A stretch of DNA of 41,573 nt from Halorubrum kocurii JCM 14978 (lineage in GTDB: Archaea; Halobacteriota; Halobacteria; Halobacteriales; Haloferacaceae): contig NZ_AOJH01000043.1 of assembly GCF_000337355.1 (NCBI RefSeq), positions 95,283 through 136,855 of the forward strand, written 5' to 3'. The first letter of the stretch is position 1. Each line of letters starts with the position of its first letter. Under the pieces are notes generated by a model. The model saw only the letters and a program-made list of their open reading frames with translations, had not been told where the DNA came from and made no database searches. Both the position numbers and the translations under genes were made by a program. Positions 1 through 41,573 of this stretch are shown in pieces.

Positions 1-434
1 ATGTCCCCCTCGCGGCGGAGCGGCGACGTGCACTGTAACAGCACGACGACGGCCGGCTCGACGCCGTCGTCTCGCACCACGCCCAGCGCGTGGAGGAGCG
101 CGTCCTCCGTCGGGGACCGGTCGCCGGCCAGGTCGTCGGGCCGGTCGATGACCGCCGCGCCGACGTCGCGGGCGACGGCCGCGATCTCCCCGTCGTCCGT
201 CGAGACGTACGTCCGGTCGACGCGCTCGCTCCGGAGCGACTGGTCGATCGTGTGCGCGATGAGCGGCGCCCCGAGGAACGGGACGACGTTCTTCCGCGGG
301 ATCCCCTTGCTTCCGCCGCGAGCGGGGATGACGGCGACGACGTCGCCGCCGCTCTCGGAACGGCGGGAGTCGGCCGGTGCGCTGTCTGTCGAGAGGCTGT
401 GCGTCCGGTCGTCGGCGGGTGTGTCGTCGGTCAT
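1..434 (-). CDS. CMP-N-acylneuraminate (nonulosonate) cytidylyltransferase, NeuA-like, 3' part missing
   Basis: Activates a sialic-acid-like nine-carbon sugar with CTP to give the CMP-sugar donor, in the cytoplasm. Seen: the nucleotide-binding signature ARGGSKGIPRKN at residues 38-49, a STDD motif near 79-82, the conserved DRPDDLAGDRSPTEDALLHAL stretch from about 97, and LLQCTSPLR at 132-140. About 30 polar, acidic residues precede the domain. The gene starts at ATG 434 and runs off the left edge after 144 codons, so the C-terminal half is not visible. Its ATG overlaps the TGA of the upstream gene (ATGA), so the two are translationally coupled. The specific sugar (Neu5Ac, legionaminic, pseudaminic or Kdn type) cannot be told. 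KdsB/CMP-Kdo synthetase is less likely because the ARGGSKGIPRKN form is typical of NeuA. Confidence 0.88.
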   Translation of the reverse strand, partial: MTDDTPADDRTHSLSTDSAPADSRRSESGGDVVAVIPARGGSKGIPRKNVVPFLGAPLIAHTIDQSLRSERVDRTYVSTDDGEIAAVARDVGAAVIDRPDDLAGDRSPTEDALLHALGVVRDDGVEPAVVVLLQCTSPLRREGD

Positions 435-1954
435 GGTGTCGGGTCGCTCTCGGCGTCGTCTCGCGGGTCGTCCGGTCGGTCCGCGGTGCGGATCCGCTCA
501 ATCGCTCGCGGCACCGCTTCTAGGGCGGTCGGCTCGAAGATCCGGTCCGTGTCGAACGGCACCGTTCCCCGCGCCGAGCGCTCGGCGTCGACGAGGTCCG
601 TCACGGACGCGACGGGCGTGGCGATGTCCTCGTCGACGAGCGCACGGAGCTTGGCCGACCCCGGCAGGTCGTAGAGGTACGTCCGGAGGCCGAATCGGAG
701 CCCCTCGTACACGGCCGTCGAGTAGACGCCGACCTGAGCCGTCGACGCCTCGAACAGCTCGTACAGCGACCGGTCCGAGCCGTCCGCGACCGCGACGTCC
801 GCGGCCGCGAGCCACGGGTACGATTCGGGGTACCGCGCGACCTCCGCGGGGTGGAGCTTGTACACGATGTCCGTCTCGAACGCGGGGTCGGCCGCGAGCG
901 ACGCGGCGAACCGCGACAGCTGCTCGCCGATCGCCCCCTGCGAGACGAACACGATCTGTTCCCGGTCGGCGGACCGCTCGTCGGTCGGCCGCTGCGACTC
1001 GATGTACGGGTACCCCACCGGGAGCACCCGCTCGTCCGGGATCGGGTACTCGACCGCGTCGCGCCAGAACCGGCCGTACACGAGGAGGTAGTCCGGGAAC
1101 ATCCGCTTCCGCCTGCCGGGGCCGGGGAACGAATACCCCACGTGGTACGGGTCTATCACGCCGTGTTGGAGCTCCGCGACGGGAACGCCCCGCCGCTTGC
1201 ACGCCTCGATCTGGATGGCCCGCTCGCGCCCGTAACTCACCGTCACCACCGCGACGTCCGGGTCCATCCGGTCGAGGAGCGCCTCGTAGCTCGGGCGGAG
1301 CCGTCGTCGGGAGGAGAGCGAGTGTCCGACCATCTCGCCGACGTCGACGTCGACGCCGAACCGCTCGCGGATCGCCGCCTCGAGCCGGTCGAGCCGCTTC
1401 TCGTCGCGCGCGTCGAACGACCAGTCGCCCGCGAACCGGCGCCGCAGGTCGGCCAGCCGCTCGACCGGGTCCAGGTACCGGAGGTCGTCCGTCCGGGCCG
1501 GCCGCCGGTGGCCGTGCTCTCGGCCGCTCTCGAGAGCCGCCACGTCGCAGCCGAGCCGCTCGATGACCGGGTCACAGCGGATGTTCCACCACAGGCCGTC
1601 TTCGAGGCGCTTCCGGCGCGGGTGCGTGAAGAACGCCACGTCGGCGGCGGGCGTGAGGTACGGATTGCGCGTCGAGACGGACCGGAGCATGTCGGCGACC
1701 GCGGCGCGCGTCGACCCGCCGTCGTCGCGCTCGTGCGCCGCGCCCAACAGCCCGGTGCCTTCGAGTATCCGCTTGTTCACGTCGAACCGGACCCGCTCCC
1801 AGACCGGAACGCCGTCGATGAGCCAGTCGAACAGGTCGAGCTCCGCCTCCAGCTCCAGGAACCGCTCGTGAACCGAGCGGAAGGTCAGCTCGGTCGCCGA
1901 CGAGGTACCGGCGGAGTCTGCGGCCGGACGGTCGGGGGCGGCGTTCCCGCTCAT
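431..1954 (-). CDS. GT-B-like glycosyltransferase, possible sialyl/nonulosonyl transferase
   Basis: A 507-residue protein with no signal peptide or clear membrane segment. The C-terminal half looks like a GT-B nucleotide-sugar transferase: ELQHGVIDPYHVGY, a YKLHP motif, and a donor-site-like stretch SLYELFEAS..QVGVYSTAVYEGLRFG resembling capsule/polysialyltransferase-type enzymes and CDP-glycerol transferases. The N-terminal half (roughly residues 20-230) I do not recognise. The start at 1954 is chosen because its ATG overlaps the TGA of the upstream GT4 gene; the frame is open 20 codons further up but inside that gene. Its stop overlaps the start of the CMP-nonulosonate synthetase. That coupling suggests it uses the CMP-sugar made by its neighbour, which is inference. 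The exact CAZy family is unknown to me. Confidence 0.6.
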   Translation of the reverse strand: MSGNAAPDRPAADSAGTSSATELTFRSVHERFLELEAELDLFDWLIDGVPVWERVRFDVNKRILEGTGLLGAAHERDDGGSTRAAVADMLRSVSTRNPYLTPAADVAFFTHPRRKRLEDGLWWNIRCDPVIERLGCDVAALESGREHGHRRPARTDDLRYLDPVERLADLRRRFAGDWSFDARDEKRLDRLEAAIRERFGVDVDVGEMVGHSLSSRRRLRPSYEALLDRMDPDVAVVTVSYGRERAIQIEACKRRGVPVAELQHGVIDPYHVGYSFPGPGRRKRMFPDYLLVYGRFWRDAVEYPIPDERVLPVGYPYIESQRPTDERSADREQIVFVSQGAIGEQLSRFAASLAADPAFETDIVYKLHPAEVARYPESYPWLAAADVAVADGSDRSLYELFEASTAQVGVYSTAVYEGLRFGLRTYLYDLPGSAKLRALVDEDIATPVASVTDLVDAERSARGTVPFDTDRIFEPTALEAVPRAIERIRTADRPDDPRDDAESDPTP

Positions 1955-3192
1955 GAGCCGGCGACCCCGAGCTCGTCGTACACGCCGCGGAGGCGTTCGG
2001 CGTCCCGGTGCCACCCGTACGTCGTCTGCACCGCCTCGCGCGCGTTCTCACCGAACCGCCGCGCGGTCTCCTCGCCTTCCAGCGCCAGCGCCGCCTGCGC
2101 GAGCGAGTCCGGGTCCTCCGGCGGAACCACCACCCCCGCCTCCGCGTCGCGGACGACGCGGGCGACGGCCGTCGTCTCCGTCGCCAACACCGGGATCGCC
2201 CCGGCCATGTACTGAAACAGCTTGTGCGGCACGGTAGTGTTCGTGTGCGGCGTCGCCCGGTGCGGGACGAGCCCCACGTCGGCGGCCGCGATGTGTCCCG
2301 GGATCGTCCGCTCGTCCACCCAGCCGGTGAACTCGATCGCGTCCGAGACGCCGAGGTCCGCCGCGAGCTCCTCGAGGCGCCCTTTCACCTTCGACCGCCC
2401 GCCGACGATCCGCAGCGTCGCGTCCGGGACCGACCGCCGGAGGACCGACAGCGCCCTGATCGCCGTGTCGACGCCGCGGTGCTCGCCCGAGAGGGTGCCG
2501 GTGTACGTGAGCACGAACCCCTCCGTCTCCGGCGGGGAGAAGCGGTCGACGCAGTCGTCGAACCACTCGACGTCCACCGTGTTCGAGACGACGGACACCC
2601 GGTCGGGGGCGGCCCCGGCCTCGAGGTACCGCTCCCGCGCCTCCGGGACGACGGCGAGCGCGTGATCGGCCGCCTGCAGCGCCTCCGCGAGCCGCTCGTC
2701 CCAGTGCCGCTTGGGTCTGAGGACGCGCCGGGCGACCTTCGTGGGAGAGGTGAGCGTCTCGACGGGCGTGTCGCGGCGGCGGTACTGGACGACCGCCTCC
2801 GGGAAGTTCTCGTGGAGGTCGACCACGACCGGGACGCCTTCGGCGACGCCGAGCGCGGTCCGCGCCAGTCGGAGGTCGTGAACGTGGAGCACGTCCGCGC
2901 CCCCCGCGATCCGGTCGCGTATCCGTCTCGCCCACCGCGGGTACGTCCCGGCCGTCACCGAGCGGTAGGTGCCGCGTAGCTCCTCCATCGGCGACCTCGC
3001 GTCCGTGTGAACGACGACGTCGGCCCCGTCGACGGTCCGGCGCGAAACCACGTCGCCGTCGCTCGGCCGGGGCTCGCCCGCCCGCTCCGTGAGGACGCGG
3101 ACGTCGTGTCCCGAGGCGAGGAGCGCCTTCGCCTCCTTTCGGACGCGGGCGTCCGGCGGGTACTCGCCTTCGAGGATCATACACACCTCCAT
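1951..3192 (-). CDS. Glycosyltransferase family 4 (GT4)
   Basis: A 413-residue GT-B glycosyltransferase that moves a sugar from a nucleotide donor to a growing glycan at the cytoplasmic membrane face. Seen: the N-terminal acceptor-domain opening MILEGEYPPDARVRKEAKAL with GHDVRVL, the central linker LTYTGTLSGEHRGVDTAIRAL, and the donor-site region HKLFQYMAGAIPVLATETTAV with a following GVVVPPEDP. Start chosen at ATG 3192 (MEVCMILEG), the usual GT4 length; ATG 3180 is an alternative because GGAGG lies 5 nt ahead of it. First gene of a three-gene operon in which each junction is a 4-base ATGA overlap. Divergent from the GT2 gene, with a 114-nt AT-containing spacer (TTATTAAC near 3229-3238). Confidence 0.9.
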   Translation of the reverse strand: MEVCMILEGEYPPDARVRKEAKALLASGHDVRVLTERAGEPRPSDGDVVSRRTVDGADVVVHTDARSPMEELRGTYRSVTAGTYPRWARRIRDRIAGGADVLHVHDLRLARTALGVAEGVPVVVDLHENFPEAVVQYRRRDTPVETLTSPTKVARRVLRPKRHWDERLAEALQAADHALAVVPEARERYLEAGAAPDRVSVVSNTVDVEWFDDCVDRFSPPETEGFVLTYTGTLSGEHRGVDTAIRALSVLRRSVPDATLRIVGGRSKVKGRLEELAADLGVSDAIEFTGWVDERTIPGHIAAADVGLVPHRATPHTNTTVPHKLFQYMAGAIPVLATETTAVARVVRDAEAGVVVPPEDPDSLAQAALALEGEETARRFGENAREAVQTTYGWHRDAERLRGVYDELGVAGS

Positions 3193-3306
3193 CGACTCGT
3201 GGTTCCGCCCCGCCCCGCTTGAGTAATCAGTTAATAACCGATTCGCGGCCGCCGACAACCACTCGCTTACAAAGATGGCTATGTCCCCAGTTACGGGAAG
3301 AACGCC

Positions 3307-4347
3307 GTGAACCGACACCACTCGCGTCAGACCGCGGCCGGCGAGCCGAGAGACCCGGCCGACGAGCTTGGGGACGCGACCGATGGGTCGGCGGCGTCGG
3401 ACGGGCGGGCCCCGACCGTCAGCGTCATCATCCCGACGTACGACCGCCCGGAGATGCTTCGCGAGGCCATCGAGAGCGTGCTCGCCCAGACGTACGCCCC
3501 GATAGAGCTCGTGGTCGTCGACGACGGCTCACCGACGTCCGCACGGCCCGTCGTCGAGTCGTTCGACGCGGACGCCGTGTTCCACCGGTTCGATCACAAC
3601 CGCGGGGCCAACGTCGCTCGCAACGAGGGGATCCGCCGGTCGAGCGGCGAGTACGTCGCGTTCCTCGACGACGACGACCGGTGGGAGCCGCAGAAGCTAG
3701 CGCGGCAGGTCGCCGCCCTCGAGGCCGACGAGGACCTCGGCGTGAGCTACACGGGACAGCGTTACTCGGGCGATCGAACCAGCGTCAAACGGGAGACCCC
3801 CTCGATAACCGGCGACGCCACCCGCGAGCTGTTCGCCGGGCAGTACGTGATCACGTTCTCCTGCCTGCTGGTCCGTCGGGCGGCCATCCACGCTGCCGGC
3901 TACCCCGACCCCGAACTGCCGATACTCCAGGACCGCGAGTGGCTGTTGCGGCTGTCACAGCACACGAAGCTCGCCGCCATCGAGGAGCCGCTCGTCTCCA
4001 GGCGAGTCGGCGGCCACGAGCAGATCAGCGACCGCTACGAGGCGCTGCGCGACGTCGCGTACCCGCGGATATACGAGCGCCACCGGCGGGCCGCGAGCGA
4101 CATCGGGCTGCGTTGCCGGCTCCAGTTCAAGGCGTCGTTGCTGGCGTGGATCGGCTCGTTCGCGCTGTACTCCGGGCGATACCGTGACGCTCGGTGGTAC
4201 CTCTTCTTGGCGTACTGCCAGTGGCCGTTCTCCCTCCGCGTGCTCCTCCGACTGATCGTGGCTCTCGGCGGGCGCAGCGCCCACGAAGCCGGGCAGTCGA
4301 TCCGGTACACGCTCAGTCGCGTCCGCTCCATCTGGACCCGAAGCTGA
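3307..4347 (+). CDS. Glycosyltransferase family 2 (GT2)
   Basis: A 346-residue inverting GT-A glycosyltransferase. Seen: VSVIIPTYDRPEM at 38-50, VVDDGS at 70-75, HNRGANVARNEGI near 98-109, and the metal-binding aspartates FLDDDDRWEP at 119-128; LQDREWLLRLS later in the domain fits the catalytic-base region. The last 100 residues (weakly hydrophobic, WIGSFALYSGRYRDARWYLFLAY) are typical of this bacterial/archaeal EpsE-like group and may sit on the membrane. The start is GTG at 3307; no in-frame ATG lies before the catalytic domain. The first 35 residues are polar and probably disordered. Acceptor and donor sugar unknown. Confidence 0.9.
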   Translation: MNRHHSRQTAAGEPRDPADELGDATDGSAASDGRAPTVSVIIPTYDRPEMLREAIESVLAQTYAPIELVVVDDGSPTSARPVVESFDADAVFHRFDHNRGANVARNEGIRRSSGEYVAFLDDDDRWEPQKLARQVAALEADEDLGVSYTGQRYSGDRTSVKRETPSITGDATRELFAGQYVITFSCLLVRRAAIHAAGYPDPELPILQDREWLLRLSQHTKLAAIEEPLVSRRVGGHEQISDRYEALRDVAYPRIYERHRRAASDIGLRCRLQFKASLLAWIGSFALYSGRYRDARWYLFLAYCQWPFSLRVLLRLIVALGGRSAHEAGQSIRYTLSRVRSIWTRS

Positions 4348-4445
4348 GCGGCGCGGCCCGCGGGTCCGTCGCGTTCGACCGGTTATGCAGTGCTTAGCGG
4401 CGCACCCGGCGGGCCGAGCCGATCGGCGCGGCGCGGAAGGCGGCG

Positions 4446-4454
4446 TAAACCTTT
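4446..4454 (+). promoter_or_regulatory. Box A-like promoter of the FkbM gene
   Basis: TAAACCTTT in otherwise G+C-rich DNA ends 24 nt before ATG 4479, the spacing expected for a leaderless haloarchaeal transcript. It supports that start codon. Confidence 0.5.
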
Positions 4455-4478
4455 GTAGCCGATCGACGAGTTGCGTGT

Positions 4479-5321
4479 ATGAACTCACTGGAATCCGTGA
4501 CGCGGCTGATTCCCACGCGCGTCCGGCGCGCGATGCTCGGAACGCCTGTCGAGACCGCGTTCCGACAGGTTCAGAAACACACCGTCCCCCTGGTCACCGT
4601 CACCGCGGACTCCCCGGTAGGCCCGCTCTCGCTGCGCGCCCCGCCGGAGTCGATCCTCGTCGACCTCGTCCGGAGCAACGGCGTGTACGAGCCGGCGCTG
4701 ACCGCGGCGATGGCGGAGGCGATCGACGTCGACGCCGTCGTGTACGACGTCGGGTCGCGGTACGGCTACTACTCCGCGCTCGCGGTGGCCGCGGGCGCGG
4801 TCCCGTCGAACGTCCACTGCTTCGAGGCGGAGACCATCGCCCACCACGTCCTCTCGGAGAACCACCGCGGCGAGTCGGTCGTGACCAATCGGGTGCGCGT
4901 CGGCGAGGAGAGCGGGCGCGGGCGGACGACGCTGGACGCGTACGCCGCGGCGCACGCGCCGCCGACGGTCGTGAAAGTCGACACCGAAGGCGCCGAGGGG
5001 GACATCCTCCGCGGCGCGGAGTCCGTCCTCCGGACCCACCGACCGGTGCTGTTCGTCGAGATGCACCCCCATCGCGGCGTCTCCGTGTCGCGGGTGGCGG
5101 AGCGCCTCCGCCACTTCGACTACGAGCTCTCCGCCTTCGTCGACCACCACGTCGACGAGTTCGCCGGCGGGGGCGGGGGCGCAGACGCGGAGTGGGACGC
5201 CGCCCGGGAGGGATGGCGACCCGTCGACGCGGTCGACCTGCCGTCGGACCGGACGTTCCTCCTGCGTGCGACCCCCGCCGAGGACGCGGCGGCGGCCGGC
5301 GAGCGGTCGCCGAGGCGGTAG
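4479..5321 (+). CDS. FkbM-family SAM-dependent methyltransferase
   Basis: A 280-residue methyltransferase likely to O-methylate a sugar of the glycan made here (role inferred from context; FkbM enzymes methylate hydroxyls). Seen: the SAM-binding loop VYDVGSRYGYYS at 88-99, an acidic residue after strand 2 (HCFEAE), and the FkbM hallmark VKVDTEGAE at 165-173, followed by EMHPH. No membrane segments. C-terminal 60 residues carry a Gly-rich insert (GGGGG near 222) and an Ala-rich tail. It stops at 5321, immediately next to the stop of the convergent ABC transporter at 5322, so there is no space for separate terminators. Confidence 0.88.
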   Translation: MNSLESVTRLIPTRVRRAMLGTPVETAFRQVQKHTVPLVTVTADSPVGPLSLRAPPESILVDLVRSNGVYEPALTAAMAEAIDVDAVVYDVGSRYGYYSALAVAAGAVPSNVHCFEAETIAHHVLSENHRGESVVTNRVRVGEESGRGRTTLDAYAAAHAPPTVVKVDTEGAEGDILRGAESVLRTHRPVLFVEMHPHRGVSVSRVAERLRHFDYELSAFVDHHVDEFAGGGGGADAEWDAAREGWRPVDAVDLPSDRTFLLRATPAEDAAAAGERSPRR

Positions 5322-7124
5322 TCAGGCCCGCTGGCTGGCGTACATCGACGCGTACGTCCCCTCGTCGGAGAGGAGCTCGTCGTGCGTGCCGCGTTCGACG
5401 ATGTGGCCGTCCTCGACGGTGTAGATCCGGTCCGCGTCGGAGACCGTCGAGAGCCGGTGCGCGATCGCGACGACCGTCCTGTCGTCCGTCGCCTCTATCG
5501 ACTCGTGGATGTCCGCCTCGAGATGCGAGTCGAGGTCGCTCGTCGCCTCGTCGAGCACGAGGAGGGGGGCGTCGGTCAACAGCGCCCGAGCGAGCGCGAC
5601 CCGCTGGCGCTGGCCGCCGGAGAGCTGGACGCCGTCGTCGCCGAGGACGGTGTCGAGGCCGGCCGGCATCTCGCGAAGGAACTCGTCGACGCGCGCCATC
5701 TCGCACGCCTCGTCGATCTCGGCCCGAGTCGCGTCCCGCGCGCCGATGGTCAGGTTGAACTCTAGCGTCTCGTTGAAGATGAACGGGTGCTGTCGCACCA
5801 TCGCGATCTCGGAGCGCCACGCGTCGAGGTCGAAGTCGCGTATCGGTCGACCGTTCGCGGTTATCCTCCCGGAGTCCGGCTCGTAGAGCCGCGCGAGGAG
5901 GGAGGCGATCGTCGACTTCCCCGCCCCGGACGGCCCGACCATCGCGACGAACTCCCCGCGCTCGGCCTCGAGGTCGACCCCCCGGAGCACCGGCTCGTCG
6001 CCGTACGTGAACGTCACGTCCTCGAAGGCGATCCGGTCGATGGGGGCGGGCGGCGCGTCCTCGCCGGACGGCTCCCGCAGGTCGTCGACGGTGTCGACGT
6101 GCTCGAACGTGCGGACCAGGTGCGGTAGGTTCCCCTCGATCGTGTACACGAGGCTGTTGATCGTACTCGCCTGTGGCGCCAGGCGGAACATCGCGAACAG
6201 GAACACCGCGAGCTCGCCGAGCGAGATGGGGAAGAACGTTAGCGCGAGGTAGATGATGCTGAACAGCGACACCGCGAGCAGAAACTGGTAGGCGTTGTCG
6301 ATGAACGCCTTGTTCCGCGCGAGCCGCACGCTCGCGGAGACGTAGCCGTCGATGGCGTCGCGGAACCGGTCTTTCACCTCGCCGTCCATCCGGAAGACCT
6401 TGACGTCGCGGATCCCCTGTACGCCGCGCTGGACGGTGTTCTGGAGCCGCTCGTTCGCGTCCGCGACGCGCCCGCCGACGACGTAGCCCGGTTCGATGAC
6501 GTTCCGAACGAGGTAGGTGACGAGCCCCAGGAGCGCGACCATCAGCACCGTCAGTTCCGGCGCGAGGTAGAGCCCGATAGAGAGGTACGCGAGCGCCATC
6601 ACAGTCCGTTCGAGCGTCGACAGCGACTGCGTCAGCACCGCTGCCCCGTACTTGGTCTGCGTGATCACCGAGTTGATGATGTCGTCGGAGCCCATGCTGT
6701 CGAAGTACGACACCCGGGCGTCGAGCGTCCCTTCGAACGTCCGGCTCGTCAGATGGCGACGGTAGTCGTTCTGGAGGATCTTCCGCGCCCAGCTGGCGAG
6801 GAAACTCGCCGCGTACCGGACGAACATGACCACTGTGACGCCGAGGACCGCCGTCTCGAGCGTCAGCGGGGCTCCGACGAAGTCGTACGCGGTGACGAAC
6901 CCCCTCATGATCCCGTCCGCGTTCTCGGTGGAGGCCGCTCCGCCCTCCGCGATCTCGACGATCGGTAAGATGAAACTCAAGCCGATCGCCTCCAACCCGG
7001 CGGCGAGGATGCTCAACACCGCGATCGCGAGCGTCCGTCTGGGGCGGTAGCGAGCCACTCTCACGAGCGCCCGCAGCTTCTGCCGCCCGGTGATGTTCGC
7101 TCGTTCGTCGTCCGAGCCTGCCAT
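5322..7124 (-). CDS. ABC exporter, fused permease and ATPase (MsbA/PglK type)
   Basis: A 600-residue half-transporter that pumps a lipid-linked or hydrophobic substrate across the membrane with ATP; in a glycan cluster the likely job is flipping a lipid-linked glycan, as PglK does (inference). Seen: an N-terminal transmembrane domain of about six helices (roughly residues 30-330), then Walker A GPSGAGKST at 397-405, Q-loop VRQHPFIF, signature LSGGQ at 501-505, Walker B LLVLDEATS at 521-529 and H-loop histidine near 556. All ATPase motifs are intact. Start set at ATG 7124, which has a box A 28 nt upstream; an upstream extension of 15 codons is open but overlaps that promoter. Functions as a homodimer if like its family. 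Confidence 0.9.
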   Translation of the reverse strand: MAGSDDERANITGRQKLRALVRVARYRPRRTLAIAVLSILAAGLEAIGLSFILPIVEIAEGGAASTENADGIMRGFVTAYDFVGAPLTLETAVLGVTVVMFVRYAASFLASWARKILQNDYRRHLTSRTFEGTLDARVSYFDSMGSDDIINSVITQTKYGAAVLTQSLSTLERTVMALAYLSIGLYLAPELTVLMVALLGLVTYLVRNVIEPGYVVGGRVADANERLQNTVQRGVQGIRDVKVFRMDGEVKDRFRDAIDGYVSASVRLARNKAFIDNAYQFLLAVSLFSIIYLALTFFPISLGELAVFLFAMFRLAPQASTINSLVYTIEGNLPHLVRTFEHVDTVDDLREPSGEDAPPAPIDRIAFEDVTFTYGDEPVLRGVDLEAERGEFVAMVGPSGAGKSTIASLLARLYEPDSGRITANGRPIRDFDLDAWRSEIAMVRQHPFIFNETLEFNLTIGARDATRAEIDEACEMARVDEFLREMPAGLDTVLGDDGVQLSGGQRQRVALARALLTDAPLLVLDEATSDLDSHLEADIHESIEATDDRTVVAIAHRLSTVSDADRIYTVEDGHIVERGTHDELLSDEGTYASMYASQRA

Positions 7125-7152
7125 GTGGATACCGATCAACGACGGACGAGCA

Positions 7153-7158
7153 CTATAG
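7153..7158 (-). promoter_or_regulatory. Box A-like promoter of the ABC exporter
   Basis: CTATAG on the minus strand (complement of 7153-7158) lies 28 nt before ATG 7124, consistent with leaderless transcription. Confidence 0.45.
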
Positions 7159-7368
7159 CAAATCAGCACCTAACGGGGCGGCTCACCGCAGTGCGCGGCG
7201 GCGCGCTCCCCGACGGTGGGCGGTCCGTCGCCGCCGAGCCGCCCGAACGACTCGGCGCTCGCGCGTCTGCCGGTAGCGCCCCGCGGAACGTCCCGTCTGC
7301 CGGAGATCGCGCCGGCGGGTCCGCCGGCGGATTCGACGCCGAGACCGACCGGTACGAATCGGTTAACG

Positions 7369-8721
7369 TCAGCCGCCCGTTCCCGCGCCGACGTCCGTCG
7401 CGTCCGGGACCGCGTCGAACCCGAGACCGCCGTCGGCGCGGTCCGGTTCCGTGAGATCGATGGCCCGGATGGTGAGGTTCTCGACCTTCCCGTCGAACGG
7501 CCCGTCCCGGTTCCCGAAGTTCGCGTACAGCGACACCGCGGACCGGGCCGAGCTCCAGTAGTGGATCCCGACGCCGAACTCCGCGCCGAACGAGCGGATC
7601 TCGTCGGCGGTCACGCTCGCGTTGTCCAAGATGGTGATGTTCCCCCTCGCGGTGCCGGAGCCGTTGTTTCCGAGCGCGGCGACGGCCCCGACCGCGTACT
7701 CGGTGTCGCGCCCGAAGCGGAACCCCTGAGCGCCGTTCGACTGGGCCACCACCCGGTCGAACCGCACCCGCGCGACCTCGCCGGTCTCCGTCGGCGTGTC
7801 GTTCCGCTGGTAGCCGATCCTGTCGTTGTCGGCCAGCCGCACCCGGCGGAACGTGGCCTCGAGCACCTGGCCGGTCGTCTTCGTGCCCCAGCCGTTCCCC
7901 TCGAGGACGCAGTCCTCGACGAGCGTGGTGCCTCCGGAGCAGTCGATCCCGTACAGGTCGCAGCCGGTGGCGTGAGAGGCCCGGACGACGACCGGCGGGA
8001 GGACCGGTCCGACCTTGTTGTACGTGTCTATCCCGAACCCGTGTTTCCCGGCGCCGCGGGCGGTACATCGCTCCGCGACGCAGCCGCCCTGGAGGAAGGT
8101 GAAACACTCGGTGTTGGCGTCGACGCTCCACACGTCCCGGAAGGCGACGTCGACGGTCGCGTCGTCGACGGCGGCGTGGGTCACGGCGAGGTTCAGCCCG
8201 TTGTCGTTGTTTCCGGGGTCGGCGGGCTGTTCGCCTCGGTTGCCGTCGACCGTGAGGTCGCGGACGACGTGCCCGGAGATCCCGTTTTCCGGCCGCCAGG
8301 CGAACGTCCCGTGGTTGCCCTCGTGGCCCCCGTCGAGCCGGACCACGGACGCCTCGCCCTCACCGCGGAACGTCACGTCGTCCGGGAGGTCGTCCCCGCG
8401 GATCTCGATCGCGGTCGCCCCCTCTTCGGTCCTGTCGTCCGCGGACACGAGCGTCGTCCCCGTCGGGAAGTACACCGTGCCGCCCTCGCCGACCGCGTCG
8501 ATCGCGTCCCGGACCGCCCGCGTGTCGTCGGTCGTCCCGTCGACGGCGGCCCCGAAATCGCGGATGTCAACGACCCCTTCGGGGGGTTCCTCTTCCTCCG
8601 CATCCGGGTCGGGCGAGCCGGGTGGGGTCTCGTTACCGGTATCGCCGTCTCTCGCGTTGCAGCCCGCCAGCGCCGCGGCTGAGAGGGACAGGAGGGAGAG
8701 CGCGCGACGGCGAGATACCAT
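7369..8721 (-). CDS. Tat lipoprotein with parallel beta-helix (pectate-lyase-3-like) domain
   Basis: A 450-residue secreted lipoprotein. Seen: a twin-arginine signal (RRRALSLLSLSAAALAG, residues 4-20) ending in the lipobox LAGC with Cys21, so it should be exported folded and lipid-anchored outside. An acidic linker (30-48) leads to the domain opening VVDIRDFGAAVDGTTDDT, the usual start of Pectate_lyase_3/GH28-like beta-helix proteins, followed by repeated short strands with NNDNG, GKHGFGID and YGIDCSGG turns. The start at 8721 puts the RR motif at the N-terminus. It is clearly related to the larger beta-helix protein just upstream (shared DFGA.DG.TDDT, HGFG, YGID and CVL/CVI..N blocks). Probably a polysaccharide lyase, epimerase or hydrolase acting on surface glycan; catalytic residues not identified. 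Confidence 0.85.
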   Translation of the reverse strand: MVSRRRALSLLSLSAAALAGCNARDGDTGNETPPGSPDPDAEEEEPPEGVVDIRDFGAAVDGTTDDTRAVRDAIDAVGEGGTVYFPTGTTLVSADDRTEEGATAIEIRGDDLPDDVTFRGEGEASVVRLDGGHEGNHGTFAWRPENGISGHVVRDLTVDGNRGEQPADPGNNDNGLNLAVTHAAVDDATVDVAFRDVWSVDANTECFTFLQGGCVAERCTARGAGKHGFGIDTYNKVGPVLPPVVVRASHATGCDLYGIDCSGGTTLVEDCVLEGNGWGTKTTGQVLEATFRRVRLADNDRIGYQRNDTPTETGEVARVRFDRVVAQSNGAQGFRFGRDTEYAVGAVAALGNNGSGTARGNITILDNASVTADEIRSFGAEFGVGIHYWSSARSAVSLYANFGNRDGPFDGKVENLTIRAIDLTEPDRADGGLGFDAVPDATDVGAGTGG

Positions 8722-8792
8722 TGGCCACCGTTCACGGCAGCGAGGCAAAGTTAGCGGGAGCCAAACGACCGGACCGCGGGTTCGCCGTCGCG

Positions 8793-8850
8793 GGTTCGAC
8801 GCCGCGAGTCCGCCGCCGCGCGGTCGACACCGCAGGTTCGACGCCGCGAG
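8793..8850. repeat. 16-bp direct repeat between the two beta-helix genes
   Basis: GGTTCGACGCCGCGAG occurs at 8793-8808 and again at 8835-8850, 42 bp apart, inside the 154-bp spacer (8722-8875). Near copies of CGGGTTCG lie at 8777-8797. It looks like a decayed minisatellite; no function is evident. Confidence 0.55.
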
Positions 8851-8875
8851 CGGCCGGCCGATCGAACCGACCGGC

Positions 8876-11320
8876 TCAGACCTCGTGTTCTCGGGTCGCC
8901 GTCGCGTTCGACGTGTCGTTCACGCAGAGGCGGACGGCGTCGACCGCCCCGCGAACGCGGAGCACGTGGGTGTAACTCGCCGCGTCGCCCGACACCGCCG
9001 TGCTCTCCGCGGCGACCGTTCGGCCGTTCCGTTCGAGCGTCGAGACGACCGCGTCGAGGTCGCCGTCAGCGTCGGTCACCGCCCAGTCGACGTCGAATCG
9101 GGTCCACTTCCGCCCGCTGCTGTCGGTGACGTCGAACCGATCGACCGCCGGCCCGCCGTTCTCCACCGGCTCGGCGAGCGTCGCGAACGAGACGGGTTCC
9201 CCGGTAACGGACGCGTCGGGACCGTCGGCGAGGGCGCGGAACTCGTACGCGGTCTCCGCGTCGAGGCCCGATGCGGTGTGCGTGAACTCCGCCGGCGAGG
9301 TCAGCGCCTCGCCGCCGACCGTCGTCCAGGCCGCCGCGCCCGCGGCGCGCAGTTCGAAGCGGACGCGCACCTCGTCCGCGCCGCCGAGGTCGCGGAGGTC
9401 GCCGGCGAGCGTCGCCGCGTCCGGCGTCACCTCCCGCGCCTCCAGCGAAACCACCTCGGGGTCGGTTGTGGTGGTCGTCTCGTCGTCCGACGAGTCCTCC
9501 GTTTCGAGTCGGACCGTCTCACCGCCGGTCGCGACGCCGAGCACGTCGGTCTGGAACGCGCCCGGGTCGAAGGAGCCGAGCCCGACCCACCCGTCGGCGT
9601 GGTCCGAGTCGGTGAGGTCCACGTCCCAGGCGTCGGGCTCGGGCTCGGTCGCCTCCCACGCCTTGACCCGCAGGCGCTCCCCCTCGGCTCGGAACCGGCG
9701 GTAGAAGAACGTGTCTTCGGCGGGCGACCCGAACCGTGCCAGCGTCGCCATCCCGTCGGCGGAGTACTTCGCCAGGCGGAACGCGTCCTCGGCGTCCTCC
9801 AGCTCGATCCAGTAGCCGCGCTCCTCCCCGCCGTCGGACGACGACCGGAGGTGCACCCGGGCGTGGTACCCGAGGTCCCCGTCGGTCTCGAACGAGGGGA
9901 CCCGGACTTTGTCGACCACCTCGACGTCCGACGGCGTGCCGACGGCGTCCCACGAGATCGCCCGTCGGGCCGCGTCCGTCCCGTCGTGGTCGTACCGGAG
10001 CGCGTGTCCGCCCTCGTACTCGTCGCCCGCGACGACGCCCCAGTCGTCGGCGTCGGCGTCCCAGCGCGGCGTCCACGCCTCGAACGGCGAGTCGTCGGCG
10101 CCGTCGTCGGTCGTCTCGTCGCCGTCGCTGGTGTCGGTTTCGGTGTCGGTCCACGCGCCGACCTGATCGGCGGTCGGGACGTCGTCGATGTCGGTCTTCA
10201 GGTCGTTCGCCACCGTCCCGAACGAGATGTTCCGGTCGCTCGAGAGCGCGCCGTCCTCGTTGTCGGCGTGGTAGTACGTCCCGACGCGGCTCGCGGGCCC
10301 GTCGGAACTCGGGCGGACCCCAGGGCCATCGGTCTGTCCGTTGACCCAGAGCGTCGCGTCCTCGGCCTCCAGCACCGACTCGTCGGTGAGGAACAGGCCG
10401 CCGCGGACGTCCGGTCCGTTGTCGGCGACCACGAGCTCGGAGTCGGCCGGGATCCGGTAGACGCCGTTCTCCGTCAGCCGCATGCAGCCGCCGTTGCCCG
10501 CGGCGACGATCCGGTCGAAGACGACGGTCGCGTCTCGCCCGGACGTGTTCTGGAAGCTGAGGCCCGCGTTGTTCTCCAGCCGGCAGCGGCGGTACACGAT
10601 CCTCTCGGCGCCGTCGGAGCATTTGGTCGCGCCCGCGCCCTCGTTGTCGCGGATCACGCAGTCCTCGGCCACGGCCTTCCCGGCCGACAGGTCGATGCCG
10701 TAGTACCCGCCGCCGAACCCGTTCCCGTACGCGAGGCACCGCTCGAACCGGACCGGCGGGTCCTGGAAGGGGTCGCCGGCTGTGTGCATCCCGAACCCGT
10801 GCTGCCGGTTGTCGTCGGCCGTGCAGTCGGTGACGGTCGTCCCCGCGGACCGGACGTCGATGCCGTTCCCGTAGCAGTTCGTCCCTCGCACGTTCCGGAT
10901 CGAGATGTCGACGGCGCCCTCCGCCTCCGCGTCGGGGCTCCGCACCTGGACCGCCGCGGCGACGTTCGGGTCGCCCTCGACGTGCTCCCGGCCGCCGTCG
11001 AGCGTCAGGTGCTCCATCACGAAGCCGTCGAGGCCGTCGCCGCGGGGGTCGACGCTGACCAGGAACACGTTTCGCCCCCCGTTGCCGCCGCCGTACTTGA
11101 TCCGGCTCCCTTCGCCGTCGCCGTAGAGCCTGACGTTGTCCATCGACGGCCCCACGCTGACGATCGCGGCCGAACCCGTGACGAGGTAGGCGTCCTCGGT
11201 CGCGGGGACGTACACCTCGTCGCCGTCGCCCGCCGCGTCGAGCGCGTCTTGGATCGCGGCGGTGTCGTCGGTCGAGCCGTCTCCGACCGCGCCGAAGTCC
11301 CGGACGTTCAGGACCGTCAC
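8876..11320 (-). CDS. Large multidomain parallel beta-helix protein, separated from its Tat leader
   Basis: An 814-residue protein starting at GTG 11320. Domains seen: Pectate_lyase_3-like beta-helix (about 3-360; opens with VLNVRDFGAVGDGSTDDT, with HGFG, YYGIDLSAG and many Asn-rich turns); an Asp/Thr-rich linker (390-415); a concanavalin-A-like sandwich (about 420-600; GYHARVHLRSS, GYWIELEDAEDAFRLAKY); a Thr/Asp linker; a fibronectin-III-like domain (about 640-725; ATLAGDLRDLG, SGLDAETAYEFRAL); and a last Ig-like domain (about 730-814; VDRFDVTDSSG, WAVTDADGDL) seen in other haloarchaeal secreted proteins. No signal peptide of its own: it begins at the catalytic-domain edge. The start GTG overlaps the stop of a Tat signal frame (GTGA). 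Probably a surface polysaccharide-degrading or -modifying enzyme if exported. Confidence 0.85.
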   Translation of the reverse strand: MTVLNVRDFGAVGDGSTDDTAAIQDALDAAGDGDEVYVPATEDAYLVTGSAAIVSVGPSMDNVRLYGDGEGSRIKYGGGNGGRNVFLVSVDPRGDGLDGFVMEHLTLDGGREHVEGDPNVAAAVQVRSPDAEAEGAVDISIRNVRGTNCYGNGIDVRSAGTTVTDCTADDNRQHGFGMHTAGDPFQDPPVRFERCLAYGNGFGGGYYGIDLSAGKAVAEDCVIRDNEGAGATKCSDGAERIVYRRCRLENNAGLSFQNTSGRDATVVFDRIVAAGNGGCMRLTENGVYRIPADSELVVADNGPDVRGGLFLTDESVLEAEDATLWVNGQTDGPGVRPSSDGPASRVGTYYHADNEDGALSSDRNISFGTVANDLKTDIDDVPTADQVGAWTDTETDTSDGDETTDDGADDSPFEAWTPRWDADADDWGVVAGDEYEGGHALRYDHDGTDAARRAISWDAVGTPSDVEVVDKVRVPSFETDGDLGYHARVHLRSSSDGGEERGYWIELEDAEDAFRLAKYSADGMATLARFGSPAEDTFFYRRFRAEGERLRVKAWEATEPEPDAWDVDLTDSDHADGWVGLGSFDPGAFQTDVLGVATGGETVRLETEDSSDDETTTTTDPEVVSLEAREVTPDAATLAGDLRDLGGADEVRVRFELRAAGAAAWTTVGGEALTSPAEFTHTASGLDAETAYEFRALADGPDASVTGEPVSFATLAEPVENGGPAVDRFDVTDSSGRKWTRFDVDWAVTDADGDLDAVVSTLERNGRTVAAESTAVSGDAASYTHVLRVRGAVDAVRLCVNDTSNATATREHEV

Positions 11321-11529
11321 ATTCCCTCGCTGAAGTCGGTCCAGAAGCTGTCGCCGGCGTCCGTCGTCGCGCCCGTCGAGCCGACGGACGCCCCGCCGAT
11401 CAGGAGGCTCGCCGCCGTCGCGGTGCCGAGCTTGACGTACTGTCGACGATTAAGTTGACGTTTCCCGTCAGTATCAGAATCCGCCGCGGAGCGGTCGCTA
11501 CCGCCGTTGTGTGCCAGCTTGTGTGCCAT
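11317..11529 (-). CDS. Tat signal peptide frame, 70 residues, apparent detached leader of the beta-helix protein
   Basis: Encodes MAHKLAH, a polar stretch, then a twin-arginine signal NRRQYVKLGTATAAS at 27-41 with a hydrophobic core to about 50, a small-residue cleavage region (STGATTDA), and a tail DSFWTDFSEGM ending at TGA 11317-11319. There is no mature domain. The TGA overlaps the GTG start of the 814-residue protein, which starts exactly where a mature domain would be expected. Inserting one A in the run at the junction (GGGAATGTG to GGGAAATGTG) would read SEGNVTVLNVRDFGA without a break. So this is either one gene broken by a one-base deletion (or sequencing error), a frameshifted gene, or a coupled two-cistron arrangement. 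Confidence 0.75.
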   Translation of the reverse strand: MAHKLAHNGGSDRSAADSDTDGKRQLNRRQYVKLGTATAASLLIGGASVGSTGATTDAGDSFWTDFSEGM

Positions 11530-11555
11530 TGCAAGTGGTAATCGAACACTAACCG

Positions 11556-11599
11556 CAATAAGTGTATCGTTACTTATATGTTCATCATCTGATGACTGT
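11556..11599 (-). promoter_or_regulatory. Promoter of the Tat leader/beta-helix pair, conserved copy A
   Basis: On the minus strand: ACAGTCATC (11591-11599), 28 nt, CTTATTG (11556-11562), 26 nt, ATG 11529. CTTATTG is in the box A position for a leaderless transcript. The same two blocks with the same two spacings precede the secreted protein at 26302. A perfect inverted repeat TCATCA-TC-TGATGA (11582-11595) overlaps the distal block here only. Confidence 0.65.
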
Positions 11600-11794
11600 T
11601 CAGATCGCTAACCGGACGGGCGACCGTCGACTCCGGTCGAGAGGGGGCCGTTGCGAGGGGTTAGCGTCTCTAGCGAAGCGGTTTCGATGCGGTTAACATG
11701 CGATTATCGGCCGTTTCAGGGGCTCGACATCGTTCGCGAGCCGGGCGATGGTCCCGGCGTCCCTCGCGTTTCGTGACCGGAGGCCCCTCCGCAC

Positions 11795-12115
11795 TCACCC
11801 GGACGTCGCCGCGTCCGGATCGACTTCCACCGTGCCGGCGCTGTCGACCCAGACGTACGTCTCGCCGTACGTGAACGAGACGGAGACGGTTCCGAGCGCC
11901 CGGGTCCGGTCCGCGGTCAGCATCCGGTCCAGCGCGTCGACGTCGAGGACGTCGTACAGGCAGGGCATCTCCAACGGGTCCCGTCCGGTCGCCCTCGCGA
12001 CCGCTTCGACGACCGCCGTGCTCGGGGCCGTCGAGCCGTCCCACGTGGCCCGAACGGGCCCCGCCGATCCCCCGGTCTCCTCGTTTTCCATCGAGGTCGC
12101 GTCGTCGGACGTCAT
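11795..12115 (-). CDS. HalOD1-domain protein (halobacterial output domain 1)
   Basis: A 106-residue cytoplasmic protein made almost entirely of one HalOD1 domain, a putative output or regulatory module of haloarchaea, often found alone or behind sensor domains. Seen: STAVVEAVARATGRDPLEMPCLYDVLDVDALDRML, then VSFTYGETYVWVDSAGTVEV, the two halves of the domain. The N-terminal 20 residues are acidic and Ser/Gly-rich. Start ATG 12115; a TATA-like GATATAG about 90 nt upstream would give a leader. It follows the 12253-13044 TrmB gene on the same strand with a 137-nt gap. Ligand and partner unknown. Confidence 0.8.
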   Translation of the reverse strand: MTSDDATSMENEETGGSAGPVRATWDGSTAPSTAVVEAVARATGRDPLEMPCLYDVLDVDALDRMLTADRTRALGTVSVSFTYGETYVWVDSAGTVEVDPDAATSG

Positions 12116-12252
12116 GATCGCTCCGCGCGCCGAGCCGAGGCGACGCCTCGGTCGACCGGTTTCCGTATGAGGGCACTGCCTGTCATCATGGCCGGACTAT
12201 ATCCCCGAGGGTCAAGAACGTTTGTGAGGATCCGGGTAACAGATCGTGACCG

Positions 12253-13044
12253 TCAGCCGAGGTCGCCGTTGAGCCACGAAAACATCGCCTTCAGGACGAC
12301 CACGAGGCTGTTGGTCTCGCCGGCGCCCCAGATGGCGGTCTCGTCGCGCGCGCTCGGCGGATGTTCGCCGTTCCCGTCGACCAGCACGCTCGCGAGGGTC
12401 CGACGCCGGTCGACCATCAGGAGGCGACCGGCGGGGACGCCGCTCCACGCCCGGGGGGACTCGAACCCGCACCCGTCCGGCAGGCGACCGCCCTCCTCGT
12501 CGCCCGCCGAGAAGTCCATCCCGGACACCCTGACGGCGACGCCGCGGTCGGCCGCGGTCCCGAGGGCGTCGACGACGTCGTCGGTCAGGAGGGCCTCGAG
12601 CGTCACGAGGACGACCTCCTCGCTCGCGTCGTCGACGAACTCCACGACCCGGTCCGACACCATCTCCCGACCCGTGACCGTCCAGACGCCGCGCTGTTCC
12701 GTGTTCGGTGTCACCGGCTCGATCTCGTCGAGCGCCTCCGCCAGCAGGTCCGCCCGCCGCGTGTACTCCCGACGGAACCGCCGGCCGGTGGTCTCCGCCG
12801 ACACCGCGGTGAACCGCTTCGGCGAGGACTGCTGGACGTCGACGAGGCCGTGCTCTCGGAGCTCGGCGGTCGCGTCGTACACGCGCGTGCGAGGGACCTC
12901 CGCCAGCGCGCTCACGTCCTTCGCGGTCCCCTCGCCGAGGCCGGTCAGCGCGACGAACGTCCTGGCCGCGTAGGCGCTCAGACCGAACGCTTCGAGCTGT
13001 TCGACGGCGGTCGACCGCGGGTCGTCCGAATCGTTGAAACTCAT
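12253..13044 (-). CDS. TrmB-family transcriptional regulator
   Basis: A 263-residue DNA-binding regulator of the TrmB group, which in archaea controls sugar transport and central sugar metabolism. Seen: winged helix-turn-helix at about 15-85 (LEAFGLSAYAARTFVALTGL, AKDVSALAEVPRTRVYDA, LREHGLVDVQQSSPKRFTAV), a helical linker, and a C-terminal TrmB effector-type domain (about 115-263; VWTVTGREMVSDRVVEFVDDASEEVVLVTLE). Start ATG 13044. It is paralogous to the divergent gene at 13429, with which it shares the stretch AK[DE][VI]S..[AS]EVPRTRVYDA. The perfect inverted repeat at 13070-13089, 25 nt upstream of the start, is a plausible operator for auto-regulation. Confidence 0.88.
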   Translation of the reverse strand: MSFNDSDDPRSTAVEQLEAFGLSAYAARTFVALTGLGEGTAKDVSALAEVPRTRVYDATAELREHGLVDVQQSSPKRFTAVSAETTGRRFRREYTRRADLLAEALDEIEPVTPNTEQRGVWTVTGREMVSDRVVEFVDDASEEVVLVTLEALLTDDVVDALGTAADRGVAVRVSGMDFSAGDEEGGRLPDGCGFESPRAWSGVPAGRLLMVDRRRTLASVLVDGNGEHPPSARDETAIWGAGETNSLVVVLKAMFSWLNGDLG

Positions 13045-13069
13045 CTGAGGTGGTGACGTACCGGTCGGA

Positions 13070-13089
13070 AACTACCCGCGAGGGTAGTT
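13070..13089. promoter_or_regulatory. Perfect inverted repeat, candidate TrmB operator
   Basis: AACTACCC-GCGA-GGGTAGTT: 8-bp perfect arms around a 4-bp spacer, placed 25-45 nt upstream of ATG 13044, where box A and the transcription start would lie. Binding here would block that promoter. Confidence 0.5.
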
Positions 13090-13107
13090 CGGCGCGCGAG
13101 CACAGAG

Positions 13108-13428
13108 TGGTTGGGACCCGATCCGTTCACGCGCGCCATCGCGTCCTTTGTGACCCCGGGATATATTCTTATTGTGATTATCTGAGTGAACAGCTGTCGA
13201 CTCGCGGCTCGTCGATCTCGGTGAACCGAGCGCGGGTGCGACCGGTCGCCGACGCCGCACCCGCCGCGGCCCCGCTTCGCGGCCCGAAGCGACGAGAGAC
13301 GGCGGTTCGTCGTTCCCGTCCGGTGCGGACCGCCGGCGGCGAGGGTGGTAGAAGGGGAAGCCATTTTCACCTGGGGGCTCAAACCCGGAGTAGCTACCGA
13401 ATTGTCAGTAGCGGAATGGTTGGGACCC
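13108..13428 (+). repeat. 12-bp direct repeat TGGTTGGGACCC (13108-13119 and 13417-13428)
   Basis: Two exact copies, 309 bp apart in the same orientation. The second directly abuts ATG 13429. Each contains the partial palindrome GGGACCC/GGTTGGGACC. May be a shared regulator site or a trace of duplication. Confidence 0.5.
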
Positions 13429-14241
13429 ATGGATGATCTATCGAGTCACGAATTGGCGATCGAGTTGCTTCAGAAGCTCGGGCTCAAGGAGTACGAGGCC
13501 AAGGCGTTCGTCGCCCTCTCTCGGCTTCCCGAAGGGACCGCGAAGGAGATCAGCGAGATCTCCGAGGTCCCCCGCACGCGCGTCTACGACGCGGTCCGAG
13601 TCTTGGAAACGAAGGGGTTAGTCGAGATCCAGCACGCGAACCCGCAGCGGTTCCGCGCCGTCTCCGTCGACGAGGCGGCCGAGACGCTCAGGCGGGAGTA
13701 CGAGGAGCGCACCGACTCGCTCCGCGCGACGCTCCGGCAGATCGAGCCGGCGGCCCCGACCGAGGAGACGGAGATCACCCACGAGGTGTGGGCGCTGTCC
13801 GGGGCCTCGGCGATAACGAGTCGGACCCGACAGCTGGTCGACGAGTCGGACCGCGAGGTCATCCTCGTGATCGGCGACGAGTCGGCGTACACGACGGAGC
13901 TGCGGGACCGCCTGCGGGCCGCCGCGGAGCGGGGCGTCAGCGTCGTGATCGGGATCGCGGAGGAGTCGCTGCGGGAGCGCGTCGAGCGCGAGCTCCCCGA
14001 GGCGAAGGTGTTCGTCTCCGAGCTGGAGTGGCTGAGCAGCTCGGCCGAGACCGGCGACGAGACGGTGATCGGTCGGCTCCTCCTCGTCGACCGCAACACG
14101 ATCCTCGTGAGCTCGTTCCACGAGTCGACGGGGAGCGGTCACGACCACGAGCAGGCGGTGTTCGGCCGGGGGTTCGACAACGGGCTCGTCGCGATCGTCC
14201 GCCGGCTGATGTCCACCGGGCTCCTGTCGAAGGTGGAGTAG
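13429..14241 (+). CDS. TrmB-family transcriptional regulator (paralogue)
   Basis: A 270-residue TrmB-type regulator. Seen: N-terminal winged helix (IELLQKLGLKEYEAKAFVAL, AKEISEISEVPRTRVYDAVR, LETKGLVEIQHANPQRFRAV, residues 7-80), a coiled linker (ETLRREYEERTDSLRATLRQIE) and a C-terminal effector domain (about 115-270). Start ATG 13429 (MDDLSSHELAIELL) fits the family; the frame stays open 28 codons upstream but that part is not TrmB-like. It is divergent from its paralogue at 12253-13044 and precedes aglF by 108 nt on the same strand, so it may control glycan precursor genes (inference). Confidence 0.88.
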   Translation: MDDLSSHELAIELLQKLGLKEYEAKAFVALSRLPEGTAKEISEISEVPRTRVYDAVRVLETKGLVEIQHANPQRFRAVSVDEAAETLRREYEERTDSLRATLRQIEPAAPTEETEITHEVWALSGASAITSRTRQLVDESDREVILVIGDESAYTTELRDRLRAAAERGVSVVIGIAEESLRERVERELPEAKVFVSELEWLSSSAETGDETVIGRLLLVDRNTILVSSFHESTGSGHDHEQAVFGRGFDNGLVAIVRRLMSTGLLSKVE

Positions 14242-14314
14242 CGCCGGGGGACTCGCCGCCGCGCGACACCTCGGCGAGCCGAGTTCGCGATCGCCTCGAC
14301 GCGCGTTAGGCAGC

Positions 14315-14321
14315 GTATACC
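14315..14321 (+). promoter_or_regulatory. Box A-like promoter of aglF
   Basis: GTATACC lies 28 nt before ATG 14350, the spacing of a leaderless transcript, and separates aglF transcription from the TrmB gene upstream. Confidence 0.5.
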
Positions 14322-14349
14322 CTTGGCTCGGGGATCCGACCGGTGAGCC

Positions 14350-15144
14350 ATGCAAGCAGTGGTACTCGCGGCGGGGAAGGGAACGCGGCTCCGCCCGCTG
14401 ACGGACGACAAGCCGAAGGTGTTGGTCGAGGTGAACGGGACGCCGCTGATCGAGGACGTGTTCGACAACCTGATCGGCGCGGGCGCGACCGAGCTCGTCG
14501 TCGTGGTCGGCTACAAGGCCGAGCAGATCATCGACCGGTACGGCGACGAGTACCGTGACACGCCTATCACGTACGCGCACCAGCGCGAGCAGTTGGGGCT
14601 GGCTCACGCCATCCTCCAAGCGGAGCCGCACATCGACGGCGAGTTCATGCTGATGCTCGGCGACAACGTGTTCCGGGGGAACCTCGGCGACGTCACGAAC
14701 CGCCAGCGGGAGGAGCGCGCCGACGCGGCGTTCCTCGTCGAGGAGGTGCCCTACGAGGAGGCGTCCCGCTACGGCGTCTTGGATACCAACGAGTACGGCG
14801 AAGTGGTCGAGGTGGTGGAGAAGCCGGAGGACCCGCCGAGCAACCTCGTGATGACGGGGTTCTACACGTTCACGCCCGCGATCTTCCACGCGTGTCACCT
14901 CGTGCAGCCCTCCGACCGGGGCGAGTACGAGCTCCCCGACGCGATCGACCTGCTCATCCAGTCCGGCCGCACCATCGACGCCGTCCAGCTCGACGGCTGG
15001 CGCATCGACGTCGGCTACCCCGAGGACCGCGACCGCGCCGAGGAGCGACTCGACGAGGGGGTCGCGGTCGACGCGCCCGACGCGGTCGACACCGCCGACA
15101 CCGCGGACGCCGCCGACGAGGCCGAGGAACCGGCCGACGGCTGA
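14350..15144 (+). CDS. aglF: UTP-glucose-1-phosphate uridylyltransferase (AglF type)
   Basis: Makes UDP-glucose from UTP and glucose 1-phosphate, a precursor for N-glycan and other surface sugars; AglF is the Haloferax volcanii counterpart. Seen: the nucleotidyltransferase signature AVVLAAGKGTRLRPLTDDKPK at 3-23, GYKAEQI at 54-60, the catalytic LGDN at 103-106, VEKPEDPPS near 155, and GWRIDVGYPEDRDRAEE near the C-terminus. The last about 30 residues form an Ala/Asp/Glu repeat tail (DAVDTADTADAADEAEE) that is not part of the family core. Glucose-1-phosphate thymidylyltransferase is a close alternative by sequence. Confidence 0.82.
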   Translation: MQAVVLAAGKGTRLRPLTDDKPKVLVEVNGTPLIEDVFDNLIGAGATELVVVVGYKAEQIIDRYGDEYRDTPITYAHQREQLGLAHAILQAEPHIDGEFMLMLGDNVFRGNLGDVTNRQREERADAAFLVEEVPYEEASRYGVLDTNEYGEVVEVVEKPEDPPSNLVMTGFYTFTPAIFHACHLVQPSDRGEYELPDAIDLLIQSGRTIDAVQLDGWRIDVGYPEDRDRAEERLDEGVAVDAPDAVDTADTADAADEAEEPADG

Positions 15145-15179
15145 CTCGGCCCCCGTTACGAGTCGCATTACGATGCCCA

Positions 15180-15196
15180 CCCGAGTCCCACTCGGG
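15180..15196. promoter_or_regulatory. Short perfect hairpin between aglF and the DUF7511 gene
   Basis: CCCGAGT-CCC-ACTCGGG: 7-bp stem, 3-nt loop, lying 35 nt after the aglF stop and 7 nt before ATG 15204. It could end aglF transcription or fold in the leader of the small gene; there is no T-run after it. Confidence 0.35.
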
Positions 15197-15203
15197 GACA
15201 CAG

Positions 15204-15383
15204 ATGATGCCGACTGGGGAACCCGACCACCACGAACCGCCGATCCGGGCGACGATCGTTCGGTACGACGATCACCCCGACGAGTGCACGCTTCACCCGG
15301 CGGACCCCGACGAGGACAGCCGACTGACGGAGTGGATCACGGCCGAGTCCGGGTACTACTTCGCGATATCGTCCTGCCGCTGA
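15204..15383 (+). CDS. DUF7511-like haloarchaeal microprotein, 59 residues
   Basis: Short acidic protein with the core RATIVRYDDHPDECTLHPAD followed by LTEWITAESGYYFAI, which I recognise as a small domain widespread in haloarchaea (DUF7511) and of unknown function. Start ATG 15204 (a second ATG follows directly). No membrane segment or metal-binding cluster. It lies 59 nt after aglF and 34 nt from the convergent YihY gene. G/C third positions and the family match make it a real gene despite its size. Confidence 0.75.
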   Translation: MMPTGEPDHHEPPIRATIVRYDDHPDECTLHPADPDEDSRLTEWITAESGYYFAISSCR

Positions 15384-15417
15384 GGGCGGACGCCTCGCGG
15401 CGGTTTCCGACGCGTGA

Positions 15418-16332
15418 CTACTCGGCCACCACGTTGACGACCGCACCGAACAGGAGCGCGAGCGCGCCGAAGTAGAGCCACAGCAGGAACAGCAGCACGA
15501 TCCCGAGGAAGCCGTACGCCCGGTACTGGCCGGCGAACGCCGAGTAGAGGTGGAACAGCGTTTCCAGGACGACCAGCCCGACCACGGCCGCGACGGTCCC
15601 GGGCAGGACCTCCCGAAGCGACACGCGCCGAGGCGGTAAGACGTAGTACACCGGTAGCAGCGCGACCAGAAGCCCGCCGAACAGCACCGCGATCCCGGCC
15701 GCCCTCGACGGGAGCACCCGCTCGACGGCCGGGATCCCGAGGATCAACTGCGCGCTCACGAGCAGGGCGATTCCGACCCCGATCGTCGTCATCACCGCCG
15801 TCGCGTTGAGCAGCTGTCTCCCCAGCGGGGTCACCGTCTCCGAGCCGTATATCCGGTCGAACGCGAGGTCGATCGCCCGGAACACCTTGAGCGCGCTCCA
15901 CGCGAGCGCGAGGGTCCCGACCGCCGTGGCGCCCGCGATCCCAGACTGGTCGGTGAGCGCCGCGCTGACGACCGCCGACCCCTCCGCGGAGAGGTACGCC
16001 TCGAACAGCGCGAGCACGGCCGCCGCGAACCGCTCGCCCCCGACCGCGGACCCGACCGCGACCGCCAAGACGAGGGCCGGCACGACGGAGAAGAAGGCGA
16101 AGAAGGCGATGCTCCCGGCCAGGAACGACAGCTCGCTCTCACGCCCGAGCACGAACGCCGAACGACCGAACGCCGCGATCGACCGACCGAGCCGGACGAG
16201 CGATCGAACGGCCTCGGCGACGCGCGGTTGGTCGCGTCTCACGCTCGGCGAAGGCGCGCGGCGGGTATCGTTAGGCGGGGCGTAGCCGAGCGGCCGCGGC
16301 GACGGCCCCCGGCGGGCGAGGTATCCCGTCAT
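15418..16332 (-). CDS. YihY/BrkB-family integral membrane protein
   Basis: A 304-residue membrane protein of the YihY (formerly 'ribonuclease BN') family, whose function is unsettled. Seen: a polar N-terminus of about 45 residues, then about six hydrophobic segments, starting with the family hallmark LSFLAGSIAFFAFFSVVPALVLAV, then ALAWSALKVFRAIDLAFDRIY, and ending with YGFLGIVLLFLLWLYFGALALLFGAVVN. Start set at ATG 16332; a GTG three codons earlier is possible. Same strand as the HalOD1 gene 134 nt upstream. Confidence 0.85.
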   Translation of the reverse strand: MTGYLARRGPSPRPLGYAPPNDTRRAPSPSVRRDQPRVAEAVRSLVRLGRSIAAFGRSAFVLGRESELSFLAGSIAFFAFFSVVPALVLAVAVGSAVGGERFAAAVLALFEAYLSAEGSAVVSAALTDQSGIAGATAVGTLALAWSALKVFRAIDLAFDRIYGSETVTPLGRQLLNATAVMTTIGVGIALLVSAQLILGIPAVERVLPSRAAGIAVLFGGLLVALLPVYYVLPPRRVSLREVLPGTVAAVVGLVVLETLFHLYSAFAGQYRAYGFLGIVLLFLLWLYFGALALLFGAVVNVVAE

Positions 16333-16466
16333 AACGAACACCGTCGCGGAACGCGGTCACACGCGCCCGTCGTCCCGCGGCGGTCCTCCCCCTGTTCACC
16401 GTCCGGCTCGCGGGTCGACCGGCGCTCCCTCTTCCGCCGCCACGGTCGCGAACGCGCCGGTCTCCG

Positions 16467-16727
16467 TCACGCGGAGTCGACCGCGACGCTCCCGTCGCTG
16501 CGAACGGTCACGTCGTAGCCCGCGTGGACGAACGAGACCGTGACCGGGCGCGCCGTCGACGCGTTCGTACAGAGGTCGTTGAGCGACTCCGGGGGGACCG
16601 TCTCGGCGAGGGTCGGAATCGCGTTCGGGTCGCTGTCGTCGGCGTCGCTCAGTGCCTCGACGACGCCGACCACCGGTGAAACGTCGCTCCAGTCGTATTC
16701 CCTGTTGACGAGGTGATCGCCGGTCAT
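16467..16727 (-). CDS. HalOD1-domain protein, 86 residues
   Basis: Single-domain HalOD1 protein, the second in the window. Seen: DVSPVVGVVEALSDADDSDP, IPTLAETVPPESLNDLC, then VTVSFVHAGYDVTVRSDGSVAV, which matches the strand-rich half of the domain. Start ATG 16727; the frame is open far upstream, but that part has no domain features. A TATA-like CTATTTTTATCC on the minus strand (near 16801-16812) would give a leader of about 50 nt. Shorter and divergent in sequence from the 11795-12115 protein. Confidence 0.75.
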   Translation of the reverse strand: MTGDHLVNREYDWSDVSPVVGVVEALSDADDSDPNAIPTLAETVPPESLNDLCTNASTARPVTVSFVHAGYDVTVRSDGSVAVDSA

Positions 16728-17138
16728 AGCGACGACCACCCGATCCGGTTGGAGGGACTTTTTCTCCGCGAGTAGCGTCTCACTATGCCTGCGGTTCGGT
16801 GTGGATAAAAATAGCTCTGTTGGAATCCGCTGGATCGAACGCTCAACTGAGCCGGTCCGAAGGGACCGGGAGATCGGCGTTCGGGCTCGGAATCGGCGGA
16901 CGCGGTGGTCCGCGCCGGTCTCGGGAGAACGTCGGCTTCGCGCCGGGATACGCCATTCATAACAAATCGTCTCAACCCCCTGGGGACACGGGATGGATCG
17001 ACCGAACTCATCCGAAGAGGCGACCGAAAGACGGACCGCCGGGGAGCCGGGCGAGGCCGGTCGCGGACCGCCGCGATCGGAACACCCGCCGACGGGACGC
17101 GACGCCGCCAACCGGACCCCGGCTCCGCCCCTCCGAGC
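16728..17138. other. Intergenic region (411 bp) between HalOD1 and aldolase genes
   Basis: Holds the HalOD1 promoter (near 16801-16812) and a possible upstream frame for the aldolase: ATG 16993 to TGA 17142, 49 codons, whose TGA overlaps the aldolase ATG at 17139. Its codon use is poor for this genome (about 70% G/C at third positions, AGA codon), so it is more likely leader DNA than a protein. A weak A+T patch (CATTCATAACAAAT) lies at about 16956-16969. Confidence 0.35.
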
Positions 17139-17933
17139 ATGACCGATTCACGGCCCGCTAACGACCTCTCCGCGACCCTCGGAGACGGCGACGTCGCTCT
17201 CGGCGTGCTCGACAACGCGTACAGCCCGACGCTCGTGGAGCTCTACGGCGAACTGGGCGTCGATTTCGTCTGGTTGGACTTCGAGCACGGCGGCCCGGAC
17301 CCGTGGGACGCGACCCAGTTGGAGAACCTGCTCCGCGCGGCCGAGCGGACCGGCGTGGAACTGCTCGTCCGGCTCCCCGACACCGACCCGACGCTCGTCC
17401 GGAAGGCGCTGGACCTCGGCGCGAGAAACGTGTTCCTCCCCCGAGTGGACACCGCCGAGGAGGTCCGAGACGCCGTCCGGTCCGCTCGGTTTCGCTACGA
17501 CGGCGGGCCCGGCGATCGGGGACTGGCGTCGCCGCGGGCGGCTCGCTGGGGGCTCGCCGACGACTACGTCGCCGCCGAAGACCGTGAGACCCTCGTCGGC
17601 GTGACCGTCGAGACCGCGGCGTCCGTCGAGAACATCGACGACATCCTCGCCGTCCCGGAGTTGGGGTTCGTCTTCATCGGCCCGTTCGACCTCTCGGTCT
17701 CGCTCGGCCGCCCCGGAGAGATCGACCATCCGGAGGTACGGGAGGCGGTCGAGGCGGTCCGATCGAAGGCCGTCGAAGCGGACGTCCCCGTCGGGGGCCT
17801 CGGGTTCGGGATGGACGACGTCAACGAGAAAGCGGAGAACGGGTACCAGATACTGAACCTCGGGAGCACGACCGGAGCGATCGAAGGGGCGGTCACCGGG
17901 TGGCTCGACGCCGCCGACCGGGACGACGCCTGA
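17139..17933 (+). CDS. HpcH/HpaI-family class II aldolase
   Basis: A 264-residue TIM-barrel aldolase that cleaves or forms 2-keto-3-deoxy acids with a divalent metal. Seen: LGVLDNAYSPTLVELYGELG, VDFVWLDFEHGGPD with the conserved Glu-His, VRLPDTDPTLVRKALDLGA, NVFLPRVDTAEE, VGVTVETAASVENID, and FVFIGPFDLSVSLG, all family blocks in order. Start ATG 17139 gives the standard length. Substrate not readable; a role in sugar-acid breakdown or in making a keto-deoxy sugar acid would fit the setting, and the latter would be notable beside the nonulosonate synthetase (inference). Confidence 0.85.
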   Translation: MTDSRPANDLSATLGDGDVALGVLDNAYSPTLVELYGELGVDFVWLDFEHGGPDPWDATQLENLLRAAERTGVELLVRLPDTDPTLVRKALDLGARNVFLPRVDTAEEVRDAVRSARFRYDGGPGDRGLASPRAARWGLADDYVAAEDRETLVGVTVETAASVENIDDILAVPELGFVFIGPFDLSVSLGRPGEIDHPEVREAVEAVRSKAVEADVPVGGLGFGMDDVNEKAENGYQILNLGSTTGAIEGAVTGWLDAADRDDA

Positions 17934-18001
17934 ATCGGCCCCGATCCGCCGCCCCTCACCCCGCATCGTCCCCGGAATCCGGGGACGGGGAGTTAACCGC
18001 C

Positions 18002-18009
18002 GTATAGCA
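18002..18009 (+). promoter_or_regulatory. Box A-like promoter of the epimerase gene
   Basis: GTATAGCA ends 27 nt before ATG 18037, consistent with a leaderless transcript. Confidence 0.5.
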
Positions 18010-18036
18010 TAGTGCCGGTCCGGCGAACGCACCCGC

Positions 18037-18960
18037 ATGCGGAACAAACGCGTGTTAGTGACGGGCGGCACCGGCTTTATCGGGTCGAACCTGGCGAACC
18101 GGCTCGCGGCGGCCAACGAGGTGACCGTCATCGACAACGGGTACCTCGGCACCGAGGAGAATATCGACCCCGGCGTTCGCTGTCTCCAGCGGGACGTCTT
18201 GGAGCAGGACCTCCCGACAGACGTCGACGTCGTGTTCCACCTCGCGGCGCGTTCCTCGTACGCGATGCACGAGGAGGACCCGGTGGCCGGCGCGCGCGTC
18301 AACGTCGACGGGTTCGTGAACACCGTCGAACAGGCGCGCGAGCAGGGGTGTGACACCGTCGTCTACGCGTCGACCTCCTCGATCTACGGGAGCCAGACGG
18401 AGCCGTGCCCCGAGGACATGCCGGTGACGGTGAACACGGGCTACGAGGCCTCCAAGCTCTCGCGGGAGCGCTACGCGGAGTACTTCTCGAACCACTACGA
18501 CATGGCGATGGCCGGCATGCGGTTCTTCTCGGTGTACCAGGGGTACGGCGGCGCCGAGGCGCACAAGGGCGAGTACGCCAACGTGATCGCGCAGTTCGCC
18601 GACGACGTGGCGCACGGGCGCTCCCCGACGCTGTACGGCGACGGCACCCAGACGCGGGACTTCACGCACGTCGACGACGTCGCCGACGCCCTCGTCGCCG
18701 CGGCCGACCACGAGCTCGACGGGGTCTACAACGTCGGGACCGGGGAGGCGCACTCGTTCAACACCGTCGTCGACCTGTTGAACCGCGCGCTCGACGCCGA
18801 CGTCGAGCCGGAGTACGTCGAGAACCCGATCCCGGAGCGCGTGTACGTCTCGGACACCTGCGCGGACCCCTCCAAGCTGCGCGCCGCGACGGGGTGGGAG
18901 GCCGACGTCGACTTCGAGTCGGGGATCGAGTGGGTTTGCGAGCCGTATCTGGCCGCTTGA
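18037..18960 (+). CDS. NAD-dependent sugar-nucleotide epimerase/dehydratase (GalE-like, extended SDR)
   Basis: A 307-residue extended SDR that probably epimerises C4 of a UDP-hexose or UDP-HexNAc. Seen: Rossmann motif GGTGFIGS at 10-17, an Asp after strand 2 (VIDNGYLG), HLAARSS near 68-74, the catalytic STSSIYG at 112-118 and the Y136-x3-K140 pair, RFFSVYQGYG, and TRDFTHVDDVADALV in the C-terminal substrate domain. All catalytic residues are present. Length matches archaeal GalE-like enzymes. UDP-glucose from AglF or UDP-GlcNAc shared with WecB are plausible substrates. Confidence 0.88.
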   Translation: MRNKRVLVTGGTGFIGSNLANRLAAANEVTVIDNGYLGTEENIDPGVRCLQRDVLEQDLPTDVDVVFHLAARSSYAMHEEDPVAGARVNVDGFVNTVEQAREQGCDTVVYASTSSIYGSQTEPCPEDMPVTVNTGYEASKLSRERYAEYFSNHYDMAMAGMRFFSVYQGYGGAEAHKGEYANVIAQFADDVAHGRSPTLYGDGTQTRDFTHVDDVADALVAAADHELDGVYNVGTGEAHSFNTVVDLLNRALDADVEPEYVENPIPERVYVSDTCADPSKLRAATGWEADVDFESGIEWVCEPYLAA

Positions 18961-19336
18961 GGGACCGTCGCAAAGCGATCGCCGTCGTAGAAGAACGCCG
19001 GCGAGCGATTCCGGGAGTGAGTGTCGCAGTTCGGCAGCAGCGGAACGGTATTTAAATAGAACCGAGCGACAGCGACGATCACGTATAAAGGAAGATGCGG
19101 TGGCGCGCCCCGGTGCGACGAGGCTGGGGCTCTGGCGGTCGTCATCGCAGCGTCGTCGATCGCGCGTACGCAGCCGACAGCAACACGTGAACCGATTTAT
19201 AAACAATACCCAGACCGATCTGCTCCGGTGCTCCCGCTGTCGATCAAGGGTTGGCTTCGGTGAACGACTGTCGTATGCGAAGGTCCGTTCCCAAAGCGAG
19301 TATCCCAGAGCCGGAAAGGCGAGCGTCGAACCTCGC
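18961..19336. other. Convergent intergenic region (376 bp) with several promoter-like boxes
   Basis: Both flanking genes end into it, yet it holds three A+T islands in otherwise G+C-rich DNA: the perfect palindrome TATTTAAATA (19049-19058), GTATAAAG (19083-19090) and GATTTATAAACA (19194-19205). No good gene is seen; one 31-codon frame (ATG 19095 to TGA 19190, preceded by GGAAG) is arginine-rich and weak. Candidate site for a small RNA or a lost gene. Confidence 0.4.
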
Positions 19337-20626
19337 TTACACTCGCCGGACCGAGAACCCGGCGTCCCGCCACCGGTCCGGATCCAGCATGCCCGTGGCG
19401 TCAACGACGTTCGGCTCCGCCATCCGCCCCGCCAGTTCGGCGGGGTCGAGGTCGGCGAACTCGTCGTGGTCGGTGACGACGACGACCGCGTCGGCGTCCC
19501 GCGTCGCCTCGTCGAGGGACTGTAAGTCGAGCGTCGCGTCCTCGACGTGCGGGTCGTGGACGGCGACGCTCGCCGCGTCGGACACGCCGCCGTCGGTGGC
19601 GGGCGCCAACGCCTCCGGCCCGTGCTGGAGCTCCCGAGCGAGCGCGAGCCCCGGGCTCATCCGGGTGTCGTCGACGTTTCCTTTATAAGCCGCGCCGAGG
19701 ACGGCGATCCGCTTCCCGCGGAGGTCGGGCACGAGCTCGCGGAGGAGCTCGACGACGAACCCGATCATCCCGTCGTTCACCCGCCGCGCAGCCGCGATCA
19801 GGTCCAGCTCGTCGGAGCCGTCGCCGAGGAACCACGGGTCGATCGGGAGGCAGTGGCCGCCGACGCCCGGGCCGGGCCGGAGGAGGTCCACCCGCGGGTG
19901 GGCGTTCGCCATCTCGATCGACTCCCGGGAGTCGATCCCGTAGTCGTGGGCGAGCCGTGCGACCTCGTTGGCCAACCCGATGTTCACGTCTCGGAACGTG
20001 TTCTGGACGAGCTTGACGAACTCGGCGGTCGTCGGCCCGGCGGTCGTCCGGATCTCACCCTCCACGAACGACTCGTACAGCGCGACCGACGCCGCCGTGG
20101 CCTCGGGGGTCAGCCCGCCGACGATGCGGTCGTTCGCCCGCAGCTCCGCGAGGATGTCGCCGGGGAGGACCGTCTCCGGGCAGTGCGCCAGCCCGAACTC
20201 GCCGTCCGCGCTCAGCCCCGACTCTTCCAGGATCGGTCGCATCTGCGAGTGAGTCGCTCCGGGCGGCACCGTCGATTCGAGGATGACCGTGTCCCCCTCG
20301 CGGAGGACGGGGCGGACGGCCTCCGCCGCCGCCCGCACGTACGTCAGGTCCGCCCGGCGCTCGGCCTCGTCGAACGGCGTCGGGACGCAGACGAGGTGGT
20401 ACTCCGCGGGCGCCACCTCGTCGACCACCGTCAGCCCGCCGTCGTCGAGCGCGCGCTCGACGAACTCGGAGAGCCCCGGTTCCCCGAGGCCGACGTCGCC
20501 CTCGCGGAGGGCCGCGAGGAGGTCCTCGTCGACGTCGTAGCCGCGGACGTCGTGGCCCGAGTTGGCGAGCATCGCGGCCGTCGGCAGCCCGATGTACCCC
20601 AGCCCGTGGACGCAGACGGTGCTCAT
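19337..20626 (-). CDS. wecC: UDP-N-acetyl-D-mannosamine dehydrogenase (WecC type)
   Basis: Oxidises UDP-ManNAc to UDP-ManNAc-uronic acid with two NAD+. A 429-residue UDP-sugar 6-dehydrogenase: Rossmann GLGYIGLP at 8-15, LVCVPTPFD at 78-86, ESTVPPGAT at 117-125, EFVKLVQNTFRDVNIGLANE (202-221), and the catalytic Cys259 in GVGGHCLPIDPWFL; the C-terminal domain has VLGAAYKGNVDDTR. The GHCLPIDP form and the adjacent wecB favour ManNAc over glucose as substrate; an AglM-like UDP-glucose dehydrogenase is the main alternative. Last gene of the GT2-wecB-wecC operon; start overlaps the wecB stop (ATGA-type). Confidence 0.87.
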   Translation of the reverse strand: MSTVCVHGLGYIGLPTAAMLANSGHDVRGYDVDEDLLAALREGDVGLGEPGLSEFVERALDDGGLTVVDEVAPAEYHLVCVPTPFDEAERRADLTYVRAAAEAVRPVLREGDTVILESTVPPGATHSQMRPILEESGLSADGEFGLAHCPETVLPGDILAELRANDRIVGGLTPEATAASVALYESFVEGEIRTTAGPTTAEFVKLVQNTFRDVNIGLANEVARLAHDYGIDSRESIEMANAHPRVDLLRPGPGVGGHCLPIDPWFLGDGSDELDLIAAARRVNDGMIGFVVELLRELVPDLRGKRIAVLGAAYKGNVDDTRMSPGLALARELQHGPEALAPATDGGVSDAASVAVHDPHVEDATLDLQSLDEATRDADAVVVVTDHDEFADLDPAELAGRMAEPNVVDATGMLDPDRWRDAGFSVRRV

Positions 20627-21723
20627 TGCGGCACCTCCGTCGACGGGGCCTCGACCGGAAGCGCCTCCAGGATCCGCTCGGCGGCGTCGCCGTCGCCGAA
20701 CGGGTTCTCCCAGTCGCTCGCGCCGAGCATCGCCGCGACGCTCCGCTCGATCCGCCCCGGGTCACACGAGCTGAGCCGGTTCGCGCCGGCGTCGACGGTC
20801 TCGGGCCGCTCGGTGTTGTCCCGCATCGTCACGCAGGGGACGCCGAGGACGCACGCCTCCTCCTGGACCCCGCCGGAGTCGGTCAGGATGAGGTCGGCCG
20901 ACGCGGCCGCCTGCAGGAAGTCGAGGTACTCAAGCGGCTCCACCGCCCGGACGCGCGGCGGGAGGTCGATGCCGAACTCCTCGACGCGGCTCCGGGACCG
21001 GGGGTGCATCGGATACACCACGTCGGCGTCGTGGGCGTCGCCGGCCCGCTGCGCGCCCTCGAGGAGGCCGCGGAACCGCTCCTCGTCGTCGACGTTCTCC
21101 GCTCTGTGGGCCGTTAACAGGAAGAACCGGGAGTCGTCGAGGTCGAGGTCCGCGACGACCGTGCTCTTCTCGCGGGCGATGTCGAGGTTCCGTTCGACCG
21201 CGTCGACCACGGTGTTCCCCGTGACGGTGATCCGGAACGCAGAGATCCCCTCGCGGAGGAGGTAGCCCTTGCTCCGGTCGGTCGGCGGGAAGTGGTAGTC
21301 CGCGACGTGATCGGCGAGCACCCGGTTCGTCTCCTCCGGCATCTCCCGGTCGAAGCTCCGGAGCCCCGCCTCGACGTGGCCAAGCTCGGTGTCCATCTTG
21401 CTGGCGGCGAGCGCGCCGGCGAGCACGCTGTTGGTGTCCCCCTGCACCAGCACGACCTCGGGCGCGGTCTCCTCCAGGGCGCGCTCGACCCCGACGAGCA
21501 TCTCCGCGGTCTGCTCCCCGTGGGACCCGGAGCCGACGGCCAGGTCGTAGTCGGGGTCCGGCAGGTCGAGCTGGTCGAAGAACACCGAGTCGAGGCTGTC
21601 GGAGTAGTGCTGTCCGGTGTGGACGATGACGTACTCGATCCCCCGCCGCTCGCACGCCTGGATGACGGGCGCGAGCTTGATGATCTCGGGACGCGTCCCG
21701 AGGACGAAGGCGATGTCGGTCAT
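20623..21723 (-). CDS. wecB: UDP-N-acetylglucosamine 2-epimerase (non-hydrolysing, WecB type)
   Basis: Interconverts UDP-GlcNAc and UDP-ManNAc. A 366-residue GT-B-fold epimerase with the expected blocks: GTRPEIIKLAPVI at 9-21, HTGQHYSDSLDSVFF near 35-49, LVQGDTNSVLAGALAA, GHVEAGLRSFDREMPEE, LLTAHRAENVD, and LTDSGGVQEEACVLGVP near the C-terminus. The family's His, Glu and Asp catalytic positions are all present. Its ATG overlaps the stop of the upstream GT2 gene and its stop overlaps wecC, so the three genes form one tightly coupled operon supplying UDP-ManNAcA. Confidence 0.92.
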   Translation of the reverse strand: MTDIAFVLGTRPEIIKLAPVIQACERRGIEYVIVHTGQHYSDSLDSVFFDQLDLPDPDYDLAVGSGSHGEQTAEMLVGVERALEETAPEVVLVQGDTNSVLAGALAASKMDTELGHVEAGLRSFDREMPEETNRVLADHVADYHFPPTDRSKGYLLREGISAFRITVTGNTVVDAVERNLDIAREKSTVVADLDLDDSRFFLLTAHRAENVDDEERFRGLLEGAQRAGDAHDADVVYPMHPRSRSRVEEFGIDLPPRVRAVEPLEYLDFLQAAASADLILTDSGGVQEEACVLGVPCVTMRDNTERPETVDAGANRLSSCDPGRIERSVAAMLGASDWENPFGDGDAAERILEALPVEAPSTEVPQ

Positions 21724-22832
21724 TCGGACTCCCCCTCCGTCGGCCGGGCCACTTCACCGCCGTCTTGGAAGACGGGGAACCGCTGGCCGCTCCCGACCTC
21801 CCGGTCGGCGTCGACCTCCGGCCTCGGCTCCGGCGCCGGAGGCTCGGGGACGGACCGGACGAGGCCGTCGTTCTCCGAGACGTCGAACCACATCCCGAGG
21901 ATCAACAGCAGCCCGCCGATCGCGCCCACGGAAACCGACAGCATGCCGCCGAGGAACGCGTCGACGCTCGCCGACGAGAGGGCGTATATCCCCCCGAAGA
22001 TCCCGGTGAGCGTGACCGTCGCCCCCAGCGCGTAGCTGACGACCAGCGGGTGGAACTGCCGGAGGACGTACGACCGCCCGATGCGCTCGACGAAGTTCCG
22101 GGCCAGCAGCGCGGAGACCCGCGGCACGAACGTCGAGTACCGGATTGTGCTCGTCTCGTCGCCGTACACCGACGGGTGGGCGACGTCGGCGATCTGCTCC
22201 CGGTCGAGGTTGAGCGCGAACAGGAGGTGGTTGAGGAAGCCGTACTCGTCGTAGAGGCGCTCGAACCGGACCCGCCGGAGCCCGTCGTTCGAGATCGCGG
22301 TGAAGCCGTTCTGCGGGTCGGAGACCTCCCAGTACCCGCTGGAGACGCGAGTCAGGACCGTCAAGAGGACGTTGCCGAACAGCCGCCAGCGCGACATCCG
22401 CTCGTAGTCCCGCCGGGAGCTGAGCCGGTTCCCCTTCGCGTAGGTCACCTCGCCCGCGGCGACGGGGGCGATGATCCGTTCGAGGTGGTCCGGGTCCATC
22501 TGTCCGTCGCCGTCCATCACGGCGATGACGTCGACGTCGTCGTCGAGCGCGCGCGAGTAGCCGGTCTTGACCGCCGCGCCGGCGCCGCGGTTCCGGTCGT
22601 GCTGGATCGTGACGACGCGCGTGTCGGCGCCGCGATCGGGCGACGACTCGGCGGCCCGACCGTTGACCCGCCGGGCGCAGTCGCGGACCTCCGCCCACGT
22701 CCCGTCGGTCGACGCGTCGTCGACGGCGTATATCCGGTCGACGTAGTCGGGCATCGTCTCGATCACCTCGCCGACGTGTCCCGACTCGTTGTACGCGGGG
22801 ACGACGACCCCGACGCTCCGTCCGTCGTACAT
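21720..22832 (-). CDS. Membrane-bound GT2 glycosyltransferase (DPM1/AglD-like)
   Basis: A 370-residue polyprenol-phosphate-sugar-synthase-like enzyme. Seen: VGVVVPAYNESGHVGEVIET at 7-26, AVDDASTDGT near 36-45, RNRGAGAAVKTGY, the metal site VMDGDGQMDPD, and WEVSDPQNGFTAI typical of the DPM1 group; then two hydrophobic segments at about 265-320 (YALGATVTLTGIFGGIYAL and MLSVSVGAIGGLLLILGMW) and a polar 50-residue tail. Likely transfers a sugar to dolichyl phosphate at the cytoplasmic face. First gene of the operon with wecB and wecC; TATA-like box at 23031-23037 would leave a leader of about 170 nt. Confidence 0.87.
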   Translation of the reverse strand: MYDGRSVGVVVPAYNESGHVGEVIETMPDYVDRIYAVDDASTDGTWAEVRDCARRVNGRAAESSPDRGADTRVVTIQHDRNRGAGAAVKTGYSRALDDDVDVIAVMDGDGQMDPDHLERIIAPVAAGEVTYAKGNRLSSRRDYERMSRWRLFGNVLLTVLTRVSSGYWEVSDPQNGFTAISNDGLRRVRFERLYDEYGFLNHLLFALNLDREQIADVAHPSVYGDETSTIRYSTFVPRVSALLARNFVERIGRSYVLRQFHPLVVSYALGATVTLTGIFGGIYALSSASVDAFLGGMLSVSVGAIGGLLLILGMWFDVSENDGLVRSVPEPPAPEPRPEVDADREVGSGQRFPVFQDGGEVARPTEGESE

Positions 22833-23030
22833 CGTCAGCTCCTCCTCCCGTTCCCGGTCTCGCTCCCCCCGGCCGCGGTCGCCCCGGTCCGTCGGGCCCG
22901 GAGCTGTCGGCGGCGTCCGTCGGCGGTTCTGACGTTACGTGAGATCATGAGTTGCGTGTGAGTGCCCCCGCGTGCGAGGCCGGACGCAGCACGGGTCGGC
23001 TGACTGTACATCCGACGGAAGCGGGCTTCG

Positions 23031-23037
23031 TTATACA
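23031..23037 (-). promoter_or_regulatory. TATA-like box ahead of the GT2-wecB-wecC operon
   Basis: TGTATAA on the minus strand is the only A+T-rich element between the PadR gene stop and GT2. It sits about 200 nt upstream of ATG 22832, so the leader would be long. That leader contains a 37-codon arginine-rich frame (ATG 22948 to TGA 22835) ending 2 nt before the GT2 start, of doubtful reality. Confidence 0.35.
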
Positions 23038-23070
23038 CCGCATCACCCGGCCGTCCGGCGGATCGACGGC

Positions 23071-23355
23071 TCATAGATCCACGTACCGGTCCTCCCAGTT
23101 CCGCCGCGCCTGCAGCGCCTCGAACCCTTTCTCCGTCACCTGGTAGAAGTTGGTTCGCCTGTCGATCTCCCCCTTTTCGACGTAGCCCTTCTTCACCAGC
23201 GTATCGAGGTTCGGATACAGCCGTCCGTGGGTGATCTCGTCCATCACCGTCTCGAGCTCAGTCTTGATCTCCTGGCCAGACGGGTCCGATTCGCCGACGA
23301 CCACGTAGAGGAGGTCTCGCTGAAAGCTGGTCAGCTCGAAAAGGGGGTCTGTCAT
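23071..23355 (-). CDS. PadR-family transcriptional regulator, 94 residues
   Basis: Small winged-helix DNA-binding protein. Seen: FELTSFQRDLLYVVVGESDPSGQEIKTELE, then ITHGRLYPNLDTLVKKGYVEKGEIDRRTNFYQVTEKGFEAL: recognition helix, wing and the tyrosine-containing RLYPNLDTL typical of PadR. The usual C-terminal dimer helix is very short (QARRNWEDRYVDL), as in haloarchaeal mini-PadR proteins. Start ATG 23355 with a box A 28 nt upstream. Lies just upstream of the wecBC operon, on the same strand, and may control it (inference). Confidence 0.88.
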   Translation of the reverse strand: MTDPLFELTSFQRDLLYVVVGESDPSGQEIKTELETVMDEITHGRLYPNLDTLVKKGYVEKGEIDRRTNFYQVTEKGFEALQARRNWEDRYVDL

Positions 23356-23383
23356 GAGGTGTCTGTGGGCCCCCCAAGAGTTT

Positions 23384-23390
23384 CGTTATG
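23384..23390 (-). promoter_or_regulatory. Box A-like promoter of the small PadR gene
   Basis: ATAACGA on the minus strand (complement of 23384-23390) lies 28 nt before ATG 23355; leaderless spacing. Confidence 0.45.
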
Positions 23391-23584
23391 GACGGGTGAA
23401 CGGGAACGCCCGGGGACGAAGGGCGACCATAGTCAGAGACCAACGCCCCACGCGCGCCCCGCCGTCCGGGTCGGGCGCCGATATGGACGTGATAACAATT
23501 TAAGTGAGGCGTCACGTGTCTGCTATCCGCCCGTCCCCGTCGAGAGAGGGGGCGAAAGCCGCTGTCCGATCACGACACAACCCT

Positions 23585-24115
23585 ATGAACTCGACGGAGG
23601 AACTCACCAAAGACGAAGTGTTCGAGGTACTGAGCAGTTCACGACGACGGCAGATCCTGTATCACCTGCACCGCCGCGGGGGGAGCGCCGACCTCCGGGC
23701 CCTGGCCCGTGACACGGCGACGGAAGAGACCGGCGGGACGGACGAACCCGTCGACAGCGACGTCGTGAAGCGGTTCTACATCTCGCTGTACCAGACGCAC
23801 ATCCCGAAGCTGGAGCAGGTCGGGCTCGTGCAGTACGACGGCGACGAGAAGACCGTCACCCTCACCGACCGAGTCGAGGACGTCGCTCGCGTGCTGAACG
23901 AGGACGTCGAGCCGGACCGCCAGTGGGCGGTGTACTACGGCGCGCTCGCCTTGATGGGCGTGGCGATCGGCGTCGCGCAGCTCCTGAGCACGGTGTCGGC
24001 GCTCCCGAGCCTCGTGTTCGCCGGCTCCGTCATGTCCCTGGCGGCGTTCCAGTACTACGAGACGGCCGTCAAACGCGGGGAGTACACGTTTCTCGAACGG
24101 CTGGTAAGCGACTGA
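23585..24115 (+). CDS. DUF7344 winged-helix membrane protein
   Basis: A 176-residue haloarchaeal protein. Seen: N-terminal winged-helix domain (about 8-105) with DEVFEVLSSSRRRQILYHL, VKRFYISLYQTHIPKLEQVGLVQYD and KTVTLTDRVEDV, then two hydrophobic segments (AVYYGALALMGVAIGVAQLL and LPSLVFAGSVMSLAAFQYY) near the C-terminus, so the DNA-binding-like part should face the cytoplasm from the membrane. Start ATG 23585. Tail-to-tail with a paralogue at 24154-24771 (38-nt gap). A TATA-like CAATTTAAG near 23498 would give a leader of about 60 nt. Target genes unknown. Confidence 0.82.
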   Translation: MNSTEELTKDEVFEVLSSSRRRQILYHLHRRGGSADLRALARDTATEETGGTDEPVDSDVVKRFYISLYQTHIPKLEQVGLVQYDGDEKTVTLTDRVEDVARVLNEDVEPDRQWAVYYGALALMGVAIGVAQLLSTVSALPSLVFAGSVMSLAAFQYYETAVKRGEYTFLERLVSD

Positions 24116-24153
24116 TTCTTCGGTAGCTGGGGCGGGACGGAGGGACCGCGCGG

Positions 24154-24771
24154 CTACTCGAGGTACTGAACGCCGACGATGGCGACGATTCCGAGGACGC
24201 ACAGCAGCGTCCAGCCTGCCGCCGGAACGGCCGCGAAGGCGCCGACCCCGAGCGTCCCGAGCCCGACGACGGCGACGACGACGGCGGCGATCGCGGGCGC
24301 GAGCCAGTCACGGTCGGGGGCCGGTTCCTCGTCGTCGTCTGTGTCGACGGGGTCCATGTACGCTAACAGCTGCGATACCGAGTCCTGCAGTTCGATCGTT
24401 CCGCGGTTCTTGTCGTACTCGACGACTCCCAGCGTGTCCATCTTCGGGAGGTGGCACTGGTAGAGGCCGATGTACACCCGCTTCCGCTGGTCGGACGAGA
24501 GCTCCCGGACGGTGATGTCGTTCTCCTCGGCAGCGATGTGCTCGGCCACGTCGTTCAGCTCTGCATACCCGTCGTTCGCTCGGAGGTATTGGATGATGCT
24601 GCGCCGGCGGCTGTTCTTGAGGAGATCGAAGATCTCGCCCTTCTCGAGCTCCGACCCGTTCGACCGGGATGACTTCCCGATCTCATCCAGGTTCGACACG
24701 TCGTCGGCCGATTCCCCGGGACTGGTCCCCATCTGTTCCCCGCTAAGTGACCCCGAATTTCCCGCACTCAT
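24154..24771 (-). CDS. DUF7344 winged-helix membrane protein (paralogue)
   Basis: A 205-residue protein of the same family as its convergent neighbour. Seen: a Ser/Gly-rich acidic N-terminus of about 40 residues, then GEIFDLLKNSRRRSIIQYLRA, RKRVYIGLYQCHLPKMDTLGVVEYD and a short wing, and two hydrophobic stretches (LAPAIAAVVVAVVGLGTLGVGAFAAVPAAG and LLCVLGIVAIVGVQYL). The R[KV][RK].YI.LYQ.H[IL]PK motif shared by both is the family hallmark. Start ATG 24771 is backed by a box A 29 nt upstream (24801-24808). Confidence 0.82.
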   Translation of the reverse strand: MSAGNSGSLSGEQMGTSPGESADDVSNLDEIGKSSRSNGSELEKGEIFDLLKNSRRRSIIQYLRANDGYAELNDVAEHIAAEENDITVRELSSDQRKRVYIGLYQCHLPKMDTLGVVEYDKNRGTIELQDSVSQLLAYMDPVDTDDDEEPAPDRDWLAPAIAAVVVAVVGLGTLGVGAFAAVPAAGWTLLCVLGIVAIVGVQYLE

Positions 24772-24800
24772 GGAACCACCGACACGGCACACAACCTTAG

Positions 24801-24808
24801 ATATAATG
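24801..24808 (-). promoter_or_regulatory. Box A-like promoter of the second DUF7344 gene
   Basis: CATTATAT on the minus strand, 29 nt before ATG 24771, inside an A+T-rich patch (24795-24835). Leaderless spacing. Confidence 0.55.
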
Positions 24809-24985
24809 AAGTTAAGGCGTTCTAACAATTTGGGAATGAATCGAATCGGGGGACGCGGCGGTCCGCCGTCGACCGTCGACGCGATCGGGGTCGACACCTC
24901 GGTTTCGCGACTAATCACCCCGTTTGCCGGCCGATTTGCGCACTCGATCGCGCGGTCCGGCGACCGGCGATTCCGTTAGCAGACG

Positions 24986-24990
24986 TATAC
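24986..24990 (+). promoter_or_regulatory. Box A-like promoter of the oxidoreductase gene
   Basis: TATAC (within ACGTATACTC) lies 29 nt before ATG 25020 and 20 nt before ATG 25011. The spacing favours 25020 as a leaderless start. Confidence 0.4.
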
Positions 24991-25019
24991 TCTTCCTCCG
25001 GCCTCGCCTGATGGCTACA

Positions 25020-26168
25020 ATGACATACCGTGTCGCCATAATCGGGACTGGGCAGGACCCAGAAACACGCGATAGAGACGGGTTCGCGATGGCCTACCGC
25101 CACGCGGCCGGGTACCAGCGGCTCGACTCGTGTTCGCTCGTCGCCTGCGCGGACATTATCCCGGAGAACGCGGAGGCGTTCGCCGAGCACCACGGCCTCG
25201 ACGCCGTCTATGAAGACCACGAGGCCATGCTCGAGGAGGTCGAGCCCGACATCGTGAGCGTCTGCGTGCCGCCCGCGGTCCACGCCGGCCTCGTCGTCGA
25301 CTGCGCGGGCGCGCCGTCCGTCGACGCGGTCCACTGCGAGAAGCCCATGGCGACGTCGTGGGGCGACTGCCGACGCATGGTCGAGGTCTGCGACCGAGAG
25401 GGCGTCCAGCTGACGATCGACCACCAGCGCCGGCTGGCCGAGCCGGTCGTGCGGGCGAAGGAGCTGCTCGACGACGGAGAGATCGGCGAGCTCGAACGGC
25501 TCGAGTGGTCCGAGGTGAACCTCTTCGACGCCGGCTCTCACCTGTTCGACCTCTGTGACCTCTTCGTGGACGGCGCGCGTGCGGAGTGGGCGCTCGCGGC
25601 GATCGACTGTTCGCACGAGAACCGGTGGTTCGGCGCCCTCAACGAGACGCGGTCGATCGCCCAGTGGCGGTACGCTGACGGCACCATGGGCGTCGCGTCG
25701 ACGGCGGAGGAGGGAGCGACCAGCGTCGACGCCTACCTCCGGCTCGTCGGCGAGGACGGCGCCATCGAGATCCAGGCGGACGACGGGACGGCGCTCCGGA
25801 TCCGGACCGACGGGAAGTGGCGGACCGTCGACACGGACGAGAACGTGTACGGGCCCACGCCGGGGCTCGCCCGCGCGGCCCTCAGCAAAGTCACCGGGGC
25901 CCTCCCCGGCGTGACGTGGCCCGCGGACCCGCCGACCCACTACGAGAAGGCGATCGAGCACCTCGTCGACGCGCTGTCGACCGACACGGAGCCGGCGTTC
26001 TCCGGGCGGCGCGTCCTCCGCGGCACCGAACTGGTGTTCGCGAGCTGGGAGTCCGCGCGGCGACGGGGACGCGTCCATCTCCCGCTGGACATCACGGGGA
26101 ATCCGCTCGAAGAGATGTACGAAGCCGAACAGCTCGGCGGGATGGACGACTGGCCGGACGAGCCGTAG
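25020..26168 (+). CDS. Gfo/Idh/MocA-family oxidoreductase
   Basis: A 382-residue NAD(P)-dependent sugar (or sugar-nucleotide) dehydrogenase. Seen: Rossmann opening YRVAIIGTGQDP at 3-14, VACADIIPENAEAFAEHHGL, VSVCVPPAVHAGLVVDC and the hallmark CEKPMATSWGDCRRM (Glu-Lys-Pro), then QLTIDHQRRLAEPVVRAKELL of the C-terminal substrate domain. The usual second glycine spacing is slightly changed (GTGQDPETRDRDGFA with an inserted polar loop). In glycan clusters such enzymes make 3-keto or uronic sugars; the substrate is not readable. ATG 25011 (three codons earlier) is an alternative start. Confidence 0.87.
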   Translation: MTYRVAIIGTGQDPETRDRDGFAMAYRHAAGYQRLDSCSLVACADIIPENAEAFAEHHGLDAVYEDHEAMLEEVEPDIVSVCVPPAVHAGLVVDCAGAPSVDAVHCEKPMATSWGDCRRMVEVCDREGVQLTIDHQRRLAEPVVRAKELLDDGEIGELERLEWSEVNLFDAGSHLFDLCDLFVDGARAEWALAAIDCSHENRWFGALNETRSIAQWRYADGTMGVASTAEEGATSVDAYLRLVGEDGAIEIQADDGTALRIRTDGKWRTVDTDENVYGPTPGLARAALSKVTGALPGVTWPADPPTHYEKAIEHLVDALSTDTEPAFSGRRVLRGTELVFASWESARRRGRVHLPLDITGNPLEEMYEAEQLGGMDDWPDEP

Positions 26169-26231
26169 CTCGGCGCTGTCTGTCGGTTCGTCGCGGCAGC
26201 GATGTGCCGCCGACACGTGTCTGGAACCGGG

Positions 26232-26275
26232 ACAGTCATCGCAGATCGAATATATCACAAACCAAATACTTATTG
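26232..26275 (+). promoter_or_regulatory. Promoter of the small Tat-secreted protein, conserved copy B
   Basis: ACAGTCATC (26232-26240), 28 nt, CTTATTG (26269-26275), 26 nt, ATG 26302. Order and both spacings equal those before the Tat leader at 11529 on the other strand. The intervening bases also match at about 60%, so the two promoters share ancestry. Confidence 0.65.
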
Positions 26276-26301
26276 CCGGTAATGGGTGATTAACGGCCGC
26301 A

Positions 26302-26736
26302 ATGGCACACAAGCTGGCACACAGGCTGCAGTCGGCGGGGGACGGATCCCCTGACACGGGTCGCAACGACTCCGGATCCACCGGCCTCACGCGCCGGGGG
26401 TACACGCGTCTCAGCGGGGCGGCGCTCGCGTCGCTCGCGGCGCTCGCCGGTCGGACGAACGGGGTCGTCGCGGCGTCGACGGACGACGCCGACGGCTCGG
26501 AGCGTCGGATCCGGATCCGCGGGTCGGGCACCCCGTCCACGTACGAGGTGACCGTCGGCGGGGAGCTGGTCGCCGACGAGGAAACGAGCGGAGTCGCCGG
26601 TCACGTCTCCGGGTCCACGGCCGAGGGCGCGGTCACGGGCGACGACCGCGGATACCGGTTTCGCGGCGAGCTCCACGACGTCACCGTCGACGGCGACGCC
26701 GAGGTCTCGCTCGACGGAGAGCCGTTCGGGCGGTAG
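26302..26736 (+). CDS. Small Tat-exported protein with a haloarchaeal C-terminal module
   Basis: A 144-residue protein. Seen: N-terminal MAHKLAH, a polar stretch, a twin-arginine signal LTRRGYTRLSGAALASLAAL (about 29-48), and one mature domain of about 75 residues: RRIRIRGSGTPSTYEVTVGG, HVSGSTAEGAVTGDDRGYRFRGELHDVTVDGDAEVSLDGE. I recognise this beta-rich module from the C-termini of larger haloarchaeal secreted enzymes; here it stands alone, without a catalytic domain. The first 22 bases of the gene are identical to those of the Tat leader at 11529. May bind surface polysaccharide (inference). Confidence 0.75.
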   Translation: MAHKLAHRLQSAGDGSPDTGRNDSGSTGLTRRGYTRLSGAALASLAALAGRTNGVVAASTDDADGSERRIRIRGSGTPSTYEVTVGGELVADEETSGVAGHVSGSTAEGAVTGDDRGYRFRGELHDVTVDGDAEVSLDGEPFGR

Positions 26737-26836
26737 CCGGGCGGCGTGAGAGCGGGGCGAGTCCGCCCCGTCGGTAGGGGCCGGCTCGCCCGATACCCCA
26801 TCCATTACTACCCCCGACCGACTGGTCCCTGAACAC

Positions 26837-27427
26837 ATGTGGCCTTGGGAGCACGTGCTGTTCGCTTACGTGTGTTACTCGACGTACGTCCACGGCAGGT
26901 ATCGGTCGCGACCGGGGGAGCTCCCCACGGCCGCGCTCGCGTTCGGCGCCGTGCTCCCGGACCTGATCGACAAGCCGCTGGCGTGGGAGTTCAACGTGTT
27001 CGCGACGGGGTACGCGGCGGCCCACTCGGTGTTTCTCGGCGTTCCGGCGGCGTTCGCGGTGTACGCGCTCGCCGAGCGCCGACACGCGGGAGCGGTCGGG
27101 GGCGCCTTCCTGACGGGGTACGTGCTCCACCTCGTCGGCGACGTGCTGCCGGCGTCGCTGTCTCGCGGGGAGCTGGTGCTGTTTCCGGTCCTGTGGCCGA
27201 TCGCCGACTACGTGCCGCTGCCCGACCGCGGCTCCTTCGTCGACGGCGTCTACGGGCTGTTGACCGAGTACGTCGCGCGGCTGCTCACGCTGGAACTCAG
27301 CCCGGTCATCGCGCTCCAACTCGGCTCGGTGCTGTTCGGGACCGCGCTGTGGCTGGCCGACGGCCGCCCCGGCCTCTCGCTGGTCACCGGGACGGTCCGG
27401 CGCGCGTTCAGGCGGATTCGGACCTGA
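26837..27427 (+). CDS. YdjM-like membrane-bound metal-dependent hydrolase family protein
   Basis: A 196-residue integral membrane protein of the LexA-regulated YdjM/DUF457 type. Seen: MWPWEHVLFAYVCYS, ALAFGAVLPDLIDKPLAW (the conserved LPDLxDK metal-site motif), AAHSVFLGVPAAFAVYAL and HLVGDVLPASL, with His and Asp at the positions expected for a metal centre, and four or five hydrophobic helices. Start ATG 26837. Hydrolase activity is only predicted for the family. No operon link beyond same-strand neighbour 100 nt upstream. Confidence 0.82.
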   Translation: MWPWEHVLFAYVCYSTYVHGRYRSRPGELPTAALAFGAVLPDLIDKPLAWEFNVFATGYAAAHSVFLGVPAAFAVYALAERRHAGAVGGAFLTGYVLHLVGDVLPASLSRGELVLFPVLWPIADYVPLPDRGSFVDGVYGLLTEYVARLLTLELSPVIALQLGSVLFGTALWLADGRPGLSLVTGTVRRAFRRIRT

Positions 27428-27496
27428 GACTGATTCGGACCTGAGGCGGTCGTCCCGCCCGCGTCGGCGGCGGGGCGGTCGGACGACCCCTCGCGG

Positions 27497-28393
27497 TCAG
27501 TCGATCCGGTCGAGCGTCGCCCGACCGCGGTAGACCGCCGCCTCGGGGTCGGACGGGTCGTCGTCCTCGAACACGAGCCAGTCGACGCCGGTCTCCCGGG
27601 CGGCCCGGAGCACTCGGTCGAGGTCGAGGAGCCCCTCGCCGGGCGTGACCGACCGGAACGCCGGCGGGAAGCGACGCGTTCGCTCCACGTCGGCGACGTG
27701 GATCAGCGACAGGCGGTCGCCGAGCAGCTCGAACACGTCGACCGGGTCGTACCCGCCGGCGGCGGCCCACCCCACGTCGACCTCGAACGTGAGGTCGTCG
27801 GTCTGGGACGCGAGCCGCGCGAGCCCGGTCGTCTCCACGGTCCGGTCCGGCCCGCGGACCGTCAGGTCGGCCGCCTCGGCCACCCGTTCCCAGAGGAACC
27901 CCGGAGACGGGAGGCCGGCGGGGAAGCCGAGCCCGAACCGGTCGAGCAGCGGGAGGAACGGGTGCCTGGAGGTGTGATACGACAGCCGGAGCCCGTGGCT
28001 GCCGAGCCGGCCCGCGAGGCCGTCGAGCCGGCGCGCGAGCGCGTCGACGTGCGTCGTCGTCCGGAAGTAGCCGGCGCCGAGGTGCGGGATGACGACGTGG
28101 TCGCAGCCGACGCGGCGACAGCGGTCGGCGATGGACTCCAGGTCGCCCTCCAGCGCGAGCAGGTCGGCGTGCGCGGCCACGGGCTCGACGCCCGTCTCGT
28201 CGAGGGCCTCCCGGACCGCGTACGGGTCCGCTTCGAGGAACGCGCCGGCGAACTCCACCCCCTCGAAGCCGGCGGTGGCCACCCGCCGGATCGTCTCCGG
28301 GAGGGGCTCGTCGATGTCTCGGAGGGTGTGCAGCTGTATCGCCGATCGCGGACGCGACTCCGTCGCCCGTTCGGCCGCTTCCGACTGGCTCAT
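27497..28393 (-). CDS. Sugar phosphate isomerase/epimerase-like TIM-barrel protein
   Basis: A 298-residue AP-endonuclease-2/xylose-isomerase-like barrel. Seen: SAIQLHTLRDIDEPLPETIRRVATAGFEGVEFAG near the N-terminus, VAAHADLLAL, DHVVIPHLGAGYF, LSYHTSRHPF, LTFEVDVGWAAAGGYDPVDV, SLIHVADVERTRRF and WLVFEDDDPSD. The Glu/Asp/His metal ligands typical of the fold (EFA, HA, EVDVGW, HVAD, FEDDD) are in place. Start ATG 28393. Substrate unknown; such genes often accompany Gfo/Idh/MocA oxidoreductases in inositol or sugar metabolism, and one lies 1.3 kb away. Confidence 0.85.
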   Translation of the reverse strand: MSQSEAAERATESRPRSAIQLHTLRDIDEPLPETIRRVATAGFEGVEFAGAFLEADPYAVREALDETGVEPVAAHADLLALEGDLESIADRCRRVGCDHVVIPHLGAGYFRTTTHVDALARRLDGLAGRLGSHGLRLSYHTSRHPFLPLLDRFGLGFPAGLPSPGFLWERVAEAADLTVRGPDRTVETTGLARLASQTDDLTFEVDVGWAAAGGYDPVDVFELLGDRLSLIHVADVERTRRFPPAFRSVTPGEGLLDLDRVLRAARETGVDWLVFEDDDPSDPEAAVYRGRATLDRID

Positions 28394-28509
28394 TGTCCGG
28401 TGTCCGCTCCGTCCCCCTGAAGTAATGCGTACCGTAGAGGCCGATCCGATTTCCTACCTCGTGCTCTCGCACCTCTCCTCTCCGCGACGGCTCCGTTCCG
28501 GCCGGCCCC

Positions 28510-29586
28510 TCAGTCCGAGTCGGCGACAACCACGCCGATGGACCAGTGGTCGTTCGTGAACAGTTCGGGATGGCTCACGTTGCCGTCGACCATGCAGAGC
28601 CAGCGCCCGTCGACGCACCACGGGTCGACGTGGTGCATCCGCCCGGAGTTCCACCCGACCCGCGCGCCGGTCCCCTCCAGGACCGGCGACTCCGTGAGTT
28701 CCTCGTCCGCGTAGGTCTCCGGCCCCAGCGCCGTGATCTCGAACGCGCGGACGGCCTCGCCGTACCGCCCTTCGCAGTCCTGGAAGAAGACGACGACGCC
28801 GTCGGACCCGACGACCGGACGCCCGCCCGGCCGGAACGCGGTGGGACGCCCCGTGACGACGGGATTCCCCTCGTGCGGTTCCCAGTCGTCGGCGACGAGC
28901 GAGTCGCTGTGGTAGACTCGGAACCCTGCCACCTCGTCGTCGCCGACGAGCAGCCACCAGCGGTCGCGCCACCGGAAGACGACCGTGTCGTCCGTGTGGT
29001 GATCCGCCGACACGAGCGTCGCCCGAGGCTCCCAGCCGCCGGGGAAGTCGGTCGCCTCGTAGAGCCGGATCGCTCGCCCGTCCGACCCGCCCTCCTCGGG
29101 CACCATGTAGCGGGTTCCCTCCCACTCGAACACGTAGGGGAACGAGAGGTGCTCGTCGGACCGGAGCACGACCCGATCGTACTCCCAGCGGAGCCCGTCG
29201 GGGCTCGTCGCGTGGGCGATCACGGCGTCCGGGTCTCGGGAGGTGTTGCACACCTCGAAAAACAGGTGCCAGCAGTCCGCTCCGGGGAAGAGAAACGGGT
29301 CGGCGACGAAGTCGACGGCGCCGAAGTCAGTCACGTCCTCCGCGACCAACACCGGGTTCTCTCCCGTTCCCGTGTACGCCGTCGGCTCGGGGAGCTCCCG
29401 CCGGCCGCCGTCCGGAACGGTGTGGTTGTCGCGAACCGGCGGGTGCACCTCGGTCCTCGCCGGTTCCGCGCCGTTCAGCGCCCGAGAGAGCAGCCTCGGA
29501 ACTCGGTGGTTGACGATCTTGCCGGCCCACCACGCGGTCCGGACGACAACCGGCCGGCGTTTGATCGCGGAGAGTATGCGAGACAT
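28510..29586 (-). CDS. GINT1-N-terminal-like five-bladed propeller protein (GH43-like)
   Basis: A 358-residue protein with the beta-propeller seen at the N-terminus of plant-type GINT1 glycosyltransferases and in bacterial glycan clusters. Seen: FVADPFLFPGADCWHLFFEV, IAHATSPDGLRWEYDRVVL, HLSFPYVFEWEGTRYMVPE, AIRLYEATDFPGGWE, DDTVVFRWRDRWWLL and VYHSDSLVADDWEPHEGNPVV: successive blades. No glycosyltransferase domain follows. A short basic/hydrophobic N-terminus (KRRPVVVRTAWWAGKIVNHRV) may hold it at the membrane. Start chosen at ATG 29586 because a TATA-like box lies 28 nt upstream; ATGs at 29592 and 29604 are in frame too. Function unproven; glycan binding or cleavage is possible. Confidence 0.75.
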   Translation of the reverse strand: MSRILSAIKRRPVVVRTAWWAGKIVNHRVPRLLSRALNGAEPARTEVHPPVRDNHTVPDGGRRELPEPTAYTGTGENPVLVAEDVTDFGAVDFVADPFLFPGADCWHLFFEVCNTSRDPDAVIAHATSPDGLRWEYDRVVLRSDEHLSFPYVFEWEGTRYMVPEEGGSDGRAIRLYEATDFPGGWEPRATLVSADHHTDDTVVFRWRDRWWLLVGDDEVAGFRVYHSDSLVADDWEPHEGNPVVTGRPTAFRPGGRPVVGSDGVVVFFQDCEGRYGEAVRAFEITALGPETYADEELTESPVLEGTGARVGWNSGRMHHVDPWCVDGRWLCMVDGNVSHPELFTNDHWSIGVVVADSD

Positions 29587-29614
29587 CGCCATACGCCAAA
29601 ACATGTCGTTGAGA

Positions 29615-29621
29615 TGTATAG
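29615..29621 (-). promoter_or_regulatory. Box A-like promoter of the propeller gene
   Basis: CTATACA on the minus strand, 28 nt before ATG 29586, 22 before 29592 and 10 before 29604; it decides between the three in-frame starts. Confidence 0.4.
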
Positions 29622-29720
29622 TTAGTTCCGCGGTTAACTCATCAAGCGACCTCTGTAAAACTCATCGAGCAACCCCTGAAACGACGGAAAAAGCGGCCTA
29701 TTACTCCCTTATCGCCGAAT

Positions 29721-30866
29721 TCAACGACTATCGGTCGCCCGGGTCGAACGGTCGCGGCGCCGCCGGCCGTCGGCGGCATTCCGATAGATGTCGGTCAGCG
29801 CCGCCGCCGCTCGCGCCCAGCGCTGCGACCGCGCGTGCCGGTGGTTCGCTCGCCCGATCGACTCGAGGTCCGGATGATCGTACGCCCGCCGGAGGGTCTC
29901 CGCGAGGCCGTCGGCGTCGCTCGGGTCGTAGAGGAGCTCGTTCTCCGGCGGGACCGTTTCCGGGAGACAGCCGATCGCGGGCGCCATCACCGGGCGGCCG
30001 TACGAGAGCCCGAGGTGCGCCGTCCCCGAGTTGAGTATCCTGCGGTACGGTAACGCGAGGACGTCGGCGGCGTTCAGGAAGTACTGGATCCGCTCGTCCG
30101 GGACGAATTCGAGTCGGGTCTCGACCCGCGGGTCGCCCCGTGCGAGCGCCGCGACCTGGGCCTCGGTCCGGTCGTCGTGCGGGTTCCCGACCAGCCACAG
30201 CTCCGCGTCCGGCGCGTCGAGGGCGGCGAACGCCTCGACGAGGTCCGGGACTCCCTTGTACTCGCGGATCAGCCCGAAGAAGAGGACCACGAAGGCGTCG
30301 TCGTCGATCCCGAGGTCGCGCCGCGCCGCCTCGCGGGACACGTCGTTCTCGTACGCGGCGACGAAGCTCCCGTCGGGGACCACGTCCATCTCGTCGGCCT
30401 CCGGGACGCGATACGCCGCGGCGACCGCGTCGGCAGCGGCGCCGCACTTGACCGTGACCGCGTCGGCGACGGCGAACACGGACTCGTTGACGACCCGCTC
30501 TGTGCGGGGGTACAGCCCCTCGTGGTGGCGCTCGTTGTGGACGGTCCGGACGACGCCGACGTCGAGCAGCGAGACGAGCGCGAGGTCGACGAGGAACGCG
30601 GCCGCCCGCAGGAACGAGACCAGGGCGTTCGCGGGACCGAACCCCGTTCCGGTCGTCACGTAGTAGTCGTAGATCCAGTCGAGCTGCATCGCGTCGGCGT
30701 CCCGGTTCGCGAGGACCGCGCGCGTGAGCGGGAAGAACAGCGGGAGGGGCGGCGTCCGGACGTCGACGCCGGCCTCGCGGAGGGCGTCCGCGAGCAGCGT
30801 CATGTACGCGTTCTCCGGGTACCAGCTCCCGCTCATCAACAGCAGCGTGAGGTCGTCGTCGGTCAT
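29721..30866 (-). CDS. Glycosyltransferase family 4 (GT4)
   Basis: A 381-residue GT-B glycosyltransferase. Seen: MSGSWYPENAYMTLLADALREAGVDV at the start, VVRTVHNERHHEG, VLFFGLIREYKGVPDLVEAFAAL (donor-domain opening), ELWLVGNP, FVPDERIQYFLNAADVLALPYRRILNSGTAHLGLSYGRPVMAP and CLPETVPPENELLYDPSDADGLAETL. One hydrophobic stretch near residues 95-120 (FLRAAAFLVDLALVSLL) may touch the membrane. Start ATG 30866 (MTDDDLTLLLMSG); the frame is open 47 codons upstream, but that part is promoter DNA. Divergent from the flippase gene with a 283-nt spacer holding a box A-like TTTACTTATCC near 30983. Confidence 0.87.
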   Translation of the reverse strand: MTDDDLTLLLMSGSWYPENAYMTLLADALREAGVDVRTPPLPLFFPLTRAVLANRDADAMQLDWIYDYYVTTGTGFGPANALVSFLRAAAFLVDLALVSLLDVGVVRTVHNERHHEGLYPRTERVVNESVFAVADAVTVKCGAAADAVAAAYRVPEADEMDVVPDGSFVAAYENDVSREAARRDLGIDDDAFVVLFFGLIREYKGVPDLVEAFAALDAPDAELWLVGNPHDDRTEAQVAALARGDPRVETRLEFVPDERIQYFLNAADVLALPYRRILNSGTAHLGLSYGRPVMAPAIGCLPETVPPENELLYDPSDADGLAETLRRAYDHPDLESIGRANHRHARSQRWARAAAALTDIYRNAADGRRRRDRSTRATDSR

Positions 30867-31149
30867 CGGCTCCGGGACCGACCGCGTGGTTCCTCGACAG
30901 ACGCCCCGCCGGTGCTGAACTGCGACGCGCGTCGGTCGCTCCGTGGGTGTGTCACGACGTGTCGGCGCAGGACGCGCGCCCGGATAAGTAAACGTGGGAT
31001 ACCGCATTCCGTCCCGAAACGGTCGTCGCGGTCCGGTCGCGTCCGGGCGTTACAAGCGGCATAACAATCCCCTCGTCGCCCGGCATTTGGGGCATGAACC
31101 GTTCTAGGAAAGGCGCCGCACGCCCCGGGCCGTCCGGGCGTGGCAGTCC

Positions 31150-32652
31150 ATGAAGGACCGCCTTCGAGAACTCGTCGAGCGTGCCATCCCAACGGGCTCC
31201 GTCGTCCAGCGAACCGTCAAAAGCGGGATCTGGGTGACGGCGACGAAGATGGCGATCCGACTTTCGCAGATCCTGATGCTGATCATCCTCGCGCGGCTGC
31301 TCGATCCGCGCGACTTCGGGTTGATGGGCATCGCCCTGCTCGTGCTCGCCGCAACGAAGAGTTTCACCGAAATCGGGATCAACGCCGCCCTCATTCAGGA
31401 CAAAAAGGAGAACGTCGACGAGTACCTCAACACGACGTGGTCGCTGGAGGCCGCGCGCGGCGCCCTCCTCTTCGGCGTGCTGATCGTCGCGGCGCCGTAC
31501 ATCGCCGGCGTCTTCGACGAGCCCGGCGCGACGAACCTCATCCGAGTGCTCGGCCTGAGCCCGCTGCTGTACGGGATTCGCAACCCCGGCGTGGTCTACT
31601 TCAAAAAGGAGCTCTCCTTCCACAAGCAGTTCGTCTTCGAGTCGGTCGGATCGCTCGTGCAGTTCGCGGTCGGCGTCGGCTACGCGCTGTACTCGCCGAC
31701 CGTCTGGGCGCTCGTGTTCGCGACCGTCAGCAGGTCGGCGTTCAAGTCCGTCTTCTCGTACGTCCTCCACGACTACCGGCCGCGGCCGAGCTTCGAGCTG
31801 GCTGTCGCGCGGCGCCTCATCAGCTACGGGAAGTGGATCACCGGCGCGTCGATCATCAGCTTCGTGTACGGCCAGGGGGACGACGCGTTCGTCGGGTGGT
31901 TCCTCTCCGCGACCGCCCTCGGGTTCTACCAGTACGCGTACCGGATCGGGGACATGCCCGCGTCCGAGGTCTCCGGGGTCATCTCGGAGATCACGTTCCC
32001 GGCGTACTCCAAGCTTCAGGACGACCTCGACGAACTCCGCGGGGCGCTGCTTCAGACGACCCGCCTGACCGCGTTCGTCGCGTTTCCGCTGTCGTTCGGT
32101 ATCGCCGCCGTGGCACCGAGTTTCGTTCCCGCTATCCTCGGCGACGAGTGGCGCCCGATGATCACGGCGATGCAGCTGCTCGCGATGTACGGGTTGTTGC
32201 ACGCGATCACCCGGAACTTCGGCGCCATCTGGAAGGCGCTCAACCGTCCGGACCTCGTCGTCAAGACCGGGCTGCTCCGGGTGGGGTGTATCGCCGTCCT
32301 CATCTGGCCCGCGACGGCGCGGTGGGGGATCGAGGGGACCGCGCTGGTCGTCGTCGGGGTGTACGTCTTCCCGATGCTCCCGGTGGACGTGTACCTCTCG
32401 TCGCGGATGGTCAAGGCCCGACAGAGGCAGCTGTACGCCGAGTACCTCTACCCGTTCATCGCCGCCTCGATCATGTTCCTCAGCCTGTCGTACGCGGCGT
32501 TCGTAACGGACCTGACTCCGCTCGTCGAGTTCCTCGTGCTGGTTCCGTCGGGCGCGGTAGTGTACTTCGCCGTCGCGTATCTGCTCGAACGGCAGTTCGA
32601 CTGGGGGATCGAGCGGAACCTGCGGATGATAAGCGACGGGCTCCGGGGCTGA
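31150..32652 (+). CDS. Polysaccharide flippase, Wzx/WzxC type
   Basis: A 500-residue integral membrane protein of the polysaccharide-synthase/MOP exporter group that flips lipid-linked glycans outward. Seen: KSGIWVTATKMAIRLSQILMLIILARLLDPRDFGLMGIALLVL, the classic opening, followed by about 12-14 hydrophobic segments, with FVYGQGDDAFVGWFLSATALGFYQYAYRIGDMP in the middle and PAYSKLQDD after it, both typical of WzxC-like flippases. Start ATG 31150. A TATA-like GCATAACAAT (31059-31068) lies about 80 nt upstream. It marks the right end of the glycan genes. Confidence 0.9.
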   Translation: MKDRLRELVERAIPTGSVVQRTVKSGIWVTATKMAIRLSQILMLIILARLLDPRDFGLMGIALLVLAATKSFTEIGINAALIQDKKENVDEYLNTTWSLEAARGALLFGVLIVAAPYIAGVFDEPGATNLIRVLGLSPLLYGIRNPGVVYFKKELSFHKQFVFESVGSLVQFAVGVGYALYSPTVWALVFATVSRSAFKSVFSYVLHDYRPRPSFELAVARRLISYGKWITGASIISFVYGQGDDAFVGWFLSATALGFYQYAYRIGDMPASEVSGVISEITFPAYSKLQDDLDELRGALLQTTRLTAFVAFPLSFGIAAVAPSFVPAILGDEWRPMITAMQLLAMYGLLHAITRNFGAIWKALNRPDLVVKTGLLRVGCIAVLIWPATARWGIEGTALVVVGVYVFPMLPVDVYLSSRMVKARQRQLYAEYLYPFIAASIMFLSLSYAAFVTDLTPLVEFLVLVPSGAVVYFAVAYLLERQFDWGIERNLRMISDGLRG

Positions 32653-32689
32653 CGCGGTCGCGGTGCGTGCGGGAGTCGACCCGCTCCCG

Positions 32690-33856
32690 CTACGCGCCGT
32701 CTTCCGTCTCCGCCAACACGTCTTCGACGACCGACAGGGTCCGCTCCGCCTCGCGCACTCGGTCCTCGATGACGCCGCGCTCCAGCAGGTCCAGCTCCGC
32801 GTCGTCGAGCGCGTCGCGCACCGCGGCCGCGCGCCGGAGCCGCTCGTACTCCTCGCCGCGGGCGAGCTCGCGGACCGACCGGAGCGTCGCCACCGTCTCG
32901 TCGTCGGCGACCCGCGAGACGAGGGGGATCAGCTCGTCGATCTCGTAGGCCAGCTCGTCGCCCCCCGCCGGCGGCCAGTCGAGCGTCAGCGGCTCGGGGT
33001 CGAGCCGTTCGACGTAGGTGCGGTGGACCGCGACCGCGGTCCGGAGGGCGCCGGGATCGTCGACGTAGTGCTCCAGCTTCGAGTTCGAGTAGTCGGCGTA
33101 CTCCAAGAGGGTCGGTAGCGGCTCCTCGCCCGCCTCGTACTCGTCGACGTACTCGCGCAGGTCGGTCGGTGGCACGTCCGCGTCGACGAACGGGGTGCCG
33201 TCGGCGCGGTCGAGGAAGGCGAAGACCTCCCGGGCCGACGCCGACTTGTAGAACTCGCGGAACGCCCCGCGAACCGCGTCGTTGTACGACTCGATCGGCC
33301 CGCGGAGCCGGTCCACGTCGGCGTCGAGGTCCGCGTCGGCCATGTCGGCGACCTCGCGCAGCCCCTCGAGGCGGGCGTCGAGCGCCTTGCGCGCGTCCCG
33401 CGCGGCCTTGCGCGCGGCCCGGTAGTCGTCGACCGCCTCGTCGCGGTCGGCGAGCAGGTCGACGTACTCGCCGGCCGGCTCCAGCGCCTCGCGGGCGGCG
33501 GCGAAGTCCGACTCCGAGAGCCGGCGCTTGTCGACCGCCGCGTCGGCGGCGGCGAAGGCGTCGGCCGCGAGCGCGTCGTCGCCGACGTCGACGGCCTCGC
33601 CGAACTGCCCCCGGAACTGGACGTAGGAGCCGAAGTCGCCGGTGCCGACCGCGTCCTCCTCGTACTGGTCGAGCACTCGGTGCGCCCGGCGGTACGCGTC
33701 GGCGGCGGCCTCGATCCGGTCCCGTCCGAGGTCGGCGATCCGCCCCTCGATGCGGGCGAGCTCGTCGTAGCGCTCGCGCAGCGTCGCGGCCGCCTCGCCC
33801 GCCTCGCGGACGGGATCGCCCTCGTCAGCGCCGGCCGTCGCTCCCGCGCCGCTCAT
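32690..33856 (-). CDS. DUF7118-like haloarchaeal coiled-coil protein
   Basis: A 388-residue acidic protein, almost wholly helical: long heptad-rich stretches (ELARIEGRIADLGRDRIEAAADAYRRA and AARKAARDARKALDARLEGLREV), no membrane segment, no catalytic motif. I associate it with a conserved haloarchaeal family (DUF7118) of unknown function. Its ATG 33856 directly follows the hisI stop (TGA at 33859-33857), so the two are cotranscribed and probably coupled. It ends 37 nt from the convergent flippase gene. Confidence 0.7.
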   Translation of the reverse strand: MSGAGATAGADEGDPVREAGEAAATLRERYDELARIEGRIADLGRDRIEAAADAYRRAHRVLDQYEEDAVGTGDFGSYVQFRGQFGEAVDVGDDALAADAFAAADAAVDKRRLSESDFAAAREALEPAGEYVDLLADRDEAVDDYRAARKAARDARKALDARLEGLREVADMADADLDADVDRLRGPIESYNDAVRGAFREFYKSASAREVFAFLDRADGTPFVDADVPPTDLREYVDEYEAGEEPLPTLLEYADYSNSKLEHYVDDPGALRTAVAVHRTYVERLDPEPLTLDWPPAGGDELAYEIDELIPLVSRVADDETVATLRSVRELARGEEYERLRRAAAVRDALDDAELDLLERGVIEDRVREAERTLSVVEDVLAETEDGA

Positions 33857-34240
33857 TCAGTACACCTCGTCCGGGTCGAAGACGCGTTCGCCGACGTGCT
33901 CGCCGTCGATCGTGCGGTGGAAACACGAGCGGTGGCCGGTGTGACACGCCCCCACGTTCTGGTCGACGAGGTACAGCAGGGTGTCGGCGTCGCAGTCGAC
34001 GCGCACCTCGCGGACCTCCTGGGTGTGCCCCGAGGAGCCGCCCTTGTGCCACAGCTCGTCGCGTGACCGCGAGTAGTAGTGCGCCTCGCCGGTCTCGCGA
34101 GTCCGTTCGAGCGCCGCCGGCGAGACGTACGCGAGCATCAGCACCTCGCCCGAGTCGGCGTCCTGCGCGACCGCCGGGACGAGCCCGTCCTCGCCGAAGT
34201 CGACCTCGATCGCTCCCTCTCCCGCGTCGGCGTCGGTCAT
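33857..34240 (-). CDS. hisI: Phosphoribosyl-AMP cyclohydrolase
   Basis: Third step of histidine biosynthesis: opens the adenine ring of PR-AMP. 127 residues, the size of stand-alone HisI. Seen: [42 protein letters not shown], the metal-binding DCDADTL (82-88) and the zinc cysteines C83, C99 and C106 in [10 protein letters not shown]. Start ATG 34240 (MTDADAG); the frame is open 16 codons earlier but those residues are not family-like. No HisE domain is fused. Confidence 0.95.
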
Positions 34241-34301
34241 GTCTCGCCGGACGCGTGGGGCTCGAATAGGCCTTTTGTCTGTCCCCACTCGTCACCGGCT
34301 C

Positions 34302-34778
34302 CTACCCGCGCCGCAACACCAGCGCGTCGCCGTCGGCGTACGCGTCGGCGCGGCGGTCGACGACCTCGAACCCCAGCCCCTCGTACAGCGACAGCGCGGC
34401 GTCGTTGTCGGGGTGCGCCTGCAGCGTCACAGGGCCCGTCGCGTCGCCGACGGCGGCCGAGAGCAGCCCGCGGGCGCGACCCTCTCGGCGGTAGTCGGGG
34501 TCGACAACGAGTTCGGCGAGGTGGACGCCGGGGCGGTTCGGCGCGTCGACCGGGAGCAGGTAGCCGACCGGTCGCCCGTCGGCGACGCTGACGAGCGCGG
34601 AGCCGACCGCGAGCCCGTACTCCAACAGGTCCGGGTTGGGCTGTCGGAGGTGGTCCTGTAGCTCCCGGATCCGGTCGGCGTCGGCCGGCCGGGCGGCGCG
34701 GACTCGGGGATCGGCGGCGGGGCGGTCCCCGGTGGGTCCGCCGTCGCCGCCACGGTCCCCGGGCGACCCCCCCGTCAT
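34302..34778 (-). CDS. GNAT-family N-acetyltransferase
   Basis: A 158-residue acetyl-CoA-dependent acetyltransferase. Seen: VRAARPADADRIRELQDHL, the core VHLAELVVDPDYRREGRARGLLSAAV with the acetyl-CoA loop RREGRARG, and NDAALSLYEGLGFEVVDRRADAY near the end, the typical RimI-like layout. The first 25 residues are Gly/Asp-rich and probably disordered. Start ATG 34778, only 1 nt after the stop of the DUF92 gene, so cotranscribed with it. Acceptor unknown. Confidence 0.85.
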   Translation of the reverse strand: MTGGSPGDRGGDGGPTGDRPAADPRVRAARPADADRIRELQDHLRQPNPDLLEYGLAVGSALVSVADGRPVGYLLPVDAPNRPGVHLAELVVDPDYRREGRARGLLSAAVGDATGPVTLQAHPDNDAALSLYEGLGFEVVDRRADAYADGDALVLRRG

Positions 34779-34779
34779 C

Positions 34780-36120
34780 TCACGCCCCCACCCCGAGCGC
34801 GGTGGCGGCGACGGCGACGGAGACGGCGACGGTCGCGCCCGACAGCGTCGCGAGGAAGTTCACCGCCTGATTCCCGATCCGCTCGCCCTCGATCAGCGCG
34901 CCGAGGATGCTGTCGACGGTCATCCCCACGACGCCGGCGAGGACGACGATTCCCCCGCCGACGACCGGGTCCCCGATCGGCATCCCGAACGCGGCGAGCC
35001 CGGCGACGAGGAGCGCCCCCGCGAGCCCCGCCAGCTCGCCCTGCCAGGTCACCGCGCCGTCGGTCCCGGGCTCGACGCGGCGCAGGGTCGTCACCAGCCG
35101 GGGGCCGTCGTAGAGGCCGCCGATCTCCGAGGAGAGGGTGTCCGCCATCGCGGTGGCGGTCGCCCCCGCGAAGGCGAACCCGAACAGCGCGCCCGGCACG
35201 CCGACGCGGGCGGTCGCCGCGTAGCCGACGACGGCGACGAGCGCGACCGCGGAGTTCGCCAGCACGTTCCCGGTGCCGCGGGCGCCCTCGTTCTCCTGTG
35301 CGACGCCCCGGTTCGCCTTCTCGTCGAAGCGGTACTTCGAGGCCAGCCCGCCGATCGCGTAAAAGGAGATGAGCGTGGCGAACCAGCCGACGCCGCCGAG
35401 GACGACGGCCAGCAGCGCGGACAACACCCCGGTCAGCATGCCGGGGACGGAGGCCGTGCCGATCGCGAACGAGACGTAGCCCAGCGCGCCGGTCACCGCC
35501 AGCCCGAACGCGACGAGCGGGACGGTGACGGACGGCTCCACCGCGACGAACCCCCAGACGGCGAACGCGACGAGGACCATCGTGATGTGCGCGTCCCGGT
35601 CGAACACGAGCGACCTGACGAGCGCCGCCGCGAGCGCCGCCACGGCCGCGAGGAAGACGACTCCGGGGAGGGCGTCGACGAGGCCCGACCCGCCGGTCTG
35701 GAGCAGCACGCCGACCTGACCGGCGACGGCGCCGAGCGTCCCGCCGGCGACGTAGCCCGCCACGAGGGGGAACTCGTCGGTGGCGCGTCCCGCGACGACC
35801 GCGCGGCCGAGGCGACCGCAGCCGACCGCGAGCGCCGCCGCGGCGAACGCCTCGTACGGGAGCGGGGCGCGGGGGAGGGAGGCGAACAGCGCGAGGCCGG
35901 CGGCCGCGAGCGCGAACGCGACGAACCCGTAGAGGCGCTCCTCCTCCCGATCGCCGGGCAGCGCGAGCGTCTCGAACCACTCGCCGTCGCGGACCCCGAA
36001 GAAGGCGAGGCCGGCAGCGGCGAGAAACGGCACCGCGGCGGCGTCGCCGAGCGCCGGCGCGAGGACGGCGACCGCGGCCGTCACGGCGAAGACGCTCGCC
36101 CGTCGAAGCCTCCGTTTCAC
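34780..36120 (-). CDS. DUF92/TMEM19-family membrane protein
   Basis: A 446-residue integral membrane protein with about 12 hydrophobic segments. The C-terminal half (about 215-446) carries the DUF92 hallmarks: LGGVGWFATLISFYAIGGLASKYRF, GTGNVLANSAVALV, DTLSSEIGG and GMTVDSILGALIEG. The plant relative VTE6 phosphorylates phytyl phosphate, so a prenyl-phosphate kinase role is possible (inference). N-terminal half is an extra set of helices common in haloarchaea. Start is GTG at 36120; it follows a basic KRRLRR segment. Confidence 0.85.
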   Translation of the reverse strand: MKRRLRRASVFAVTAAVAVLAPALGDAAAVPFLAAAGLAFFGVRDGEWFETLALPGDREEERLYGFVAFALAAAGLALFASLPRAPLPYEAFAAAALAVGCGRLGRAVVAGRATDEFPLVAGYVAGGTLGAVAGQVGVLLQTGGSGLVDALPGVVFLAAVAALAAALVRSLVFDRDAHITMVLVAFAVWGFVAVEPSVTVPLVAFGLAVTGALGYVSFAIGTASVPGMLTGVLSALLAVVLGGVGWFATLISFYAIGGLASKYRFDEKANRGVAQENEGARGTGNVLANSAVALVAVVGYAATARVGVPGALFGFAFAGATATAMADTLSSEIGGLYDGPRLVTTLRRVEPGTDGAVTWQGELAGLAGALLVAGLAAFGMPIGDPVVGGGIVVLAGVVGMTVDSILGALIEGERIGNQAVNFLATLSGATVAVSVAVAATALGVGA

Positions 36121-36214
36121 ACCCTCGGCTACCCGGGACGCGCACTTAACGGTCCCGACAGCGGCCCGTCGCCGTCGGCGGACCCTCGCCGCTGGCGCGC
36201 GGCCGCTCGGCGTC

Positions 36215-36328
36215 TCAGTAGCGGTACTCGTTGAACTGCACTGCGTGCCCCTCGATCACGCGGACGGCCCGCTCAGGGTCCTCCTCGTCGTCGCCAGTCC
36301 GGCCCTCGTGTGAGGTAGCCTCTCCCAT
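36215..36328 (-). CDS. 37-residue haloarchaeal microprotein
   Basis: Encodes MGEATSHEGRTGDDEEDPERAV followed by RVIEGHAVQFNEYRY and TGA. Acidic, no membrane segment or cysteine. What makes it credible is the promoter: ATTATATT lies 22 nt before the ATG on the minus strand, in the leaderless position, and codon use fits the genome. It ends 94 nt before the DUF92 gene on the same strand. I do not recognise the function. Confidence 0.6.
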   Translation of the reverse strand: MGEATSHEGRTGDDEEDPERAVRVIEGHAVQFNEYRY

Positions 36329-36350
36329 ACGCCGACGGAAGCAACTCTCC

Positions 36351-36358
36351 AATATAAT
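36351..36358 (-). promoter_or_regulatory. Box A-like promoter of the 37-residue microprotein
   Basis: ATTATATT on the minus strand, in the only A+T-rich patch of this spacer, 22 nt before ATG 36328. It may also serve the DUF92-GNAT genes downstream. Confidence 0.6.
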
Positions 36359-36395
36359 TGTTCGCCACGCGGCGGAAGTGGTCTCCCGGCGGTCG

Positions 36396-36503
36396 GCGTT
36401 CCCGCCGATCGACCATCCTGACGTGTTCCCGCCGTTCGACTGCGCTGACGTGTTCCCACCGTTCGACGGCGCTGACGCGTCCGCGTCGATCGACCACCCT
36501 GAC
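36396..36503. repeat. 27-bp tandem repeat, four imperfect units
   Basis: Units at 36396-36422, 36423-36449, 36450-36476 and 36477-36503, each of the form GYGTTCCCRCCGTTCGACNN followed by CNCTGAC, with a degenerate fifth unit after. Units 2 and 3 differ at three positions. It lies between the HAD gene stop (36516) and the microprotein promoter. Since 27 is a multiple of 3 the array is open in both directions, but no start, ribosome site or family match supports translation. Confidence 0.8.
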
Positions 36504-36515
36504 TCGTCCGCGCCC

Positions 36516-37295
36516 TCAGTCGACGAGACGGTCGACGTCGCCGAGGTCGTCGAACACGTAGTCCGGCGAGACGCTCGCGTCCGCGACGGCCGCCTCGTCG
36601 GTGACGCCCGACAGCACGAGGGCGGTGGTCATGCCGGCGCGCTCGCCGAGCGCGATGTCGGTGTTGAGCCGGTCGCCGACGACGAGACACTCCTCCGGGG
36701 GATACGGCAGCCGCTCGCGGACCATCTCGATCGCCGTGTCCGAGGGTTTCCCGAGGACCGCGTCCGGCTCGCGCTCGGCGACGCCGGCGATCGCGTTGAT
36801 CACGGCCCCGGAGCCCGGCACGTCGCGCTCGGGGGCGGGGATGACCACGTCGGGGTCGGTGCCGATGAAGGGGATGTCGCGCTCCAGCGCCCACAGCGCC
36901 GTACAGAGGTCGTCGTAGTCGAACCCTCGATCGATCGAGGCCACGAGCGCGTCCGCGGCCTCGACGTCGTCGGTCGTCGAGAGCCCGGCCGCCTCGAACT
37001 GGTCGAGCAGCCCCGAGTCGCCGATACACAGCAGGTCGTCGTCCGCGTGGCGCTCGCGCAGGTACCGCGTCGTCACGGCGCCGGCGGTGAACACCTGGTC
37101 CGCGTCGACCTCGTAGCCCGCGGCGCCGAGCCGGTCGACGTACGCCGGCGGCGCCTTCGTCGGGTTGTTCGAAACGAACAGCGTCTCGATCCCGGCGTCG
37201 CGGAGCCGGCGGTAGCCCGCCGGCGCGCCGGGAATCGGCTCGTCGCCTCGCACGACCGTGCCGTCCACGTCGAGAACGGCGCCGCTGAACTCCAT
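36516..37295 (-). CDS. HAD-IIA family phosphatase (NagD-like)
   Basis: A 259-residue sugar- or nucleotide-phosphate phosphatase. Seen: motif I VLDVDGTV with the nucleophile Asp9 and Asp11, motif II VSNNPTKAP near 42-50, the C2 cap in the middle (LCIGDSGLLDQFEAAGL, TALWALERDIPFIGTDPD), motif III LGKPSDTAIEMV and motif IV CLVVGDRLNTDIALGERAGM. All catalytic positions are present. Start ATG 37295. Divergent from the GTP cyclohydrolase gene (154-nt spacer). Substrate unknown. Confidence 0.9.
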   Translation of the reverse strand: MEFSGAVLDVDGTVVRGDEPIPGAPAGYRRLRDAGIETLFVSNNPTKAPPAYVDRLGAAGYEVDADQVFTAGAVTTRYLRERHADDDLLCIGDSGLLDQFEAAGLSTTDDVEAADALVASIDRGFDYDDLCTALWALERDIPFIGTDPDVVIPAPERDVPGSGAVINAIAGVAEREPDAVLGKPSDTAIEMVRERLPYPPEECLVVGDRLNTDIALGERAGMTTALVLSGVTDEAAVADASVSPDYVFDDLGDVDRLVD

Positions 37296-37449
37296 GGTTT
37301 CCTTCGGGGCGCCACGGTCCTAGGAGTTGCGCCCCGCCGCCCGCCGCTCCGTCCTCGCGATTCGACCGCCGGTGTTTCATATTCGGTACGGGTTCCAGCT
37401 TCGGGATAACGGAAGCGTAAAGCGGGGCCGTTCCCAAATCACGCTCACT

Positions 37450-38223
37450 GTGACGACGACTCAGGTGACGCTGGTCCAGATCGACAACTACGGGCCGTGG
37501 ACGGTGACCCCGGAGCCCCGGCGGGAGATGGACCTCCAGACGCTTCAGTCGCGGCTTTTCGCAGACGTGGCCCAGTTCATGGGTCCGCGGGACGCCTACG
37601 TCTTCTCCACCCGCTACGACAACATGATCGCCGTGACGAACGGGCTCGACGGCGCGGCCCACGCGGCGCTGCAGGAGTCGGTCGGGAACCGCTACCCCGT
37701 GAGCGTCAGCCTCGGGACCGGGGTCGCCGAGCGGCCGATCGACGCCTTGGAGTCGGCGAACCGCCTGCTTCAGACCGAGGGGAGCGCGCAGGACGAGGGC
37801 CGGACCGAGGTGCTCGCCGGCGACTACCTCACCGAGACCGACCCGTCCGACCTCCAGATCGCCCACTTCGACGTGGTGGACGTGACGGGGAAGTACACCG
37901 ACCGGCTCAACGAGTTCGACACGTTCCTGAACGTCGAGCGCGCCTACGGCTCGCTGACGCGGTACCTCCGCGATACCCACGGCGCCCTCTCGTTTTTCGT
38001 CGGCGGCGACAACGTGGTCGCCGTCTGTCCGGACCTCCCCGAGCGGGCGTTCGTCGATGCGGTCGCGCACGTCGCTGCGGACGCCGACATCGAACTGCAG
38101 GTCGGCGTCGGCCGCGGCGCCTCGGCCCACGAGGCGGGCTTCGCGGCCAAACACGCGCTCGAAGCCTGCCGTGACGACGGAACGAACGTCGAACTGTCCG
38201 GCGCGCCGGTCCTCGGCGACTGA
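37450..38223 (+). CDS. gch3: GTP cyclohydrolase III (GTP cyclohydrolase IIa)
   Basis: Converts GTP to the formylamino-pyrimidine intermediate that leads to riboflavin and coenzyme F420 in archaea. 257 residues from GTG 37450, matching the family opening TLVQIDNYGPWTVTPEPRR and MDLQTLQSRLFADVAQFMG. Seen: two GGDEF-cyclase-like halves, with YVFSTRYDNMIAVTNGL in the first and SFFVGGDNVVAVCP in the second, where metal-binding Asp residues sit. The frame is open 41 codons upstream but that is promoter sequence (GCGTAAAG near 37414). Confidence 0.93.
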   Translation: MTTTQVTLVQIDNYGPWTVTPEPRREMDLQTLQSRLFADVAQFMGPRDAYVFSTRYDNMIAVTNGLDGAAHAALQESVGNRYPVSVSLGTGVAERPIDALESANRLLQTEGSAQDEGRTEVLAGDYLTETDPSDLQIAHFDVVDVTGKYTDRLNEFDTFLNVERAYGSLTRYLRDTHGALSFFVGGDNVVAVCPDLPERAFVDAVAHVAADADIELQVGVGRGASAHEAGFAAKHALEACRDDGTNVELSGAPVLGD

Positions 38224-38294
38224 CTCCCGAGTCCGGAGCGGTCGTCCGCTCCGCGCTCGCCACCGTTATCGATCCCGATAATTTGGCTGTGACG

Positions 38295-38302
38295 TTTTTA
38301 TA
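38295..38302 (+). promoter_or_regulatory. Box A-like promoter of the 76-residue zinc-finger gene
   Basis: TTTTTATA ends 25 nt before ATG 38328; leaderless spacing and the strongest A+T patch in the spacer. Confidence 0.55.
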
Positions 38303-38327
38303 ACCCCGGTCGCTACGCTCGGATAAC

Positions 38328-38558
38328 ATGTCCGATGAAATAGTGTTCGTGTGCACGGCAGAGGGTTGCGACGAGGGGCCGTGGGAGGGGTCTCACGACG
38401 CGATGGCGCACTGCGCCGAACACCCGGACCACGGCTACACCGGGCGTCCGCGAGCCGAGGTCAACGAGGTCATTCCCGCGACGGCGACGCGGAAGCGGGA
38501 CAACCGGAACCTCCAGCACAAGGGGCACCCGAAGGGCGCGCTTGCGCAGGACGACTGA
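38328..38558 (+). CDS. Small haloarchaeal zinc-finger-like protein, 76 residues
   Basis: Seen: C9-x4-C14-x13-H28-x3-H32 (VCTAEGCDEG ... AMAHCAEHPDH), a C2H2-type metal site, then a conserved-looking basic tail (TATRKRDNRNLQHKGHPKG). No membrane segment. Start ATG 38328 is backed by its promoter. Could bind DNA, RNA or a protein partner; function unknown. Confidence 0.78.
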   Translation: MSDEIVFVCTAEGCDEGPWEGSHDAMAHCAEHPDHGYTGRPRAEVNEVIPATATRKRDNRNLQHKGHPKGALAQDD

Positions 38559-38642
38559 CCGCGTCTCCGCGACCACGTCACCGCGGCGGCCCCGCTCGCG
38601 GATCCGCGCGCGGTTCCCGCCGACACCCTGGCCGGAGCGCCG

Positions 38643-38849
38643 CTAGGCTTCGTCGAAGAGTCCCAAGTCCTCGGCGACGAGGTCGGCGAGCCGGTCTTTC
38701 AGCGCGGGGTCGACCTCCGCGATCTCCTCCCCGTCGTGTTTCCCGTCGTTGTGTCTGGTGAGCGCGTCCGCCACGTCGGACAGCGGAACGTCGGTCTCCG
38801 TCTCGCACTCGGTACACACGATCGGGACGGACGGTTCGTCGGTGGACAT
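38643..38849 (-). CDS. Small haloarchaeal C2H2 zinc-finger-like protein, 68 residues
   Basis: Seen: C12-x2-C15-x17-H33-x4-H38 (VCTECETETDVPLSDVADAL, RHNDGKHDG), a compact zinc-binding site, then an acidic helical tail (ALKDRLADLVAEDLGLFDEA). Start ATG 38849. Convergent with the 76-residue zinc-finger gene (84-nt gap) and divergent from the SDR gene. Function unknown. Confidence 0.72.
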   Translation of the reverse strand: MSTDEPSVPIVCTECETETDVPLSDVADALTRHNDGKHDGEEIAEVDPALKDRLADLVAEDLGLFDEA

Positions 38850-38975
38850 CGTCCGGGTAGTCGCGGGTCGGCGGTATATGCCTTCGGGCACGCGGTCCCC
38901 GCGGACCGACCGGTCCGAACCTCGGGTCCGACTCGAACCGCCAGCGTCACCCGTTCCCGGGTGGTACCCCTCCGC

Positions 38976-39791
38976 ATGCGTGTCCTCGTAACCGGGGCGG
39001 CCGGCGGGATCGGCGGCGGCGTCGCGCGGACGCTCGCGGCCGCCGGCCACGACGTGATGGGGATCGACCGCGACGCCGCCGGGCTGGCCGCGCTCTCCGA
39101 GAGCGTGTCGACGCACACCCTCGACCTGCGCGACGGCGACGCGGTCGAGGCGCTGCTCGCCGACCGCGAGTTCGACTGCGTCGTCTCCTGCGTCGGCGGG
39201 TACGAGATCGCGTCGGTCGAGGACACCACCGTCGACTCGTTCCGCCGCCAGCTCGACACGAACCTGACCGCGGTCCACACCGTCGTCGGGGCCGCCCTCC
39301 CGACGATCCGCGCGCGCGGCGGCCGGATCGTCGTCGTCGGGTCGATGGTCGGATCGACCGCGCTCCCCTACCACGGCGCCTACAGCGCCGCGAAGGCCGG
39401 GCTGCGCGGATACGTCGACGCCCTCCGCCGCGAGGTCGAGCCCCGCGGCGCGACGGTCGCGTTCGTCGAACCCGGGCCGGTCCCGACCGGGTTCAACGAG
39501 CGCGCGGCGGCCGGGGTCACGGAGCGGAACGCGGACGCGGACCCCGACGGCCCCTACGCCGACGCGTACCGGGCGTTCGAGGGGTACGCGCCCGCCGCCA
39601 CCGACCTCGAGACCGTGGTCGAGCGCGTCGTCGTCGCGGCCACGACGGACCGCCCCCGGGCGGTGTACCGAGTGAGCCGCCGCGCGCGCTGGCTCCCGCG
39701 GGTCGCCGCGGTGCTCCCGGACCGGCTGTTCGACCGGCTGATCCGCGCCGGGCTCCCGGGCGGCGTACTCGGACGGCTCATCGACCGCTAG
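38976..39791 (+). CDS. Short-chain dehydrogenase/reductase (SDR)
   Basis: A 271-residue NAD(P)-dependent oxidoreductase. Seen: TGAAGGIGGG at 6-15, a strand-2 Asp (GIDRDAAG) favouring NAD, SCVGGYE, the catalytic Ser123 (VGSMVGS) and Y136-x3-K140 (YSAAKAG), then FVEPGPVPTGFNE. The Asn of the classic tetrad is in NTNL-like DTNLTAV. The last 45 residues (RVSRRARWLPRVAAVLPDRLFDRLIRAGLPGG) are basic and amphipathic, as in SDRs that touch membranes. Start ATG 38976. Substrate unknown. Confidence 0.88.
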   Translation: MRVLVTGAAGGIGGGVARTLAAAGHDVMGIDRDAAGLAALSESVSTHTLDLRDGDAVEALLADREFDCVVSCVGGYEIASVEDTTVDSFRRQLDTNLTAVHTVVGAALPTIRARGGRIVVVGSMVGSTALPYHGAYSAAKAGLRGYVDALRREVEPRGATVAFVEPGPVPTGFNERAAAGVTERNADADPDGPYADAYRAFEGYAPAATDLETVVERVVVAATTDRPRAVYRVSRRARWLPRVAAVLPDRLFDRLIRAGLPGGVLGRLIDR

Positions 39792-39827
39792 CGCCGGGTC
39801 AAGCCGACCTCGCCGCGCTCCGTCGCC

Positions 39828-40358
39828 TCACTGCTCCGAGTCGCCATCGGTCTCGGCCGCCTCCGCGTAGAACTCCTCCGGCGTGGCGTCGATCCGGTCG
39901 AACTCCCCGAAGTCGCGCTCGTGGTGGCGGATCGTCTGCTCGACGATCCACGCGCTGTACCGCTCCGAGTACTCCCACTCCCCTTCGCCGTCGTCGACCT
40001 CGAAGCGGTCGTCGGTGGCGAGCGCGGCGTACAGGTGGTAGAAGCCGAGCACCACGTCGCCGAACTCCTTCGCCTCGGCGCCGATCTCGCGGCGCTTCTC
40101 CGCGAGCTCCTCGCGGCCCGCGTCGGTGAGCGCGAAGTACTTGCGGTCGGGCTCGTCGTCGCGCTCGACGCGCTCGGCGACGCCCTCCTCCTCGAACTTG
40201 TAGAGAATCGGGTAGACGGAGCCGTACGAGGGCTCCCAGTGGCCGCCGCTGATCGCCGTGATCTCGCCCAGCAGCTCGTATCCGTATCGGGGGCGCTCGT
40301 CGAGCAGCTCCAACACGAGATACGAGATCAGCCCTTTCGGCGGCCCGCTTTTCCGCAT
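39828..40358 (-). CDS. PadR-family transcriptional regulator, 176 residues
   Basis: Full-length PadR repressor-like protein. Seen: GLISYLVLELLDERPRYGYELLGEI, HWEPSYGSVYPILYKFEEEGVAERV and DRKYFALTDAGREELAEKR (winged helix, residues 7-85), then a helical C-terminal dimer/effector domain. Start ATG 40358 (MRKSGPPKG); frame is open further upstream through low-complexity repeats. Divergent from the PitA-like gene, which it may control (inference). Confidence 0.88.
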   Translation of the reverse strand: MRKSGPPKGLISYLVLELLDERPRYGYELLGEITAISGGHWEPSYGSVYPILYKFEEEGVAERVERDDEPDRKYFALTDAGREELAEKRREIGAEAKEFGDVVLGFYHLYAALATDDRFEVDDGEGEWEYSERYSAWIVEQTIRHHERDFGEFDRIDATPEEFYAEAAETDGDSEQ

Positions 40359-40430
40359 CGTCTCTACGTATCTGAGTCGTCGTGAAAGGGTTTCGGTCGT
40401 GACACGGGTCGGGAACGGCGCACTCCGACG

Positions 40431-40499
40431 TCGACGGGGCGGTCGGATCGGGATCGACGGGGCGGTGGGGCCGGCGTCGACGGGGCGGTCGGACCGTCG
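40431..40499. repeat. 23-bp tandem repeat, three units
   Basis: Units at 40431-40453, 40454-40476 and 40477-40499, each starting TCGACGGGGCGGT and varying in the last 10 bases. It occupies the middle of the 248-bp spacer between the PadR gene and the PitA-like gene. Confidence 0.8.
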
Positions 40500-40606
40500 C
40501 TGCTGGACCGGCCGGCGCTCCGGATCGGGCCGGGCCGCGGTGTCGACGACTCCCAGCGACTGAGGCGACTCGCAAACCCCTAAGTCCCGGCGACCCAAGC
40601 CGGTGT

Positions 40607-41573
40607 ATGGTCGAGGCACCACAGACCGAAGAGGGGTGGTTCGCGCTGCACGACTTCCGGTCCATCGACTGGGACGCGTGGCGCGACGCCCCCGAACGAG
40701 AGCGAGAACGCGCGATCGAGGAGGGCGAGGCCTTCCTGAAACACCGGGAGCTGGTCGCCGACGCCGAGGAGGGCGACTCCGGCCTGTTCTCCGTGCTCGG
40801 ACACAAGGCCGACCTGCTGTTCGTCCACTTCCGCCCCTCGCTCGACGACCTGTCGTCGATCGAGCGCCGGTTCGAGGACACGGCGCTCGCGGAGTTCACG
40901 GAGCGGACGACCTCCTACGTCTCCGTCACCGAGGTCTCCGGCTACGTCTCCGACGAGTACTTCAAGGACCCCGAATCGGTCGACGCGGGCCTCAAAAGCT
41001 ACATCGAGGGGAAGCTGACGCCCGAGATCCCGGACGACGAGTACGTCTGCTTCTACCCGATGAGCAAGCGCCGCGGCGAGGAGCACAACTGGTACGACCT
41101 CTCGTTCGAGGACCGCGCCGACCTCATGGCCGGTCACGGCGAGGTCGGCAAGGAGTACGCCGGGAAGATCAAGCAGGTGATCGCCTCCTCGGTCGGCTTC
41201 GACAGCCACGAGTGGGGCGTCACGCTGTTCGGGTCGGACCCGACGGACATCAAGGACATCGTCTACGAGATGCGGTTCGACCCCGCCTCCTCGCGGTACG
41301 GCGAGTTCGGCGAGTTCTACATCGGCCGCCGGTTCCCGCCCGCGGACCTCGGCGCGTACCTCGCCGGGGAGACGGTGCCGACCCCGGAGGGCGACGCCGG
41401 CCCCACCGGCGACGCCGGGGGCGACCACGGTCACGCCCACGGTGAGGGCGCCCACCACGGTGACGACGACGGGCACGGCCACGGCGGAGACCGCGACCAC
41501 GGCGGCTCCGGCGGCGGCTCCGCGCACGGCGACCACCCCCACGGCGACGGGGAGACGAGCGGCGAGGGCGACC
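40607..41573 (+). CDS. PitA-like chlorite-dismutase-family heme protein, 3' part missing
   Basis: Runs off the right edge after 322 codons. Seen: a chlorite-dismutase/HemQ-like domain at about 10-245 (GWFALHDFRSIDWDAW, LLFVHFRPSLDDL, SYVSVTEVSGYVS, VCFYPMSKRRGEEHNWYDL, ADLMAGHGEVGKEYAGKIKQVI with a candidate heme-ligand His, and VYEMRFDPASSRYGEFGEFYIGRRF), then a His/Gly/Asp-rich linker from about 265 with over a dozen histidines. Haloferax PitA has the same layout followed by an antibiotic-biosynthesis-monooxygenase domain, which would lie beyond the window. Proposed role: coproheme decarboxylation or other heme chemistry. Start ATG 40607. Confidence 0.85.
   Translation, partial: MVEAPQTEEGWFALHDFRSIDWDAWRDAPERERERAIEEGEAFLKHRELVADAEEGDSGLFSVLGHKADLLFVHFRPSLDDLSSIERRFEDTALAEFTERTTSYVSVTEVSGYVSDEYFKDPESVDAGLKSYIEGKLTPEIPDDEYVCFYPMSKRRGEEHNWYDLSFEDRADLMAGHGEVGKEYAGKIKQVIASSVGFDSHEWGVTLFGSDPTDIKDIVYEMRFDPASSRYGEFGEFYIGRRFPPADLGAYLAGETVPTPEGDAGPTGDAGGDHGHAHGEGAHHGDDDGHGHGGDRDHGGSGGGSAHGDHPHGDGETSGEGD

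Follow-up and report, generated by a model that had tools for sequence, protein, structure and literature searches.

A gene at the left end of the window (the whole stretch of 41,573 nucleotides of Halorubrum kocurii JCM 14978 DNA analyzed here, C43:95283-136855) encodes a protein, here called GTX, that is probably a GT-B enzyme moving a nonulosonate (NulO) from CMP-NulO to a surface-glycan precursor. The probability of this reading is put at roughly 0.7. It builds on computational observations of gene order, fold, a conserved signature, co-occurrence with NulO genes and the presence of a relative in a locus of the Halorubrum sp. PV6 type. We also lean slightly towards a broader proposal: GTX would represent a so far undescribed family of GT-B-type CMP-NulO transferases, found in haloarchaea, Asgard archaea, methanogens and several bacterial phyla, that includes the legionaminic acid transferase of PV6 and by which several Asgard lineages decorate their surface glycans. 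No paper describing the family was found among the open-licence PMC literature, and no library searched has a name for it. Together, the gene tie and the CMP signature would provide a family-wide handle by which to trace NulO transfer across the archaea, Asgard archaea and Methanobrevibacter among them.

Gene order and neighbouring NulO genes

The first-pass annotation had reported a 4-base overlap between GTX and a NeuA-like gene, and bases 431-434 are indeed common to both open reading frames (ORFs; Table 1). An alternative GTX start, GTG 2014, lies 20 codons earlier in a mechanical ORF list. The NeuA-like fragment was recognized as a cytidylyltransferase (PF02348, 1e-17). Its best NCBIfam model is PseF (TIGR03584, 1.1e-26) at 93.8 bits, below the cut-off of 205.7, as expected because the ORF is a fragment. 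A single N at C43:95282, directly left of the window, is an assembly gap inside neuA. The remainder of the gene lies beyond this 1-N gap, with 8-9 codons missing relative to four homologues, and its end overlaps by 8 bases a pyruvyl-transferase-like gene. The same annotation had proposed looking left of the window for neuB. One NeuB, a NeuB-SAF-TIM-barrel fusion, is present in the genome (C43:87526-89403), 6.3 kb left of GTX, so the objection that the genome might lack a synthase falls away.

Table 1. GTX, its conserved motifs and other glycan genes in the window (positions counted from its first base)
Feature	Position	Strand	Remarks
neuA 5' part, CMP-NulO synthetase-like	1..434	-	ATG 434; 144 codons, runs off the window's left end
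GTX	431..1954	-	507 aa, GT-B fold, family unnamed; candidate CMP-NulO transferase; ATG 1954
S412-T413 (S-[S/T]), predicted to bind phosphate	716..721	-	S 80/80, T 79/80
K366-L367-H368-P369, (K/R)XHP signature	848..859	-	K/R 80/80, H 80/80, P 79/80
Q263-H264-G265	1160..1168	-	Q 80/80, H 80/80, G 78/80
N-terminal region, residues 1-103	1646..1954	-	disordered tip and helical extension; invariant E36, W52
GT4-type glycosyltransferase	1951..3321	-	4-base overlap with GTX start; true start may be further in
UDP-GlcNAc 2-epimerase	20623..21723	-	sole PF02350 match in the genome; taken as WecB-type
Wzx-type polysaccharide flippase	31150..32652	+	PF13440/PF01943; same glycan island

Predicted fold

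In its AlphaFold (AF2) model (pLDDT 90.5, pTM 0.90), GTX has the GT-B fold of two Rossmann-like domains and a cleft. The earlier description of the 507-residue protein as GT-B-like is thus borne out, and its structure is not unrelated to these enzymes. GT-B entries match model residues 103-493, across both domains, at Z 16-18 (VIA-align). The N-terminal half had been said to match nothing; this holds at the level of sequence, but residues from about 103 onward align with both GT-B domains. Structure matches hardly extend into the helical first ~100 residues.

The best structural matches of GTX are UDP- or TDP-sugar enzymes. With VIA-align, MurG was aligned at Z 18.4 (rmsd 3.6, 296 aligned) and the CDP-ribitol enzyme TarL at Z 16.3 (rmsd 4.5, 300 aligned, from residue 22). 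Only 1 Foldseek match of the C-terminal domain alone reached E 0.001; along with a few unrelated chains, UDP/TDP enzymes were interleaved there with the cytidine enzymes. Structures of GT38/52/80 are absent among the 50 VIA-align entries listed for the model and the 50 for its C-terminal domain, an absence that is no evidence. A Foldseek comparison with viral models found GT-B proteins in general, epimerases and some polyproteins. As modelled, the structure does not by itself point to CMP as the donor of GTX. An alternative reading is that GTX is a glycosyltransferase of the NulO glycan that uses another donor, for example a CDP-alditol (as TagF and TarL do) or a UDP-sugar, and builds the acceptor or a linkage next to it. 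In its favor, the structural matches include TarL and TagF, UDP-sugar GT-B enzymes have the top structural scores overall, and glycan islands contain many transferases. We consider a donor of this kind unlikely, on gene associations described below.

The best Foldseek match of the model is NeuC (5xvs, 2.6e-10), which raises the question of whether GTX could be an enzyme of NulO biosynthesis, namely a hydrolysing 2-epimerase standing in for NeuC or a GT-B-shaped NulO modifier. Consistent with such a role, the one PF02350 gene of the window's genome is not beside NeuB and is taken as WecB-type because of its high score, and 5 of the 24 GTX genomes lack PF02350 matches altogether. However, the NeuC/WecB epimerases resemble GTX in fold and not in sequence: PF02350 has no match in the window GTX (E up to 1) or in the 80 family members (E up to 0.01). 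Furthermore, a separate PF02350 epimerase lies ~10 kb or less from NeuB in 10 of the 24 genomes, and the CMP-sugar transferase signature is conserved in GTX. The PF02350 survey of the 24 genomes led us to reject GTX as a NeuC stand-in, and a biosynthetic role of either kind is hardly credible.

Conserved residues and relation to known transferases

The motif (K/R)XHP together with an S-[S/T] pair constitutes the CMP-binding signature of sialyl- and Kdo transferases (GT29/38/42/52/80 and GT99/107; PMC12887879). Both elements are conserved in the GTX alignment A2 (n=80; the window protein and 79 of 80 loci, with L085 left out, its ORF being broken), as is a Q-H-G motif (Table 1) whose H264 is one candidate catalytic residue. 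In its strictly spaced form, the signature occurs in 60 of 81 GTX ORFs; among the 3095 remaining ORFs of these loci, 7 have it. Enzymes of the TagF type, which act on CDP-alditols, have similar histidine motifs, so the signature in GTX may mean a cytidine nucleotide and not CMP-NulO. TagF and TarL (PF04464) are, like GTX, GT-B proteins, and their donor is a cytidine nucleotide. PF04464 similarity was found in 2 of 80 GTX members (best 4.4e-6), which favors a CDP-alditol donor. In contrast, PF04464 has no match in the window GTX, and GTX genes co-occur with NulO genes.

The bacterial GT-B sialyltransferases of GT38, GT52 and GT80 share with GTX the fold, the (K/R)XHP and S-[S/T] elements and the company of NulO genes. 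A feature of these families is a D/E-D/E-G motif with the catalytic acid, and the second sialyltransferase motif of the Tannerella forsythia proteins GtfS and TFUB4_00887 is reportedly of this form. The motif is not kept in GTX, where aligned positions 118-119 are variable and 118 is gapped in 30 of 80 sequences, and GTX differs further by its long helical N-terminal extension. Membership in GT38/52/80 was rejected on the absence of a conserved D/E-D/E-G and on the lack of a match of the window GTX to the Pfam family profiles, among them those which we take to stand for GT52 and GT80. GtfS and TFUB4_00887 are CMP-NulO transferases that add Pse and Leg derivatives to a protein O-glycan; compared by description, they share with GTX an HP motif and a NulO locus, and a DXD motif is reported for them as a difference (PMC6388019).

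The retaining CMP-Kdo/Pse transferases (GT99 WbbB, GT107 KpsC and GT140 KrkA, with GT118 KpsS1 as a putative further case) also have (K/R)XHP and the Ser pair in common with GTX, and KpsC is a weak Foldseek match of the GTX C-terminal domain (1.4e-3). These enzymes use the nucleophile of a QXXXD motif. In GTX, Q339 is present in 76 of 80 sequences and position 343, at +4, is Gly in 79 of 80, the two sites being equated from sequence order alone. With Gly instead of an Asp nucleophile four residues after Q339, an inverting mechanism is more likely.

Profile searches placed the window GTX in no Pfam or NCBIfam family; its only Pfam match was spurious (0.18). PDB sequence searches with the window protein and with the A2 profile found no relative. 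Among the 80 members, the commonest weak Pfam match (10/80, best 3.1e-6) is the putative glycosyltransferase DUF6716 (PF20471), which is not matched by the window GTX and scored 15.3 bits (cut-off 27) in one matching member scanned singly. The BFO_1060 family glycosyltransferase NF046086 has weak C-terminal similarity to 18 of 80 members (best 3.1e-10) and no match in the window GTX; among 10 members scanned singly, the best score was 33.9 bits against a cut-off of 200. One member of the 80 matched A-2_8-polyST (0.0046).

Distribution and co-occurrence with NulO genes

Genes were located by tblastn and profile searches. Relatives of GTX were found in haloarchaea, Asgard archaea, Methanobrevibacter and several bacterial phyla. 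The suggestion in the first-pass annotation of an archaeal sialyltransferase-like enzyme of an uncharacterised family therefore needs widening to bacteria; its remainder is supported by the CMP signature, the co-occurrence with NeuB and the PV6-type locus. In viral contigs, 31 stretches matched a search pattern and 0 were confirmed as GTX relatives.

In a class sample of 292 Halobacteria genomes, NeuB was present in 30 of 30 genomes with GTX versus 26 of 262 without it (p 9e-26, by a test that ignores shared ancestry). Counted by genus, the values are 20 of 20 versus 15 of 57 (p 2e-9, shared ancestry again ignored). Two of the 30 GTX matches have low scores (42.8 and 39.6 bits); the former, L138 of genome G128, is counted as GTX in the class sample and not in the family count. 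The family sample gave NeuB in 23 of 24 GTX genomes versus 19 of 146 others (p 6e-16, shared ancestry likewise ignored), and it is not independent of the class sample because 16 of the 30 class GTX genomes also belong to it. In the family sample, the GTX and NeuB matches lie on the same contig in 21 of 24 genomes, 15 kb or less apart in 20, with a median of 5.1 kb. Alignment A1 comprises 22 of 25 family-sample matches (L018 and two G062 fragments, L036 and L037, were left out), and A3 comprises 53 of 80 pieces.

Surface-glycan islands are patchy, and all of these genes reside in them. Could GTX be a general island gene functionally unrelated to NulO, found near NeuB through transfer of whole islands? 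Its occurrence without detectable NeuB in seven Asgard assemblies would agree with this. However, when the neighbours of 80 GTX loci across several phyla were clustered, NeuB (58 loci) and NeuA (53) were the commonest, with the next family in 29, and a NulO ORF lies 300 bases or less from GTX in 28 of the 80. The co-occurrence is also directional: GTX implies NeuB, but not the other way round. As a control we used the GT4 gene of the GTX operon. Of its 20 top matches listed (>130 bits, a cut chosen after the list was seen), 2 lie 40 kb or less from NeuB, one being the query itself; weaker matches include some near NeuB. GTX as an ordinary island gene was rejected on this control and on the locus clustering, and co-location by whole-island transfer is very unlikely to be the explanation. 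These data also speak against a CDP-alditol or UDP-sugar donor. GTX is rarely found without NulO genes (30/30 genomes; 73/80 loci or genomes), the operon's GT4 has no NulO link among its strong matches, and no CDP-alditol synthase was recognized by eye among the commonest neighbour clusters.

In the 73 of 80 loci, drawn from all taxa, NeuB or NeuA is a near neighbour of GTX or else NeuB is encoded somewhere else in the same genome; the latter search covered 36 handles (35 genomes), 20 of them loci without a NulO gene in the stretch examined. The other 7 loci lie in the Asgard assemblies without a NeuB match. CTP_transf_3 was found in all 7, over the Pfam cut-off but weak (4.7e-9 to 2.5e-4), and these matches do not show NeuA because similar ones occur in NeuB-less genomes. 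Incompleteness of these assemblies may explain the missing NeuB, or else a different role of GTX in these archaea. In the other direction, 26 of 56 NeuB genomes of the class sample have no GTX; therefore, other NulO transferases must exist. Among 20 NeuB stretches from genomes without a close GTX, 3 contain distant relatives (L138, L139 and L140) and 17 nothing below E 0.1.

Proposed mechanism

As a CMP-NulO transferase, GTX would take as donor the CMP-NulO that its neighbours NeuB and NeuA produce. We infer this donor, the inverting chemistry and the NulO type of the window's organism, as we do the acceptor, a surface-glycan precursor, most likely a lipid-linked oligosaccharide on the cytoplasmic face that would receive the NulO at its non-reducing end. 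CMP is predicted to occupy the C-terminal domain, with the cytosine contacted by K366 and P369 and the phosphate by H368 and S412/T413. For the acceptor, the predicted site is the N-terminal domain with its helical extension, and the base may be among the invariant H264, E142 or E36.

A relative in a PV6-type legionaminic acid locus

NulO decoration in haloarchaea had been called little described in the first-pass annotation. This is corrected by Halorubrum sp. PV6 (GenBank MH673034 / CP030064), for which such decoration has been described and the legionaminic acid transferase stated to be unidentified (PMC6137143). A GTX relative (L045:9285-10691), with 42% identity over 458 aligned positions, lies 1.4 kb from a legC-like gene of a PV6-type locus, on the opposite strand. 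Three published PV6 legI/legF primer sites occur in this locus with no mismatch, and six ORF lengths fit leg genes. This relative could be the missing enzyme that adds legionaminic acid to the archaeal N-glycan, and one specific candidate gene is thus named. The NulO of PV6 is the terminal sugar of its glycan (PMC6137143), so a GTX with another donor would have no further sugar to add. Six annotated glycosyltransferases are available for five sugars in PV6 (PMC6137143), and the glycan therefore does not by count require GTX. A competition experiment quoted in the same paper ties the PV6 sugar to attachment of virus (PMC6137143); the GTX enzyme would therefore also serve as a tool in studies of virus and host.

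The GTX operon and its glycan island

The window lies in a surface-glycan island that holds, within the window, genes for a UDP-GlcNAc 2-epimerase, a UDP-sugar dehydrogenase, a nucleotidyltransferase and a Wzx flippase. GTX (the 507-residue GT-B protein and its relatives) is encoded here on the minus strand in a row of four closely packed genes for a GT4 glycosyltransferase, GTX, the CMP-nonulosonate synthetase NeuA and a pyruvyl-transferase-like protein, whose neighbours overlap by 4, 4 and 8 bases. An assembly gap, a single N at G000:C43:95282, falls inside the neuA-like gene, and the window begins one base to its right. The neuA pieces on either side are compatible with one gene from which 8-9 codons are missing. 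The genes further left include one encoding a DUF1616 protein. The only match in the genome to an STT3 oligosaccharyltransferase is on a different contig (C102).

Features of the GTX region and of related loci (G, genomes, G000 being that of the window; C, contigs; L, loci or stretches, L009 and L010 being stretches of the window's contig region)
Feature	Position	Strand	Remarks
GT4 glycosyltransferase	window 1951-3321	-	
GTX	window 431-1954	-	507 aa
neuA	window 434 and leftward, past the window's left end	-	
Pyruvyl-transferase-like protein	left of the window	-	PF04230
NeuB (NulO synthase), sole one in the genome	G000:C43:87526-89403 (L009:10227-12104)		6.3 kb from GTX
GINT1_N protein	window 28510-29604	-	PF24793
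GINT1_N protein	L009:2941-4020	-	PF24793
Toroid-like protein	L009:4043-6397	-	3.8 kb from NeuB; start uncertain
Heparinase II/III-like protein	L010:12114-14120	+	
Distant GT-B relative near NeuB	L138:15959-17368		469 aa
Distant GT-B relative near NeuB	L139:12086-13903		605 aa
Distant GT-B relative near NeuB	L140:5858-7672		604 aa
NeuB fragment (23.1 bits) adjoining GTX fragment (39.6 bits)	G284:C128:40428-40767		
PV6-type locus L045	G141:C1:1079000-1098900		

Association of GTX with nonulosonic acid genes

Among 170 genomes of the window's taxonomic family, GTX was found in 24 and the nonulosonic acid (NulO) synthase NeuB in 42, with NeuB present in 23 of the 24 GTX genomes versus 19 of the 146 without GTX. 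The exception, a 62% complete genome (G157), has GTX without NeuB, but NeuA adjoins GTX there. Across the class, 292 genomes were sampled, with 16 GTX genomes shared with the family sample; GTX was found in 30 (a split gene, a 39.6-bit fragment and a distant 42.8-bit match included) and NeuB in 56 (a 23.1-bit fragment included), and all 30 GTX genomes have NeuB. By Fisher tests, which ignore ancestry, the association has p values of 6e-16 (family), 9e-26 (class) and 2e-9 (by genus). Both genes were located on one contig in 21 of the 24 genomes and within 15 kb in 20, with a median of 5.1 kb between the matched stretches. As a control, relatives of the operon's GT4 were found in 164 of 170 genomes; when its 20 strong matches were counted, NeuB was no more than 40 kb away in just two cases, one of which is the query.

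In the class sample, 26 of the 56 NeuB genomes have no GTX, and GTX is therefore one of several solutions. Twenty stretches around NeuB from genomes without a close GTX yielded distant relatives in three and none in 17. The three genomes (G128, G131 and G132) belong to the window's genus, and the QHG, HP and S-T motifs are present in these relatives. Those of L139 and L140 lie near a protein of 1090 or 1048 aa that is AglB-like in appearance. The adjoining NeuB and GTX fragments of G284 may be the remnant of a NulO locus whose two genes decayed in parallel.

Scanning genome contigs turned up 255 GTX relatives, and the 80 best were retained for analysis. These best 80 include archaea (haloarchaea, Heimdall-, Thor-, Loki- and Hodarchaeota, Methanobrevibacter) and bacteria (Bacillaceae, Clostridiales, Selenomonadales, spirochaetes, Desulfobacteraceae and other deltaproteobacteria, Planctomycetota, Moraniibacteriota). 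Profile searches of the surrounding stretches detected NeuB in 58, NeuA in 55 and either in 60, and in 28 of the 80 a NulO ORF is no more than 300 bases away from GTX. When ORFs of the 80 loci were clustered with no gene preset, and the clusters named by eye, the commonest neighbours were NeuB (58 loci), NeuA (53) and a flippase-like family (29). For 13 of the 20 loci without local NeuB or NeuA, including L064 (G111) and L066 (G098), NeuB is encoded elsewhere in the genome. The rest are from seven Asgard assemblies in which NeuB was not found; all seven have cytidylyltransferase-family matches, above Pfam's cut-off but weak.

Fold and CMP-binding signature of GTX

Searches of Pfam, NCBIfam and PDB sequences gave no meaningful match to the window's GTX, and no curated profile cut-off was reached. 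In A2, an alignment of this protein with 79 relatives (26-49% identity to it), weak matches were found to DUF6716 (10/80, best 3.1e-6), PF04464 (2/80, best 4.4e-6), the polysialyltransferase profile (1/80, 0.0046), TIGR04396 (5/80), TIGR04441 (3/80, best 7.6e-8) and NF046086 (18/80, best 3.1e-10). Membership in NF046086 was rejected: the similarity in relatives is restricted to the C-terminal part and, in those scored individually, far under the cut-off.

An AlphaFold model from 80 input sequences was confident (mean pLDDT 90.5, pTM 0.90) and resembles GT-B enzymes across both domains by Foldseek and VIA-align. VIA-align superposed it on MurG (Z 18.4, rmsd 3.6, 296 aligned), the NeuC structure 5xvs (Z 17.2, rmsd 4.5, 316 aligned) and TarL (Z 16.3, rmsd 4.5, 300 aligned). 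NeuC 5xvs was also the top Foldseek match (2.6e-10). In 10 of 24 GTX genomes a separate PF02350 epimerase is encoded no more than about 10 kb from NeuB, and GTX is therefore not simply a NeuC. Modelled separately (pLDDT 91.1), the C-terminal domain weakly matched general GT-B donor domains, CMP enzymes among them, so that fold alone does not decide the donor. Its Foldseek matches include KpsC (1.4e-3), TagF (3.8e-3) and a CMP-bound capsule enzyme (5.6e-3), and VIA-align paired it with the CMP-Kdo domain of WaaA (Z 12.4, rmsd 3.2, 144 aligned).

Invariant residues in A2 are E36, W52, E142, E261, Q263, H264, W297, G314, S338, H368, G409, S412 and E417. K/R366, H368 and S412 are conserved in 80/80 sequences, and P369 and T413 in 79/80. 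According to the available portion of PMC12887879, a (K/R)XHP motif is common to sialyltransferases of GT29/38/42/52/80 and retaining Kdo transferases of GT99/107, with Lys/Arg and Pro at the cytosine and His and a Ser pair at the phosphate. In the KrkA structure described there, H227 and S271 are 44 residues apart, the same spacing as H368 and S412 in GTX. The strictly spaced motif was found in 60 of 81 GTX ORFs versus 7 of 3095 other ORFs in the same loci. A2 shows no conservation of the D/E-D/E-G motif that marks bacterial sialyltransferases. Four residues past the conserved Q339, 79/80 GTX have Gly, whereas retaining Kdo enzymes have the Asp nucleophile at what is presumably the equivalent position.

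A PV6-type legionaminic acid locus and the proposed role of GTX

The S-layer N-glycan of Halorubrum sp. PV6 terminates in 5-N-formyl-legionaminic acid, LegI and LegF activity has been demonstrated, and the legionaminic acid transferase is stated to be unidentified, according to PMC6137143. L045, from the window's genus, has consecutive ORFs of 379, 341, 240, 387, 317 and 209 aa that match legC, legB, legF, legG, the formyltransferase gene and neuD, each one base longer than the size reported there, together with a 352-aa NeuB (1059 bases versus 1053 for legI). NeuB, NeuA and the epimerase were also detected by profile; for the other ORFs only size and gene order were used to assign functions. 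Three published primers, legI forward and both of legF, have perfect matches in L045 where the gene ends are expected, and none of the other 156 loci has the legI site. Because ORF sizes fit and primer sites are exact, L045 is, judged by sequence, PV6 or a very close relative. The legI reverse primer as printed is identical to that of legF and matches the legF end in L045, which looks like a misprint in that entry.

The GTX relative of L045 (468 aa; 42% identity to the window's protein across 458 aligned positions) is separated from legC by 1361 bases and is encoded on the other strand. Past it, after a transposase-like ORF, GT2-like, membrane and two GT4-like genes (named by eye) could be HrrPV6_1041 to 1038. 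The GTX relative should then be found between HrrPV6_1041 and 1058, an interval for which the N-glycosylation gene table of PMC6137143 lists no glycosyltransferase.

GTX is most likely a NulO transferase; we infer its donor, acceptor and stereochemistry, and all functional statements are computational. CMP-NulO would be produced by NeuB and NeuA, its CMP half would be bound in the C-terminal domain, and the NulO would pass to a glycan acceptor that sits in the N-terminal domain and helical extension. In PV6, GTX would cap the oligosaccharide before its transfer by AglB, because NulO is the last sugar of that glycan (PMC6137143). The nearest functional parallel, likened by function and not sequence, is GtfS of T. 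forsythia, for which the available portions of two papers give gene knock-out support as a NulO transferase (PMC6388019; PMC6120980).

Other genes near NeuB

The NeuB of the window's genome is a three-domain fusion (NeuB, SAF and xylose-isomerase-like AP_endonuc_2), and NeuB ORFs of comparable length occur in 3 of the 80 loci (L058, L062, L074). The one PF02350 gene of this genome appears to be of the WecB type. Because no PF02350 gene lies beside NeuB, the TIM-barrel domain of the fusion may be the source of the missing epimerase/isomerase step of its NulO pathway.

Two proteins of the island carry GINT1_N, a domain named after glucosamine inositolphosphorylceramide transferase 1. The toroid-like protein matches SQHop_cyclase_C and Pec_lyase above cut-off, C5-epimerase slightly below, and has a sub-threshold formyltransferase-like stretch at its C-terminus (PF00551, 0.0017); N-formylation of a sugar is a possible role, one also suggested for a different gene in PV6. 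A heparinase II/III-like protein is encoded in the same contig region.
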